A stretch of DNA of 64,000 nucleotides. It comes from Candidatus Thioglobus sp. GTDB lineage: Bacteria; Pseudomonadota; Gammaproteobacteria; PS1; Pseudothioglobaceae. The stretch spans positions 186,001 through 250,000 of the forward strand of contig JAOJBP010000001.1 in NCBI GenBank assembly GCA_028228555.1, given 5' to 3'. Shown here one piece after another: positions 1 through 64,000 of this stretch. The position numbers and the translations under genes were made by a program. The notes beneath the pieces were generated by a model, which saw only the letters and a list, made by a program, of their open reading frames with translations, searched no databases and was not told the DNA's origin. Every line of letters starts with the position of its first letter. Position 1 is the first letter of the stretch.

Positions 1-372
1 TTCTTTACTAATAAGCTGCAGACTAATAAACACAATTATTTCAAAACACTTGAGGGCGTTAAAGTTTCAGCGCACTTACTCATTAAGCGAGATGGCGCTA
101 TTGTGCAATTTGTAGATTTTAATCAGCGCGCCTGGCATGCTGGTCAATCGAGTTATAACCAGGTTGAGGACTGCAACAATTATTCAATTGGCATAGAATT
201 AGAAGGCGCTGATGATGTCGCCTATGAAACGCCGCAATATACATCATTAAATCAAGTATTATCAATATTAAAATCTCACTATCCTATCACTGATATCAGA
301 GGGCATAATGAAATTTCACCAGGTCGTAAGACGGACCCTGGCTCTGCATTTGAATGGAGTAAACTAACATGA
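1..372 (+). CDS. ampD: 1,6-anhydro-N-acetylmuramyl-L-alanine amidase, 3' part
   Basis: Partial gene: the frame is open from base 1 and the true start lies outside the window, leaving 123 codons. AmpD is a cytoplasmic zinc amidase that removes the peptide from anhydro-muropeptides during cell-wall recycling. The visible part carries the family core: VSAHLLI with a probable zinc or catalytic His, RAWHAG, SIGIELEG, and near the end GHNEISPGRKTDPG with the expected metal-ligand His and Asp. The stop overlaps the kdsC start (ATGA), which suggests coupling. The recycling enzyme anmK lies at 56993. Identification is firm from motif order; only the N-terminus is missing. Confidence 0.9.
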   Translation, partial: FFTNKLQTNKHNYFKTLEGVKVSAHLLIKRDGAIVQFVDFNQRAWHAGQSSYNQVEDCNNYSIGIELEGADDVAYETPQYTSLNQVLSILKSHYPITDIRGHNEISPGRKTDPGSAFEWSKLT

Positions 373-902
373 AGTTATTAAACAAAGCCTACCTTAGAGC
401 TAAAAATATCAAACTTATTGTTTTTGATGTCGATGGTGTTCTAACCGATGGTGGATTGTATTTTTCAGACGAGGGTATTGAGCTAAAGCGCTTTAACTCG
501 TTAGATGGGCTGGGCATCAAGCTCCTAAAACAGAACGGCGTTGAGCCGGCGGTTATTAGCGCTAGAGATACGCCTAATGTAGCCCATAGAATGAAGAATT
601 TAGGCATTGAACATTTCTATCAAGGTCAAAATGATAAGTTAATCGCATTTAATGAGCTACTTGTAAAACTTTCTTTAAATTCAGATCAAGTGGCCTATGT
701 AGGTGACGATGTCATTGACCTTCCTGTCATGCGTAATGTCGGCCTTCCTATTGCGGTTGCAAATGCCCACGAACTAGTTAAAGACAACGCTTGCTTGATT
801 ACTGATAAAAAAGGTGGCCATGGTGCGGTTAGAGAGGCCTGTGACTTTATACTAAAAGCTCAGAATAACTATGATTCAGCCATGAGTGTTTATTTGGTAT
901 GA
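369..902 (+). CDS. kdsC: 3-deoxy-D-manno-octulosonate-8-phosphate phosphatase
   Basis: HAD-superfamily phosphatase of 177 residues, normal for KdsC. It removes phosphate from KDO-8-phosphate, giving KDO for the lipopolysaccharide inner core. Motif I is FDVDGVLTDG with the nucleophile Asp at residue 20 and the general acid Asp at 22. Motif II is the Ser of VISARDT, and motif IV is GDDVIDLPVM. It has no cap domain, typical of this tetrameric C0 subfamily. The start overlaps the ampD stop and the stop overlaps the next start, so ampD-kdsC-alkyltransferase looks like one transcript. The usual partners kdsD and lptC are not in the window. Confidence 0.93.
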   Translation: MKLLNKAYLRAKNIKLIVFDVDGVLTDGGLYFSDEGIELKRFNSLDGLGIKLLKQNGVEPAVISARDTPNVAHRMKNLGIEHFYQGQNDKLIAFNELLVKLSLNSDQVAYVGDDVIDLPVMRNVGLPIAVANAHELVKDNACLITDKKGGHGAVREACDFILKAQNNYDSAMSVYLV

Positions 903-1198
903 CCGAGTTTCAGAAGCTCTGCTATGACACGCTAAAACACCATGTTCCTGCAGGTTCGGTTATTACATATGGTAATTTAGCAATACTAATGGGACATCCT
1001 AACGCCTATAGAGCCGTTGGCTCAGCTATGAATAAAAATCCATATGCACCTGAGGTGCCTTGCCATCGTGTCATTAAGTCTAATGGTGAGTTGGGTGATT
1101 ATGCTTTTGGATCAGCTTTAAAACAAAAACGCCTTCAAGAAGAAGGCGTTATGGTAGTTAACAACAAAGTTGTTAATTTCAAGGATTTTTGTCTTTAA
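899..1198 (+). CDS. Small methylated-DNA-[protein]-cysteine S-methyltransferase (single domain)
   Basis: A 99-residue protein covering only the C-terminal DNA-binding and active-site domain of O6-alkylguanine-DNA alkyltransferases. The acceptor Cys is present in PCHRV (Cys55), and the helix-turn-helix region ITYGNLAILMG followed by AYRAVGSAMNKNP matches the family. Cys rather than Trp in this motif argues for a true alkyl acceptor and against the alkyltransferase-like (ATL) group. The N-terminal RNase H-like domain of Ogt and Ada is absent, so it is a minimal form, though such forms are common. It overlaps the kdsC stop by four bases, and its own stop overlaps the convergent atpC stop. Confidence 0.85.
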   Translation: MTEFQKLCYDTLKHHVPAGSVITYGNLAILMGHPNAYRAVGSAMNKNPYAPEVPCHRVIKSNGELGDYAFGSALKQKRLQEEGVMVVNNKVVNFKDFCL

Positions 1199-1611
1199 AT
1201 CTTATTGCCTCTCATCTTAGAAATCATCTGTAACTGAACCATTGATTCAGCTAAAGCTGCTTGTGTCGAGGAAATATCATGAGTACTATCAGCATCTAAC
1301 ATAGCTTCTTCAGCTCTTTTCTTTGCTTCTAATGCTTTAGACTCATCTAAATCATGTGCTCGTATAGCTGTATCTGAAAAAATGGTAACAATATTCGGCT
1401 GTATTTCAACTATACCACCTGATACATAAATAGATTCAATACCACTTTCAGTTTCAACACGAACTTCACCAGGTTTTAACGTTGATAACAAAGCCAAATG
1501 TTGAGGGTAGATACCTAACTCACCATTACTACCAGGAGCAAACACACACTTTGCTTCTCCTGAATAAAGCGACTCAGTAGCACTGACAATATCAACATGA
1601 ATCATTGACAT
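1195..1611 (-). CDS. atpC: F1Fo ATP synthase subunit epsilon
   Basis: 138 residues, the expected size. Epsilon is part of the central stalk, binds gamma and can inhibit ATP hydrolysis through its C-terminal helices. The N-terminal beta-sandwich shows the family pattern (HVDIVSATESLYSGEA, then APGSNGELGIYPQHLALLSTLKPGEVRV) and is followed by an Ala-rich two-helix C-terminus. It is the last gene of the minus-strand atp operon, directly after atpD with no spacer. It converges on the alkyltransferase with overlapping stop codons, so there is no room for a terminator between the two transcripts. Confidence 0.96.
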   Translation of the reverse strand: MSMIHVDIVSATESLYSGEAKCVFAPGSNGELGIYPQHLALLSTLKPGEVRVETESGIESIYVSGGIVEIQPNIVTIFSDTAIRAHDLDESKALEAKKRAEEAMLDADSTHDISSTQAALAESMVQLQMISKMRGNKI

Positions 1612-3006
<1,395 letters not shown>

Positions 3007-3026
3007 TTAAACTCTATTTTTGAATT

Positions 3027-3890
3027 TTATACTGCGGCTGCACCACTTACTATCTCAGAAATTTCCTGAGTAATTGCTGCTTGCCTTGCTTTGTTATATA
3101 CCAACTCTAATTCATCTACCATATCACCCGCATTGTCAGTTGCACTCTTCATAGCAATCATTCTAGAAGATTGCTCAGAAGCAATGTTTTCCACCAATCC
3201 TTGATAAACAATAGCCTCAATGTACCTAACTAATAATGCACTTAACGCTGTTTGTGCATCCGGCTCATAAAGATAATCCCAGTGATGGTTCATACTTTCT
3301 GATTCTGAAGCAACCATTGGAATTAATTGTGCAGTTGTTGGCACTTGTGTCATGGTGTTTTCAAATCTGTTATAGGCAACTGACAATTGCTGAATCTCGT
3401 CATTGTCATATGCATCTAGCATAACTTTAACTGTGCCTAAAAGATCGTCAAAATGAGGTGCATCTCCAAGACCTGTCAATACAGACTTAATATTTAAACC
3501 TAAATTCTTGAAAAATGAAGTGGCTTTTTTACCAATGGTACAAATTTCAACCTCTATACCTTTTGCTTGATAGTCCGCCACTTCTTTTAACAGGCTTCTA
3601 AATAGATTAGTGTTCAAACCACCACACAAGCCTCTATCACTTGAAACGATAATAATACCAACACGTTTAAGCTCACCAACTTCTTTCATATAGGGATGCG
3701 TAAATTCTGGGTGTGCATTTGCCAAATGACTAATTACCTTAGTAATTTTTTCAGAATAAGGTCGCGACTCAAGCATCCTTTGTTGAGCTTTTTTCATTTT
3801 AGACGCGGCCACCATTTCCATAGCCGATGTGATCTTTTGAGTATTTTTAATACTCGCGATCTGCGTTCTAATTTCCTTTCCAGCTGCCAT
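3027..3890 (-). CDS. atpG: F1Fo ATP synthase subunit gamma
   Basis: 287 residues, the same length as the E. coli subunit. Gamma is the rotating central shaft that couples Fo rotation to the beta catalytic sites. The N-terminal helix begins [23 protein letters not shown] and the C-terminal helix contains [11 protein letters not shown] and [13 protein letters not shown], the two antiparallel coiled-coil segments typical of gamma. The [11 protein letters not shown] segment of the Rossmann-like domain is present. It is placed between atpA and atpD in the standard order. Confidence 0.97.
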
Positions 3891-3899
3891 ATTATTTAT

Positions 3900-5441
3900 T
3901 TACCAAGTGTGGTTTGCCTTGAAATCATCAATTGCAGCTTGTAATTTGCTAGCAATATCATCATTATAATCGCCGTTCTCGTTGATGTCGTCCATTAACT
4001 CTGTTTGATTAGAGCCCATGTAGGCTAATAGTGCTTTTTCAAAATCAACTACTTTATTCGCTTCAAGATCATCCAATGATCCAGAGTTTGCAGCAAACAA
4101 TGAAGTAGCTAGTTCAGCAACAGACAAAGGTTTATATTGGTCTTGCTTCATTAGTTCTGTCACTCTTTGTCCACGATCAATTTGTGCTTTAGTTTCAGCG
4201 TCAAGGTCTGAAGCAAATTGAGCGAAAGCTGCTAATTCCCTATATTGAGCTAAGTCTAGTCGAACACCGCCACCTAACTTCTTAATAATCTTAGTTTGCG
4301 CTGCACCACCCACACGAGATACTGAAAGTCCTGCGTTAATAGCGGGTCTAATACCAGCATTAAACAAATCCGTTTCTAAGAAAATCTGACCATCTGTAAT
4401 TGAAATTACATTAGTTGGTACGAATGCTGAAACGTCGCCACCTTGTGTTTCAATAATTGGAAGTGCAGTTAACGAGCCTGTTTTACCTTTAACTTCACCG
4501 TTTGTCATTTGCTCAACATACTCTGCATTCACACGAGATGCGCGCTCTAATAAACGGGAGTGCAAGTAGAATACATCGCCTGGATAAGCTTCACGTCCTG
4601 GTGGACGTTTTAGTAGCAACGATACTTCGCGATATGCCCATGCTTGCTTAGTTAAATCATCATAAACAATTAAAGCATCTTCACCACGGTCACGGAAATA
4701 TTCCGCCATCGAACAGCCTGCATAAGGAGCGATATATTGTAGCGATGGAGAGGAGGCTGCACCAGCATTGACAATAATTGTATTTTCTAATGCACCGTGC
4801 TCTTCAAGTTTGCGCACAACAGCTGCTACTGAAGAATCTTTTTGGCCAATAGCAACATAAACACAACGAATGCCTGTGTCTTTTTGATTGATAATTGCAT
4901 CAATGGCAACAGCCGTCTTACCTGTTTGACGATCTCCAATGATAAGTTCACGTTGACCACGGCCAACTGGAACCATCGCATCAATTGCCTTAACACCTGT
5001 TTGAATTGGCTGGTCAACTGACTTACGCTCAATAACGCCTGGCGCCATAATTTCTAGTGGAAGAGACTCTGTTGTATCAATAGCACCTTTACCATCAATT
5101 GGCTGACCCAATGGGTTTACCACGCGTCCTAATAACGCTTCACCTACTGGTACTTCAACCAGTCTGTTGGTACATTTAACAATATCACCTTCTGATAGGT
5201 GAAGATAGCTGCCCAAGACAACTGCACCCACTGAATCTTGCTCAAGGTTAAGCGCCATGCCGAAGGTGTTATTTGGAAATTCAAGCATTTCACCAAACTG
5301 TACGTCAGCTAAGCCATGAATTCGAACAATACCATCACTTACACTAACAATAACACCTTCTGTGCGTGCCTCTGCTTTAAAGTCGAAACCTTCTATTTGT
5401 TTTTTAATTAAATCACTAATTTCGCTGGCGTTTAATTGCAT
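3900..5441 (-). CDS. atpA: F1Fo ATP synthase subunit alpha
   Basis: 513 residues, identical in length to the E. coli protein. Non-catalytic nucleotide-binding subunit of the F1 hexamer. Walker A GDRQTGKT is at 169-176. [17 protein letters not shown] carries Walker B, and [21 protein letters not shown] is the conserved alpha signature stretch. The arginine finger lies in [13 protein letters not shown]. It begins 27 bases after atpH. Nothing unusual was seen. Confidence 0.98.
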
Positions 5442-5468
5442 AACCCTTCCTTTTATATAAATTTATAA

Positions 5469-6017
5469 TTAATGTGTTGTAAGACGCAAGCTTAGCTCGT
5501 CTGAACGAGCTTTAATCGACATATCGATCACTTTGTCTCCTAATTTTATAACCAGACCACCAACAAGAGCATCATCAATAGTGGTCTCAATACTAACATT
5601 TGTATTGTATTTTTTACCAAGATCTGTAGCAATGCTTTTCTCTTCTGAAGCTGTTAACTTGTAAGCACTATAAACTTGAAATAATTTTGAATCCTCAAAT
5701 TCATTAGCACGCTCTTCAAATAAAGTAAGAATACTAGGTAGTGCCTCTGTTCGGCTATTTTCCAGAATCAAAGATAAAAATTCAGCTTCTTTAGTATCCA
5801 GCTTTCTCTCAGCTATCTTTACTACCAAGCCTCGAATAGCATCACTTTTCTCTTGCCTTGTAACGCTTGGAGAGTCAAGATAGCGCTGCATCTTCTCATT
5901 ATTCACAAGTGAAGCAGCTGCCTCTAATACTGACTTCCAGCCATCATATGACTTGTCTTGCTGTGCAATTTCAAATACTGCATTGGCATAAGGCTTGGCA
6001 ATTGTTACTAATTCCAT
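5469..6017 (-). CDS. atpH: F1Fo ATP synthase subunit delta
   Basis: 182 residues. Delta (OSCP) joins the peripheral b-subunit stalk to the top of F1. The N-terminal helical domain starts with the family-typical TIAKPYANAVFEIA, and the C-terminal beta domain has VSIETTIDDALVGGLVIKLGDKVIDMSI, close to the consensus ending. It sits between atpF and atpA as in other proteobacteria. Sequence conservation in this subunit is low, so order in the operon supports the call together with the two terminal motifs. Confidence 0.95.
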   Translation of the reverse strand: MELVTIAKPYANAVFEIAQQDKSYDGWKSVLEAAASLVNNEKMQRYLDSPSVTRQEKSDAIRGLVVKIAERKLDTKEAEFLSLILENSRTEALPSILTLFEERANEFEDSKLFQVYSAYKLTASEEKSIATDLGKKYNTNVSIETTIDDALVGGLVIKLGDKVIDMSIKARSDELSLRLTTH

Positions 6018-6026
6018 AATTGATTA

Positions 6027-6497
6027 CTATAGTGTTTGAGACAATTTGTTAAGCATGGTCTTGTGCGTTTTAGCGTCCACTTCTTTAGATAAAACGGCGC
6101 TAACACCCTGCATCACAAGACTTGATACTTGGCTTTGCAATTCATTGCGCACCCGTACCTTATCTTGTTCAAGCTCTATTGTTGCTTGTGACTTAACTTT
6201 TTCTGCAGCTTGCAAAGCGACATCTTTAGCCTCTTCAACCATATTAGAGGCCTGCTTTGATGCATTAGCAATAATTTCAGAAGCTTGATCTTTTGACTGA
6301 TTAATTAGCTCTTGTGCTTTTTGCTCAGCCTCTATCTGCTCTGAAAGTCCACGTTCTGCCGCAAGCAAGCCATCTTCGATATGCTTTTTACGCTCTTCCA
6401 TTGCGGCAACAATTGGAGGCCAAATAAATTTCATGCAAAACCATGTAAACATGGTGAACATAATTAATTGGCCAATCATTGTCAAATTAATATTCAT
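6027..6497 (-). CDS. atpF: F1Fo ATP synthase subunit b
   Basis: 156 residues, the same length as E. coli b. It has one N-terminal membrane helix (about residues 5-28, NLTMIGQLIMFTMFTWFCMKFIW). A long charged, Ala/Glu/Gln-rich helix follows and would form the dimeric peripheral stalk. It is encoded between atpE and atpH. There is a single b-type gene and no b' copy, consistent with a homodimeric stalk rather than the b/b' arrangement of phototrophs. Confidence 0.96.
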   Translation of the reverse strand: MNINLTMIGQLIMFTMFTWFCMKFIWPPIVAAMEERKKHIEDGLLAAERGLSEQIEAEQKAQELINQSKDQASEIIANASKQASNMVEEAKDVALQAAEKVKSQATIELEQDKVRVRNELQSQVSSLVMQGVSAVLSKEVDAKTHKTMLNKLSQTL

Positions 6498-6529
6498 AGC
6501 TTAAACCTTTATCTTTAAATTAACAGTGT

Positions 6530-6772
<243 letters not shown>

Positions 6773-6792
6773 CTACTCCTGTTTATAAAAAA

Positions 6793-7902
<1,110 letters not shown>

Positions 7903-7904
<2 letters not shown>

Positions 7905-7932
7905 TATACATAAACCAGCTTACCGGCGTCAA
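7903..7932 (-). promoter_or_regulatory. Sigma70-type promoter of the atp operon
   Basis: On the minus strand TTGACG (7932-7927) is followed after 18 bases by TATAAT (7908-7903). Both hexamers are near consensus, and the position directly ahead of the ATP synthase genes fits. The -10 box overlaps the first ATG of the atpI-like frame, so either translation begins at the internal ATG (7892) or a second promoter further upstream is used. Confidence 0.6.
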
Positions 7933-8037
7933 ATGTTTTTTTATATTATGAATATATGTACCGGACTCATTTTGAATTTTAATATCACAATGTTTTAATA
8001 CATTTGACAATGCTTAAAGACGTACAAGTGATGTAAT

Positions 8038-8166
8038 TTAGGCAAAAAAGGTAAAGTGGTGTACCTAGCTAAAATTGCTTTTGAAAAGTTCTTTATTCGA
8101 AATATGAAAATTGGCAACCCAGCGCCGGGCTATCAAAAGTATATCTTTAAGATGTTAAAAATTTAA
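8038..8166 (+). pseudogene. Relic of a sulfide:quinone oxidoreductase C-terminus
   Basis: In the 321-base atp-recN spacer, one plus-strand frame is open from 8032 to the TAA at 8164-8166. It reads LGKKGKVVYLAKIAFEKFF, then IRNMKIGNPAPGYQKYIFK and MLKI. From memory this matches the extreme C-terminus of type I sulfide:quinone oxidoreductases, where K.AFEKYFL.KM, then EP.YEKYVLKM.GI is typical. No ATG start, ribosome site or upstream catalytic part (FAD or Cys motifs) is present, and a TGA lies at 8029-8031. I read it as a remnant of a deleted or rearranged sqr gene. The alternative is chance similarity of about 40 codons. Confidence 0.55.
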
Positions 8167-8225
8167 CGTCTTAAGAAAAATAAAGTCTAGACAAAAAGCC
8201 GCGAAAGTTTTTTTATAAGTTGATT

Positions 8226-9893
8226 CTATTGAACACGACTACTAGTAATCATTTCAGCAGCAGCCACTCTTGCTTTGTCAGTAATGGTTGCGCCGCCTAA
8301 AATACGTGCCACTTCGTCAACCCTTTGCTCATCTTTTAGCTGTTCAACAGTAGTTTGTGCACCTTGTGCGTTTTGCACCTTGCTGACTCGCAAATGTTGG
8401 TGGCCAAACGAGGCCACTTGCGCCAAATGCGTAATACAGATAATTTGATAATTCTTAGCAAGCTCCTGCAGTTTTCTGCCAACAACTTCAGCCACTGCTC
8501 CACTAATACCAACATCCACTTCGTCAAAAATTAAGGTTGGCGTATATTCACTATCGCTACTAACCACCGAAATTGCAAGTGATATGCGCGATAGCTCACC
8601 ACCTGAGGCAACTTTTTTTAGTGGCTTAAATTCTTGGCCCATATTAGTTGTCACCAAAAACTCTATTGATTCATGGCCGTTTAAATGCACGCCATCAGGC
8701 TTTTCATTAAGCCCAACTTTAAATTCACTGCCCGGCATGCCCAACACTTGCATGGCTTCTGTAACGAGTTTTGAGAGCTCGCCTGCTTTAGCATGTCGTG
8801 CTTTAGAAAACGCCTGTGCTTTATTTTGATATTGCTTGACAAGCACCTCGAGCTGATCATTCATTTCATCAATAGAGTTCGCGCCGCCGCCAATGTCTTC
8901 TAGTTTTATACTCAACTGATCACGCACTATTATCAATTCCTCAATTTGACACTGATGCTTGCGGCCCAGTGAATATAGCTCGGAAATTCGCTCCTCCATT
9001 TCCTGCGCACTCTGTCCATCGGTTGATAATCGGCTTAAATATTGTGTCAGCTCATAAACAGCCTCTTGAGTTTGCACTTGCGCCGAGCTGAGTAATTCAA
9101 CCCCAGCCTGAAGCCTGTTGTCCATTTCAAATGCTTCAGACAATTGCGAGCTGAGCGTTAATAACTGCGCATTTGCACCCGTCTCACTCTCTAGTTGATT
9201 TAATACATCAGACATCTTTTCATTAATCGCTTGAGAATTGGCACTGGTTTTAAAATTTGACTCGATGGTATTAAGCTCGTCTTGATCAAGCATTGCCTCA
9301 TTGAGCTCTTCTACCTGATGCAAATATAACGCCTGCTGCTGCTCTATAATATCTTGATTATTAAGTAAATTATTTACCTTTTCACTCAATATCTTGTGCG
9401 CTTTGACTACTTCATTAAGTGCTTGCTTATCGGATTCCAATTGTGCAAATCCATCTAGTAGTTTCATCTGCTGGTCAGGTCGTAATAGTAATTGATGCTC
9501 GTTTTGGCCATGAATATCCAACAATAAATCGCCCACATTACGAACTGTCGATAGGGGCACGCTATTGCCATTGATAAAAGCTTTGGAGCGACCATCGCTG
9601 GTGATAACTCGGCGCAAGATACATTCACCTTCATCCTCTAAAGAGTGCTCAGACAAAAAATCCTGCACAGTTTGATTATGCTCTAAAGCAAATGCTGCAC
9701 TAATATCGGCTTTTTCTTTGCCATGACGAACTAGGTTGGAATCGGCGCGAACGCCCAAAGCCAATCCCAATGCCTGTAGAAGAATAGATTTACCCGCACC
9801 TGTTTCACCGGTAACAGTGCTCATTCCTGGCTCGAAAGACAGATCAAGCCTCTCAACAACGGCTAAATTTTTAACGGTTAACTGCGATAACAT
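8226..9893 (-). CDS. recN: DNA repair protein RecN (SMC-like ATPase)
   Basis: 555 residues, the normal size. RecN acts in recombinational repair of double-strand breaks. Walker A GETGAGKS is at 29-36. A long helical middle (roughly 150-360) rich in Glu, Gln and Leu would form the coiled coil. The C-terminal half has the ABC signature ASGGELSRISLAI and Walker B TLIFDEVDVGISG. It starts 15 bases after nadK, so nadK-recN is one operon and there is no room for a recN-specific LexA-controlled promoter in the gap. Regulation, if by SOS, would have to act upstream of nadK. Confidence 0.96.
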   Translation of the reverse strand: MLSQLTVKNLAVVERLDLSFEPGMSTVTGETGAGKSILLQALGLALGVRADSNLVRHGKEKADISAAFALEHNQTVQDFLSEHSLEDEGECILRRVITSDGRSKAFINGNSVPLSTVRNVGDLLLDIHGQNEHQLLLRPDQQMKLLDGFAQLESDKQALNEVVKAHKILSEKVNNLLNNQDIIEQQQALYLHQVEELNEAMLDQDELNTIESNFKTSANSQAINEKMSDVLNQLESETGANAQLLTLSSQLSEAFEMDNRLQAGVELLSSAQVQTQEAVYELTQYLSRLSTDGQSAQEMEERISELYSLGRKHQCQIEELIIVRDQLSIKLEDIGGGANSIDEMNDQLEVLVKQYQNKAQAFSKARHAKAGELSKLVTEAMQVLGMPGSEFKVGLNEKPDGVHLNGHESIEFLVTTNMGQEFKPLKKVASGGELSRISLAISVVSSDSEYTPTLIFDEVDVGISGAVAEVVGRKLQELAKNYQIICITHLAQVASFGHQHLRVSKVQNAQGAQTTVEQLKDEQRVDEVARILGGATITDKARVAAAEMITSSRVQ

Positions 9894-9908
9894 GGCTAGA
9901 TTTGCTTA

Positions 9909-10727
9909 TTACAGCTTGGATCCCCAACGCAGTTTTGAGCGAATAATTTCAAAATAGTCATAATCTTTTGGATGCAATAAGTGCACAAAACTTGAGTGTT
10001 GTCGCACGCGCACCTCCTGATCTGATGTAATTGGAAAAGACTCTTGCCCATCTATATGTACGCTTACTCCTTCACTAGCATCTTTAACTCGAATCACTAT
10101 CTCACTTCCACCAGGCACAAGCAATGGGCGGTGACTCATGGTATGCGGACAAATTGATACCAAACCAATTGCATTAACGCCCGGATGCATAATAGGTCCA
10201 CCACTTGACAATGAATAAGCGGTTGATCCAGTTGGTGTGGTGATAATAAGCCCGTCTGCTCGCTGATTATTAACAAACTTGCCATCAATATAAACGTCAA
10301 ATTCTATCATTTTCAACGCATCTTGGCGATTGACAACGGCATCATTTAATGCAATATTCTTATGTATTATTTGGCCATCTTGCTCAACTTGACACGACAA
10401 TAAACAGCGCTCTTCTTTGGTAAACTCACCTTCAAGAACTTGAGAGACAACCTCGAACATTTTGCTAATCGATACATCAGCCAAAAAACCAAGACGACCA
10501 AGATTAATGCCTAAGATAGGAATATTGTTATCCACAAAAGTGCGCGCTGTATTAAGTAGCGTGCCATCGCCGCCCACCACAATAATCAAATCCGCTTGCT
10601 CGGCTATTTGCTCATTGGTGACAACGACGCCTGCGCCTTTATTTTGTAAAAATGATGACAGTTCTTCGGCGATGCCCTCGCTAACTAAATCATTGGGTTT
10701 TGTGATAATGCCGATCGTATTAAACAT
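9909..10727 (-). CDS. nadK: NAD kinase
   Basis: 272 residues. Phosphorylates NAD+ to NADP+ with ATP. The GGDGT motif is at about 52-56 (VVGGDGTLLNTAR), the NE/D segment is NDAVVNR, and the conserved TPTGSTAYSLSSGGP stretch forms the NAD site. SICPHTMSHRPLLVPG is also typical of the bacterial family. It is the first gene of the nadK-recN unit and diverges from grpE across 88 bases, the same neighbourhood seen in many gammaproteobacteria. Confidence 0.95.
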   Translation of the reverse strand: MFNTIGIITKPNDLVSEGIAEELSSFLQNKGAGVVVTNEQIAEQADLIIVVGGDGTLLNTARTFVDNNIPILGINLGRLGFLADVSISKMFEVVSQVLEGEFTKEERCLLSCQVEQDGQIIHKNIALNDAVVNRQDALKMIEFDVYIDGKFVNNQRADGLIITTPTGSTAYSLSSGGPIMHPGVNAIGLVSICPHTMSHRPLLVPGGSEIVIRVKDASEGVSVHIDGQESFPITSDQEVRVRQHSSFVHLLHPKDYDYFEIIRSKLRWGSKL

Positions 10728-10741
10728 TGTTATATTCTTCT

Positions 10742-10770
10742 CTTGAATTCTTTAAAATAGCCCTTAGATA
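10742..10770 (+). promoter_or_regulatory. Possible heat-shock (sigma32-like) promoter of grpE
   Basis: CTTGAAT at 10742-10748 is followed after 12 bases by CCCTTAGATA at 10761-10770. This resembles the sigma32 pattern (CTTGAAA and CCCCATNT) in spacing and in most positions, and grpE is a classic sigma32 target. The -10 half is imperfect, so this is tentative. Confidence 0.35.
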
Positions 10771-10815
10771 ATTGGCTAATAATTAGCTCTAAATATACAT
10801 TAATTGGACAACAAA

Positions 10816-11361
10816 ATGACAAAAAAGCAAGACCAAGACGAAAGTGTTGAAAAAATTGACGATGAAAACATTGAAGCAACTGAACAAGAGGCGCCAGAGG
10901 ATGATTTAGCAACTCAGCTCGAAGCTGCCCAACAGTCTACAAAAGACAACTGGGACAAGGTGCTTCGCGCGCAAGCTGAAATGGAAAATCTTAAGCGTCG
11001 AAATGCTAAGGACCTTGAGAATGCACACAAATTTGCACTCGATGGTTTTGTTAAAGCGCTCCTTGAAGTTAAAGATTCTTTGACGATGGGCTTAAAAACT
11101 GCCCAGGAAGATAGTGCATCGGTAGAAAGTATTACTGAAGGCCTGGAAATGACTGACAAGGTATTTGTGTCAACCCTAGAAAAATTTGGCGTTGAAATTA
11201 TCAATCCTAAAGGTGAGGCGTTTAATCCAGAATTTCATGAGGCCGTCACCATGATACCTATGCCAGACCAGGAGTCTAATTCTGTTCTAGAGGTTATCCA
11301 GGCTGGCTTCACTCTTAATGGTCGCCTAGTACGTCCAGCGATGGTAGTAGTGGTCCAGTAG
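10816..11361 (+). CDS. grpE: Nucleotide exchange factor GrpE
   Basis: 181 residues counted from the ATG at 10816; an in-frame TTG at 10804 is less likely. GrpE releases ADP from the DnaK chaperone. It has an acidic disordered N-terminus (about 1-50), a long dimerising helix with [21 protein letters not shown], and a C-terminal beta domain ending in NPEFHEAV and [11 protein letters not shown]. These are all family landmarks. The usual downstream dnaK-dnaJ pair is absent here: a 294-base spacer and adk follow instead. It diverges from nadK. Confidence 0.95.
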
Positions 11362-11411
11362 CTTTTTAAGCCTTATTCATCTACTATAAAAATATCGCAA
11401 ATTATCGAAAT

Positions 11412-11501
11412 CCCCAAAAAAGTGCTTAAAAACTAAGCATTTATAGGCTAAAAAGTCACTATTTAGTTTATTTTTAGACAGAAAACACGACTTTATTGGG
11501 G
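11412..11501 (+). other. Possible structured RNA segment in the grpE-adk spacer
   Basis: The 294-base spacer (11362-11655) contains no gene. Bases 11412-11423 and 11490-11501 are complementary over 11 of 12 positions (CCCCAAAAAAGT against ACTTTATTGGGG). They enclose two smaller hairpins, 11423-11428 with 11434-11439 and 11448-11452 with 11462-11466. This would fold as a closed multibranch element just after grpE. Because the sequence is AT-rich, chance pairing is possible. Strand is assumed from the flanking genes. Confidence 0.3.
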
Positions 11502-11552
11502 CTTCAAGCAAAATTTTGGATTTTTTAATAATGGGTCAAAAATTAGCTTAGA

Positions 11553-11581
11553 TTGAAAATATCAGTTCTTTATGATATAAT
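11553..11581 (+). promoter_or_regulatory. Sigma70-type promoter of adk
   Basis: TTGAAA at 11553-11558 and TATAAT at 11576-11581 are separated by exactly 17 bases, about 70 bases upstream of the adk start. Both boxes are near or at consensus, so adk probably has its own strong promoter independent of grpE. Confidence 0.65.
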
Positions 11582-11655
11582 TTTCGCTCAATTTTGACCT
11601 GAAATAATTAAAAACTTGAGGCCAAATTTTTTATTAACCATTCCAAGGAAACATT

Positions 11656-12294
11656 ATGAAATTAATTCTTTTAGGTGCTCCAGGTGCCGGCAAAGGTACT
11701 GTTGCAAAATTACTAACTAAAATTGACGGTTCAGTTCAGATCTCTACAGGCGACATTTTACGTGGTGCGGTAGCAGCAGGCACGGAACTAGGCAAACAAG
11801 CACAAGCAGCGATGAAAGCAGGTGATTTAGTCTCTGACGATTTAATCATGGGCATTATGGAAGAACGCCTTCAAGAAGATGACTGTAAATCTGGCTACTT
11901 ATTGGACGGCTTCCCTCGCACAATTCCACAAGCAGAGGCTTTAAAAGCTTTACTTGAAAAAATGGGTGAAAAGTTAGACGCTGCTGTAGAAATTGACGTC
12001 CCTCGTGGTGTAATTCTTGATCGTCTTACCACGCGTCGTACTTGTGAAAGTTGTGGCGCAATTTACAACACCAAGTCTAATCCTACTAAAGTTGAAGGCG
12101 TTTGTGACAAATGTGGTGGCGCTGCAGTTCAGCGTGAAGATGAAACTGAAGAAGCAATTAGCAACCGTTTAAACGTTTACAACGATCAAACTGCACCTCT
12201 AGTTGGTTTTTACAAAACAGAAGGCTTGTTGCTTTCTGTTAATGCAACTTCGTCTGACGCCGTTATTGATGCAATCAAAGCTAAAATTGGCTAA
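11656..12294 (+). CDS. adk: Adenylate kinase (long form, zinc-type LID)
   Basis: 212 residues. Converts ATP + AMP to two ADP. P-loop GAPGAGKGT is at 7-15, the AMP-binding segment STGDILRGAV follows, and LLDGFPRTIPQAE is the conserved core. The LID carries four Cys in TCESCGAIYN and GVCDKCGG, so it probably binds a structural metal. This is a feature of many Gram-positive and some Gram-negative enzymes and is absent from the E. coli LID. It is monocistronic: its own promoter lies upstream and a terminator follows at 12343. Confidence 0.96.
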   Translation: MKLILLGAPGAGKGTVAKLLTKIDGSVQISTGDILRGAVAAGTELGKQAQAAMKAGDLVSDDLIMGIMEERLQEDDCKSGYLLDGFPRTIPQAEALKALLEKMGEKLDAAVEIDVPRGVILDRLTTRRTCESCGAIYNTKSNPTKVEGVCDKCGGAAVQREDETEEAISNRLNVYNDQTAPLVGFYKTEGLLLSVNATSSDAVIDAIKAKIG

Positions 12295-12342
12295 AGCTTT
12301 CTAGCTTTTTTTTAAACGCTTAATGAGCGTTATAAAGTCCTT

Positions 12343-12381
12343 AAAAACCCCAGTTATATTTTTATATCTGGGGTTTTTTAT
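12343..12381 (+). terminator. Rho-independent terminator after adk
   Basis: AAAAACCCCAG (12343-12353) pairs with CTGGGGTTTTT (12368-12378) around an AT-rich 14-base loop, followed by a T run. It separates adk from dsbD. Confidence 0.85.
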
Positions 12382-12412
12382 TGCGTAAAATTATGTAACC
12401 ATGCTAGGGGGT

Positions 12413-12441
12413 TTGTTTTAAGGTTGCATATGACTTATAAT
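12413..12441 (+). promoter_or_regulatory. Probable dsbD promoter
   Basis: TTGTTT at 12413-12418 and TATAAT at 12436-12441 with a 17-base spacer; the -10 box is consensus and the -35 partial. Transcription would begin around 12448, giving a leader of about 20 bases. TTCTCCT (12441-12447) is also complementary to AGGAGAA (12458-12464), which holds the dsbD ribosome-binding site. That hairpin could form only on transcripts that start further upstream. Confidence 0.45.
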
Positions 12442-12468
12442 TCTCCTAGATATTTTGAGGAGAATCCT

Positions 12469-14703
12469 ATGAAGCGTTTTTTATTGCCACTATTTTTGTT
12501 ATTGCTCTCTAATTTTGCCCAAGCGCAAGGAGAGCTTTTACCAGCTGATGAGGCTTTTGCCTTTAAGGCTAGTGTGGTTAATGATGAAATCGTGCTAGAT
12601 TGGAATATTGCCAATGGTTATTACCTTTATAAAGAAAAAATCAAAATATCGAGTGACTATTCTACGCAGTTAGGTGTGGCTAAATTTCCACCAGCTAAGA
12701 TTAAAAATGACGAATTTTTTGGTAAAGTTGGAATCTATAGAAAGTCTGTCGAAGTCAAAATTCCAGTATTAGAGGGTGATGCAGATTCTTTACTAATGAA
12801 TGTCGTTTTCCAGGGGTGTGCTGATTTAGGCGTTTGTTATCCACCTATCACCAAAGTAGTTGCACTAGACATTAGTACTTTGAAAAAACCCTCTTTGGTT
12901 GATAATGCTTTTGATATGTTTTCTCAGGTTAAGAAAAGCGCTCAATCGGTGGTTGATAAAATACAGCCAATTTCTGATGAGCCCCTACCTGCTGATGAGG
13001 CATTCAAATTTTCAGTTGTTGCCGTTGACGCCAATACGTTAGTTGCTTCGTGGGATATTCATCATGAGTACTATTTATATCATGATAAATTCTTTGTGGA
13101 TGTTACGGGTGCAGAGTTTGGTACCATTAATTTCCCTAAAGGTAAAATCAAAGATGATCCTTTATTCGGTAAAGTACAGACCCATAAAGGCAGACTAGAG
13201 GTTACGCTACCGCTTAAAAATATCCAAACTCAAAATATCAGCTTTACAGCTCGCTACCAAGGTTGCTGGATGGGTGGAATTTGCTATCCGCCGCAAGAAA
13301 AAATTATCAAAATCACTTTACCTGTTCAGGCTGATACACCGCCAACAAGTATCACTAAAAAGTCGCCTGATTCAGCATCTTTAGCCCAAGTTAGCGCTCC
13401 TGACTCACTAAATGAGACAGACAAAATTGCAGCATTATTACAACAAGATAATATTTTTTGGGTGCTGCTCAGCTTCTTTGGTTTTGGTTTATTGTTATCA
13501 CTTACCCCTTGCGTATTTCCAATGATTCCAATTTTATCGGGAATTATTGTTGGCCAAAAAGGTGAGATAACCACTCGAAAAGCACTGATCATGTCGATTG
13601 TGTTTGTCCTAGCAATGAGTGTTACTTATTCTATTGCAGGCGTTTTAGCTGGATACTTTGGTGAAAACTTACAAGTTTTATTCCAGACACCTTGGGTATT
13701 AGTAGTCTTCAGTTTGGTATTTGTTGCGCTGGCTTTTTCTATGTTTGGTTATTATGAAATTCAACTACCTGCTGGCCTACAAGCAAAAATTGCCAGTATG
13801 AGCAACAAGCAAGAAGGTGGTCATCTAATTGGTGTTGCCATAATGGGCTTCTTGTCAGCACTGATCGTTGGTCCTTGTGTTGCGCCACCTTTAGCGGGTG
13901 CGCTAATTTATATCGGCCAAACAGGCGATGCCTTATTGGGTGGATTATCGCTATTTGTTATGAGTCTAGGCATGGGCGCGCCACTAATTCTAATTGGTGC
14001 TGGAGTGTCTAAGCTACCTCGAGCTGGCGGCTGGATGGATAAAGTTAAATACGTTTTTGGTATTCTTATGCTGGCAGTCGCTATTTGGCTACTTGAACGC
14101 ATTATCCCGTCTATTGCTTCATTAGCCCTTTGGGCGGCAATTCTAAGTATTTCACCAATTGCTATGGGTGTCTTAAATAAACTCATGGATACACCAAGCG
14201 CTTGGGCTCGAATCTTTAAAGCAATTGGCCTGTTGATCATGTTCTATGGTATTTTGCTTTGGGGCTTGGTTGCTCGTGGTGGTGGCGATATGTTGGCACC
14301 ATTATCGGGTTGGGGCGCGTCTAACTCTCAAATAGCACAAGTTCATTTATCGTTTGAAAAAATAAAAAGTATCAATGATCTTGACCAGATTTTAGCGAAA
14401 TCTAAAAAAAATAATCAAGTGGTTATGCTAGATTTTTACGCTGATTGGTGTATTTCTTGTAAGGAGCTAGAGCGATTTGTATTTAGCAACAAAGACGTTG
14501 TTGATGGTATGAAAAATGCTATCGCCGTCCAGGCTGATGTGACCAAAAATGATGCGACTGATAAAGCACTCATGGCCAAATTTAATATTATCGGCCCGCC
14601 TGGGATCTTATTCTTCAAGGGGGGTATTGAAGTCCGCTCTCAACGTATTATTGGTGAAATCAATGCCCAAGGGTTTCTTGAGCATCTAAATAAGGTTAAA
14701 TAA
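12469..14703 (+). CDS. dsbD: Thiol:disulfide interchange protein DsbD with two N-terminal domains
   Basis: 744 residues from the ATG at 12469, chosen because GAGGAG lies just upstream and a clean signal peptide follows (about 1-19, ending AQA). DsbD passes electrons from cytoplasmic thioredoxin across the inner membrane to periplasmic thiol proteins. Unusually there are two tandem alpha (nDsbD) domains, each opening with LPADEAF. The first has Cys117/Cys123 in GCADLGVCYPP, the second Cys266/Cys272 in GCWMGGICYPP. The membrane domain (about 335-625) holds LTPCVFPMIP and VGPCVAPP, the redox Cys pair. The C-terminal thioredoxin-like domain has WCISC at about 660-664. Likely co-transcribed with aroQ. 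Confidence 0.93.
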   Translation: MKRFLLPLFLLLLSNFAQAQGELLPADEAFAFKASVVNDEIVLDWNIANGYYLYKEKIKISSDYSTQLGVAKFPPAKIKNDEFFGKVGIYRKSVEVKIPVLEGDADSLLMNVVFQGCADLGVCYPPITKVVALDISTLKKPSLVDNAFDMFSQVKKSAQSVVDKIQPISDEPLPADEAFKFSVVAVDANTLVASWDIHHEYYLYHDKFFVDVTGAEFGTINFPKGKIKDDPLFGKVQTHKGRLEVTLPLKNIQTQNISFTARYQGCWMGGICYPPQEKIIKITLPVQADTPPTSITKKSPDSASLAQVSAPDSLNETDKIAALLQQDNIFWVLLSFFGFGLLLSLTPCVFPMIPILSGIIVGQKGEITTRKALIMSIVFVLAMSVTYSIAGVLAGYFGENLQVLFQTPWVLVVFSLVFVALAFSMFGYYEIQLPAGLQAKIASMSNKQEGGHLIGVAIMGFLSALIVGPCVAPPLAGALIYIGQTGDALLGGLSLFVMSLGMGAPLILIGAGVSKLPRAGGWMDKVKYVFGILMLAVAIWLLERIIPSIASLALWAAILSISPIAMGVLNKLMDTPSAWARIFKAIGLLIMFYGILLWGLVARGGGDMLAPLSGWGASNSQIAQVHLSFEKIKSINDLDQILAKSKKNNQVVMLDFYADWCISCKELERFVFSNKDVVDGMKNAIAVQADVTKNDATDKALMAKFNIIGPPGILFFKGGIEVRSQRIIGEINAQGFLEHLNKVK

Positions 14704-14793
14704 ACACTTAGTCGCTAAAAGTCGTCCAAATCTAACTAACACGCACGATGTTGGTGGTAAAATCAGTTTTATTTGAAAATTGTTATTAACGTT

Positions 14794-15228
14794 ATGGACA
14801 TCTTATTATTAAATGGCCCAAATCTAAATATGCTTGGCTCTCGCGAGCCAGAGCTTTATGGTGCGCAAACGCTTGATGACATTGTTAAGCGCCTAACTCA
14901 GCTTGCAGATGAAGCCGGTCTTAGCCTAGATCACCATCAAGATAATTCTGAAGTTGGTCTGATTGATAAAATTCACGCAGCTAGTAGCAATGGTACAAAA
15001 TACATAATTATCAATCCAGCAGCATTTACACATACATCGGTTGCGTTGCGTGATGCGCTACTAGCTGTAGGCATTGAGTTCACAGAAATTCACCTGTCTA
15101 ACGTTTATAAACGTGAAGACTTTCGTAAAAAATCTTATTTTTCAGACATTGCACAAGGGGTAATTTCAGGCTTTGGCTCTCAAGGCTATGAATTTGCAAT
15201 GAGTGCAGCAATCAAACATATTAAATAA
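14794..15228 (+). CDS. aroQ: 3-dehydroquinate dehydratase, type II
   Basis: 144 residues from the ATG at 14794; an in-frame TTG at 14773 would only add an atypical extension. Third step of the shikimate pathway, dehydration of 3-dehydroquinate. The N-terminus [19 protein letters not shown] and the following ELYG carry the conserved loop Arg and Tyr of type II enzymes. [10 protein letters not shown] and [19 protein letters not shown] are the other family blocks. It lies between dsbD and accB, a common order in gammaproteobacteria. Confidence 0.95.
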
Positions 15229-15241
15229 AGAGAGTAAAAAA

Positions 15242-15685
15242 ATGGATATACGCAAAGTAAAAAAACTAATGGAATTGTTAGAGCAATCTGGCATGGCAGA
15301 AATTGAAATTCACGAAGGTGAGGAGTCTGTTCGGATATCTCGCTATGGCGACGCTCCAATGATGCCCGCACCGATGGCAATGCCGGTGGCTGCTGCTCCT
15401 GTAGCGATCGCAGAAAAGGTGGCACCTATTGATCCAGTTAAGGTTATTGATGGTCATCCAATCACATCACCAATGGTAGGAACTTTCTATGGCTCTGCTT
15501 CACCAACATCTGACTCATTTGTCTCTATTGGTCAGCATGTTAATCAAGGTGATACAATTTGTATCGTTGAAGCAATGAAGATCATGAATCAAATTGAAGC
15601 GGATCAATCAGGTACCGTGACTGAAATCTTGTGTAGAGATGGAGATGCTGTTGAATTTGGGCAAACGTTGGTTGTTATTAAATGA
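15242..15685 (+). CDS. accB: Biotin carboxyl carrier protein of acetyl-CoA carboxylase
   Basis: 147 residues from the ATG at 15242, preceded by AGAGAG. Carries the biotin of acetyl-CoA carboxylase, the first committed step of fatty-acid synthesis. An N-terminal helical region ([18 protein letters not shown]) is joined by a Pro/Ala/Met-rich linker (about 38-60) to the biotinyl domain, where EAMKIMN gives the biotinylated Lys113. The stop overlaps the accC start (ATGA), showing coupling with the carboxylase subunit. Confidence 0.96.
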
Positions 15686-17043
15686 TAGCAATGAAGAAGA
15701 TTCAAAAAGTCCTGATTGCCAATCGTGGTGAAATTGCGCTTAGAGTTTTGCGAGCTTGTAAAGAGCTAGGCGTTAAAACCGTGGCTGTTTATTCAACAGC
15801 AGATAAAGATTTAAAACATGTTCGTCTTGCAGATGAGGCCGTTTGTATTGGTCCATATCCTTCAGCCGATAGTTATTTAAACATTCCGGCACTCATTGCA
15901 GCAGCAGAAGTAACCCATGCAGATGCTATTCATCCAGGCTATGGCTTTTTATCAGAAAGTGCTGATTTTGCCCAGCGTGTTGAAGAGTGTGGCTTTATTT
16001 TTATTGGTCCAAGGGCGAAAAATATTCGCGTTATGGGTGACAAGGTTGCCGCTATTGAAGCTATGCAAAAATCGGGCGTCCCTTGTGTGCCTGGCTCTGA
16101 TGGCGCATTGGGTGAGAATCCAATCCAAAATATGGAAATTGCTCGTAATATTGGCTTACCAATTATCATTAAAGCTTCCGGCGGCGGCGGTGGTCGTGGC
16201 ATGCAAGTCGTAGAGAATGAATCTGACTTAGCAAGCTCTATTGAACTTGCTAAGTCAGAAGGTTTAAGTTTTTTTGGCAATCCAGAAGTCTACATGGAGA
16301 AATTTTTAACCACACCTCGACATGTAGAAATCCAAATCCTTGCCGATGAGCATGGCAATGCTGTGCATTTGGGTGAGCGAGATTGCTCTATGCAACGTCG
16401 CCATCAAAAAGTCGTAGAAGAGGCGCCAGCACCCGGTATATCTCCAGAATTGCGTAACAAAATTGGCTCGATTTGTACTAAAGCGTGTCAGGCGATTAGT
16501 TATCGTGGCGCAGGTACATTTGAATTTTTATTTGAAAATGACGAGTTTTATTTCATTGAAATGAATACGCGTGTGCAAGTAGAGCATACGATTACTGAAA
16601 TGATAACTGGTGTTGATATCGTGCGTGAGCAGATACTGATTGCTGATGGACAAAAACTGTCTTTCACACAAGATGATATCACCATTAAAGGCTACTCAAT
16701 TGAATGTCGCATTAATGCCGAAGATCCTAACAACTTTATGCCTTCGCCAGGAAAAATCACGCAATATCATGTTGCTGGTGGCCTCGGTGTGCGTGTAGAT
16801 TCGCATGTTTATAATGGTTATACCGTGCCACCACATTACGATTCAATGATTGGTAAATTAATCACTTTTTCTGATACGCGACTTGGTGCTATTGTTAAAA
16901 TGAAAAATGCTCTGGATGAAATGGTGATTGATGGTATTAAAACCAACATTCCTTTACAAAGAAGAATTATGGAAGACAAAGTGTTTCAAAAAGGTGGCAT
17001 GAATATTCACTATCTTGAAAAAATGCTTGGAGAACCACACTAA
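15682..17043 (+). CDS. accC: Biotin carboxylase subunit of acetyl-CoA carboxylase
   Basis: 453 residues; a second ATG at 15691 would give 450. ATP-dependent carboxylation of AccB-biotin. It has the N-terminal [14 protein letters not shown] block, the ATP-grasp glycine loop [12 protein letters not shown], the [19 protein letters not shown] segment, and the catalytic [16 protein letters not shown]. It overlaps accB by four bases. accA and accD (the carboxyltransferase) are not in the window, as is normal. Confidence 0.97.
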
Positions 17044-17057
17044 GATTTTATAAAATT

Positions 17058-18089
17058 ATGATTAAAGCAGGCATTATTGGTGGCACCGGCTATACCGGTG
17101 TAGAATTATTAAGACTTCTTCATAACCATACTGGTGTTGAAGTGGTTGCGATTAGCTCTCGCTCTCTTAATGGAAAACGGGTTGATGGCATTTTTCCTTC
17201 ACTAGTCGGGCATTCGGACCTTGTCTTTTCGCTGCCTAGTGACAATATTCTCAACACTTGTGACGTTATTTTCTTTGCAACACCCCACGGTGTTGCTATG
17301 GAAGGTGCGGGTGCTTTTATTGATAAAGGCATTAAAGTAATTGACCTAGGCGCTGATTTTAGAATTACAGATCAAACTGAGTGGTCTAAATGGTACGGCA
17401 TGGAACATACTCAAGCAGAGCTACTTAATTCAGCTGTTTATGGATTGCCAGAAACCAACCGAGCTCAAGTTAAAGATGCAATGTTGTTGGCCAATCCAGG
17501 CTGCTACCCGACAGCTGTTCAATTAGCGCTAAAACCGCTTATTGAAAATAAGCTAATTAGCCTTTCTGGTATTGTTGCTGATTGTAAATCTGGAGTCAGT
17601 GGCGCTGGTCGCGGCGCTAATCAAGCCATGCTTTTATGTGAAACTAGCGAAAGTCTAAAATCGTATGGAGTTACTGGACATCGTCATTATCCTGAGATCA
17701 AGCAGGCCCTTGAAATCTTAGCAGGTGAACCAGTTAACTTTACATTTGTTCCTCATTTAGTGCCTATGATTCGTGGCATGCAGGCTACAATTTATGTAGA
17801 TCTGCTTAATGAAAATATAGATATAAGACCTTATTTTGTCGATACCTATTCTAATGAGCCTTTTGTTACAATATTAGGTGATGGAGTTTATCCGGAAACG
17901 CGTAGTGTTAAGTCGTCGAACTTTTGCCAGATTTCAGTTCAGAAAATTCCGAATAGCAATAAGTTAGTTATTATGTCGGTGATTGATAATTTAGTTAAGG
18001 GTGCTTCCGGCCAAGCCATTCAAAATATGAATATTATGTTTGACCTTGATGAAACATCAGGACTAACATCCATTGGGTTATTACCTTAA
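17058..18089 (+). CDS. argC: N-acetyl-gamma-glutamyl-phosphate reductase
   Basis: 343 residues, standard size. NADPH-dependent third step of arginine biosynthesis. The N-terminal nucleotide-binding loop is [17 protein letters not shown], the catalytic Cys is in NPGCYPTAV, and VSGAGRGA plus [12 protein letters not shown] are further family blocks. It follows accC by 14 bases and precedes erpA by 17, so it may sit in a longer transcript; the argC-erpA pair is common in gammaproteobacteria. Confidence 0.96.
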
Positions 18090-18106
18090 TTTACAGAGGC
18101 CTTAAT

Positions 18107-18460
18107 ATGTCAGAAACATTAGAATTAGAATCAGCAGATATTATTTTCAGCGATAACGCTGCTAATAAAGTATCAACATTGATTAAAGAAGAAAAAAACG
18201 ATGATCTACGCCTAAGAGTGTATATCACAGGTGGTGGTTGTTCAGGTTTCTCCTATGGGTTTACGTTTGATCAAGAACATAAAGAGGGAGACTCGGGCGT
18301 TGAAAAAAATGGCGTTCAATTGGTAATAGACCCAATGAGCTATCAGTACCTTATTGGTGCAACTGTTGATTATTTAGAAGACCTTCAAGGATCGCGATTC
18401 ATTATTCACAACCCTAATGCTAAAACTACTTGTGGTTGTGGCTCGTCTTTTTCAGTCTAG
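18107..18460 (+). CDS. erpA: Iron-sulfur cluster insertion protein ErpA
   Basis: 117 residues, A-type Fe-S carrier. It delivers clusters to target apoproteins, in E. coli including the isoprenoid enzymes IspG and IspH. The three conserved Cys ligands are visible: one in [11 protein letters not shown] and two in CGCGSSF at the C-terminus. [16 protein letters not shown] is the family ending. ErpA is favoured over IscA because of the argC neighbour and the absence of isc genes nearby; the motifs alone would not separate them fully. Confidence 0.9.
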
Positions 18461-18606
18461 GGTGTTATTGGTCAAATTTTATATTATGAAGTTATTTTTT
18501 ATATAATGAAAAATTGAGATTAATTCAAGGTAGCCTATTTAATAACAGTTAATAATAAGTATGGCTTCCCCGCTATAAGCATGAGGTGGCTTAATAAGGA
18601 GATAAT

Positions 18607-19743
18607 ATGATTGAATACATTCCAGGCCTTGCAGGCATTCCAGCAACAGAATCTTCCATCTCATCAATTGATGGGAAAAATGGTATATTGGCATATCGTG
18701 GCTACTCTATTAAAGATCTCGCAAAAAACGCCTCTTTCGAAGAGGTTGCAATGCTGCTTAGAGATGGTGAATTGCCCAGTGCAGAAGAGCTAAAAGAATT
18801 CCAATGTGTGCTTCATAAGCGGTACGAAGTTAAACGTAATATTCGCCAAATGATGTGGGCTTTGCCAACAGATGGCCACCCAATGGATGTTTTGCAAACT
18901 GCAATTGCAGCGATGGCTACTTTCTATCCAGGCGCAGGTGCAAAAGATCCAGATTCTGCTTTTACTCAAAATGCCCTCACTAAAATTATCGCCAACATGA
19001 GCACTCTGGTGGCTATGTGGGCGAGAATTCGTGCAGGCTATGATCCAATTCCACCTAGCAGACACATGTCTTATGCGAAAAATTTTCTTTACATGTCTTT
19101 TGGTGAAGAGCCAGATGATGATATTGTTCAGTTGTTCGACGCCTGTTTAATTTTGCATGCTGAACATACCATTAACGCTAGCACCTTCTCAGCTATGGTA
19201 ACCGCCTCAACATTGGCCAACCCTTTTGCTTCAATTTCTGCAGCAGTAGGAACCCTAGCTGGCTCACTACATGGTGGTGCGAACGAAGATGTGCTTAAGA
19301 TGTTGGACGAAATTGGAGATGTAAAAAATGTTCGTGGCTACATTGAAGGTCGACTAAAAAATAAACAGGTGATCATGGGAATGGGTCATCGCGAATATCG
19401 CGTTAAAGATCCTCGTGCAACTATCTTGCAAGAAATGATCGAAGCCTATATTAAAAAATCAGGCATTATATTATCTAAGCGTTATGAAACGGCATTAGAG
19501 GTGGAGCGGGTTTGTGAAGAGTTGCTTGCTCCAAAGGGCGTATATCCAAACGTAGATTTTTATTCAGGTATCTTGTATTCTGAAATTTTTAAAATTCCGA
19601 AAGAACACTTCACGCCAATTTTTGCCATGGCTCGTTCTGCTGGTTGGGCGGCACATTGGCATGAGCAAGTAGGGCAAAATAGAATCTTTAGACCAACTCA
19701 AATATATGTCGGTCAAGATTTTAGAGACTACCCAACTAAGTAA
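18607..19743 (+). CDS. gltA: Citrate synthase (short form)
   Basis: 378 residues, clearly shorter than the roughly 427-residue NADH-sensitive enzyme of E. coli and closer to the short dimeric type found in Bacillus and archaea and to methylcitrate synthases. Condenses acetyl-CoA with oxaloacetate. Active-site residues are visible: His in [10 protein letters not shown], His in [15 protein letters not shown], and Asp in PNVDFYSG. A strong ribosome site (AAGGAGA) precedes the start. No methylcitrate-cycle genes (prpB, prpD) adjoin, so citrate synthase is preferred, but 2-methylcitrate activity cannot be excluded from sequence. Confidence 0.88.
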
Positions 19744-19747
19744 ACTT

Positions 19748-20488
19748 ATGAACAATACCACCCATTTTGGCTTTAAAGATGTAGCCACTGAAGACAAACA
19801 AGGCCTTGTAAGGGGTGTATTTGATTCAGTTGCTAGCAAGTATGATCTCATGAATGACGTCCTGTCATTTGGTGCTCATCGCTTATGGAAGCGCTACACT
19901 ATCGCATCTTCAAATGTTAAAACGGGTGATAAAGTGCTTGATATTGCTGGCGGAACAGGCGATCTAGCCATTGAGTTTCGAAAGAAAGTTGGTGATTCTG
20001 GTCAAGTTATCCTATCTGATATTAACGCTGCTATGCTGGGTGAAGGTCGTAAAAACTTAATAAACAAAGGTATTTTTGGAGTGGATTATGTGCAGCTTAA
20101 CGCCCAGCATCTGCCGTTTGAAGACAATACCTTTGATTGTGTTTCTATTGCTTTTGGCCTTAGGAATGTCACTGACAAAGATCAAGCATTGAGTGAAATG
20201 CAAAGAATTTTAAAACCAGGTGGCTGTTTGTTAATTTTAGAATTTTCGACCACAGACTCTGAATTTTTAAAAAAATTCTACGACTTTTATTCGTTTAATG
20301 TCATGCCAAAACTAGGTGGCATTATTGCTGATGATGAGGAGTCATATCAATATTTAGCAGAGTCTATCCGCAAGCATCCTGACCAAGAAACTCTAAAAAA
20401 CATGGTACTTGAGGCGGGTTTTGGCTTTTGTGAATATCACAACCTTTCAGGTGGTATTGTGGCCCTTCATAAAGGTATAAAAACCTAA
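19748..20488 (+). CDS. ubiE: Ubiquinone/menaquinone biosynthesis C-methyltransferase
   Basis: 246 residues from the ATG at 19748; upstream codons of the same frame overlap gltA and are unlikely. SAM-dependent C-methylation of the quinone ring. The family start [25 protein letters not shown] is followed by YDLMND. The SAM motif is [14 protein letters not shown] and the C-terminal motif is [12 protein letters not shown]. It heads a ubiE-ubiJ-ubiB set, the standard aerobic ubiquinone cluster, supplying the quinone for the bc1 complex encoded at 51327-53849. Confidence 0.96.
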
Positions 20489-20494
20489 GACGTT

Positions 20495-21007
20495 ATGCAG
20501 CACTTTGTTCTTGAGCAAGCACTTAATTTTCTAATTCAAAACGGTTCGATTGATATCAAGCCCCTGGAGTCAAAGGTTATTCGATTTTCTCTAATCGATC
20601 CGCTCTTAGAAGTTAACTTTGTTTGCACCAATGATCGGATTTTTGTTACTAGTGATACTAGTGCTCCTAGTGATGTTGATATCAAACTCAAACCCAATGT
20701 ATTTTTTGCACTATTTAAGGGTGAAGATCTTACTGATCTTCTTAGGCAGGATAAAATCCAAATTCATGGTGATGTAAAAACTGCCCAGCTATTAGTCGAC
20801 TTATTAACAAAAACTGATATAGACTTAGAAGAAATTCTGTCTCAATATACTGGTGACATAGTTGCACATGAAATTGGCAAAAAAGCCGAAAAATTTAAAC
20901 AAATTGCCAAAGACTCACCCAACCCAATCGAGGCGCTTAAAAACGGGCTCAGTGGCTTATTGATCAATCCAAAAGTTTCAAAAAAATATACCAGTAAAAA
21001 CCCATAG
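20495..21007 (+). CDS. ubiJ: Ubiquinone biosynthesis accessory factor UbiJ (SCP2 domain)
   Basis: 170 residues with an N-terminal SCP2-like lipid-binding fold (IRFSLIDPLLEVNFVCTNDRIFVT, IKLKPNVFFALFKGEDLTDLLRQDKIQIHGD). A helical C-terminal part follows with HEIGKKAEKFK. UbiJ binds ubiquinone precursors and organises the soluble Ubi complex. Sequence conservation is modest, but the position between ubiE and ubiB is diagnostic. It is separated from ubiE by six bases and from ubiB by two, so the three are very likely one operon. Confidence 0.88.
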   Translation: MQHFVLEQALNFLIQNGSIDIKPLESKVIRFSLIDPLLEVNFVCTNDRIFVTSDTSAPSDVDIKLKPNVFFALFKGEDLTDLLRQDKIQIHGDVKTAQLLVDLLTKTDIDLEEILSQYTGDIVAHEIGKKAEKFKQIAKDSPNPIEALKNGLSGLLINPKVSKKYTSKNP

Positions 21008-21009
21008 CC

Positions 21010-22614
21010 ATGCGTAGTCTTTTTAGATTTTTAAAAATTTCACGCGTATTAATGCGTTACCGACTGGACTCTTTAGTTCTTTCAACGCCTTTTCTCAAGA
21101 GTTTTAAGCCACTCTTATATTTAACGCCTTGGTATTATTTTCCAATTAAGAAATACTCAAGGGGTGAAAGAATCCGCTTGGCACTTGAAGCGCTAGGCCC
21201 TATTTATATTAAATTTGGGCAAACGCTATCCACTCGCCCCGACTTACTGCCTGAAGACATCAGCTTAGAGCTCAAAAAACTGCAAGACAGCTGTCCAGCC
21301 TTTAGTACGCCAAAAGCTAAGCTTATTATTGAAAAGGCCTTAGGTGGAAAAATTGAACAGCTTTTTAAAACATTTGATGACCAGCCTCTTGCCAGTGCCT
21401 CCATTGCGCAAGTTCATACGGCCACGACTTTAAATGGAAAGGAGGTAGTTGTTAAAGTTGTTCGCCCCGACATTGACAAGCTGATTGATCGTGACATTAA
21501 GCTGATGTACGCATTGGCAAAAATATTTAACAATCACCCTTTAGCCAAAAAAATACGACCAATAGAAGTGGTTGAAGAGTTCGAAGCTATTATTATTAAT
21601 GAGCTGGATATGCGCATTGAAGCAGATAATTGTGACAAAATTAGAGAAAATTTTGAGCACTCTGATCTACTATATATTCCAAAAGTTTATCATCATCTAA
21701 GTCGAACTAGTGTGCTCACAACTGAGCGCATCTATGGCACACCGGTTGGTGAAATTGAAACACTCAAGTCCAAAAATATTGACATGAAACGCTTGGCAGA
21801 AGAAGGTGTAATTATCTTCTTCACACAAGTGTTTAAACACAATTTTTTCCATGCTGATATGCATCCTGGTAATATTTTTGTTTCTGACACCGGCCAATAT
21901 ATTGGTGTAGATTTTGGCATCATGGGCTCATTACGCGAAGAAGATAAAGATTTTTTAGCAGATATATTTTTAGCTTTTTTTAATCAAGACTATCAAAAAG
22001 TAGCTCAGGTTTATATAGACTCTGGCTGGGTAGGGGTCAATACTGACGAAAAGGCTTTTGAAGCTGCCGTGCAAAAAATTTGCGATCCAATGTTTAATAA
22101 GCCATTGGGCGATATTTCTTTTGGACAGGTTTTATTAGATCTGATCCAAGAGGCCAAAAATTTTGACATCAAAGTTCAGCCGCAGCTGTTATTATTAGAC
22201 AAAACCCTACTTAATATTGAAGGTCTAGGCAGACAGCTCTATCCGCAACTTGACCTATGGTCAACTGCTAAACCATTTTTAGAAGATTTAATGAAAGAGA
22301 AATATAGCGTGAAAAATACCTTTGAAAAACTAAAAAAAGAAGCTCCCCAACTATTAAAAGATATTCCTGAACTACCTGCACTGACCATCAATGCGCTTAA
22401 GCAGCTCAATAAAATGAAGGACGTTAGCAAGCTTTATTCTCAACAAACTGAGCAAATTGTCACTCAATTGCAAAGCAATGCCAACCAACAAACTGCCGCC
22501 ATATTTGCCGGCTCGTTGCTAATATTATCAGGCGTGTTTGCAGTAAATACTTTATGGCTTGCCAGTAGCGTTAGCGCGTTCGTGGCCCTACTATTCTGGA
22601 TCAAATCTAGATAG
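21010..22614 (+). CDS. ubiB: Ubiquinone biosynthesis protein UbiB (ABC1/ADCK-type atypical kinase)
   Basis: 534 residues. Membrane-anchored atypical kinase/ATPase required for aerobic ubiquinone synthesis. The KxGQ motif appears in YIKFGQTLSTRPDLLP, the Ala-rich nucleotide loop is ASASIAQVHTA, the ion-pair Lys is in VVVKVVRP, and HADMHPGNIF with GVDFGIMG gives the catalytic and metal-binding segments. Two C-terminal membrane helices (about 495-532) anchor it. Last gene of the ubi set; a T-rich hairpin follows at 22689. Confidence 0.95.
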   Translation: MRSLFRFLKISRVLMRYRLDSLVLSTPFLKSFKPLLYLTPWYYFPIKKYSRGERIRLALEALGPIYIKFGQTLSTRPDLLPEDISLELKKLQDSCPAFSTPKAKLIIEKALGGKIEQLFKTFDDQPLASASIAQVHTATTLNGKEVVVKVVRPDIDKLIDRDIKLMYALAKIFNNHPLAKKIRPIEVVEEFEAIIINELDMRIEADNCDKIRENFEHSDLLYIPKVYHHLSRTSVLTTERIYGTPVGEIETLKSKNIDMKRLAEEGVIIFFTQVFKHNFFHADMHPGNIFVSDTGQYIGVDFGIMGSLREEDKDFLADIFLAFFNQDYQKVAQVYIDSGWVGVNTDEKAFEAAVQKICDPMFNKPLGDISFGQVLLDLIQEAKNFDIKVQPQLLLLDKTLLNIEGLGRQLYPQLDLWSTAKPFLEDLMKEKYSVKNTFEKLKKEAPQLLKDIPELPALTINALKQLNKMKDVSKLYSQQTEQIVTQLQSNANQQTAAIFAGSLLILSGVFAVNTLWLASSVSAFVALLFWIKSR

Positions 22615-22688
22615 TCTTTCAGGTGCACTGTATTTAGGGTAAAATTAATCCCTTGATATATTTGGTCGCAAAATATATGAACTAAGTC

Positions 22689-22714
22689 AACACCCTTATT
22701 ATGGTGTTTTTTTT
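22689..22714 (+). terminator. Terminator-like hairpin between ubiB and rplY
   Basis: AACACC (22689-22694) pairs with GGTGTT (22703-22708), followed by a run of T. It probably ends the ubi operon. Because it lies only 18 bases ahead of the rplY start, it could instead act as an attenuator in the rplY leader if the rplY promoter lies further upstream. Confidence 0.6.
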
Positions 22715-22732
22715 ATTTTACGGAGTATAAAC

Positions 22733-23407
22733 ATGAGTTTAACAATCAATGCAACAAAGCGCGAAGATCAAGGTAAAGGTGCGAGCCGCCGCCTACGTCA
22801 CGCAGAAAAAATCCCTGCAATTATTTATGGTGCGGGTAAAGCCCCAACCAATATCACCCTAAGTATTCACGAAATTACACACCTATTAGAAAATGAAGAG
22901 TCTTTTAACTCTGTATTAGATCTAATGGTTGGTAAGAAGAAAGAGGCGGTGATCATTAAAGACTTGCAACGTCATCCTGCAAAAAATCTTGTTACTCATG
23001 TTGACTTCTTGCGTATTAACTTAAAACAAGCGCTTGTCACCAATGTTCCTCTACACTTTCTTGGTTCTGATGAAAACGAAAGCGTTCGTCTTGGTGCTAT
23101 CCTTAATCAGTTTGTTACTTCTGTTGAAGTATCGTGCTTACCGGGCGACCTACCGACAGCAATTGACGTAGATGTTACTAACTTAGCGTTAGGTGATCAC
23201 ATCAGTCTAACCGGTTTAGTTATGCCTGAAGGCGTAACGCTAACAGCTCTAACACATGGCGATATCGAAGCTCATGACCAGAGTGTTGTTGCTGTTCAAG
23301 AGGCTAAGATTATGGCTGAAGTTGAAGATGATGCACCAGTTGCACCTGAAACTGAAGTAACTGGCCAAGATGCAGCTGATGTAGAAGAAGAGTCAGACTC
23401 TAAGTAA
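22733..23407 (+). CDS. rplY: Large ribosomal subunit protein bL25 (CTC form)
   Basis: 224 residues: an N-terminal L25 domain that binds 5S rRNA (KREDQGKGASRRLRHAEKIPAIIYG) plus the extra C-terminal CTC beta domain, so it is the long form rather than the 94-residue E. coli L25. The tail is strongly acidic (about 200-224, rich in Asp, Glu and Val). It heads the rplY-pth-ychF group that is conserved across gammaproteobacteria. The ribosome site ACGGAG is well placed. Confidence 0.96.
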   Translation: MSLTINATKREDQGKGASRRLRHAEKIPAIIYGAGKAPTNITLSIHEITHLLENEESFNSVLDLMVGKKKEAVIIKDLQRHPAKNLVTHVDFLRINLKQALVTNVPLHFLGSDENESVRLGAILNQFVTSVEVSCLPGDLPTAIDVDVTNLALGDHISLTGLVMPEGVTLTALTHGDIEAHDQSVVAVQEAKIMAEVEDDAPVAPETEVTGQDAADVEEESDSK

Positions 23408-23413
23408 ATAATT

Positions 23414-23986
23414 ATGGCAATAAAACTGATTGTTGGCCTGGGAAATCCAGGCAAGGATTATCAGTCGCATCGTCATAATGTTGGGTTTTGGTTTTGCGAT
23501 ATACTGGCCAAGTTATACTCAGCCACCTTCAAAAAGGAAGCTAAATTTTTCGGCGATGTGGCACAAGTCACCATCGCTGGTAGTGGCGTTCGTCTATTAA
23601 AACCTGGCACGTTCATGAACCGATCGGGCCAATCTATTCAAGCTTTAGCAAAGTTCTATCAGCTAGAGGCTGATGAAATGTTGGTTGTCCATGATGAGCT
23701 TGATTTAGATGCGGGTATTGCTAGACTTAAGGCTGAAGGTGGGCATGGTGGTCATAATGGTTTGCGTGATATTATTAAAGCACTGGATACCAAGGTTTTT
23801 TATCGATTACGTCTTGGTATTGGCCATCCTGGCAATAAGGAACAAGTGGCTGATTATGTTCTACATTCGCCAAATAAAAGTGAACTAGAGCATATTCAAA
23901 ATGCCATGATAGACTCGCTACAAGTCATTGAAGAGGTTGTGAAAGGCAATATAGATCAAGCCATGAAAAACTTACATACGAAATAA
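23414..23986 (+). CDS. pth: Peptidyl-tRNA hydrolase
   Basis: 190 residues. Cleaves peptidyl-tRNAs released from stalled ribosomes. The N-terminal block [20 protein letters not shown] contains the catalytic His; [20 protein letters not shown] and [12 protein letters not shown] are the remaining active-site blocks. Six bases separate it from rplY and it is followed by ychF, the standard order. Confidence 0.97.
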
Positions 23987-24020
23987 TAAGTACAGCTCAA
24001 TGGAGCTAAAAGGAGAAAAG

Positions 24021-25112
24021 ATGGGATTTAAATGTGGTATTGTTGGGCTGCCTAATGTAGGGAAGTCAACCCTATTTAATGCGCTAACCCAGGCTGGAAT
24101 CGCCTCAGAAAACTACCCTTTTTGTACCATTGAGCCTAATGTTGGTATCGTACCAATCAATGATAAGCGTCTTAATGAGTTGGCGAAGATTGTTAACCCT
24201 CAAAAAATTCTACCAACAACGATGGAGTTTGTCGACATTGCCGGCTTAGTAGAAGGTGCGTCTAAGGGTGAAGGACTGGGCAACCAGTTTTTAACCAATA
24301 TCCGTGAAACCGATGCAATCGTTCACGTGGTTCGTTGCTTTGAAAATGACGATATTATCCATGTTGCCGGTAAAATATCGCCCTTAGATGACATCGAGAT
24401 TATAAATACAGAGCTTATCCTTGCGGATCTAGCTGTCGTAGAAAAACTCTTACATAAAGCGCTTAAAAATACTAAATCTGGTCAACAAGATGGTATTCCA
24501 TTGAAGGAATTATTAGAAAAAATATTGCCTGTATTGGAAGCCGGACAAAGCGCAAGAAGCCTCGAATTTGATGAAGAAGAGCTAAAGCTTCTCCGCGGAT
24601 TTCAACTACTCACTATCAAGCCAGTTCTTTATATGGCCAATGTTAGTGAGGAGGGTTTTGAGAATAATCCACTTTTGGATGTGGTTGATGAATTTGCAAA
24701 ATCTGAAAGCGCTCAAGTTGTCGCTATATGCGCTGATATTGAGGCTGAAATTTCAGAGTTAGATGCAGATGAAAAACAAGATTTCCTAGATGAAATGGGC
24801 CAAACAGAAGCGGGCCTTGATCGTCTAATTAGAGCAGGATACTCCCTACTTGGGTTGCAAACCTACTTTACGGCAGGTGTTCAAGAGGTTCGTGCCTGGA
24901 CTATTAATATTGGCGATAGCGCGCCGCAAGCAGCTGGAAAAATCCATGGAGATTTTGAAAAGGGTTTTATTCGAGCTGAAACTATTGCCTATGATGACTT
25001 TATTGAGTTCGGTGGCGAGAAAGGCGCCAAAGAAGCTGGAAAACTGCGCTCTGAAGGTAAGGAATATATCGTCCAAGATGGCGATGTGGTACACTTCTTG
25101 TTTAATGTTTAA
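24021..25112 (+). CDS. ychF: Ribosome-binding ATPase YchF
   Basis: 363 residues from the ATG at 24021, matching the E. coli length; the upstream ATG at 24000 would place the ribosome site (AAAGGAG) inside the gene. OBG-family P-loop protein that prefers ATP and binds the 70S ribosome. G1 is GLPNVGKST, the DxxG motif is [18 protein letters not shown], and a helical insertion (about 130-200) is followed by a C-terminal TGS domain ending in [17 protein letters not shown]. Part of rplY-pth-ychF. Confidence 0.96.
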
Positions 25113-25138
25113 CCCTAATATTTAAGGTTTACTCCAAA

Positions 25139-26680
25139 ATGATGAAATCCAAAAAAGACACCAAAATCTTATTAATTTTAGACGGCTGGGGGCATTCTGA
25201 AATTATTGAAAATAATGCCATTGCTCAGGCAAAAACACCAGTTTATGATCGCCTTAATAAAGACTTCCAACATTCTTTAATTCTAACCAGTGGGGAACAG
25301 GTGGGGCTGCCTGGCGAGCAAATGGGCAACTCAGAAGTGGGCCACCTTAATCTGGGTGCAGGTCGAGTTGTTAAGCAGGACTTCACTCGTATTCAGAATG
25401 AAATCCAAAATGGTGATTTCTTTAGAAACCCAACACTAAGAAACTCTCTTGAATATGCCAATGAAAACAATAAGGCTGTTCATATTATGGGCTTATTGTC
25501 TGATGGTGGCGTGCATTCTCATGAAGACCAGTTGCATGGCATGCTAGAGATGACAAAAAAATATGACTGTCAAGATGTATATTTACATATTTTTACTGAC
25601 GGTAGAGATTGCTTTCAAAAAAGCGCCAAAGAGTATATTCAAAAATTAGAAGACAAAATTGTCGAACTAGGTGTTGGCGAGATTGCAACTATTATTGGGC
25701 GCTATTTTTCTATGGATAGAGACAATCGCTGGTCACGCATACGCTGTGCCTATGAGCTTATCTCAAAAGGAAAGTCTAACTTCTTAGCCAAAACAGCTAT
25801 GGATGCAGTTGATCAGGCTTATGAGCGTGGTGAAACTGATGAATTTATTCAGTCAACTGTTATCAATGCACCAACTAAAATCAACGAAGGCGATGTTCTA
25901 ATTTTCATGAACTATCGCGCCGATCGTGCACGCCAAATTACCCAAGCCTTTACAGATGAGAATTTCCAAGGATTTTCACGTGGAACATTTGTGTCCAATC
26001 AATTTGTCTGTCTAACTGAATACAAGAAAGACTTCAACTTACCAGTTGCCTATCCCTCCTCCAAACTCAACAATGTACTTGGAGAATATTTAGCCGACCT
26101 AGGTATGACACAGCTAAGAATAGCCGAAACTGAAAAATATGCACATGTCACCTTCTTTTTAAATGGTGGAATAGAGCGTCCATTTAATGGTGAAGATCGT
26201 GTTTTAATACCTTCTCCAGAAGTTGCAACCTATGACCTTCAGCCAGAAATGAGTGCTTTTGAGTTAACCGATGCGCTGGTTGAAAATATTGAAAGTCAAA
26301 AGTATGACTTAATTATTTGCAACTTTGCCAATACCGACATGGTTGGCCATTCAGGAATGCTGGATGCCGCCATTAAAGCAGTTGAAGCGGTCGACACTTG
26401 CTTGGGCATTATTTATCAAGCAGTTAAAAATATCGACGGTGAAATGTTGATCACAGCTGATCATGGCAATGTCGAGCAGATGTCAGACCCAGAAACAAGT
26501 GAAGTGCATACCGCCCATACTAATAACCCGGTACCATTAATATTTATCAGCTCTAGACAAGCGAAAATAGCTAAACCTTGCAATGGTGCGCTGTCTGATA
26601 TTGCGCCAACTTTATTAGCCATGATGGGCGTTGATCAGCCAAGTGAAATGACTGGCAAAAGCTTATTAACCTTTAAGTAA
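25139..26680 (+). CDS. gpmI: 2,3-bisphosphoglycerate-independent phosphoglycerate mutase
   Basis: 513 residues, the usual size. Interconverts 3- and 2-phosphoglycerate using two Mn2+ ions and a phosphoserine. The opening LLILDGWGHSE gives the metal-binding Asp; GEQMGNSEVGHLNLGAGR gives the catalytic Ser; NYRADRAR binds substrate; TADHGNVEQM and HTAHTNNPVP give the second metal site. The start may be the first or second ATG (25139 or 25142). It supplies lower glycolysis from Calvin-cycle 3-phosphoglycerate. Confidence 0.96.
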   Translation: MMKSKKDTKILLILDGWGHSEIIENNAIAQAKTPVYDRLNKDFQHSLILTSGEQVGLPGEQMGNSEVGHLNLGAGRVVKQDFTRIQNEIQNGDFFRNPTLRNSLEYANENNKAVHIMGLLSDGGVHSHEDQLHGMLEMTKKYDCQDVYLHIFTDGRDCFQKSAKEYIQKLEDKIVELGVGEIATIIGRYFSMDRDNRWSRIRCAYELISKGKSNFLAKTAMDAVDQAYERGETDEFIQSTVINAPTKINEGDVLIFMNYRADRARQITQAFTDENFQGFSRGTFVSNQFVCLTEYKKDFNLPVAYPSSKLNNVLGEYLADLGMTQLRIAETEKYAHVTFFLNGGIERPFNGEDRVLIPSPEVATYDLQPEMSAFELTDALVENIESQKYDLIICNFANTDMVGHSGMLDAAIKAVEAVDTCLGIIYQAVKNIDGEMLITADHGNVEQMSDPETSEVHTAHTNNPVPLIFISSRQAKIAKPCNGALSDIAPTLLAMMGVDQPSEMTGKSLLTFK

Positions 26681-26716
26681 AATAAACGACATATAATAAA
26701 TAATTTAGGAGAAGAC

Positions 26717-27391
26717 ATGAAACAAGAAAATTTTATTGCACCATCGATTTTAGCGGCGGACTTTGCCAAACTGGGTGAGGAAGTTGACAACGTATTACGT
26801 GATGGCGCTGACATTGTTCATTTTGACGTAATGGACAATCATTATGTGCCAAACTTAACGATCGGCCCATTAGTTTGTGAAGCGCTTAGAAATCATGGTG
26901 TGACTGCGCCGATTGATGTTCATTTGATGGTTAAACCTGTTGACAGACTAATCCCTGATTTTGTTGCTGCTGGTGCATCATATATTACTTTCCATCCCGA
27001 GGCTTCGGAGCATATTGATAGAACTTTAGCCATGATTAAAGAAAGTGGCTGTAAAGCAGGCCTGGTATTCAATCCAGCAACACCGCTTCATGTTTTAGAA
27101 AATGTAATGGATAAGCTAGATATGATCCTTCTGATGTCTGTTAATCCAGGTTTTGGTGGCCAGTCTTTCATTCCTCATACATTAGAAAAATGTCGCCAAG
27201 TTCGCAAACTAATTGATGCAAGCGGCAAGGACATTCGTTTAGAAGTTGATGGTGGCGTTAAGATTGACAACATTCGTGAAGTTGCAGAAGCTGGTGCAGA
27301 CACTTTTGTGGCAGGATCGGCAATCTTTAGCACCGATAATTATAAAACGACTATCGATGCGATGCGTGCAGAGCTTGCTAAGGCAAAATAG
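26717..27391 (+). CDS. rpe: Ribulose-phosphate 3-epimerase
   Basis: 224 residues, TIM barrel. Interconverts ribulose-5-phosphate and xylulose-5-phosphate, needed both in the pentose-phosphate pathway and for ribulose regeneration in the Calvin cycle, consistent with prkB at 45015. Landmarks: [34 protein letters not shown] (metal-binding Asp and His), [22 protein letters not shown] and LEVDGGVK. A strong ribosome site (AGGAGA) precedes it. It lies 36 bases after gpmI, possibly in the same transcript. Confidence 0.96.
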
Positions 27392-27414
27392 CTACATTGT
27401 TATCGTCTAAGCGC

Positions 27415-27443
27415 TTGATACATCAGTGTTAATTCGGTATAAT
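27415..27443 (+). promoter_or_regulatory. Sigma70-type promoter of rpsB-tsf
   Basis: TTGATA at 27415-27420 and TATAAT at 27438-27443 with a 17-base spacer. Predicted transcription start near 27450 gives an rpsB leader of about 208 bases, much longer than needed for translation. Confidence 0.7.
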
Positions 27444-27449
27444 TGTTTT

Positions 27450-27657
27450 TTTAAGATTTTACTTGGGCGTTTAAAACACTCAAAAAAAATCTAAAGTTGA
27501 GTTAGGCGCTTGTAAATGCAAGCGCCTAACTCGTTTTAATGTATCACACAGCTCGACATAGTAATCAGGGTGCCCCTAAAAAAGGGGTTGATTATTAGAA
27601 GTTGTGGAAGGGAGCGTTATAAAAAATCGCTCTATTAACCCCCACGGAGAAATAAAA
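27450..27657 (+). promoter_or_regulatory. Structured rpsB leader, candidate S2 autoregulatory element
   Basis: The leader between the predicted start site and rpsB has three clear pairings. There is a perfect 14-bp stem (27499-27512 with 27519-27532, 6-base loop). A C4/G4 hairpin (27573-27576 with 27584-27587) is flanked by TAATCA and TGATTA, and a GAGCG/CGCTC hairpin (27612-27616 with 27628-27632) lies close to the ribosome site ACGGAGA. In gammaproteobacteria rpsB leaders are known to be structured and to mediate feedback by S2. The first stem could alternatively be a terminator of rpe, but its T tract is weak and it lies downstream of the rpsB promoter. Confidence 0.5.
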
Positions 27658-28608
27658 ATGGCAAAAACGTCAATGAAAAAAATGCTTGAAGCAGGTGTAC
27701 ACTTTGGTCACCGCTCACGCTTCTGGCATCCAAAAATGGATCAATACATCTACGGTACTCGTAACGGTGTGCATATTATCAACTTAGAGAAAACATTACC
27801 TCTATTTAACGATGTTCTTAATTTCGCGTCTAAAACTGCAGCTGCTGGCCGTTCAATTCTTTTTGTCGGCACTAAGCGCGCAGCTGGTGACATCATGAAG
27901 GAAGAAGCAATTCGTTGTGGAATGCCTTATGTGAATCACCGTTGGTTAGGTGGCATGATGACAAACTACAAAACTATCAAGGCATCTATTAAACGTCTAA
28001 AAGATCTTGAGTTTTTAGCAGAAGAAAATTTCTCACAGTTTGGTAAGAAAGAGGCACTAATGATGACTCGTGAAATGACTAAGCTAGAACGTAGTCTTGG
28101 CGGTATTAAAGATCTTGGCGGCATTCCTGATGTTGTATTCGTGGTCGATATTGGTCATGAAAAGAACGCTATTGCTGAATCTAAAAAATTAGGCCTTCCG
28201 GTTATTGGTATCGTCGATACAAACTATAACCCAGAAGGTATCGATTACGTTGTACCTGGTAACGATGACTCTATCAGAGCAATTGGTTTCTACGCAAGAG
28301 AAATCGCTAATGCTGTGCTAGAAGCAAAAGCAGCAGCTGGTACGCAAATTAAAAAGAAAGCGCCGGCTAAAAAAGCTGAAAAGCCCGTTGCATCTGAAAC
28401 TAAAGTAGAGGCTAAGGTTGAAGCTAAGCTAGCTGCTAAAAAAGCTGAAACACCGGTAGCTGCAAAAGCTAAAGCTGAGACGCCAGTTGTAGCAGAGGCA
28501 AACCTTAATGATATGCTGAAAGCAGAATTAGTAGCACTTGCTAAAGAAAAAGGCATTGAAATCGCTAGCAAAGACACAAAAGCAGATATTATTGCAAAGC
28601 TTGCGTAA
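27658..28608 (+). CDS. rpsB: Small ribosomal subunit protein uS2 with long C-terminal extension
   Basis: 316 residues from the ATG at 27658 (ribosome site ACGGAGA), against about 241 in E. coli. The core (1 to about 227) is a normal S2: [53 protein letters not shown]. It is followed by an Ala/Lys/Pro/Glu-rich linker (about 231-281) with repeating AKKAE-, AKVEAK- and AETPV-like units. A final segment (282-316, with [19 protein letters not shown] and [12 protein letters not shown]) resembles a small SAP/HeH-type helix-extended-helix fold. Such a fold usually binds nucleic acids. Confidence 0.95.
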
Positions 28609-28662
28609 CTCACAAAATACCCGCCCCTTTGCTTGGGGTGACAATATACATAGGAGATAATT

Positions 28663-29541
28663 ATGGCAATTACGGCTGCTTTAGTTAAAGATCTAAGAGA
28701 AAGAACCGGTGCAGGCATGATGGACTGCAAAAGAGCATTGACTGAAACCAATGGTGACATGGAGGCGGCAATCGACTTGATGCGAACTTCTGGTGCAGCA
28801 AAAGCTGCAAAAAAATCAGGCCGTGTTGCTGCTGAAGGTTTAGTTAAAGTTAATATTAGCGATGACAATAAAACAGCAACTATTTTAGAGGTTAACTCTG
28901 AAACTGATTTTGTAACTAAGGGTGATGATTTTATTAACTTCGTCAATACGCTTGGTGAGTTAGCACTTAAAACAAAACCTGCAGACATTGAAGAGTTCTT
29001 AAATCAAGCCCTAGACAACGGCGATTCACTTGACAAAGCTCGTGAAGACATCGTAGCCAAAGTGGGTGAGAATGTTTCAATCAGACGTGTTACAACTGTA
29101 ACAGTTGACTCTGGTGTAATCGGTGCCTACAAGCATGGTGAGCGCATTGCAGTATTAGCTGTTCTAGAAGGTGGCGATGAGGCATTAGCAAAAGATATTG
29201 CAATGCATGTTGCTGCTACACGCCCTGAATGTGTTACTGAAGATCAGCTAGATGGTGCTCTACTAGAAAGAGAAAAAGCAATTTTTGTTGAACAAGCGCG
29301 TGAATCTGGCAAGCCAGACAACATCATTGAAAAAATGATTGGCGGACGCATGAAGAAGTTCGTTAATGAGGTGACTCTTTATGGTCAAGCATTTGTTAAG
29401 GATCCTGACACAACGGTAGGAGCTCTTGCGAAAGCAAACAATGCAGAAGTTGTTTCTTTTATCCGATACGAGGTTGGTGAAGGTATCGAGAAAAAAGAAG
29501 AGAACTTTGCAGATGAAGTTGCTGCTCAAATGAAAGGTTAA
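28663..29541 (+). CDS. tsf: Translation elongation factor Ts
   Basis: 292 residues. Guanine nucleotide exchange factor for EF-Tu. The UBA-like N-terminus is ALVKDLRERTGAGMMDCKRAL, the EF-Tu contact segment is NSETDFV, and the C-terminus has TVGALAKANNAEVVSFIRYEVGEGIEK. It lies downstream of rpsB in the universal rpsB-tsf order with a 54-base gap and its own AGGAGA ribosome site. A strong terminator follows at 29561. Confidence 0.97.
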   Translation: MAITAALVKDLRERTGAGMMDCKRALTETNGDMEAAIDLMRTSGAAKAAKKSGRVAAEGLVKVNISDDNKTATILEVNSETDFVTKGDDFINFVNTLGELALKTKPADIEEFLNQALDNGDSLDKAREDIVAKVGENVSIRRVTTVTVDSGVIGAYKHGERIAVLAVLEGGDEALAKDIAMHVAATRPECVTEDQLDGALLEREKAIFVEQARESGKPDNIIEKMIGGRMKKFVNEVTLYGQAFVKDPDTTVGALAKANNAEVVSFIRYEVGEGIEKKEENFADEVAAQMKG

Positions 29542-29560
29542 CCTCTTTCATTAAGTTACT

Positions 29561-29588
29561 AAAAAAGGCGCTCTCGGCGCCTTTTTTA
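29561..29588 (+). terminator. Rho-independent terminator of rpsB-tsf
   Basis: A-run, then GGCGC (29567-29571) and GCGCC (29577-29581) around a 5-base loop, then T6 (29582-29587). The flanking A and T runs extend the stem to 11 bp and would work on both strands. Confidence 0.92.
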
Positions 29589-29778
29589 ATGTCTTTAATA
29601 AAAGCACACCCATCAGAAACATTCTCTTGTAGGTATAACTTACTGCCGACTATAAAATCTGATTAATTACACTCTTCCTTAATAAAAGACACTATAAGGC
29701 ACTGCATTCTTCTATTGCTAACTCTTTGCCATAGCTGGTTAATTATCAGTTGTTCATCTACAGCTTTTAGCAGACGAA

Positions 29779-29804
29779 AAAAAACCACTCCGAAGAGTGG
29801 CTTT
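29779..29804 (-). terminator. Rho-independent terminator of the repeat-protein gene
   Basis: On the minus strand GCCACTC, a TTCG tetraloop and GAGTGG are followed by a run of eight T (stem at 29785-29790 with 29795-29800). It lies about 50 bases after the stop codon of the gene at 29852. The tetraloop makes it unusually stable. Confidence 0.88.
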
Positions 29805-29851
29805 TAACAAAAAGCGCAAGAGCTAGCTCAGGCGCTTAACGTGACTACTAA

Positions 29852-30379
29852 TTACATTGCAGGAGCAGTAGGAGTAGTTTCACGTGAGTCTACAACAGAG
29901 CTAGACTTAGCGTCTGCGAAACCTTTAGCGTATGCATCAGCTTGAGCCTTAGCAAAAGCGTCAGCTTGACCTTTAGCGTATGCATCAGCAACACCTTTAG
30001 CGTTAGCGTCAGCAACACCAGCAAACTTACCATCTGTAGTAGCGTTAGAAACGTTCTTAGTTGTGTTCTTGTTGTTGTAATGGAAGCCCCAATCAGAATC
30101 GTTGTTCATGTCGTTGTTGTTAGCGAAAGGACCAAAGTTTTGAGCGCCATTGAAAGGACCCATGTTTGAACCACCGTTGAAAGGACCCATGTTTTGTCCA
30201 CCAGTAAATGGACCCATGTTAGAACCTGAGTTCATAGGACCGAAGTTAGAACCACCGTCAAAAGGACCCCAGTTAGACATGCCGTTACCGTTAGTCCAAC
30301 CGTTGTTGTTGTTGTTACCAAAAAAAGCTGAAGCTGAAGTAGCTGCTACTAAAGTAGTAATTGCGATAATTTTTTTCAT
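29852..30379 (-). CDS. Secreted repeat protein, candidate sulfur-globule-type protein
   Basis: 175 residues with a Sec signal peptide (about 1-18, ending SASA, then FFGNNNNNGW). No Cys. The mature protein has three parts: an Asn/Gly-rich start; six 9-residue repeats of the form GP[FM]-x5-N-[MF] (38-91, e.g. GPFNGGSNM); and five 8-residue repeats KGxADA[YF]A (120-159). The tail ends PTAPAM. Small, secreted, Gly/Asn/aromatic repeat proteins are the hallmark of the envelope of periplasmic sulfur globules, and proteins of this look occur in sulfur-oxidising gammaproteobacteria; I infer that role. A structural surface or matrix protein is the alternative. Its consensus promoter, 5' hairpin, AGGAG site and strong terminator suggest very high expression. 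Confidence 0.6.
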   Translation of the reverse strand: MKKIIAITTLVAATSASAFFGNNNNNGWTNGNGMSNWGPFDGGSNFGPMNSGSNMGPFTGGQNMGPFNGGSNMGPFNGAQNFGPFANNNDMNNDSDWGFHYNNKNTTKNVSNATTDGKFAGVADANAKGVADAYAKGQADAFAKAQADAYAKGFADAKSSSVVDSRETTPTAPAM

Positions 30380-30412
30380 GTTAATCTCCTAGATTATGTT
30401 TTAAATTTTTGA

Positions 30413-30432
30413 CTCACTCATTATTGAGTAAG
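30413..30432 (-). promoter_or_regulatory. Stable hairpin in the 5' leader of the repeat-protein gene
   Basis: CTTACTCA (30432-30425) and TGAGTGAG (30420-30413) on the minus strand form an 8-bp stem with a 4-base loop (one wobble pair). It lies about 35 bases upstream of the start codon and well clear of the AGGAG ribosome site. Such 5' stems commonly protect abundant mRNAs from decay. Confidence 0.5.
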
Positions 30433-30468
30433 TTTTAAGTACTGAGCTAGTTACCCTGTATGGGGAAT

Positions 30469-30496
30469 ATTATATAACATTTATATTAGAAGTCAA
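30469..30496 (-). promoter_or_regulatory. Near-consensus sigma70 promoter of the repeat-protein gene
   Basis: Minus strand TTGACT (30496-30491), 16-base spacer, TATAAT (30474-30469). With a start near 30462 the leader is about 80 bases. The hexamers differ from consensus at a single position. The rest of the 412-base gap to 31316's gene (about 30500-30736) is AT-rich and shows no gene. Confidence 0.7.
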
Positions 30497-30736
30497 TGAT
30501 ATTCTTTTATTTTTTTTCAAATATTCTATAAATCGTTGATATAACAGCGTTTATTCCCTTAAAAAAATATTGAAAAAAATAAAAATGAGCTAAAAATAGG
30601 CGTCAAGAGTACTAAAAAAGCATCCAAAATGGCTGTTTCGTCTTAATGATTGGGTCTTTTTAAGTCCTTATCTGTGCAAATTATCAAAATTTGGCAAATA
30701 TTGAGAATGAACCTGTTTATGGTTATCACTTTCAAC

Positions 30737-30768
30737 AAAAACAAAAAAACTGCTATAAATAGCAGTCT
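30737..30768 (-). terminator. Terminator of the Asn/Gln-rich secreted protein gene
   Basis: ACTGCTAT (30749-30756) and ATAGCAGT (30759-30766) form a tight hairpin; on the minus strand it is followed by seven T, a G and more T. It lies 25 bases after the stop of the gene at 30792. Confidence 0.85.
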
Positions 30769-30791
30769 TAAATCAAGTTGAGACTTGTTAA

Positions 30792-31316
30792 TTACTTATT
30801 AATATTAATTCTAGGCGTAGATGCGGCAGCGGGTGATAAATTCTGACCCTGCATCTGAGCTCTAACTGCCTGTGCAGCATTCTGAGACTGTGATTGCATC
30901 TGTTTATATCCGTCATTGAAGTTTACTGGCATTTCGTTAACAAAAAATGTTTTGCTGCCTGAGCCTTGAATTTGATCTAGCGTTTTACTAAAATCAGTCT
31001 CTTTTAGCCAGTTACTCGGCTGGATTTGATTAGGCGTAGCAATCATTGCGTTATTTTGTTGGAACGCATTATTTTGACGATAGTTTTTAAGTGTGCTTGG
31101 ACGTGCACCAAAGCGACTCATATTTCGCGCGTCATTTTGTGGTGAATATTGTTCGCCCGCAGACATTGGATTCCAATTAGAATTATTACTCCAAGGTGCT
31201 TGACTCGTGTGGCCCGTTCCATTTCCAAACGGTGAAAAACCAGTGGTATCAAAAAATGCAGCAGCATTCATTGATATGGTCGCTAAACCAATCAGAAAAT
31301 AATTAATTTTTGTCAT
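30792..31316 (-). CDS. Secreted Asn/Gln-rich protein of unknown function
   Basis: 174 residues, not recognised. It starts with a signal peptide (about 1-20, MTKINYFLIGLATISMNAAA) followed by FFDTTGF, an ending very like the SASAFFG of the neighbouring repeat protein. The mature chain is rich in Asn, Gln, Ser and Pro, has no Cys and little predicted hydrophobic core. It has several QNNA/QQNNA-like stretches and a Gln/Ala-rich helix near the C-terminus (YKQMQSQSQNAAQAVRAQMQ). It has its own consensus promoter and terminator. It lies between the repeat protein and the RND-type operon, all on the minus strand. It may be a second matrix or surface protein or a substrate of that operon; this is inference from position and composition. 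Confidence 0.65.
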   Translation of the reverse strand: MTKINYFLIGLATISMNAAAFFDTTGFSPFGNGTGHTSQAPWSNNSNWNPMSAGEQYSPQNDARNMSRFGARPSTLKNYRQNNAFQQNNAMIATPNQIQPSNWLKETDFSKTLDQIQGSGSKTFFVNEMPVNFNDGYKQMQSQSQNAAQAVRAQMQGQNLSPAAASTPRININK

Positions 31317-31345
31317 AGTATGTGACTTGGTAAATAATTTATATT

Positions 31346-31374
31346 ATTATACCATAATATAAATTATATTTCAA
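31346..31374 (-). promoter_or_regulatory. Consensus extended -10 promoter of the Asn/Gln-rich protein gene
   Basis: Minus strand TTGAAA (31374-31369), 17-base spacer, TATAAT (31351-31346) preceded by TGG, which makes an extended -10 element. It sits in the 63-base gap after the outer-membrane-protein gene, so the secreted protein can be made independently of that operon. Confidence 0.72.
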
Positions 31375-31379
31375 TCTGG

Positions 31380-32672
31380 CTAAAAACCATAGCTTAGTTT
31401 TGTAAAGATTCGATCGTTATCCTTAAAACTGTCAATAGTAAGATTATCGCCTGGTAGATAATCAATAACGCCAGCGCTTACTGACATTTGATCATCAACC
31501 GCATAATCAAGCTCAAATCTAGCTGTTCCTCCATCTTGTCCCGTATTACCAAACACACTGAAAACCGCATTAAAATCTAGCGTTTGATTTAAATAAGATT
31601 GGTTAAAGCGTAAGGCTTGCTGGTATTCTTTCTCAGGCTTATAGCCATTTAGCACATGATTAATTAGATCTTCATAATCATGGATTTTTCTCAAGGCGAT
31701 TTCATAACTGATTGAACCATCTCGAATGCCGCTATATTCAACGCCTAACAATAAATCAGTTCTGGCTTTATTATCATTAACATTGTTATAGTTAATATTA
31801 TCAAAATGTGCAATTTCAGTCTTTAATAAGAAACTGTCAACCACTTGATTATAAGCAAAACCTAGCATTTTAGATTTATTGTCATATTTCAATGTCGTAT
31901 TATTCTCTACTAAATAGGGCTTGTCTACATAAGTATCGGCGAAATAAAAACCCAGATCATAACCTTCAAATGCGCCATTTAAACTCATGGCAAATGTTGT
32001 ATTGTCCAAAGAGTCGGCAGGCTGAATAATTAAAAAATCATTTGCACCTATAGGCAGACTGCTAAAATCTGAATCTTTCCTGGGATTCTTGCTGAAACGA
32101 TTTTCATGAAGTGCAATGACTGATAAATTTAAATCGTTCATATAGTAATCTAGCTTGCTCATCGTTCTGCCTAAGCGTAAATTCTTAATATCGACCAATC
32201 CAGGTGTGCGATTGTCTAATGGATTAAGAATATCCGTTATTCTGATAGAATCTGACTTGCCCCAAACTACGACCTGCCTACCAGCCTTAAAGTCTAAATT
32301 TTGAAAAATTTCGAGCTCAATATTAAGCTCATTTAAATCAATTTGAGTTTCATAGCCTTCTGGAACGGATCGATTTTCAAGCTCATACACAAAATCACGG
32401 TAGCCTTTAAGGTTGCCTGATAATTTCGCGCCATTGTCAAATTTGTACTCACCCAAAATATCAACTAAGGTTTTTAAAGATGACAAGTCTTTTTCATTGC
32501 TAACATTGTAATGCGCCTCTACTTCGATCGAGCCATATAAATCACCTTTTGAATCTGGCGCCTGATCGACGACAACTTCAATCACCTCATCATCAAAGCC
32601 TTCATCAAAGCCGTCTTCTGCACTAATAGATAATGATAAAACTAATACAACAGAACTAAGCCAATATTTCAT
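31380..32672 (-). CDS. DUF1302-like outer-membrane beta-barrel protein
   Basis: 430 residues with a signal peptide (about 1-18) and an acidic N-terminal stretch (EDGFDEGFDDEVIEVVVD). Then come many alternating amphipathic strands and a C-terminal KLSYGF ending in Phe, the outer-membrane assembly signal. The segment FKAGRQVVVWGKSDSIRITDILNPLDNR matches the most conserved part of DUF1302-family proteins (GRQVV.WG, then NP), which are encoded next to RND/MMPL transporters in several proteobacteria. No function is established for the family; a pore or acceptor for an exported hydrophobic compound or lipid is the usual suggestion. It begins three bases after the LolA-like gene stop, so they are co-translated. 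Confidence 0.75.
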   Translation of the reverse strand: MKYWLSSVVLVLSLSISAEDGFDEGFDDEVIEVVVDQAPDSKGDLYGSIEVEAHYNVSNEKDLSSLKTLVDILGEYKFDNGAKLSGNLKGYRDFVYELENRSVPEGYETQIDLNELNIELEIFQNLDFKAGRQVVVWGKSDSIRITDILNPLDNRTPGLVDIKNLRLGRTMSKLDYYMNDLNLSVIALHENRFSKNPRKDSDFSSLPIGANDFLIIQPADSLDNTTFAMSLNGAFEGYDLGFYFADTYVDKPYLVENNTTLKYDNKSKMLGFAYNQVVDSFLLKTEIAHFDNINYNNVNDNKARTDLLLGVEYSGIRDGSISYEIALRKIHDYEDLINHVLNGYKPEKEYQQALRFNQSYLNQTLDFNAVFSVFGNTGQDGGTARFELDYAVDDQMSVSAGVIDYLPGDNLTIDSFKDNDRIFTKLSYGF

Positions 32673-32675
32673 CTC

Positions 32676-33482
32676 TTAAAGGCCTTTCTCAATTGTTCGA
32701 ATTGTAAACATATTGCTATCGATCGGCTGATTAATTCTGACATCAGAATTAGTTAAGATGGTCTTATGCAGGGTTTGTTTTCCTTGCTTGGTAGTCATGG
32801 TAGTTTTCATAGCAACCCAAATGCCGTCAATTTTCTGTATCTCTTTGACATCCATATATTTAATACGACTGGCTTTTTTCAAATAAAACTTCGCACGAGT
32901 CAGCACGTAATTATCTTTACGCACATATAGAATACTCTTTGTATAGCCTGTTTCGTCGATCACGCCTTGGTTTGCCGGCAATGCTTCAATCTTCCACACT
33001 TGCTCGTCACCCTTAGCACGCTTAATGGTGCTTTCTCCTAGCAACTTATAGCTGTAATCATCCAACTCTTTATCGGTCATATCTGAATAGGAGAAATCAC
33101 TGCCCATAAAAGCAGCATCTTTGTCACTAGCTGGTATTCGCTTGGTTTTTTTCAATGCTGGTAAATACATCCACTGATCATCGTCCTTATCGTCACCACT
33201 ATAATCATAAGTCAAAAAGGCGGTATTTTTAACATCGCTTGGCGATAAGAAAAAGATAGTTTTATGCTCAGTATTAGCGTCAATATCTTTTGAAAATGTG
33301 CGCATTTGTCGAGTGCGCTGCTTGTTATTTTTATCAATCAACGTCATTTGCATGGTGGACACCATACTGTCGCCGTCATCTCTCGCATCTGCTTTATCCA
33401 TAATGCTTCGAGCCTGGTCTGCGCCGAATGCACTGGTTGCACCTAATAGGGCGCTGAGTGTTACTAATAATAGTTTTTTCAT
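32676..33482 (-). CDS. LolA-like outer membrane lipoprotein-sorting family protein
   Basis: 268 residues with a signal peptide (about 1-20, ending SAFGA). It belongs to the periplasmic group annotated as outer membrane lipoprotein-sorting protein (COG2834), with a LolA/LolB-like curved beta-sheet expected. Visible family features are ARSIMDKADARDDGDSMVSTMQMTLID near the start, DDQWMYLPALKKTKRIPASDKDAAFMGSDFSYSDM in the centre and KFYLKKASRIKYMDV later. It is not canonical LolA. Its start overlaps the stop of the RND transporter (TAATG) and the barrel gene follows after three bases. It may shuttle a hydrophobic cargo across the periplasm. Confidence 0.8.
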   Translation of the reverse strand: MKKLLLVTLSALLGATSAFGADQARSIMDKADARDDGDSMVSTMQMTLIDKNNKQRTRQMRTFSKDIDANTEHKTIFFLSPSDVKNTAFLTYDYSGDDKDDDQWMYLPALKKTKRIPASDKDAAFMGSDFSYSDMTDKELDDYSYKLLGESTIKRAKGDEQVWKIEALPANQGVIDETGYTKSILYVRKDNYVLTRAKFYLKKASRIKYMDVKEIQKIDGIWVAMKTTMTTKQGKQTLHKTILTNSDVRINQPIDSNMFTIRTIEKGL

Positions 33483-35905
33483 TATAAATCTCCTTTGTTA
33501 TGAACAAGTAACTTCATGATGGCAGGCACTAAGAAAAAATCAGCCAATAGAGCAATAAAGATAGCGCTGGCTGTCAATATACCAAAGTTAAACATCGAGC
33601 TCATCGAGGCAAACAACAAGACCAAAAATCCAACTGAAAGCACGATCGATGTTGCTGTTATAGCTCTACCGGTGCCCATTAAAGTAAGTCTTACTGCTTT
33701 ATCAACATCATTAAATTCAAGCTCATAGCGCCTAAAGTTATGCATGAAATGCACCGTGTCATCCACCGCTAATCCGAGCGCAATAGCACCAATTAACATG
33801 GTGAACATATCAAGTGGCATATCAAAAATTACCATAATGGTTGATAAGAACAAAATTGGCAAGATATTTGGAATCATACTGATTAAACCAATCTTGACAT
33901 TGCCAATGAGTAGCACCATCATGACTGTCACCAAGCCAAAGGCTATCAAGTAGCTTATTGCACTAGAGTGAATGGATTTTTCCATAATCACTGATAATAA
34001 TGTCGTGATGCCTGTTAATTGAACAGTCGCTACACCTTTAAACTCTTGATCAAGTCGCTCTTGAACTTGCAATATAAACTCGTTGTATTCAAGTGCATCA
34101 ATATAGGGTGCTTTAACCGTGATACGCGCTTTTGAAAAACTGGAATCTACAAAATCTTCCAAATCATCGCTGCCGCTATTTTCAAATAAAAATAGCTCTT
34201 GAGCAATCAGATCTTTATTTTGAGGGATACTATAAAACTCGGCCTTATTTTCATTCAGTGCCCTATTAGTCTCTTTCAACACATCGGCCAAACTTAGGGT
34301 TTTTCCCACAAAGTAGGTCTCAGTTTGAATACTATTCAAATAATCCGTGGCGTTTTGGATTTTGTTAAGCATTACCGGTTCATACAAACCATTTTCTTTG
34401 CCGGTATCAATCACAATTTCCAAAGTGATCGAGCCCTTAAGTTTTTCATCAACTACCTCTGTAGCGACTCTTGAGGGGTGATCTTCTGGAAACCACTCTA
34501 ATGGATAATGCGAGAATCTGAGCTGTGATGCAAAGAAAATAGCGACCACAACCATCATTGTACTAATCGCGATAATCGCTTTTGGATAGCCTGTTGAGAT
34601 TCGACTAATGCTCAATAACATCGTGTCCATCTTAGTGTGCTCTTGTGAATCTTCTTTGGCTGTATGTGGTTTAATTTTCATACTGGCAATCAGTGCTGGT
34701 AATAAAACCAAGTTAAACAACAAACCAATCAAAACACCACTACTGGCGAACACGCCTAAATCAGCCACGGGGGACAGCTCTGAAAATGAGAACGACCATA
34801 GGCCCGCTGCTGTGGTGAGTGATGTCATCACAATGGCAAGTCCAGAGTGTCCCATGGCATAACGTAGAGATGCCTTTCTGTCTTGCGTTTTAGAAAGGTC
34901 CTTATAAAAAATTGCCAATAAGTGAATGGCGCCGCCGGTAATAACGGCCAGTAAAAATGACGGCATAATTTGAGTCACAATGGTAAACGGCGTACCCGTT
35001 ATAGCCATAAGAGACAAGGTAACTGCAATGGTGAAAAAAACGGCAACTAGAGGAAGTAGCACGCCTGAAAGGCGCTTAAATAATATGGCCAAAACAATTA
35101 CAATCATTACAATCATTTTTGTAATAAAGCTTTTAGTATCCTCCATCATGCTTTGTTTTAACGTGCCAGCAATTACTGCTGAGCCGGTCAGATAGATTTT
35201 AAAATCCTCTGCTTCAAAGTCTTTAATAATTTGCTGAGCTTTGTTAACAAGAATAGTGTTTTCAGCATCCGAAAAATAAAGCTTCTCAGTTTGCACTATA
35301 TTAACGGGCTTATCTGCGAACTCATCTTCTTCCTGTTCAACGATAAGTTTGCCATCAGCATCAAGCAAAGAGTATGTTTGTGTATCAATCACAATGGTGG
35401 TGAATGTTTGATCTTCACTAAATAACAAATTTTCTAGCAAAGGATTGTTAAGTGCTCGTTGTTTTTGCGGCTCAATCTGTTCTTGTGTATCTGGCAAGGC
35501 TTCAAACAAATCCTCAACAATCAGACTTTCTTGGTCGCCATAAGTATTTCTGGCATTAATAAGAGAGTTAACGTCTGTGATATAAGGCGTTAACTCATTT
35601 TCAAGTCGAACATGAAGCTTTTCCAGCTTCTTGAGAAAATTCAGATCAAAAACATTGCTTGTTTTAATAGCAACCAACAGCTTTTCATCACGACCAAACT
35701 GGTCTCTAAACTCATCATAAGCCACACGCATAGAATCTGTTTTATGCAGAAATCCCTCTGTTGAGGTGTCCATGGTTAAATTCGGCAATTGAGAGCCAAA
35801 TGCTGCTACTAATAATAAAATGGCAAAAATGGTTTTTTTACTATTTGTAAAGATCAAGTCTGAAAAACTTTCAAATTTTCTTTCGGTTCGATGACGCCAA
35901 TTCAT
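33482..35905 (-). CDS. RND/MMPL-family transporter
   Basis: 807 residues from the ATG at 35905 (an in-frame TTG at 35920 is less likely). A two-fold RND architecture: an N-terminal membrane helix, a large periplasmic loop (about 55-255), six helices, a second loop (about 430-640), then six helices. The sterol-sensing-like transmembrane block occurs twice, the second copy with IGAIALGLAVDDTVHFMHNFRR (proton-relay Asp pair). This is the COG1033-type exporter rather than a drug-efflux AcrB. No membrane-fusion protein or TolC is encoded nearby; the LolA-like protein and the barrel appear to take those places. First gene of the three-gene operon. Confidence 0.88.
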   Translation of the reverse strand: MNWRHRTERKFESFSDLIFTNSKKTIFAILLLVAAFGSQLPNLTMDTSTEGFLHKTDSMRVAYDEFRDQFGRDEKLLVAIKTSNVFDLNFLKKLEKLHVRLENELTPYITDVNSLINARNTYGDQESLIVEDLFEALPDTQEQIEPQKQRALNNPLLENLLFSEDQTFTTIVIDTQTYSLLDADGKLIVEQEEDEFADKPVNIVQTEKLYFSDAENTILVNKAQQIIKDFEAEDFKIYLTGSAVIAGTLKQSMMEDTKSFITKMIVMIVIVLAILFKRLSGVLLPLVAVFFTIAVTLSLMAITGTPFTIVTQIMPSFLLAVITGGAIHLLAIFYKDLSKTQDRKASLRYAMGHSGLAIVMTSLTTAAGLWSFSFSELSPVADLGVFASSGVLIGLLFNLVLLPALIASMKIKPHTAKEDSQEHTKMDTMLLSISRISTGYPKAIIAISTMMVVVAIFFASQLRFSHYPLEWFPEDHPSRVATEVVDEKLKGSITLEIVIDTGKENGLYEPVMLNKIQNATDYLNSIQTETYFVGKTLSLADVLKETNRALNENKAEFYSIPQNKDLIAQELFLFENSGSDDLEDFVDSSFSKARITVKAPYIDALEYNEFILQVQERLDQEFKGVATVQLTGITTLLSVIMEKSIHSSAISYLIAFGLVTVMMVLLIGNVKIGLISMIPNILPILFLSTIMVIFDMPLDMFTMLIGAIALGLAVDDTVHFMHNFRRYELEFNDVDKAVRLTLMGTGRAITATSIVLSVGFLVLLFASMSSMFNFGILTASAIFIALLADFFLVPAIMKLLVHNKGDL

Positions 35906-36134
35906 AATAGGTAATTCCAATTAATAAGTTTTTAAAATTTTATTGTTATATAGAAAGCATGGTGTGCATTTTATTATATAAATTAAAATGTTGATGCCCC
36001 TCTATTTTTAAATCAAGTTCATTATAAGCTGTAATATAAACTAGCATATTATATAAAAAAACATTTGCTATCAACTTATTGCCAAATGTAACAATTCTAT
36101 TGTGATCATATAGCTTACGTATAATTAATTTTAT

Positions 36135-36266
36135 ATGTTGAAAACAAAAAACATAATACTGCCAGGAGAAGAGGGGCCCTCTGTCGCGTTAAGACCCTAT
36201 TACTTATCGCAAATACCGGTTATTGTGCTAGAAAGCAGTAGCACTAAAATAATACTAACACTGTGA
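36135..36266 (+). CDS. Small ORF coupled to the DUF3147 gene
   Basis: 43 codons: ATG at 36135, reading MLKTKNIILPGEEGPS then VALRPYYLSQIPVIVLE, stop at 36264-36266. Its stop overlaps the GTG start of the next gene (GTGA), the pattern of translational coupling. I do not recognise the product. No strong ribosome site precedes it, although TATAAT (36120-36125) lies shortly upstream. It could be a leader peptide, the 3' end of a decayed gene, or simply chance. Confidence 0.35.
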   Translation: MLKTKNIILPGEEGPSVALRPYYLSQIPVIVLESSSTKIILTL

Positions 36267-36613
36267 TTTACTATTTGACAAAAGTAGTTGTTAGTGCGAT
36301 TTTGATTGTAATCATCTCTGAAATATCAAAGCGTAGCTCTTTTATGGGTGCGCTTCTTGCCTCTATCCCTTTGGTTTCTGTCATGGCCATTTTATGGATC
36401 TATATAGACACCAAAGATATTGAAAAAATAAGTAGTCTTTCTACAGGTATTTTTTGGCTTGTACTGCCCTCACTGGCTTTATTTGTATCCCTGCCTTTAT
36501 TGCTAAAACAAGGTTTGGACTTTTATTTAAGCTTGCTTATCTCAGTCGCAATCACTGTTGCTTGTTACGCTATATTGATTTTTATTCTCGATCACTACAA
36601 TATTAAACTGTAG
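36263..36613 (+). CDS. DUF3147 family membrane protein
   Basis: 116 residues, start GTG at 36263 giving MIYYLTKVVVSAILIVIISEI. About four hydrophobic segments. The conserved SKRSSFMGALLASIPLVSVMAILW block is typical of DUF3147 proteins, small inner-membrane proteins of unknown function found in many proteobacteria. It has no ATG alternative near the N-terminus and appears coupled to the preceding 43-codon ORF. It converges on the tRNA-Leu/secG/tpiA transcript. No function can be assigned from context. Confidence 0.78.
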   Translation: MIYYLTKVVVSAILIVIISEISKRSSFMGALLASIPLVSVMAILWIYIDTKDIEKISSLSTGIFWLVLPSLALFVSLPLLLKQGLDFYLSLLISVAITVACYAILIFILDHYNIKL

Positions 36614-36639
36614 ATATCTTGAACTCAGAAGAGTCCACC

Positions 36640-36671
36640 AGTAAAGAAAAGTGTTTTATGTATAACACTTT
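36640..36671 (-). terminator. Terminator of the tpiA-secG-tRNA transcript
   Basis: AAAGTGTT (36648-36655) and AACACTTT (36664-36671) form a perfect 8-bp stem. On the minus strand it is followed by TTCTTT. It lies about 75 bases beyond the 3' end of the tRNA. Confidence 0.6.
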
Positions 36672-36745
36672 AAAAACGATCCAAAATGCAATCAAACTGT
36701 TAAGCTTGACAAGCACAGTGTTTCTAAAGTGTTGTACAGTTAATA

Positions 36746-36831
36746 TGGTGCCGATGGCCAGAGTCGAACTGGCACGAGCGTAGCTCACTACCCCCTCAAG
36801 GTAGCGCGTCTACCAATTCCGCCACACCGGC
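36746..36831 (-). tRNA. tRNA-Leu(GAG)
   Basis: The minus strand folds as a class II tRNA of 86 bases including an encoded CCA (36748-36746). The acceptor stem is GCCGGTG with CATCGGC, and the D-arm contains AATTGGTAGACGCGC. The anticodon stem CTACC/GGTAG encloses the loop TTGAGGG, giving anticodon GAG (Leu codons CUC/CUU). A long variable arm follows, as expected for Leu, and the T-arm has GTTCGACTC. It lies directly downstream of secG, as in E. coli (secG-leuU). Confidence 0.95.
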
Positions 36832-36848
36832 AAAAAAATTATAGCAAC

Positions 36849-37199
36849 TTAATAGTTAGGAATGTCGCTTGTGTCAGATGGTGCTGGTGCGATCATCGGC
36901 ACATCTGAAGGAACGGTTGAAGTTACCTGTTCCATAATACTACTTGAGTCGCTCTTAGCGCCAGTTTCATTGGTTGCTAAATAGGCTAGCGTTAGGCTAG
37001 TTACAAAAAAACCAATAGCAACGCTGGCAGTTAATTTGTACATAAATGAATTTGCCCCTCTAGCGCCGAATACTGAGCCAGATGCGCCTGCACCAAAAGC
37101 AGCGCCTGCATCAGCACCTTTGCCGTGTTGCATTAAAACTAGCGCAATTAAACTAAGTGCTAAAAGTATATGAATAATTAAAATGATTTGGAATGACAT
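36849..37199 (-). CDS. secG: Protein translocase subunit SecG
   Basis: 116 residues with two membrane helices (about 3-22 and 52-75). SecG assists the SecYE channel during SecA-driven export; secA is at 54322. The inter-helix segment LMQHGKGADAGAAFGAGASGSVFGARGANSF is highly characteristic. The C-terminus is a Ser/Pro/Ala-rich acidic tail. It sits two bases from tpiA and just ahead of tRNA-Leu(GAG), the common gammaproteobacterial tpiA-secG-leu tRNA order. Confidence 0.96.
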   Translation of the reverse strand: MSFQIILIIHILLALSLIALVLMQHGKGADAGAAFGAGASGSVFGARGANSFMYKLTASVAIGFFVTSLTLAYLATNETGAKSDSSSIMEQVTSTVPSDVPMIAPAPSDTSDIPNY

Positions 37200-37201
37200 A
37201 A

Positions 37202-37948
37202 TTAACCTGCTTTACAAATTTTTAAAAAATCTTCTGGTTTCAATGAAGCGCCACCAATCAGTCCGCCATCAATGTCTTCGCAACCAATCAGTTCAGCGGC
37301 GTTACTAGGATTCATACTACCGCCGTATAAAATCGGTGTGGTTTGAGCGACGTTCTCGTCGTTCTGTGCCAACATTGAACGAATAAAGGCATGTGCATCT
37401 TGAGCTTGTTGTGGTGTCGCTGTAACGCCCGTTCCAATTGCCCAAACCGGTTCATAAGCAATAATGATATTTTTAAAAGCATCAATACCAACACGATCAA
37501 TCACCGCTTGAATTTGGCGAGAGACAACCATTTCCATGTTGTTACCCTCTCTCTCTTCTAGTGTTTCACCGATACAAAAAAGTGGCGTTAAGTGATTGTC
37601 TAGTGCAACTTGTACTTTTTGCGCGACTACTTCGTCAGTCTCGCCGTACATACTTCTTCGCTCAGAGTGTCCTACAACAACATACTGTGCACCAAAGTCT
37701 TTAATCATATCTGCACTTACCTCGCCAGTAAAAGCGCCTGATGCGTTAACATTTAGATCCTGAGCACCAAGATGTAATTGAGAGTGCGTAATTAATGCCT
37801 CAACTTGCGACATATAAGGAAAAGGCGCACAAACAATAACAGTTGAATCAACCTCTGCCATGCCAGAAAGAACACCCATAATCAGCGTGTTAACCGTCTC
37901 TTTTGAGGCGTTCATTTTCCAGTTGCCTGCAACAATAACTTGACGCAT
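37202..37948 (-). CDS. tpiA: Triosephosphate isomerase
   Basis: 248 residues. Interconverts dihydroxyacetone phosphate and glyceraldehyde-3-phosphate in glycolysis and the Calvin cycle. Landmarks: GNWKMN (substrate Asn and Lys), VVGHSERRSMYGE (catalytic His), IIAYEPVWAIGTG (catalytic Glu) and YGGSMNPSNAAEL with GGLIGGASL closing the phosphate site. First gene of the tpiA-secG-tRNA unit. Confidence 0.97.
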   Translation of the reverse strand: MRQVIVAGNWKMNASKETVNTLIMGVLSGMAEVDSTVIVCAPFPYMSQVEALITHSQLHLGAQDLNVNASGAFTGEVSADMIKDFGAQYVVVGHSERRSMYGETDEVVAQKVQVALDNHLTPLFCIGETLEEREGNNMEMVVSRQIQAVIDRVGIDAFKNIIIAYEPVWAIGTGVTATPQQAQDAHAFIRSMLAQNDENVAQTTPILYGGSMNPSNAAELIGCEDIDGGLIGGASLKPEDFLKICKAG

Positions 37949-38015
37949 AATAACTCTCTACATAAAAAAAAATGAATGTTACGCTATTTAGCAATAAAAA
38001 TCAATGGCTAAAGCT

Positions 38016-38534
38016 TTAGTGTGAAGACTTTGAGCCAAAATAAAGGGCCAATGACACCATTAAGATTCCAAGTGCAAAATATACTAAATCTAATGCACCA
38101 ACAAAAGTCATTGACAAGGACACCTCAAAGAAGGTAACGACCAGGATCATTAAAATAACCTTCGCTAATTTAGCCTTAAGGTCATCTAAAGAGTTAATCA
38201 CTAATACTTTAGATGATTGGCCACTTCCTTTTGCTTCATCTATGTCGCTAATAAACAACTCATACAAGCCTAATGCAAAAATCAGCAAAATTGTGGCCAA
38301 CAAAAATCCATCAATGGAGCCAACTGTGTGTGAAACCATTTCAATTTTTAAAGCTTTTTTTACTTCGGCAGTGGCGCCAATATAATCGCTTGCATGAACA
38401 ATTAAACTGCCCACGTCAATAGCGGTAATAACAAACAACATTAAAGAGAGTAATAGTGACGAAACTACGGCGGCTAAAACCATTAGCCTGGAGCTCCATA
38501 GCAACTTTTCAAAATACTTTTCTAAACCATTCAT
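38016..38534 (-). CDS. UPF0114 (YqhA-family) membrane protein
   Basis: 172 residues from the ATG at 38534, which has GAGAGAAG upstream; an in-frame TTG at 38549 would add five residues. Three to four membrane segments. The N-terminus with EKYFEKLLWSSRLMVLAAVVSSL and the middle GSIDGFLLATILLIFALGLYELFIS are characteristic of the UPF0114/YqhA family of inner-membrane proteins, whose function is unknown. It diverges from dnaA over 64 bases and lies 67 bases upstream of tpiA on the same strand. Confidence 0.85.
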   Translation of the reverse strand: MNGLEKYFEKLLWSSRLMVLAAVVSSLLLSLMLFVITAIDVGSLIVHASDYIGATAEVKKALKIEMVSHTVGSIDGFLLATILLIFALGLYELFISDIDEAKGSGQSSKVLVINSLDDLKAKLAKVILMILVVTFFEVSLSMTFVGALDLVYFALGILMVSLALYFGSKSSH

Positions 38535-38598
38535 CCGCTTCTCTCTCAAAACAATATAATGCTTAAGTATATCATTTACTTAATTTAAATTACCGCTT

Positions 38599-39903
38599 AT
38601 GTCAAAAACCTGGGCCCAATGTTTGGACACACTTAAAGACACCGTTCCTTTGGCTGAATATAGTGTTTGGATACACCCTTTAAAAGTGATAGAAGATAAG
38701 CATGCATTAACATTATTAGCGCCTAACACTCAAGTTAAAAATTACCTTAGTAAAAATTTAAAAACGCAAATTAAAAATGCCGTTACTCAGCACAATAAAA
38801 AACTAAAAATTTTTATAAGCCTGGCGCCAAATACAAGCCCTGATCAACCCAACTATAAGACGCACTCAACTCCTTTGTTTGAAGATTATACTTTTGACAA
38901 CTTAGTGCTAGGTAATGCCAACCAGATGGCCTATGCCGCTACCAAGCAAATTGCTGAAAATATTCACGGATCACCCTACAATCCTTTTATTATTTATGGA
39001 GGATCTGGCCTAGGTAAAACCCACCTTATGCAAGCTGCTGGTCATTTGGCAAAAGCTAAGAACCCAAATTTGAAAGTCATGTATGTACCCCTTATGGATT
39101 TTGTAAGAAACATCACCTCCAGTCTTAGACACAATTCCATTGAAAACGTTAAAGCTTTTTATCAGTCAGCAGATTTATTGCTAGTTGATGATATACATCT
39201 AATAGCTGGCAAGGAAAAATCTCAGGAAGAGTTTTTTCATATTTTTAATTTTTTATTCAATGGCAAGAAACAAATTATATTCACATGCGATCAGTCGCCT
39301 AAAAAAATTAAGTCGCTAGAAGAGCGCCTGAAAACAAGATTCTCGCAAGGACTAAACTTACACTTAACGCCGCCTGAACTTGAGATGAGAGCTGCAATCT
39401 TATTAAAAAAATCACAAAATGAAAAAATCAACATTAATCTTACAGAGGATTTAGCACTCTACATAGCAGGTCATATAACGTCTAATGTCAGAGACTTAGA
39501 GGGTGCTTTATTGAAATTAAAAGCCTTTGTAGATTTTTCTAAAATCAATCAGTCCTTTATCTCCAAAGAAGTTGTTGAAACGGCTTTAGGTGACTTGATT
39601 AAACCGATCATGAAAAACATCGATGTAAACGATATCCAAAAAGAGGTCGCCAAACATTACGCGCTGACGGTATCAGATTTAAGCTCAAAATCACGAAAGC
39701 AACACTTAGTGCTGGCCAGACAAATGGCAATTTACATCAGTCACGAGCTTAGTTCTTTGGCGCTCAGCAAGATTGGTAAACAGTTTGGCAATAGAGACCA
39801 TACAACAGTTATACATGCGATAAAGAAAATTGAAGAGAGGTTTGAAAACCCCGATATAAAGAATGATTACGACTTAATTAAACTTAAATTAGCCAACTTA
39901 TAA
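38599..39903 (+). CDS. dnaA: Chromosomal replication initiator DnaA
   Basis: 434 residues, somewhat shorter than E. coli (467), mainly because the domain II linker (about 78-95) is brief. Binds DnaA boxes and melts the origin. Domain I includes the start WAQCLDTLKDTVPLAEYSVWI. Domain III has Walker A GGSGLGKTHL at about 134-143 and Walker B LLLVDDIHL. The helix-turn-helix of domain IV ends in FGNRDHTTVIHAIKKIEE, the family signature. Order dnaA-dnaN-recF-gyrB is the ancestral origin arrangement. Confidence 0.97.
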   Translation: MSKTWAQCLDTLKDTVPLAEYSVWIHPLKVIEDKHALTLLAPNTQVKNYLSKNLKTQIKNAVTQHNKKLKIFISLAPNTSPDQPNYKTHSTPLFEDYTFDNLVLGNANQMAYAATKQIAENIHGSPYNPFIIYGGSGLGKTHLMQAAGHLAKAKNPNLKVMYVPLMDFVRNITSSLRHNSIENVKAFYQSADLLLVDDIHLIAGKEKSQEEFFHIFNFLFNGKKQIIFTCDQSPKKIKSLEERLKTRFSQGLNLHLTPPELEMRAAILLKKSQNEKININLTEDLALYIAGHITSNVRDLEGALLKLKAFVDFSKINQSFISKEVVETALGDLIKPIMKNIDVNDIQKEVAKHYALTVSDLSSKSRKQHLVLARQMAIYISHELSSLALSKIGKQFGNRDHTTVIHAIKKIEERFENPDIKNDYDLIKLKLANL

Positions 39904-39905
39904 AC

Positions 39906-39988
39906 ATATCCACAAAGATTGTTTTTCACACACCAGTGGATAACAATAATAACTTTAATAAAATACAAACTTTATAACCATATGCACA
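39906..39988. other. DnaA-box cluster in the dnaA-dnaN gap (candidate origin)
   Basis: Within 83 bases of the 214-base dnaA-dnaN gap there are four matches to the box TTWTNCACA. TTTTTCACA at 39922-39930 is exact. ATATCCACA (39906-39914), the reverse complement of AGTGGATAA (39935-39943) and ATATGCACA (39980-39988) each have one mismatch. The rest of the gap is very AT-rich (about 39944-40117), as expected for an unwinding region. It could be oriC, or a site for DnaA control of dnaN. Confidence 0.55.
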
Positions 39989-40117
39989 ATTTTTTACATA
40001 AAATACCAACAAGCTATCAACAACTTAAATGATTAATCTTTAAAGAAAAATGTCACTTATTAACCAAAAAAAGTCTCACTAATAATAACAATAAATTTTA
40101 ATTAAAAGGATTTCAAG

Positions 40118-41221
40118 ATGAATACTCAACTAACTGTTAAAGAACTACTAGAACCTTTACAAACAGTTATCGGTGTTGTTGAAAAGAAGCAAACTCTACC
40201 CATTCTTTCTCATGTGCTTATTCAACTAAAAGATAACCAGTTGACCCTAACCACAACAGATATGGAAATTGAAATCCGAGCTTCTCACCCTATTAAAACA
40301 CAGGAAGAAATTTCTTTTACTATCTATGCAAAGGATCTGATTGATATTATTAGAAAACTTCCTGAAACAACAATCATTGAGTTTATTATTGAAGAATCTA
40401 AGATTTATATTAAAACTAATAAAAATTCATTCGAGCTAAATACTTTTAATCATCAAGACTTCCCTTTTCTACCAGAAATAGAAAATACAGATATTATCAA
40501 AGTTAATTGTCAACAGTTAAAAGAGCTTATTGAAAATACTAGTTTCTCAATGGGAAACCAAGACATTAGAGCTTATTTAAATGGTTTGTATTTTGAAGTC
40601 GACCAAGACAAAATAGTTGTAGTTGCAACTGACGGGCATCGTTTATCTATTGGTGAAATTAAACAATTAAATAGCCTAACTAAAAAGAAAACAGTTATAT
40701 TACCAAGAAAAGCTGTTTTGGAGTTAACCAAGATATTAAGTAAAAGTGAGCATAGTGAAGTAGATATCCACTTATCAGACAATTATTTTTATTTAGTTAG
40801 CAACGACACAACAATCATTAGTCGCCTTATTGACGGTAATTTTCCTAATTACTCTCAAGTATTACCAACTGACTTTGAAAATACAATTGTAATTGATCGT
40901 TTAGAGTTTTTAAATTCCCTTCAACAGGCTTCAATCTTTGTTGAAGAACGTACAAAAGGTGTTAAGTTAGTTTTTAAAAATTCACAATTAAATATTTTTT
41001 CGCATTCAGAACGAGGACAGGCTAAAACTCAAATCAGTACTAAAAATTTTGATAAAGAAATTGAAATTGCTTTTAATATACATTACCTAATTTCTATTTT
41101 AGAAAAATTACAAACAAACGAAATTAACATGGTTGTTCCGGGTGGTGAAAACCAATCTTGCATGTTGAGTAGCTCTGATGACGAGACTTATCAATATGTT
41201 GTTATGCCAATGCGTATTTAA
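40118..41221 (+). CDS. dnaN: DNA polymerase III subunit beta (sliding clamp)
   Basis: 367 residues, normal size. Ring-shaped clamp that tethers DNA polymerase III. Blocks visible: VIGVVEKKQTLPILSHVLIQLKDNQLTLTTTDMEIEI in domain 1, FSMGNQDIRAYLNGLYFEV and VATDGHRLSIGEI in domain 2, SRLIDGNFPNYSQVLP in domain 2-3, and the C-terminal YVVMPMRI peptide-binding end. A good ribosome site (AAAAGGA) precedes the start. Confidence 0.97.
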   Translation: MNTQLTVKELLEPLQTVIGVVEKKQTLPILSHVLIQLKDNQLTLTTTDMEIEIRASHPIKTQEEISFTIYAKDLIDIIRKLPETTIIEFIIEESKIYIKTNKNSFELNTFNHQDFPFLPEIENTDIIKVNCQQLKELIENTSFSMGNQDIRAYLNGLYFEVDQDKIVVVATDGHRLSIGEIKQLNSLTKKKTVILPRKAVLELTKILSKSEHSEVDIHLSDNYFYLVSNDTTIISRLIDGNFPNYSQVLPTDFENTIVIDRLEFLNSLQQASIFVEERTKGVKLVFKNSQLNIFSHSERGQAKTQISTKNFDKEIEIAFNIHYLISILEKLQTNEINMVVPGGENQSCMLSSSDDETYQYVVMPMRI

Positions 41222-41235
41222 ACTACTTAAACACT

Positions 41236-42321
41236 ATGGCAATTATTCGTAAACTGGCCATCACTCAGTTTCGTAATCTAAATCAGCAATACATCGAACC
41301 AGGTAAAAAATTAAATCTATTTGTTGCTGATAATGCTCAAGGTAAAACTAGCTTAATAGAAGCAATTTACTATTTAGGACATAATCGATCTTTTAAAACT
41401 AAGTCATTAAAAGAGTTGATAGAACTAGACCAGCAAAAGTTTCAAATAGATGCTCAAGTTGATGATTATCGCGTTAAATTAGAAAAATCAAAACAAAAAA
41501 CTAATATTAATATTGATCAGTCACGTTTAAAAAATAGTAGTGAATTATCTAAAATTTTGCCTATTCAAATTATTACACCTGATAAAGGATTTATAGTTAA
41601 TGGAACGCCAAAAAATAAACGATCTTACTTAGATTGGGGTGTGTTCCACGTGGAACTTGACTTTTTATCACATTTTAAAAACTACAATAAAGCTTTAAAA
41701 AATATCAATACATTATTATCTCAACAAAAACAGGAAGAACTAGATTTCTGGTTTTTAGAAATTTCAAAACTCTCTGTTGAGATTAATAAATCTAGAAGTA
41801 ATTACATTGAGCAATTAAAAAAAACAAATTCAAGTGAATTGATTCTAGAGTTATCTGGTTTATTTAATACTATAGATTCTTTTAACTATGAATTTAAATC
41901 AGGCTGGCCAAAAGAGGTTGATGCATTTAATAGTGATAGTGTTTATCAGTATTTATCAAAAAATAAGCCACTCCTAGTAAAGGCTAAATATTTAAACCAT
42001 GGCCCCCATAAAGCCAGCCTTAAGTTTTTTTTAAATAAAAAAGAGGAGTGTTTCTTATCAAGGGGTGAGCAAAAAACTTTGTCTATTATATTTTGGTTAA
42101 CTCAAGTATCAATGTTGGTAAAAAACAACATCTATCCTATCGTCCTGATTGATGACATATCTTCAGAATTAGATACAATCAAAATTAAAACTATATTGCA
42201 TTATTTAAATCATCTAAATGTTCAAATATTTATGACAGATATCGGTAAAGATTTATCTTTTATTAAAGATGAAAATCCTACTATTTTTAAAATTAATAAA
42301 GGTGTTATAACAACCCAATAA
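41236..42321 (+). CDS. recF: DNA replication and repair protein RecF
   Basis: 361 residues. ABC/SMC-like ATPase that helps load RecA at single-strand gaps. N-terminal QFRNLNQQYIEPGKKLNLFVADNAQGKTSLIEAIYYLGHNRSF holds Walker A (about 34-41, DNAQGKTS). The signature is LSRGEQKTLSIIFWL and Walker B is PIVLIDDISSELD. It lies 14 bases after dnaN. More divergent than its neighbours but with all motifs intact. Confidence 0.95.
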   Translation: MAIIRKLAITQFRNLNQQYIEPGKKLNLFVADNAQGKTSLIEAIYYLGHNRSFKTKSLKELIELDQQKFQIDAQVDDYRVKLEKSKQKTNINIDQSRLKNSSELSKILPIQIITPDKGFIVNGTPKNKRSYLDWGVFHVELDFLSHFKNYNKALKNINTLLSQQKQEELDFWFLEISKLSVEINKSRSNYIEQLKKTNSSELILELSGLFNTIDSFNYEFKSGWPKEVDAFNSDSVYQYLSKNKPLLVKAKYLNHGPHKASLKFFLNKKEECFLSRGEQKTLSIIFWLTQVSMLVKNNIYPIVLIDDISSELDTIKIKTILHYLNHLNVQIFMTDIGKDLSFIKDENPTIFKINKGVITTQ

Positions 42322-42401
42322 TGATTGATAATATAGTTTATAAATAGACAAAAAAATCCTCACTTGAAATGATTTTATAGATACATGTAAGTTGTTAATA
42401 A

Positions 42402-44867
<2,466 letters not shown>

Positions 44868-45014
44868 AACAAACGAAAATCAGTTAACTTTATCAAAAAA
44901 ACCCTTTTATACCCCCTAAGAGATAGGGCTGGTATCACTATAAAATAGCGGTACTTATTTGCAATTAAGTATAATTTATTTTAATCTATATCTTAGAAAA
45001 CTTAGGAAAATAAT

Positions 45015-45902
45015 ATGTCTAAAAAACATCCAGTTGTTGTTGTAACCGGGTCATCTGGTGCTGGAACAACATTCGTAAAACGTGCATTTGAGTACATTTT
45101 TTTACGTGAAAAAATAAATTCATTAGTTGTTGAGGGTGATAGTTTTCACGCATATGATCGAGTTGCCATGAAAGCAAATGTTAAGAAAGAAGAGGCGTCA
45201 GGAAATAATTTCTTTTCACATTTCGGCCCAGATGCTAATTTATTTGACAAAATTGAAGAAACATTTAAAGATTACGGTAAGACTGGACAGTGTGATCGTC
45301 GTTATTACTTGCATTCTGATGAAGAAGCTAGTGAGCACAATGAACGCTTAAACACTGACTTAAGCCCAGGTGAGTTTACACCGTGGGAAAAAGTCGGATC
45401 AGGCACAGATATACTTTTCTATGAAGGTCTTCATGGTGCAGTTGTTACCGATGATATTGATATGGCGCAATATGCTGACTTAAAAATTGGCGTAGTTCCG
45501 AGTGTTAATCTTGAATGGATTCAAAAAATTCATCGAGATAATGCGGAGAGAGGCTATTCAGCAGAAGAGACAGTTGATACCATCATGCGAAGAATGCCAG
45601 ACTATATTAATTATATTACACCGCAGTTTTCAAAAACAGATATTAACTTTCAGCGTGTTGCTACAGTTGATACTTCTAATCCATTTATCGCTCGTGATAT
45701 TCCCACCCCGGATGAAAGTTTTGTAGTGATTCGGTTTAAAGATCTAGAAAAAACCCCGGTTGATTTTACTTATTTATGCAGTATGATTAACGGCTCTTTT
45801 ATGTCCAGACGCAATACTATTGTAGTTCCAGGCGGCAAAATGAGTTTAGCAATGGATATTATTTTGTATCCAATTATTAAGCAGATGATCGAAGATAAAT
45901 AA
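45015..45902 (+). CDS. prkB: Phosphoribulokinase (proteobacterial type)
   Basis: 295 residues, the size of the short bacterial (class I) enzyme. Phosphorylates ribulose-5-phosphate to ribulose-1,5-bisphosphate, the CO2 acceptor of RuBisCO; the reaction is specific to the Calvin cycle. Nucleotide-binding loop is VTGSSGAGTTFVKRAFE (12-16 region). EGDSFHAYDR gives a catalytic Asp and ribulose-binding residues, and ILFYEGLHGAVV carries the Walker B-like Glu. Class I enzymes are usually activated by NADH. RuBisCO genes are not in the window. Monocistronic, with a strong terminator downstream. Confidence 0.96.
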   Translation: MSKKHPVVVVTGSSGAGTTFVKRAFEYIFLREKINSLVVEGDSFHAYDRVAMKANVKKEEASGNNFFSHFGPDANLFDKIEETFKDYGKTGQCDRRYYLHSDEEASEHNERLNTDLSPGEFTPWEKVGSGTDILFYEGLHGAVVTDDIDMAQYADLKIGVVPSVNLEWIQKIHRDNAERGYSAEETVDTIMRRMPDYINYITPQFSKTDINFQRVATVDTSNPFIARDIPTPDESFVVIRFKDLEKTPVDFTYLCSMINGSFMSRRNTIVVPGGKMSLAMDIILYPIIKQMIEDK

Positions 45903-45928
45903 GTTATTTTTTTCTTCAACCCTAGAAG

Positions 45929-45962
45929 CCCTAATTATTGAATAGTAATTAGGGTTTTTTAA
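45929..45962 (+). terminator. Rho-independent terminator after prkB
   Basis: CCCTAATTA (45929-45937) pairs with TAATTAGGG (45946-45954), followed by six T. The 170 bases between it and the convergent leuS stop show no convincing gene. Confidence 0.9.
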
Positions 45963-46133
45963 TTTAAAGCCATTTAATAAAATACAAGTATCAATCGCCC
46001 TAACATTTTTTTATATTGGTTGAAAGGCGTCGCTAAATTTACTGCGCTATTTCGATTTTAAAATAGCATTATGACTGTAATAATGACAAGTGCACTAGTT
46101 GCCCTAGGCTTGACATTAATTTCGCTTTAAGTT

Positions 46134-48590
46134 CTATTTAACGACGATATTAACAAGCTTGTTTGGCACAACAATTACTTTGACTATTGTCTTGCCACTG
46201 GTAAATTTGATGACATTTTCATCTGCTAACGCACGAACCTCTAGTTGCTCTTTTTGCGTATCTACATTAAGCATAAGTTTTGCACGTAATTTACCATTAA
46301 CTTGGACAATTATTTGAACCTCATCTTGCTCTAAAGCCTTATTATCAACCTCTGGCCAAGACTCATTGATAATAGCGGTTTGATGACCAAGTTGATGCCA
46401 TAGATAATGGCATAAATGCGGTGTTATTGGGCTTAATGCGCGTAAGATAATGTCTAACGACTCCAGGCGTATTGACATTGATTGCCCATCAGTTTGCTTA
46501 AATTTGCTAAGCGCATTAGTTAGCTCCATCATTGATGCAATAGCAGTATTAAAAGAGTTTCTGCGTTTAATGTCATCAGTTATCTTTGCTAAAGTTTGAT
46601 ATATTTTTTGGCGAATTTGTTTCTGTTCCTTGTTAAGAGTATTTGCATCCAGACTCTCAGTAGCATGATACTTACTGTCAGTGAAATAGCTTTGCGCCAG
46701 TCGATAAACTTTATTAACAAATCTATATGAACCCTCTAATCCAGAATCACTCCATTCTAGATCTTGCGTAGGAGGTGCGGCAAATAAAATGAATAAGCGT
46801 ACAGTATCTGCACCATATTTTTCAATCATTTGAGCAGGATCAACTGTATTACCTTTGGATTTACTCATTTTAGCGCCATCTTTAAGCACCATACCTTGGG
46901 TTAATAGATTTTTAAAAGGTTCATCATGCTTAATTAAGCCTTCATCACGCAAAAGTTTGCTGAAAAACCTTGCATATAAAAGATGTAAGATTGCATGCTC
47001 AATGCCACCAATGTATTGATCTACTTCAAGCCAATAATCTGCGCGTTTATCTAGCATCGCCTCATCATTATCTGCACACGCATATCTTGCGAAATACCAT
47101 GACGACTCAAAAAATGTATCAAATGTATCTGTCTCTCGTTCTGCCTTACCACCACAAGCTGGGCAAATTGTTTCGTAGAATTCAGGCATTTTTTTGATTG
47201 GAGAGCCAACCCCATCAAAAGCAACTTTTTCAGGTAATACGATAGGCAGGTGTTTTTCAGGCACAGCAACTGAGCCACACTTGGCACAATTAATAATCGG
47301 AATAGGGCAGCCCCAATAGCGTTGACGAGATATACCCCAATCACGTAATCGGTAGTTATCTTGTTTTTCACCTAAGTTTTTTAATTGAAGCTTGTTAGTA
47401 ATTGCTTCAAAAGCTTGTTCGAAATTAAGACCGTTAAATTCACCAGAGTTGCATAAAACACCTTTATTGGTAAAAGCACTTTCAGAAGTGTCATGGCTGC
47501 CCTCTTCGGGCTTAACAACCTCAAGCATTGGGATGGCATATTTCTGTGCAAATTCAAAGTCTCGTTGGTCATGAGCCGGCACACTCATTACGGCGCCGGT
47601 TCCATACCCCATTAAAACAAAGTTGGCAATCCAGATTGGCACCTCTTCGCCCGTTATAGGGTGTGTACACGTAAGTCCGGAGTTTGCGCCTCTCTTTTCC
47701 ATAGTTTCCATGGCTGCTTCAGAAGTTTCCATGGTGCGACACTCTTCAATAAATTTTTGAACTTCTGTATTGCTTTTGCCCGCTTGCAATGCCAAAGGAT
47801 GTTCACTTGCAATGGCTAAATAAGTGACCCCCATCAAAGTATCAGGCCGAGTTGTGTAGATTTTTAGTGACTCACCGCCTTGCCTGTTAAAGCTAATTTC
47901 TAAGCCAGTTGATTTTCCAATCCAGTTCCTTTGCATGGTTTTAACTGCCTCGGGCCAACCATCAAGCTTATCTAGTGAGTCGAGCAGTTCATCAGCATAG
48001 TCAGTTATGCGCATAAACCATTGAGAAATTTCTTTTTTCTCGATAAGGGCGTCCGAGCGCCAACCTCGACCATTGATAACTTGCTCATTAGCTAGAACAG
48101 TTTGATCAACTGGATCCCAGTTAACAACAGCATTTTTTTTGTACACTAAGCCTTTTTTAAACAGCTGAACAAACAACCACTGTTCCCATTTATAATATTT
48201 TGGATGACAAGTGGCTATCTCACGTGACCAGTCATAGCCGAAGCCTAATTGGGTTAGCTGGTCTCGCATGTAATCTATGTTCTCATAGGTCCATTTTGCT
48301 GGCGGTACTTTATTTTTTATCGCCGCATTTTCAGCGGGCAATCCAAACGCATCCCAGCCAATTGGCTGCATGACATTTTTACCCTGCATTTTTTGAAATC
48401 GAGAGATAACATCGCCAATTGAATAATTACGCACATGACCCATATGTAGGCGTCCTGATGGATAAGGAAACATGCTTAAACAGTAATATTTTTCTTTTGA
48501 AGCGTCTTCAACAACTTCAAACGATTTGTGTTTTTTCCAATATTGTTGGGCTTGAGATTCGATTTCTAAGGGGTTGTATTCTGGGCTCAT
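46134..48590 (-). CDS. leuS: Leucyl-tRNA synthetase
   Basis: 818 residues, a normal bacterial LeuRS. Class I enzyme charging tRNA-Leu (one such tRNA is at 36746). HIGH-type motif: [21 protein letters not shown]. The editing domain (about 220-420) includes [15 protein letters not shown] and the [19 protein letters not shown] block with the editing Asp. The zinc ribbon has CxxC pairs ([14 protein letters not shown]), and KMSKS is in [14 protein letters not shown]. Eight bases separate it from pyrD upstream, so pyrD-leuS may be co-transcribed. Confidence 0.97.
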
Positions 48591-48598
48591 AATGTGTT

Positions 48599-49561
48599 TT
48601 ATTTACTGTCGATATCGCACTGAGAAACAGCAGAGTTAAGTTCAAGCGTACCGATTAATTCATCAATACTATTTAGCTGGTGATCAATTAAATATTGACT
48701 AATACCGTCATTGATCTTGGGACAGGCCAATGGATCATAAAATAAGGCAGTACCGATACCAACTGTAGAGGCGCCTGCAATGATAAACTCAATAGCGTCG
48801 TTGGCAGTCATAATTCCGCCTTGGCCAATAATAGGAATATTGTATTTCTTGCTCACCTGATACACTTGATGAACCTTTAAAAGAGCGACAGGCTTAATGG
48901 CCGGCCCAGACAAGCCACCCTGATTGTTGCCAATAACAGGGCGTCGTGTTTTTGTATCAATGGACATACCCATCAGAGTGTTAATAACGGCCAAGCCATC
49001 TGTTCCTGCATCGATACATCGTTGAGCACTCAGTGCGATATTAGTCTGATTTGGAGATAGTTTAGTGACTAAAGGCTTAGTAGTATTTTTTCTACAAATT
49101 TCAACCACTCGATAAGACATATCTGGATCGTTTCCAAATGCAACTCCACCTTCTTTTACGTTAGGGCAAGAGATATTGATTTCAATAGCATCAATGTCAG
49201 AATCATCAAAACGTTTGGCGATTTCTCCATACTCCTCAATAGAAGAGCCTGAAATATTAATGATAAAACGCGTTTCTTTTTTATCTAGTTTTGGCATGAT
49301 TTCATTAATTACGATATCAGTGCCTGGATTTTGCAGACCAATGGCATTTATCATACCCTCTGGCGTTTCAGTAATACGACTAGGAATATTACCAAGCCTA
49401 GGCTCTAAAGTTGTTCCTTTCAGGCAAATAGCGCCTACATCTGTATTGGAAAACCCTTCAATTCGCGTGTACTCTTCACCAAAGCCAACGCAACCAGATA
49501 GTAGAACGATTGGAGAGTCTAGCTCTAGACCGCAGAACTGAGTTTTTAAGTTATTATGCAT
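48599..49561 (-). CDS. pyrD: Dihydroorotate dehydrogenase, class 1B-like
   Basis: 320 residues, soluble type with no N-terminal membrane helix. Oxidises dihydroorotate to orotate in pyrimidine synthesis. The active-site base is Cys132 in [12 protein letters not shown], the class 1 signature; the quinone-linked class 2 enzymes of most gammaproteobacteria have Ser there. NAIGLQNPG and [19 protein letters not shown] also fit class 1B, which normally needs the Fe-S/FAD partner PyrK to reach NAD+. No pyrK is in the window. It diverges from bioD and precedes leuS. pyrC is at 58059. Confidence 0.9.
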
Positions 49562-49600
49562 ACGCAGTATTATACATTTTTGCTGTTAAAATTAGTGATT

Positions 49601-50242
49601 ATGAAAGGCTTGTTTATTAGTGGTAGTGGAACAGATGTCGGTAAAACTTTTATCGCGCAACATCTTGTCAATCTATTAACCCAATCAAAAGTAGTTGCTG
49701 TGAGAAAGCCGGTTGAGAGTGATTGTCAGTTTGTTAATGGAAACCTAATAACCAAGGATGCGCTTAAGTTGCTAAAGGCAAGTAATATTGACGATGATAT
49801 TGACACAGTATGCCCATATAAGTTTAGCCAATGTAGTAGCGCAGAAAGTGCAAGTAAGGCGAGTAATGTTGAATTATCACTTGATCAACTTATAGATGCA
49901 TGTGCAAGTAAATCCTTTGTTGTTGTCGAAGGGGCGGGTGGATTATTATCCCCTATTGCAAAAAACACTCTAAATATAGACTTGGCTGAATCACTAGCAT
50001 TGCCGCTGATTATAGTGGTTAAGGATGAATTGGGCGCAATCAACCAGGCGCTATTAACAATTAAAGTTGCGAAGCAATATCAGCTTGATATTGCCTGTGT
50101 TATATTAAACCAGTTTGAGTCCAACGCGCTTGAAAATGCAAATGCCATTAGTCATTACGGGGGCTGTAATGTAGCGATCTACAATAGTTTGTCAATAACT
50201 GAATTTGACGAGCAACTAAACAAAATACTAGGCTTAAGCTAG
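49601..50242 (+). CDS. bioD: Dethiobiotin synthetase
   Basis: 213 residues from the ATG at 49601; upstream codons in frame overlap the divergent pyrD start region and are rejected. ATP-dependent ureido ring closure of 7,8-diaminopelargonate to dethiobiotin. Walker A is FISGSGTDVGKTFIAQ (about 5-20), RKPVESDC follows, and VVVEGAGGLLSPI is the family glycine loop. It stands alone, not with bioBFCA. The biotin product is used by AccB at 15242. It converges on sspB with a two-base gap. Confidence 0.92.
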   Translation: MKGLFISGSGTDVGKTFIAQHLVNLLTQSKVVAVRKPVESDCQFVNGNLITKDALKLLKASNIDDDIDTVCPYKFSQCSSAESASKASNVELSLDQLIDACASKSFVVVEGAGGLLSPIAKNTLNIDLAESLALPLIIVVKDELGAINQALLTIKVAKQYQLDIACVILNQFESNALENANAISHYGGCNVAIYNSLSITEFDEQLNKILGLS

Positions 50243-50244
50243 TA

Positions 50245-50601
50245 TTAGTCGAGTAGAGTTAGGCCGGGTTTTTTTTCGACCTCTAGAGGGCGCTCTTTGA
50301 TTTCAAACAGCATTCCTTCACCGTTTTCACCAGCATAAATACTGAGTATTGAGTCAATTGGTATAAATACATCAACTGATTGGCCGGAGAATCGCGCTTT
50401 AAAGCTGATATGCTCATCACTCAATACTAGCGATTCAGTTGCAGAGTCTGCAATGTTAAGAACAATCCTATCTTGTTGAATAAACTGCTTAGGTACTATG
50501 ACTGAAGAGTGGCCACAATCAACTAAAATATGAGGCGTTAGTCGAGAGTCTTCCATCCATTGGTGGTAGGCTCTAACTAAGTAAGGCGTAACTGAAGCCA
50601 T
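50245..50601 (-). CDS. sspB: ClpXP protease specificity-enhancing factor SspB
   Basis: 118 residues, shorter than E. coli SspB (165) because the flexible linker is reduced. Adaptor that hands ssrA-tagged peptides to ClpXP. The substrate-binding domain covers about 1-95 (TPYLVRAYHQWMEDSRLTPHILVD, IVLNIADSA, FSGQSVDVFIP). It ends in KPGLTLLD, matching the hydrophobic C-terminal ClpX-binding tail. Placed 12 bases after sspA, standard order. Confidence 0.93.
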   Translation of the reverse strand: MASVTPYLVRAYHQWMEDSRLTPHILVDCGHSSVIVPKQFIQQDRIVLNIADSATESLVLSDEHISFKARFSGQSVDVFIPIDSILSIYAGENGEGMLFEIKERPLEVEKKPGLTLLD

Positions 50602-50613
50602 GGTTGAACAACT

Positions 50614-51243
50614 CTAGTTGTATTCTTTTTCGCAGTCCGTCATACACTCGTTGAAAGAATTTCTACTGAAGAGTCTTTTAGCGTAGTCGTTGACAGCTTT
50701 TCCAGGTGCACCTAAATCAATATCTAGCTTCTTTAAGCGCCACAAAAGTGCTGCTAAACATGCATCAACGATTGTCATTTCATCACTTTTAAAGAAGGGC
50801 TTATAAGCAAACAACGGCACCAATTCAATTAGGTTGCTCTTTAAGATTTTTCGAGCCTCATCGGCTTGTTTTTTACTTCCAGTTTCAATGGTATCAACCA
50901 ATTCAAACCAACAGCCTTGAGAGCGAGTAAACCTAAAAATCATTAGTCTTTTTTCAGATTTTTCAATTGGATCTACTGGCAGCAATGGCGGAAATGGAAA
51001 TCTTTCATCTAGGTATTCCATGATGACAGATAGGTCATACAGAACAATGCCGCGATCAAATAAAGTAGGAAGAGATTGGCAAGGATTTAGTTCTAGAATT
51101 TCTTCGGGCATCTCATCAACTTCAAGATTGAATACATCTCTCTCAATGTTCTTTTCAGCCATGATGAAGCGCACTACATGTGATTCAATTTCACGAGGCG
51201 AAGAGTACAAAGTTGTTGAAGATGGATTAGGTTTTGTTAACAT
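50614..51243 (-). CDS. sspA: Stringent starvation protein A (GST-fold)
   Basis: 209 residues. RNA-polymerase-associated protein with a glutathione-S-transferase fold but no transferase activity. N-terminal thioredoxin-like domain: STTLYSSPREIESHVVRFIMAEKNIERDVFNLE, then NPCQSLPTLFDRGIVLYDLSVIMEYLDERFPFPPLLP, diagnostic for SspA. The C-terminal helical domain follows (from about residue 85). Downstream of petABC, as in many proteobacteria, but a strong terminator lies between, so sspAB must have its own promoter or depend on readthrough. Confidence 0.93.
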   Translation of the reverse strand: MLTKPNPSSTTLYSSPREIESHVVRFIMAEKNIERDVFNLEVDEMPEEILELNPCQSLPTLFDRGIVLYDLSVIMEYLDERFPFPPLLPVDPIEKSEKRLMIFRFTRSQGCWFELVDTIETGSKKQADEARKILKSNLIELVPLFAYKPFFKSDEMTIVDACLAALLWRLKKLDIDLGAPGKAVNDYAKRLFSRNSFNECMTDCEKEYN

Positions 51244-51265
51244 GGATTTCTACCTTTTTTAAAAT

Positions 51266-51301
51266 CAAAAAAACAACACCCTAATTTAATAGGGTGTTGT
51301 T
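51266..51301 (-). terminator. Rho-independent terminator of petABC
   Basis: An 11-bp stem (51272-51282 with 51291-51301), loop of 8, followed on the minus strand by a run of seven T. It lies about 25 bases beyond the petC stop and just ahead of sspA. Confidence 0.88.
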
Positions 51302-51326
51302 ATATATTACAATTGTACTGGTTTAG

Positions 51327-52013
51327 TTAGTCTTTTGCACGCCATTTACCGTACTTGACGTCCTTCCAGTATTCTTTTTTCATTAAGTAAGAAAGGATAA
51401 ATAGGATGAATAAAAATCCTAGAACTTTAATACCGATCTCATATCTAATTAGCTTCACAGGCTCTGATACATAGTCCAAGAAGTTAGTGATATCTCTTAC
51501 TTCTCGATTGAACTCCAACTCTGATTTATCTTGCTTAGATTGCCATAAGGCATCAGGCATAGAGGCGTTTTCTAGTACATGGTTATTCACACCATAAGGA
51601 CGTGTATCGTCTGCATAAAAACTTCTAAGATAAGTATATATCCAGTCTGTGCCCTTTGCTCGAGCAGTTAATGATAAGTCAGGCGGGGTTGTGCCAAACC
51701 ATTTATTTGCTCCATCAACAGGCATTGATGAAAATATTTTGCTACCTGTTTTTTCAGCATTAAACATTAGATTTTTAGCCATATCGGCTTCATCAATATT
51801 TAAATCCTTAGCAATACGATTGTAGCGCATTAGCTCAATAGAATGACAGCCTGAACAGTTATTCATGAAAGACTTGACGCCTCGTTGTAATGAGGCTTCA
51901 TCCGTAATATCAGTATTAGCGTTATCCAAATTAACACCCACACCGGCTGAGTTAGCATTGAAAGAGATTATCAATACTGAAACTATAGATATTGTTTTAA
52001 GTAGTGTCTTCAT
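51327..52013 (-). CDS. petC: Ubiquinol-cytochrome c reductase, cytochrome c1
   Basis: 228 residues from the ATG at 52013, which opens a signal peptide (MKTLLKTISIVSVLIISFNANSA); the longer frame overlaps petB. Haem-binding motif CSGCH with preceding FMNN. The Met ligand region is in the C-terminal half, and one C-terminal membrane anchor (LGFLFILFILSYLMKKEYW) holds it in the inner membrane. It accepts electrons from the Rieske protein and passes them to soluble cytochrome c. Third gene of petABC. Confidence 0.95.
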   Translation of the reverse strand: MKTLLKTISIVSVLIISFNANSAGVGVNLDNANTDITDEASLQRGVKSFMNNCSGCHSIELMRYNRIAKDLNIDEADMAKNLMFNAEKTGSKIFSSMPVDGANKWFGTTPPDLSLTARAKGTDWIYTYLRSFYADDTRPYGVNNHVLENASMPDALWQSKQDKSELEFNREVRDITNFLDYVSEPVKLIRYEIGIKVLGFLFILFILSYLMKKEYWKDVKYGKWRAKD

Positions 52014-52014
52014 A

Positions 52015-53241
52015 TTATTGCTCCGTGGTTCTTTCAGGCACCGGTTTGGTTTTACCAATAGAGGTAAACCAAGGCATTAGAATAAAGAACGCAAAATAAA
52101 GTGTGGTGAAAATTTGAGCCATTAAACTGTATAAAGGCGTCACTGCTTGCATACCAAGCCAGCCTAACACAACAAAAGTGACCACGAAAATTCCTAAAGC
52201 AACCTTATAAGGCCATGAACGGTATCTAATTGATTTAACTTTAGAGCGATCTAACCACGGCAATGCGATAAGAATTAGTAAAGCAGCAAACATGGCTAAT
52301 ACACCAGGTAATTGCGATCCAAACATTGGCGGCACAGCCCTTAGAACCGAATAAAAAGGTGTTAAGTACCATAGTGGCGCAATGTGATCAGGCGTCTTAA
52401 GAGGGTTTGCTTCAATAAAGTTTGGACCCTCCAGAAAATAACCTCCTAACGCAGGAGCAAAAAATACAATTGAGGAGAAAATCATTAAGAAAACCACCAC
52501 GCCCACAATGTCTTTGACACTGTAATATGGGTGAAATGGAATGCCATCTTTTGGAATACCATTTTCATCTTTATTTTGCTTGATTTCAACACCGTCTGGA
52601 TTATTCGAGCCAACCGTATGCAATGCAACGATATGCAAAAATACCAACACTACTAAGATTAATGGAATGGCGATAACGTGCAATGAGAAGAATCGATTTA
52701 ATGTAGCGTCCCCTACTGCATAATCACCTAGAATAAACTCCAAGATTATGTCACCCACAATTGGGAATGAGCCAAAAAGATTGATAATAACCTTTGCACC
52801 CCAGTAAGACATTTGACCCCACGGCAGAACATAGCCCATAAAGGCTTCAGCCATCAAGGCTATGTAAAGAACCATACCAAGTATCCAAATTAATTCCCGA
52901 GGCGCTTTATATGAGCCATAAAGCAACGCTCGGTACATATGCAGATAAATTACCACAAAGAATGCAGATGCACCTGTTGAGTGAATATAACGGATCAACC
53001 AGCCCCAATCAACGTCTCGCATAATATACTCAACGGATGCAAAGGCATTAACTGCATCAGGTTTATAATGCATGGTTAAAAATATACCAGTAAATAGCTG
53101 AATAACCAATACCAGCACAGCTAAAGATCCAAAAAAATACCAGAAATTAAAGTTTCTAGGCGTGTAATATTCTGCTAGATGCTCATTCCAGACTTTAGTT
53201 AGCGGGAATCTTTGATCTATCCAGTTTTTGTTGTTATCCAT
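52015..53241 (-). CDS. petB: Ubiquinol-cytochrome c reductase, cytochrome b
   Basis: 408 residues, full-length proteobacterial cytochrome b with eight membrane helices. Binds two b haems and both quinone sites. Haem-ligand His pairs are visible in RYIHSTGASAFFVVIYLHMYR and LHVIAIPLILVVLVFLHIVALH. The Qo-site PEWY motif region appears as PLWYLTPFYSVLRA, so Pro-Glu-Trp-Tyr is PLWY here. The GYVLPWGQMSYWGA segment is the cd-loop. Between petA and petC with small gaps. Central to the respiratory chain of this organism. Confidence 0.96.
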   Translation of the reverse strand: MDNNKNWIDQRFPLTKVWNEHLAEYYTPRNFNFWYFFGSLAVLVLVIQLFTGIFLTMHYKPDAVNAFASVEYIMRDVDWGWLIRYIHSTGASAFFVVIYLHMYRALLYGSYKAPRELIWILGMVLYIALMAEAFMGYVLPWGQMSYWGAKVIINLFGSFPIVGDIILEFILGDYAVGDATLNRFFSLHVIAIPLILVVLVFLHIVALHTVGSNNPDGVEIKQNKDENGIPKDGIPFHPYYSVKDIVGVVVFLMIFSSIVFFAPALGGYFLEGPNFIEANPLKTPDHIAPLWYLTPFYSVLRAVPPMFGSQLPGVLAMFAALLILIALPWLDRSKVKSIRYRSWPYKVALGIFVVTFVVLGWLGMQAVTPLYSLMAQIFTTLYFAFFILMPWFTSIGKTKPVPERTTEQ

Positions 53242-53255
53242 TTTCTCTCCAATAA

Positions 53256-53849
53256 TTAGACTTTCGGATCAACACCTAAGCGGATAAGCGTGTCTGATAC
53301 AAAGTGATAAGGCGGGATAGCCAGGTTGATCGGTGCTGGTGTGTTCTTATAAACGCGACCTGCTAGGTCAAATTTAGACCCGTGACAAGGACAATAAAAC
53401 CCACCTTGCCAGTCGTCACCACCTAAGTCTGCTGCACCTACTTCAGGACGATAGGTAGGAGAGCAGCCTAAATGAGTGCAAATACCAATTATGACGGCAA
53501 CTTCCGGATTGATAGAGCGCCATTTATTTTTAGCATAATCAGGCTGTTGAGGTTCTTCATTGTTTGGATCTACTAGAAAATTATTCAATGTATCTAATTT
53601 GGCAACTGTATCTTTGTCACGCTTAAAAACCCAGACAGGTTTTTTGCGCCAAAGAACGCGAACCAGCTGACCATCCTCTAGTTTTGAGATATCTACATCT
53701 ACAGGAGCTCCAGCTGCTTTTGCACGTGCCGAGGGCATCCAAGAAGACAGAAACGGCACCATTACAAAGCCAACACCAACAGCACCAACTACACTAGTGG
53801 CGTTGGTCAAAAAACGCCTTTTCTTTAAATCTATTTCTTGTTCTGACAT
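53256..53849 (-). CDS. petA: Ubiquinol-cytochrome c reductase, Rieske iron-sulfur subunit
   Basis: 197 residues. The N-terminus (KKRRFLTNATSVVGAVGVGFVMVPFL) is a twin-arginine type signal anchor that stays in the membrane, normal for Rieske proteins. The 2Fe-2S ligands are in CTHLGCSP (Cys and His) and CPCHGSKFD (Cys and His). A linker with NNEEPQQPDYAKNKWRSI precedes the cluster domain. First gene of petABC; it hands electrons from ubiquinol to cytochrome c1. Confidence 0.96.
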   Translation of the reverse strand: MSEQEIDLKKRRFLTNATSVVGAVGVGFVMVPFLSSWMPSARAKAAGAPVDVDISKLEDGQLVRVLWRKKPVWVFKRDKDTVAKLDTLNNFLVDPNNEEPQQPDYAKNKWRSINPEVAVIIGICTHLGCSPTYRPEVGAADLGGDDWQGGFYCPCHGSKFDLAGRVYKNTPAPINLAIPPYHFVSDTLIRLGVDPKV

Positions 53850-53947
53850 AAGATTACATCCCTTTACTCTAAATATTTATACAATAAAAATCCAATAATT
53901 ATACTGTAATATTATTATTAAATGATAAGCAATTAGCGCGGTTTGTG

Positions 53948-54262
53948 TTATTGAATGGAAGAGACTCTGATGTTGATATGATCTATGTTGCCAGCCAAAG
54001 AAATAGACTGTAAAAGTATGATTAATTCAGGAAGTTGCTGTTTAGCTCTAAAAGCAATAGCCGAGTTATTGGCTATTAAGGTTGCTGTACTGCCCTTAAT
54101 CAGGCAAAGTTTCAAAGTTTTTAGAGTGTCTGGTAGTTTTGGCGCTAGCTGTATATTAATCTCATTATAGATTTTAGCCTGAGCAAATAATTGACCCAGC
54201 TCCCCGCCAGGAGAAAAATTTGAAATATTAGTTGTTGGCTTATGCGGGCACATTTGATGCAA
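53948..54262 (-). CDS. dciA: DciA-like (DUF721) replicative helicase-associated protein
   Basis: 104 residues. DUF721 proteins (DciA) are the common ancestral loaders of the DnaB helicase in bacteria lacking dnaC. The visible pattern is a short basic/polar N-terminus, then strands and helices with LKLCLIKGSTATLIANNSAIAFRAKQQLPELIILLQ, matching the KH-like core. The gene lies divergently next to secA, a frequent position for DUF721 in gammaproteobacteria. A later Met (54253) could be the start. Similarity is weak in such short proteins, so context carries part of the call. Confidence 0.75.
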   Translation of the reverse strand: MHQMCPHKPTTNISNFSPGGELGQLFAQAKIYNEINIQLAPKLPDTLKTLKLCLIKGSTATLIANNSAIAFRAKQQLPELIILLQSISLAGNIDHINIRVSSIQ

Positions 54263-54321
54263 AGGCTAGTTTATATGTGAGAAAATAGGTTTTTTTGTAA
54301 AAAACAGTTCTTTTTATCCTA

Positions 54322-57000
54322 ATGAGTATTATAAATAAAATTTTATCCAAGATTGTCGGCTCTAGAAATGAGCGACTTGTTAAAGAACTAAGCAAGACAG
54401 TTAAGGGTATTAATGATCTAGAGGAAGGATTTCAAGCTCTGAGTGATGAGCAGTTGCGAACCAAAACCCAAGAATTTAAAGAGCGTTATGAGTCTCAAGA
54501 ATCTTTAGATGACTTATTAACTGAAGCTTTTGCGGTAATGCGTGAGGCCAGCGTTCGGGTTCTCGGGCTAAGGCATCATGATGTTCAGCTTATTGGCGGC
54601 ATGGTTTTGCATAATGGCAACATTGCAGAGATGGGGACTGGCGAAGGTAAAACTTTAGTCGCTACGTTGCCAGCTTATCTTAACGCTTTAAGTGGTAAGG
54701 GTGTTCATGTTGTTACTGTGAATGATTATTTGGCCGAACGTGATGCTGAATGGATGGGCAAGGTATTTGAATTTTTAGGTTTAAGCGTAGGCATTGTTGC
54801 CTCTAATAGACCCCCAGAGGAGAAGCAAGCAGCTTATGCATGCGATGTGGTTTATGCTACAAATAACGAATTGGGCTTTGACTATCTGCGTGATAATATG
54901 GCCTTTACCACTGACCAAAAGGTGCAACGAGGGTTGAATTTTTCCATTGTTGATGAAGTAGACTCGATTTTGATTGATGAAGCGAGAACACCCCTGATTA
55001 TTTCTGGACCTGCAGCAGATTATGCTGAGGTATACAAAGCCATTAATCACATGATTCCTAACTTTACCAAGCAAGTTGAGAGTGGCGAAGGTAAAGAGGT
55101 TGTTGTGGAAGTGCCAGGAGATTACACAGTCGATGAAAAGCATAAACAGGTATTTTTAACAGACGACGGCCATTCAAAAGCAGAGAGTCTTTTGATTGAT
55201 GCAGGTGCATTACCAGAGGGTGCAAGCCTTTATGATGCTAGTAATATTTTATTAATGCAGCATATTAACTCGGCTCTTAGGGCCCATATCTTATTCAAAA
55301 TAGACGACAACTATATTATTGATGGTGATGAGATAGTTATTGTTGATGAATTTACTGGTAGAACAATGCCGGGTCGTCGCTGGAGTGAAGGGCTTCATCA
55401 GGCTATTGAAGCCAAAGAAGGAGTGAGCATTAAGAAAGAAAATCAAACACTAGCCTCGATTACTTTCCAAAATTATTTCAGACTTTATGCCAAGCTATCT
55501 GGCATGACTGGAACAGCAGATACCGAGGCGGTAGAGTTTCAAGATATTTATAATCTTGAAACTGTCGTTATTCCGCCTAATAAAATTTCAGAGAGAAATG
55601 ATAAAGCCGATCAAATTTACCTAACTTTAGAAGAAAAGCTAGAGGCTATTGCAAATGATGTAGTTAATTGCCAAGAAACAGGTCAACCGGTTTTGGTAGG
55701 CACTAGTAGTATTGAAAATTCTGAAGCAATTTCAGACCTATTAACTAATAAAAAAATTAAGCATGAGGTATTGAATGCGAAGCAACACGAGAGGGAGGCG
55801 ATTATTATCGCCAATGCTGGCTCAGTTGGTGCGGTAACCATTGCAACTAATATGGCCGGTCGTGGTACTGACATTGTACTAGGTGGAAAACTGACAGACG
55901 ATGCAACGGAAAAACAAAAACAAGATTGGAGTGGTGAGCATGCAAAGGTGATTTCTTCAGGCGGCCTTCATATTGTGGGCACCGAGCGCAATGAATCTCG
56001 TCGTGTAGATAATCAGCTGCGTGGTCGTTCTGGTCGTCAAGGTGATGTGGGATCGACCCGTTTTTATTTATCGTTAGAAGATAACTTGATGCGTATTTTT
56101 GCCAGTGAAAAAATGGCAACAATGATGCAAAGATTAGGCATGGAAAAGGGCGAAGCTATTGAGCATAAAATGGTTAATAGGGCCATTGAGAATGCACAGC
56201 GTAAAGTTGAGGGCATGAATTACGATGCCAGAAAGAATTTGCTTGAGTACGATGATGTCGCTAACGACCAAAGAAAAGTTATTTATACATTGCGCGATGA
56301 CTTAATGGACGTTGATAATGTTCAGGATCATTTTATAAGCATCAGAAAGCAAGTCATTGGAGATCTTTTTGGAGGTTATATTTCGACAGAACAGGCCGAA
56401 GAAGACTGGGATGTTGAAGGTTTACACAACGCTCTAAAGGCAGACTACAAGGCGGATTTTCCTTTGCAAAAGTGGCTTGATGATGGTGTTGATGTTGATG
56501 AATTAGAGAGTAGGATTGTTGAGGGCTTGAGTGCAATTTGCGACTATAAAGAAGGGTTAGCTGGCTCTGAATCTATGCGTGGATTTGAAAAGGCGGTTAT
56601 GTTACAAACGCTTGATCATTATTGGAAAGAGCATTTGGCTGCCATGGATTATTTACGACAAAGTGTTAATTTGCGAGGCTACGCCCAAAAGAATCCGACC
56701 CAAGAATACAAGCGAGAGTCTTTTGCCATGTTTACTGAGCTTTTAGAGACTATTGATATTGAAGTGGTTAAGTCACTGTCTAGTGTGACTATTAATGAGA
56801 ATACAGATGCTTCTGATGTTGAGCAGCAAGACAATGAAGCAACCGAGCCGCAACATGATGAGCTTGGAGCAGCTGGTGTTGATAATCATGAAGTTGAGGC
56901 AATAGAAAAGCAAACTTACCAACGAGACGATGAAAAAGTGGGGCGCAATGATCCTTGCCCATGTGGCTCGGGTAAAAAGTATAAAAACTGTCATGGCTAA
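54322..57000 (+). CDS. secA: Preprotein translocase ATPase SecA
   Basis: 892 residues, normal. Motor that pushes unfolded proteins through SecYEG. NBD1 has [20 protein letters not shown] (Walker A) and [21 protein letters not shown] (DEVD). The preprotein cross-linking domain follows, then NBD2 with GTSSIENSE and [14 protein letters not shown]. The helical scaffold and wing domains follow. The C-terminal linker (about 820-870) is acidic and ends in the zinc-binding SEC-C motif [19 protein letters not shown]. Divergent from dciA; anmK begins inside its last codons. Confidence 0.97.
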
Positions 57001-58069
57001 CACAGAAAATGTCCAATATTATATTGGACTGATGTCTGGCACCAGTCTTGATGGTGTTGATGGGGTTATTGTTAATAGCATGACTCAAAAAATAGTTAAC
57101 CAGGCTTATCTACCCTACTCAAAGGCGCTCAAAAACAGCTTGCGCCAGTTAACCCAGAGCGGCAGAACCTCGTTAGAAAGTTTAGCGGAAATAGACACCC
57201 AAGTTGCAGATGTTTTTTCTAATACAGCTTTACTTCTATTGTCTAATGCTGGTCTTAAGTCTAATGAGATTACTGCAATTGGCTCACACGGTCAAACAAT
57301 TTATCATCAAGGCGGCAACTACTCGATGCAAATCGCACACGGTGCATTGATTGCACAAAAAACCAACATTACAACCGTGGCAGATTTTCGCATGCAGGAT
57401 GTTGCCGCTGGCGGCCAGGGCGCTCCGTTAACGCCACTATATCATTTGCACTTGCTAAATGGCAAGCCTGGTACGGTGATTAATTTAGGCGGTATTGCTA
57501 ATTTGACCCAAATAAGTGGCGAGAGTGTAATTGGTTTTGATACAGGTCCAGCAAATACATTGTTAGATAATTGGATTAAACAGCACAAATCATTAGATTG
57601 TGACCTTGATGGGTTGTGGGCTAGAAGTGGCCTTGTTGATCAAGGGTTATTAGATAAGCTGTTAGCAGATGCTTATTTTCAAAAAAATATACCTAAGAGC
57701 ACAGGCCCAGAATATTTCAATCTTGCTTGGCTGGATAAACTCTTGACAGGCGATGAAACTGCAAAAGACGTTCAAAGAACTTTATTAGAGTTAACAGCCC
57801 TGAGTGTCTCCAAATTCATTAGACCAGATACTGACGTGTATTTATGTGGGGGCGGCGCGCACAATGCTTTTTTAGTAGAGCGCTTGACGTGCTTAAACTC
57901 AAGTAGTCGTATTATGAGCACCAATAATCTGGGCGTTCACGTAGATTATGTTGAAGCCGCTGCTTTTGCTTTTTTCGCACAACGCACGTTAGCGGGAAAA
58001 ACCTCAAATTTAACTGAAGTTACTGGCGCAAAACAAACAAGAATATTAGGAGCAATTTATGCAATTTAA
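56993..58069 (+). CDS. anmK: Anhydro-N-acetylmuramic acid kinase
   Basis: 358 residues from the ATG at 56993, overlapping the secA stop by eight bases; earlier in-frame codons lie inside the secA SEC-C motif. Phosphorylates and opens 1,6-anhydroMurNAc from recycled cell wall, acting after AmpD (at base 1). Landmarks: [72 protein letters not shown] and [10 protein letters not shown]. The stop overlaps the pyrC start region by eleven bases, suggesting coupling. Confidence 0.95.
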
Positions 58070-59090
58070 ATTAATTCAACCAGACGACTGGCATTTACAT
58101 GTGCGATCTGGAGAGGCACTAAAATCAGTCGTAGGAATGAGTGCCAATCAAATGGCTAGGGCTATTATTATGCCAAATTTAAACCCACCAGTAGCAAACG
58201 CTGAACAGGCACAAGAGTATAGAGACGAGATTCTTGCTGCACTTCCTGAAGACACCGAGTTCGACCCTTTGATGGTGTTATATTTAACCAACAATACCAG
58301 CGTAAAAGATATTGAGGCCGCATCTAAGTGTCATTTTATCAAGGCTGCTAAACTCTATCCTGCAGGCGCCACCACTAATTCTGATAGTGGAGTGACTGAC
58401 ATTAAAAATATCTATCCGGCATTGGAAATGATGAGCAAGACAGGTATGCTTTTACTGGTTCATGGAGAGGTTACACATCCTGATATCGATATTTTTGATC
58501 GTGAAGCGGTGTTTATTGACCAAATTCTAACTCAAATTGTTAAAGACTTTCCGGAGCTTAAAATTGTTTTTGAACATATTACGACAAAAGATGCGGTAGA
58601 TTTCGTTTTGAAGAGTGGTAAAAACGTAGCCGCAACTATCACGCCCCACCATTTGCTGGCAAATCGTAATGATATGTTGGTCGGCGGCATTCGTCCACAT
58701 TATTTCTGCCTACCTGTTCTTAAGCGAGCGAACCCTCATCAACTGGCCTTGCTTGACGCAGCTATCAGCGGCAATCCAAAATTTTTCTTAGGAACAGACT
58801 CTGCGCCACATGCAAAGGATGCAAAAGAATCGGCTTGTGGTTGTGCGGGAATCTTAAGCGCACATTGTGCGATTGAACTCTATGCGCAAGTCTTTGAGTC
58901 GAGGGGCGCTCTAGATAAGCTTGAAGGGTTTGCATCACTCTTTGGTCCGGATTTTTACGGCCTGCCCAGAAACACGCGAACTATCACCTTGTCTAAAGAA
59001 AACTGGACGGTGCCTGATAGCTATGATTATGCGGGCTCGACTATCGTGCCATTTATGGCGGGAGAGGTTCTATCTTGGAAGTTGATTTAG
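58059..59090 (+). CDS. pyrC: Dihydroorotase
   Basis: 343 residues, the class II (E. coli-like) single-function enzyme. Cyclises carbamoyl aspartate to dihydroorotate. Metal ligands: [10 protein letters not shown] (two His), the carboxylated Lys in [15 protein letters not shown], the His of VHGEVT and of [10 protein letters not shown], and Asp in [14 protein letters not shown]. It precedes PyrD in the pathway (48599). Overlaps anmK by eleven bases; its AGGAG ribosome site lies in the anmK end. Confidence 0.96.
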
Positions 59091-59093
59091 CAT

Positions 59094-60005
59094 CTAGCCA
59101 AAGTAGTTTTTCGCCGCTTCAACATCAAGCTTAATCTGTTCTTTTAGTTTATTAAGGGAGTCGAATTTTTGCTCTTGTCTAATTTGCTGTTTAAACACAA
59201 CCTCGGCAAATGCTCCATAAACTGTTTGGTTAAAGCTAAATAGGAATACTTCTAATAATATATTCTCACCGTTAACGGTGGGTCGTTTGCCTATATTGCA
59301 CACACCTTTAAATGTGTTTCCAAGTAAGTGAACTTGTACACAAAAAACACCTAAAACAGGACTGATATCGCGCTTAATGGGAATGTTTATGGTTGGAAAG
59401 TTGATGGTTCGACCTAGTTGCTTTCCCGAGGTAATTTTTCCAGAAATAGAGAACTCTCGCCCTAGCATCTGATTGGCCAATTCAAACGAACCCTGTGACA
59501 AAAATTCTCGAATTTTTGAACTACTAACTCGGTGATTGTTGCATAGAACACTTTGGGTGTTCTCAACTTTAAATTCCTTTTGTATGCCTAGATTTTTTAG
59601 TAATTTGAAATCCCCCGCCCTTCCTGATCCAAATCGAAAGTCGTCTCCAATAAGGCAAAACTTCATTCCTAGCTTTTCCAGCAGTATTTGTTGTATAAAA
59701 TCTTCAGCACTAAGTTTAGAAAAATCTTGATTAAAGGCAATAATTAGGTGAATATCTAGTCCTAATTGTTTTAATTGTTGGTGTTTTTGTTTAAAGCTAC
59801 TTAATGTGGCTTTTTTGTGGCCAAAAAAACTTTGTGGAGTTGGTGCGAATGAAATTAGCACGGAGGGTAGTTGTAATACTTGAGCCTTTTCAACTAGGCG
59901 TGAAATAATATGCTGATGACCCGTATGAACGCCGTCAAAATTACCTATGGTGACAACGCTCCCTGGGTATTGTTTTAAATTGTGTAGACCACGGACAGTA
60001 TTCAT
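59094..60005 (-). CDS. ribF: Bifunctional riboflavin kinase/FAD synthetase
   Basis: 303 residues. Makes FMN from riboflavin and then FAD. The N-terminal FAD synthetase domain (about 1-180) has VVTIGNFDGVHTGHQHII, LIGDDFRFGSGRAGDF and SSSKIREFLSQG. The C-terminal riboflavin kinase domain has SISGKITSGKQLGRTINFPTINI and GVCNIGKRPTV. It converges on pyrC with a three-base gap, and mutY lies upstream by nine bases on the same strand. Confidence 0.95.
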   Translation of the reverse strand: MNTVRGLHNLKQYPGSVVTIGNFDGVHTGHQHIISRLVEKAQVLQLPSVLISFAPTPQSFFGHKKATLSSFKQKHQQLKQLGLDIHLIIAFNQDFSKLSAEDFIQQILLEKLGMKFCLIGDDFRFGSGRAGDFKLLKNLGIQKEFKVENTQSVLCNNHRVSSSKIREFLSQGSFELANQMLGREFSISGKITSGKQLGRTINFPTINIPIKRDISPVLGVFCVQVHLLGNTFKGVCNIGKRPTVNGENILLEVFLFSFNQTVYGAFAEVVFKQQIRQEQKFDSLNKLKEQIKLDVEAAKNYFG

Positions 60006-60014
60006 GTAACTATT

Positions 60015-61073
60015 TTAGTCTATTTGCTCGCTTAAACCAATGTGCGTTAAGCTTGATATTTGCGAAAGGATTCTAGAAATAGGTTTTGGCATGCCAAGCT
60101 CAGTCTGTTCGATAAGACGAAACTTGGCACTACTAGAGGGGCAGTTGATAACAATAGGGCGAATGTGTAAATGGTAGTGTGTGAAGGTATGTTTAAAAAC
60201 CGGAAGTTGTTTGATGATAACAGCTGACGGGTCAAATTCTTGCATAGACTGTGCGATAGATAGTGGTGTATCTTCAGACTCTACTAAACTCCATAGCCCT
60301 CCCCAAATTCCTTGACTGGGTCTTTTTTGTAAATACACTTGACCATTTTTAACAAACACTAGCATTGCAATCGAACGACTAGGCTTGGTTTTTTTTGGTT
60401 TTGGATTAGGATAATCGAGCTGTGTTTGGTCAATATTTGACTTGCAAATATTACTAATAGGGCAGAGGTTACAACTAGGATTGGAACGAGTACAAACTGT
60501 CGCACCTAGATCCATAATGGCCTGAGTATAGTGATCGATACGAATGTCAGGCGTATGAGATTCAGCTAGACACCATAACTCTTTGATCGTACTACTTTGG
60601 GCATAATGACCTTTGACTTGGTGTGCTCTCGATAGTACACGTTTTACGTTGCCATCTAGTATGGGCTGCTTTTGCTTAAACCCAAGCGCTAGTATCGCAC
60701 CTGCTGTTGATCTTCCGATACCAGGAAGGGCGAGCATTTGCTCGAATTTTTGAGGAAATATACCTTGATAATCATGCGTAACAATTTTGGCAGTTTTATG
60801 AAGGTTTCTTGCTCTTGCGTAATAACCAAGTCCAGCCCACTGCGCCAGAACAGCATCTTCTGGCGCATTAGCTAAATCACTAAGTGAGGGGAAATGATAA
60901 AGAAAACGGTTAAAATAATCAATCACCGTACTAACTTGAGTTTGTTGAAGCATAACCTCACTGAGCCAAATGTGGTATACGTCAACTTCATCTTTACCCC
61001 CAATTTGCCAAGGGAGGTTGGTGCGCCCATGAACATCAAACCAAATAAGGAGTTGATCGGTAAGTTGAGACAA
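60015..61073 (-). CDS. mutY: A/G-specific adenine glycosylase MutY
   Basis: 352 residues. Removes adenine mispaired with 8-oxoguanine. The catalytic Glu is in LSEVMLQQTQV, the helix-hairpin-helix with catalytic Asp in LPGIGRSTAGAILALGF and ILDGNVKRVLSR. The 4Fe-4S loop is CTRSNPSCNLCPISNIC. The C-terminal Nudix-like domain (from about 230) recognises 8-oxoG: MLVFVKNGQVYLQKRPSQGIWGGLWSL. Last but one in a minus-strand run of five closely spaced genes. Confidence 0.96.
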   Translation of the reverse strand: MSQLTDQLLIWFDVHGRTNLPWQIGGKDEVDVYHIWLSEVMLQQTQVSTVIDYFNRFLYHFPSLSDLANAPEDAVLAQWAGLGYYARARNLHKTAKIVTHDYQGIFPQKFEQMLALPGIGRSTAGAILALGFKQKQPILDGNVKRVLSRAHQVKGHYAQSSTIKELWCLAESHTPDIRIDHYTQAIMDLGATVCTRSNPSCNLCPISNICKSNIDQTQLDYPNPKPKKTKPSRSIAMLVFVKNGQVYLQKRPSQGIWGGLWSLVESEDTPLSIAQSMQEFDPSAVIIKQLPVFKHTFTHYHLHIRPIVINCPSSSAKFRLIEQTELGMPKPISRILSQISSLTHIGLSEQID

Positions 61074-61077
61074 GCTA

Positions 61078-62133
61078 TTATCTAAGCTTTAAAGGGTCTT
61101 CAGGATCAATACCATCCATGAAAGGCTTATTCACATCTTCATGAGTGGTTTGATACACGCAACCAATCCAGTTGCTGATAATTTGTCTCGTGGCATCATG
61201 CCAAGTGTTGTCTAATGTCTCACTAATAAGATCTTCAGGGAAATTGTTAATACTAAAATCACCTGCTAATAATTTGACCCTATACTCGTCCAAGATTGCT
61301 TTATTTTGTTCGCCCAAGTAATGTGCAGGAAAAGCAGGATAGGCATCTCGATTGCCCGATAGGTAAGCTACGATTTCGCGCTTGTACTCTTTAAGCAGAC
61401 TAATAGTATCATACTCAGGGTGTCCTTGTAAAAAGACAATACGAAGCAGGTCTTCACTCACACACAGATGTGCGCCTATGTCGCTATCAACCAAAATTTT
61501 AACGCCGGCTGCTGTAAATTGCTGCTTGGTGATTTCATTAAAGCGTGAATGCGGCACATTAAAGTTGGTGTTAACGCTGTTAATTAGAGGGTGTCTTCGA
61601 TTTGCAATTTTATGTTTAAAGACACCCCAACATTTATTGCCAATTGCCTGACGTTTCTGTTGATACCTGAATTCCATCACTGCATGTGTGGCCAGGCAGG
61701 AGCACAAGGTCGAGGTGACGTTTGCATATGACCAGTCAATGACAGCCTTTAATTCATCGTAAAAAGGTGCTTTTTGCAAGTCGGCCTGCTCAACATGAGC
61801 CCCTGTAATAATAAGAGCATCCAGACCCTGTAGTTTTATTTCATCAAAGCTTTGATAATGCTCATTTACATGTTTAAACGCTTGCTCGCCTCGCTCAACA
61901 GAGGGCAACGTAAAGGGATGTAAATAAAATTGAGCAATTTGGTTAGATTGGCCAATGAGACGAAAAAATTGACGCTCAGTGGCCTCTAGAGCTGCATCTG
62001 GCATCAGATTAAGTATGCCAATATGAAGCTCACGAATCACTTGGTGATTTGCACGATCTTTACTTAATACTATCTCCCCTTCAGATTTTAGCCGCACAAA
62101 AGAGGGTAGTTTTGAATGGGCAATTAAAGGCAT
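61078..62133 (-). CDS. metA: MetA-family homoserine O-acyltransferase
   Basis: 351 residues. Acylates homoserine at the start of methionine synthesis. Family landmarks: RELHIGILNLMPDAALEATERQFFRLIG, TSTLCSCLATHAV (nucleophile expected at Cys146), VPHSRFNEI and VFLQGHPEYD (catalytic His238, Glu240). It belongs to the divergent branch found in Thiobacillus-like organisms. The position linked to acyl-CoA choice lies in TGAHVEQADL with Glu at 115; in classical MetA, Gly here goes with succinyl-CoA and Glu with acetyl-CoA. The donor is therefore uncertain. It overlaps the upstream ATPase gene by one base. Confidence 0.9.
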   Translation of the reverse strand: MPLIAHSKLPSFVRLKSEGEIVLSKDRANHQVIRELHIGILNLMPDAALEATERQFFRLIGQSNQIAQFYLHPFTLPSVERGEQAFKHVNEHYQSFDEIKLQGLDALIITGAHVEQADLQKAPFYDELKAVIDWSYANVTSTLCSCLATHAVMEFRYQQKRQAIGNKCWGVFKHKIANRRHPLINSVNTNFNVPHSRFNEITKQQFTAAGVKILVDSDIGAHLCVSEDLLRIVFLQGHPEYDTISLLKEYKREIVAYLSGNRDAYPAFPAHYLGEQNKAILDEYRVKLLAGDFSINNFPEDLISETLDNTWHDATRQIISNWIGCVYQTTHEDVNKPFMDGIDPEDPLKLR

Positions 62134-62969
62134 TAGGAGATAGCTCCTGCAATTAGTTCAAGCACTTCATCGGCATGGCGACATTGATATAAATCTTCAC
62201 TGTCAATGGTGTAACCATACTGTTGAGCAATATGCTCATATTTTGGCTTACGATGTTCTAATAAGCGGGGAAATATCCATCGAATAAAAGCATCTGGATT
62301 AATTTGTGCTACATAAGTAAGCCGATTTTCTGATAAGTAAATAGCCAGTTGTTCTTGTAAAAACCTAGCCTGATAGTACATTGGCTTAGGGTGTGTTTGT
62401 GCACGTTCTATTAAAGTATTTTCATTGCTTTTACTGGCACGAATGTACAAAATTACTGTGTGCTCAGCTAAGGTTTTATAAATGTTTTCATCATCAAGCT
62501 CACACAAACTTCCACCCGCATCATTGATAAAGTTGGCCACACCTTGCCGCTCTGCTTTCGCGATGAAATCAGGCACATCCAGCATAGTATTAGCCTCTGC
62601 TTGATTGAATAAAGTTTGCCGGCGCATAAACTCATCAATTGGCAATCCGCCTAGTTCAGGATTTCCAGCCTTTCCCAGAAATGATGCAACCACAGATAAG
62701 TTGTCAAAAGTGATATGGTTTTGAACGCTAATTGAGTCATTTTCGAGCAGCTCTTTTAGCTTTTCGTCCTGTTTAATGCAAGTCTTTATATTATCCAAAA
62801 TATCATTATTTAAATATTGAGCGCCAATACGATAGTCACCGGAGTAATGAAAATAATTATCATTTTTAGATAATAATTTGGCCAAATGTGTTTTTCCAAC
62901 CCCAGACATGCCTAACAGGGTTAGACGCTTATGTTGGGAGTTGATAAATTCGTTAGAAGATAGTTTCAT
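62133..62969 (-). CDS. P-loop ATPase/kinase-like protein of unknown function
   Basis: 278 residues from the ATG at 62969 (an in-frame TTG at 62990 is less likely). The only clear motif is a Walker A loop, TLLGMSGVGKTHLAK (P-loop 20-27), near the N-terminus of a shikimate-kinase or adenylate-kinase-like core. FINDAGGSLCELDDE and HTVILYIRASKSN may be the Walker B region. HKPKY, ARFLQEQLAIYL and QCRHADEVLELI are other notable parts. It lies between metA (one-base overlap) and an alaC-like aminotransferase (eight bases after it), so a role tied to homoserine/methionine or alanine metabolism is possible. I know of no assigned function. Confidence 0.7.
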   Translation of the reverse strand: MKLSSNEFINSQHKRLTLLGMSGVGKTHLAKLLSKNDNYFHYSGDYRIGAQYLNNDILDNIKTCIKQDEKLKELLENDSISVQNHITFDNLSVVASFLGKAGNPELGGLPIDEFMRRQTLFNQAEANTMLDVPDFIAKAERQGVANFINDAGGSLCELDDENIYKTLAEHTVILYIRASKSNENTLIERAQTHPKPMYYQARFLQEQLAIYLSENRLTYVAQINPDAFIRWIFPRLLEHRKPKYEHIAQQYGYTIDSEDLYQCRHADEVLELIAGAIS

Positions 62970-62998
62970 GTGTCTTGATTTTAACGCCAATCTTTTAT

Positions 62999-64000
62999 TT
63001 ATAGCAACCCATCTGCTTTAAACATTTCGCGAATACCGCGAATAGCTTGACGAGTTCGATGCTCGTTTTCGATCAAACCAAAGCGAACATACTGGTCACC
63101 ATAGTCACCAAATCCAACTCCCGGAGAGACGCCCACCTTGGCTACTTTGAGTAGTTTTTTAGTGAACTCAAGCGAGCCCATGGATTGGTAAAATTCAGGA
63201 ATTTTAGCCCAAACAAACATAGTGGCCTTAGGCGGGGTTACCTCCCAACCAATACCATTTAGTCCGCTGCATAATACGTCGCGACGATCTTGATACATGT
63301 TTGATATTTCCTTAACGCAGGTTTGATCACCCTCTAACGCTTCAATAGCAGCTACTTGAATAGGCGTAAACATGCCATAATCAAGGTAAGATTTTATTTT
63401 TGCCAATGCATTTACTAAAATAGGATTACCAACCATAAACCCAACACGCCATCCAGGCATGTTGTAGCTTTTTGAGAGTGAGAAAAACTCTACAGCAATA
63501 TCTTTAGCGCCTTTGACCTGCATAATACTGGGAGCCACATAGCCATCAAAAACAATATCAGCGTAAGCCAAATCTTGCACAACCCAAATTTCATGCTCTT
63601 TGGCAATTTTAATAACCTTCTCAAAAAACTCTAACTCAACACACTCTGTTGTTGGATTGGACGGATAGTTTAGCACCAGCATTTTCGGCTTTGGCCAGGT
63701 GTTTTTTATAGACCTTTCAAGCTCGGCTAAAAAGTCATCCTCTGGACCACAAGGCACATGTTGAATATCAGCACCGGCAATGACAAATCCATATGGGTGG
63801 ATTGGATAGGCAGGATTAGGTACCAAAACTGTATCACCAGCCCCTACTATTGCTTGCGCCAAGTTTGCCAAGCCCTCTTTGGACCCAATGGTAACAATTG
63901 CTTCTGTTTCTGGGTCTATATCAACATCAAAACGACTCTTATACCAGTTTGAAATAGCCTTTCGTAAACGAGGTATTCCTCGAGATGTTGAGTAGCGATG
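62999..64000 (-). CDS. alaC: AlaC-like alanine/glutamate-pyruvate aminotransferase, partial
   Basis: Partial: the frame stays open to the window edge, giving 333 codons plus stop; the N-terminal part lies beyond base 64000. Fold type I PLP enzyme. It begins with [17 protein letters not shown] and [15 protein letters not shown], the AlaC/class I blocks. [12 protein letters not shown] and VLNYPSNPT bind the cofactor, the PLP Lys is in [16 protein letters not shown], and the C-terminal Arg is in [22 protein letters not shown]. Such genes are often next to hom and thrC, which may lie just outside. Converts pyruvate and glutamate to alanine and 2-oxoglutarate. Confidence 0.88.

Follow-up and report, generated by a model that had tools for sequence, protein, structure and literature searches.

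The question raised by this locus is what a short, secreted protein made of two types of repeat does in a relative of the SUP05 bacteria. The window, meaning the whole stretch of 64,000 nucleotides of Candidatus Thioglobus sp. DNA that was analysed, contains the gene, its control region and a weakly similar neighbour (Table 1). An earlier note on this DNA had described a signal peptide, two repeat types, six of nine residues and five of eight, and an absence of cysteine. All of these are seen in the 175-residue reading frame. GP(F/M) occurs at residues 38, 47, 56, 65, 74 and 83, an exact period of nine, and one of the six is GPM. Each nine residues hold one proline (at 39, 48, 57, 66, 75 and 84) and one or two bulky residues. 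ADA occurs at residues 123, 131, 139, 147 and 155, which gives five units with an exact period of eight. In the self-match of the protein, period 9 has z = 7.2 and period 8 has z = 8.3, and in 5000 shuffles neither value was matched at any of the periods 2 to 19. The DNA-level repeats of 27 and 12/24 nt are consistent with these protein periods.

The alignment of 54 homologues supports the same divisions. S17 and A18, at the end of the signal peptide, are nearly invariant, and residues N93, D96, G98 and N105 of the linker are invariant. By inspection and by this conserved S-A end, the signal peptide is predicted to direct the protein through Sec to the periplasm, and a cytoplasmic location is not indicated. 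The mature protein is hydrophilic (GRAVY -0.80), and the protein has one histidine. Searches of Pfam and NCBIfam returned no family matching either the protein or its neighbour P0002. A match to FliH (E 0.016) reflects small-residue repeats, and a profile search of the PDB returned only weak, low-complexity matches to eL29.

Table 1. Features of the two-repeat gene, its control region and the adjoining gene, in window positions.
Feature	Position	Strand	Basis or remark
Intrinsic terminator, TTCG loop	29780..29805	(-)	Sequence
CDS, secreted two-repeat protein, 175 aa	29852..30379	(-)	ORF and translation
8-residue repeat region, residues 121-161, unit G-x-A-D-A-Y-A-K	29897..30019	(-)	Gly/Ala/Ser alternating strictly with other residues
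Conserved linker NDSDWGFHYNNKN, residues 93-105	30065..30103	(-)	Alignment of homologues
Six 9-residue units, G-G-S-N-W/M/F-G-P-F-N type, residues 34-87	30119..30280	(-)	Self-match and pattern search
Predicted Sec-type signal peptide MKKIIAITTLVAATSASA, residues 1-18	30326..30379	(-)	Inspection and conservation
Ribosome-binding site AGGAG	30386..30390	(-)	Sequence
5'-UTR stem-loop 2, 9 bp, loop ATAA	30412..30433	(-)	Per-sequence stem test
5'-UTR stem-loop 1, one mismatch, weak in the window	30440..30460	(-)	Per-sequence stem test
Promoter TTGACT-16-TATAAT, sigma-70-type	30469..30496	(-)	11/12 match
Imperfect palindrome TAAAAGAA-TATCATTGAC-TTCTAATA over the -35 box, candidate operator	30484..30509	(-)	Conservation
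P0002, 174-aa secreted protein, weakly similar in N-terminal part	30792..31316	(-)	Beside sgp gene in several genomes

The control region is as the earlier note had described it, with a near-perfect promoter, a 5' hairpin, an AGGAG site and a TTCG-loop terminator. The promoter ranks best among the 7 sites found, where 3.7 are expected. The gene thus has its own promoter and its own terminator, the layout of the sulfur globule protein (Sgp) class. Stem-loop 1 precedes stem-loop 2, and the latter has a perfect stem (ACTTACTCA-ataa-TGAGTGAGT). Two successive stem-loops are conserved in the 5' UTRs of the homologues, with differing sequences. Their mean stem scores are 5.9 and 7.7, against 3.8 +/- 0.4 and 4.6 +/- 0.3 for dinucleotide shuffles, and none of 100 shuffled sets matched either observed score. 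RNAalifold returned no consensus structure for the MAFFT alignment of the leaders because stem and loop lengths vary. An Rfam search of the leader returned nothing real. It is plausible that the leader stabilises the mRNA.

The palindrome over the -35 box has the consensus TATTAGAA-N10-TTCTAATA, and the window copy carries two mismatches in the left arm. A search of six genomes for the full 26-nt box with up to three mismatches found 10 sites, against none for the reversed control. Each genome has one or two sites, and these adjoin family genes. Half-sites alone are unspecific in this AT-rich genome (195 matches vs 234 in the control). At one homologous locus (L032) the palindrome is perfect with both arms changed. 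A column-shuffle test gave no significant support for compensatory change between the arms, with 357 of 2000 shuffles attaining the observed value. The conservation of the palindrome is clear, and it is a candidate operator.

With rpsB, tsf and rplY as reference, the gene has a codon adaptation of 0.858, which places it first among the 51 genes of the window (mean 0.624, sd 0.073) and above the reference genes' own values. This is a ranking rather than a measurement, as the reference set is limited to those three genes. Together, the codon usage and the promoter suggest that the gene is highly expressed.

Relatives of the protein were found at 59 loci in a search of genome contigs and in 50 of the 83 genomes of the taxonomic family. 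Counted with the patterns used, most homologues have five or six of the 9-mers and three or four of the 8-mers, and the spacing of the units stays at 9 and 8, or at multiples of these, with rare exceptions. The occurrence of two repeat types in one short protein had been thought unusual. Since the repeat spacing is kept across the homologues, the two-part plan is instead the norm for the family. Relatives with informative titles come from SUP05, Thioglobus, Ruthia, Ruthturnera, Vesicomyosocius, Thiodubiliella and Bathymodiolus symbionts, with one exception that is labelled Piscirickettsiaceae. Homologues are therefore not confined to non-sulfur bacteria, a finding that would have counted against a role in sulfur storage; nearly all of those with informative titles belong to SUP05-type sulfur oxidisers or to relatives that are clam or mussel symbionts. 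The reduced genomes of clam symbionts, of ~1.0-1.2 Mb, retain two to four family matches. In one clam-symbiont-type genome (G040), a 742-bp block containing gene and promoter is present near 9.1 kb and near 861.3 kb of contig C1 (L096/L133). The two copies are 100% identical and their flanks differ, which suggests that duplication or gene conversion took place recently.

In a sample of 369 Gammaproteobacteria genomes, the family profile (A1) matched only two genomes beyond the taxonomic family, both weakly and with the likeness in the N-terminus and the linker. As dsrA occurs in 118 of the 369 genomes, the dsrA-positive status of these two is weak evidence. The loci L131 and L132, in Dsr-positive genomes of another family (G300 and G184), encode a secreted protein with a similar N-terminus, the linker DVEWDLNLDTK and a Gly/Pro/Tyr tail. 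These are possibly distant globule proteins.

The distribution of the family follows that of dsrA. Both are present in 47 of the 83 genomes and neither in 30; three have the family only and three have dsrA only (Fisher p 7e-16, a value that is uncorrected for shared descent and stems from few independent evolutionary events). One of the family-only genomes, G015, is discordant because its copy lies on a misbinned contig from another genus: 4411 of the 4455 bp of contig C31 (L139) are 100% identical to a genome of that genus (L140/L080). The other two family-only assemblies are 66% and 86% complete. In the three dsrA-only genomes (G049, G051 and G061), the family may have been lost in assembly. 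Many family matches in MAGs sit at contig ends, so absence from a fragmented MAG is weak evidence. The presence of dsrA without soxC is a gene content usually tied to sulfur storage, and soxC had no match above the cut-off in any of the 83 genomes. The genomes with neither dsrA nor the family are nearly all from one genus, with G001 from another. This clade fits the profile of ARCTIC96BD-19, which has been reported to lack sulfur oxidation (PMC8359478). The window genome itself contains dsrA above the cut-off (G000:C3:48985-50247) and a paralogue of the gene (G000:C2:12-410), so that paralogy occurs here in an rDsr oxidiser.

The closest published system is the cultured relative 'Ca. Thioglobus autotrophicus' EF1. 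The EF1 report describes periplasmic sulfur globules, three Sgp proteins detected in the proteome and, without locus names in the main text, four putative sgp genes (PMC6509183). The putative EF1 genome in our set (G062) belongs to the same genus group as the window genome and has five family genes, a four-gene tandem (G062:C1:133.6-136.5 kb) and a fifth copy; one of the copies lies at G062:C1:737012-737515. The window protein is 93% identical to the products of two of these genes, over residues 1-171 and 1-170, and the fifth copy shares its neighbours and its promoter palindrome with the window gene. The published EF1 sgp genes probably belong to the same family, which would make the window gene a further member of an already reported protein kind. 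The two genomes differ in that the four-gene tandem is whole in G062 and broken at contig ends in the window assembly. There, the second family gene lies right at the beginning of contig C2, and the icd-like gene that flanks the EF1-type tandem ends at the edge (start) of contig C7. The tandem was therefore most likely lost in the gap between these contigs, and the genome very probably has more copies than the assembly shows.

Known Sgps have in common a signal peptide, regularly spaced prolines, paralogy and a monocistronic layout (PMC10386293; PMC7356093). The window protein resembles Allochromatium vinosum SgpA, SgpB and SgpC in being small, predicted to be Sec-exported, repetitive and paralogous, with regularly spaced prolines, and in coming from an rDsr organism (PMC10386293). 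The A. vinosum proteins are called extremely hydrophobic, unlike the hydrophilic window protein, and the latter has a second, charged repeat type. SgpD of A. vinosum is also similar in plan. It has a signal peptide, a proline-spaced part and repeats predicted to be helical, and its gene is a single transcription unit next to an exporter gene (PMC10386293); compared by description, it differs in that the second part of the window protein alternates strictly every two residues. Beggiatoa leptomitoformis ALG67575.1, also compared by description, is likewise secreted, with regularly spaced prolines and no conserved domain (PMC7356093).

The most probable reading, at about 80%, is that the product is a sulfur globule protein of the SUP05 type, presumably located at the globule. 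The family's association with dsrA, the signal peptide and the five copies in the putative EF1 genome support it. The hydrophilic composition counts against this reading, as do the near absence of relatives from the sampled Gammaproteobacteria of other families, the three genomes with dsrA only and a co-occurrence with dsrA that stems from few independent evolutionary events. The protein would work like the A. vinosum Sgps. It is not filed in the SgpA/B/C sequence family, because homology to that family is not demonstrable here, with no clear sequence relative in the class sample, and the hydrophobic composition is absent; the figure of about 80% is for the SUP05-type reading only. The protein would be a small, abundant structural protein, exported by Sec to the periplasm and assembled there into the envelope of elemental-sulfur globules, whose sulfur the rDsr pathway would later consume. 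The Gly/Asn/aromatic GPF part may form a flexible, aromatic-rich, adhesive layer facing the sulfur. The C-terminal part may self-associate by alternating packing and D-K pairing to form a coat. High output would come from the presence of several paralogues, the strong promoter dedicated to the gene and the structured leader.

The earlier note had left open whether the protein belongs to sulfur globules or to an extracellular matrix, and the evidence favours the first of these. A matrix protein, adhesin or surface-layer-associated protein, exported past the outer membrane, would suit a secreted repeat protein with silk-like features whose gene adjoins those for an MMPL/RND transporter, a LolA-like protein and a DUF1302 outer-membrane-type protein. 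However, the window protein has no lipobox, cysteine or anchor, and intracellular clam symbionts with 1-Mb genomes keep multiple copies of the gene. The family is also absent from the dsrA-lacking clade, yet strain PS1 of that clade forms an S-layer, and the S-layer protein of EF1 is a different protein of 34 kDa (PMC6509183). A surface role is thus unlikely. The same phylogenetic profile would be expected of a periplasmic structural or buffer protein of the sulfur-oxidising lifestyle that acts outside the globule envelope, for example as a carrier or chaperone of polysulfide or metal. Against this role, the window protein offers no cysteine and a single histidine for binding sulfur or metal, and the strict repeat periods and low complexity suit a structural polymer; the role is highly improbable.

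Within the globule protein reading, the structure of the C-terminal repeat is a separate matter. In residues 121-161, the 21 odd positions are on average 98% Gly/Ala/Ser across the 54 homologues (minimum 89%), whereas such residues average 6% at the 20 intervening even positions (maximum 35%). At these even positions the window protein has V D N K V D Y K Q D F K Q D Y K F D K S, with D and K in turn, four residues apart. In the spectrum of this part, power is 8.7 at period 2 vs 0.008 at period 3.6. An extended strand would place the small residues on one face and D/Y/K/Q on the other, and the pattern favours a beta-type structure. The earlier note had proposed a rigid glycine part and a helical Ala/Lys part; the two parts hold, and the second shows beta-type alternation with no clear helix signature. 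A long alpha-helix, as predicted for SgpD, would agree with the D and K residues at i,i+4 and with the helix that AlphaFold2 places at residues 126-163 from the 54 homologues. Confidence in that model is very low (pLDDT about 45-52 in the helix, mean pLDDT 44.8, pTM 0.17), and period-2 alternation dominates the sequence. In addition, EAK16, which has the same kind of alternation and i,i+4 ion pairs, had also been given a helical model and proved to be a stable beta-sheet (PMC2387071). The helix is a serious contender on structure, at somewhat less than even odds.

The likeness to EAK16 and RADA16, in which alanine alternates with charged residues of both signs as it does in the window protein, is an analogy and not homology. 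Those peptides are synthetic 16-mers; the window protein is natural, with a glycine every eight residues and aromatics on the polar face. We tentatively propose, with the balance tilted against the proposal as a whole, that a natural ionic-complementary beta-sheet polymer forms the coat of SUP05 globules. This would be a protein specific to the lineage and without sequence kinship to the Sgps of Chromatiaceae, with a conserved (G-x-A-D-A-Y-A-K)n tail that self-assembles like RADA16/EAK16 and a GPF part that meets the sulfur; its synthesis would be set by the operator palindrome and the structured leader.

The surroundings of the gene are also conserved. P0002 is repetitive (FFxxxxFSPFGNGTG...), and its relatives lie beside sgp genes at seven loci (L007, L036, L041, L054, L081, L082 and L128). 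It is a candidate for a further globule component. Beside the sgp gene, window positions 31380-35920 (-) hold a block of genes for a DUF1302 protein, a LolA-like protein (also DUF1329) and an MMPL/RND transporter, which is conserved in several genomes. The order transporter, LolA-like protein, DUF1302 protein, P0002 relative and sgp occurs at at least five other loci (L036, L041, L054, L081 and L082). At L081, as in the window, tsf and rpsB come next and are oppositely oriented. Elsewhere in the window genome, on contig C11, a secreted protein (L004, 991-1782 (-)) has an Sgp-like Gly/Asn/Phe N-terminal part fused to DUF302. Its gene is divergent from one for a rhodanese and metallo-beta-lactamase (1882-3192 (+)), which suggests that the repeat part is put to another use linked to sulfur. 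On contig C2 at 128.4-131.6 kb (L141, 3453-6550), a second, more divergent cluster next to a HIT-family-like gene encodes a run of at least four further secreted proteins that are small and rich in Asn/Gly/Trp.

SUP05 bacteria rank among the main oxidisers of sulfur in oxygen-minimum zones and at vents, and clams and mussels are nourished by related bacteria. For this group, the kind of protein described here is already known; the details that are new and testable are its alternating tail, promoter box and two-stem leader. Family and promoter palindrome together offer a clean genetic marker for the sulfur-storing members of the clade. More data are called for on how, at the structural level, a coat of the Sgps studied so far controls periplasmic sulfur (PMC10386293). 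The strictly alternating tail makes the structure of such a coat approachable as a concrete peptide question.
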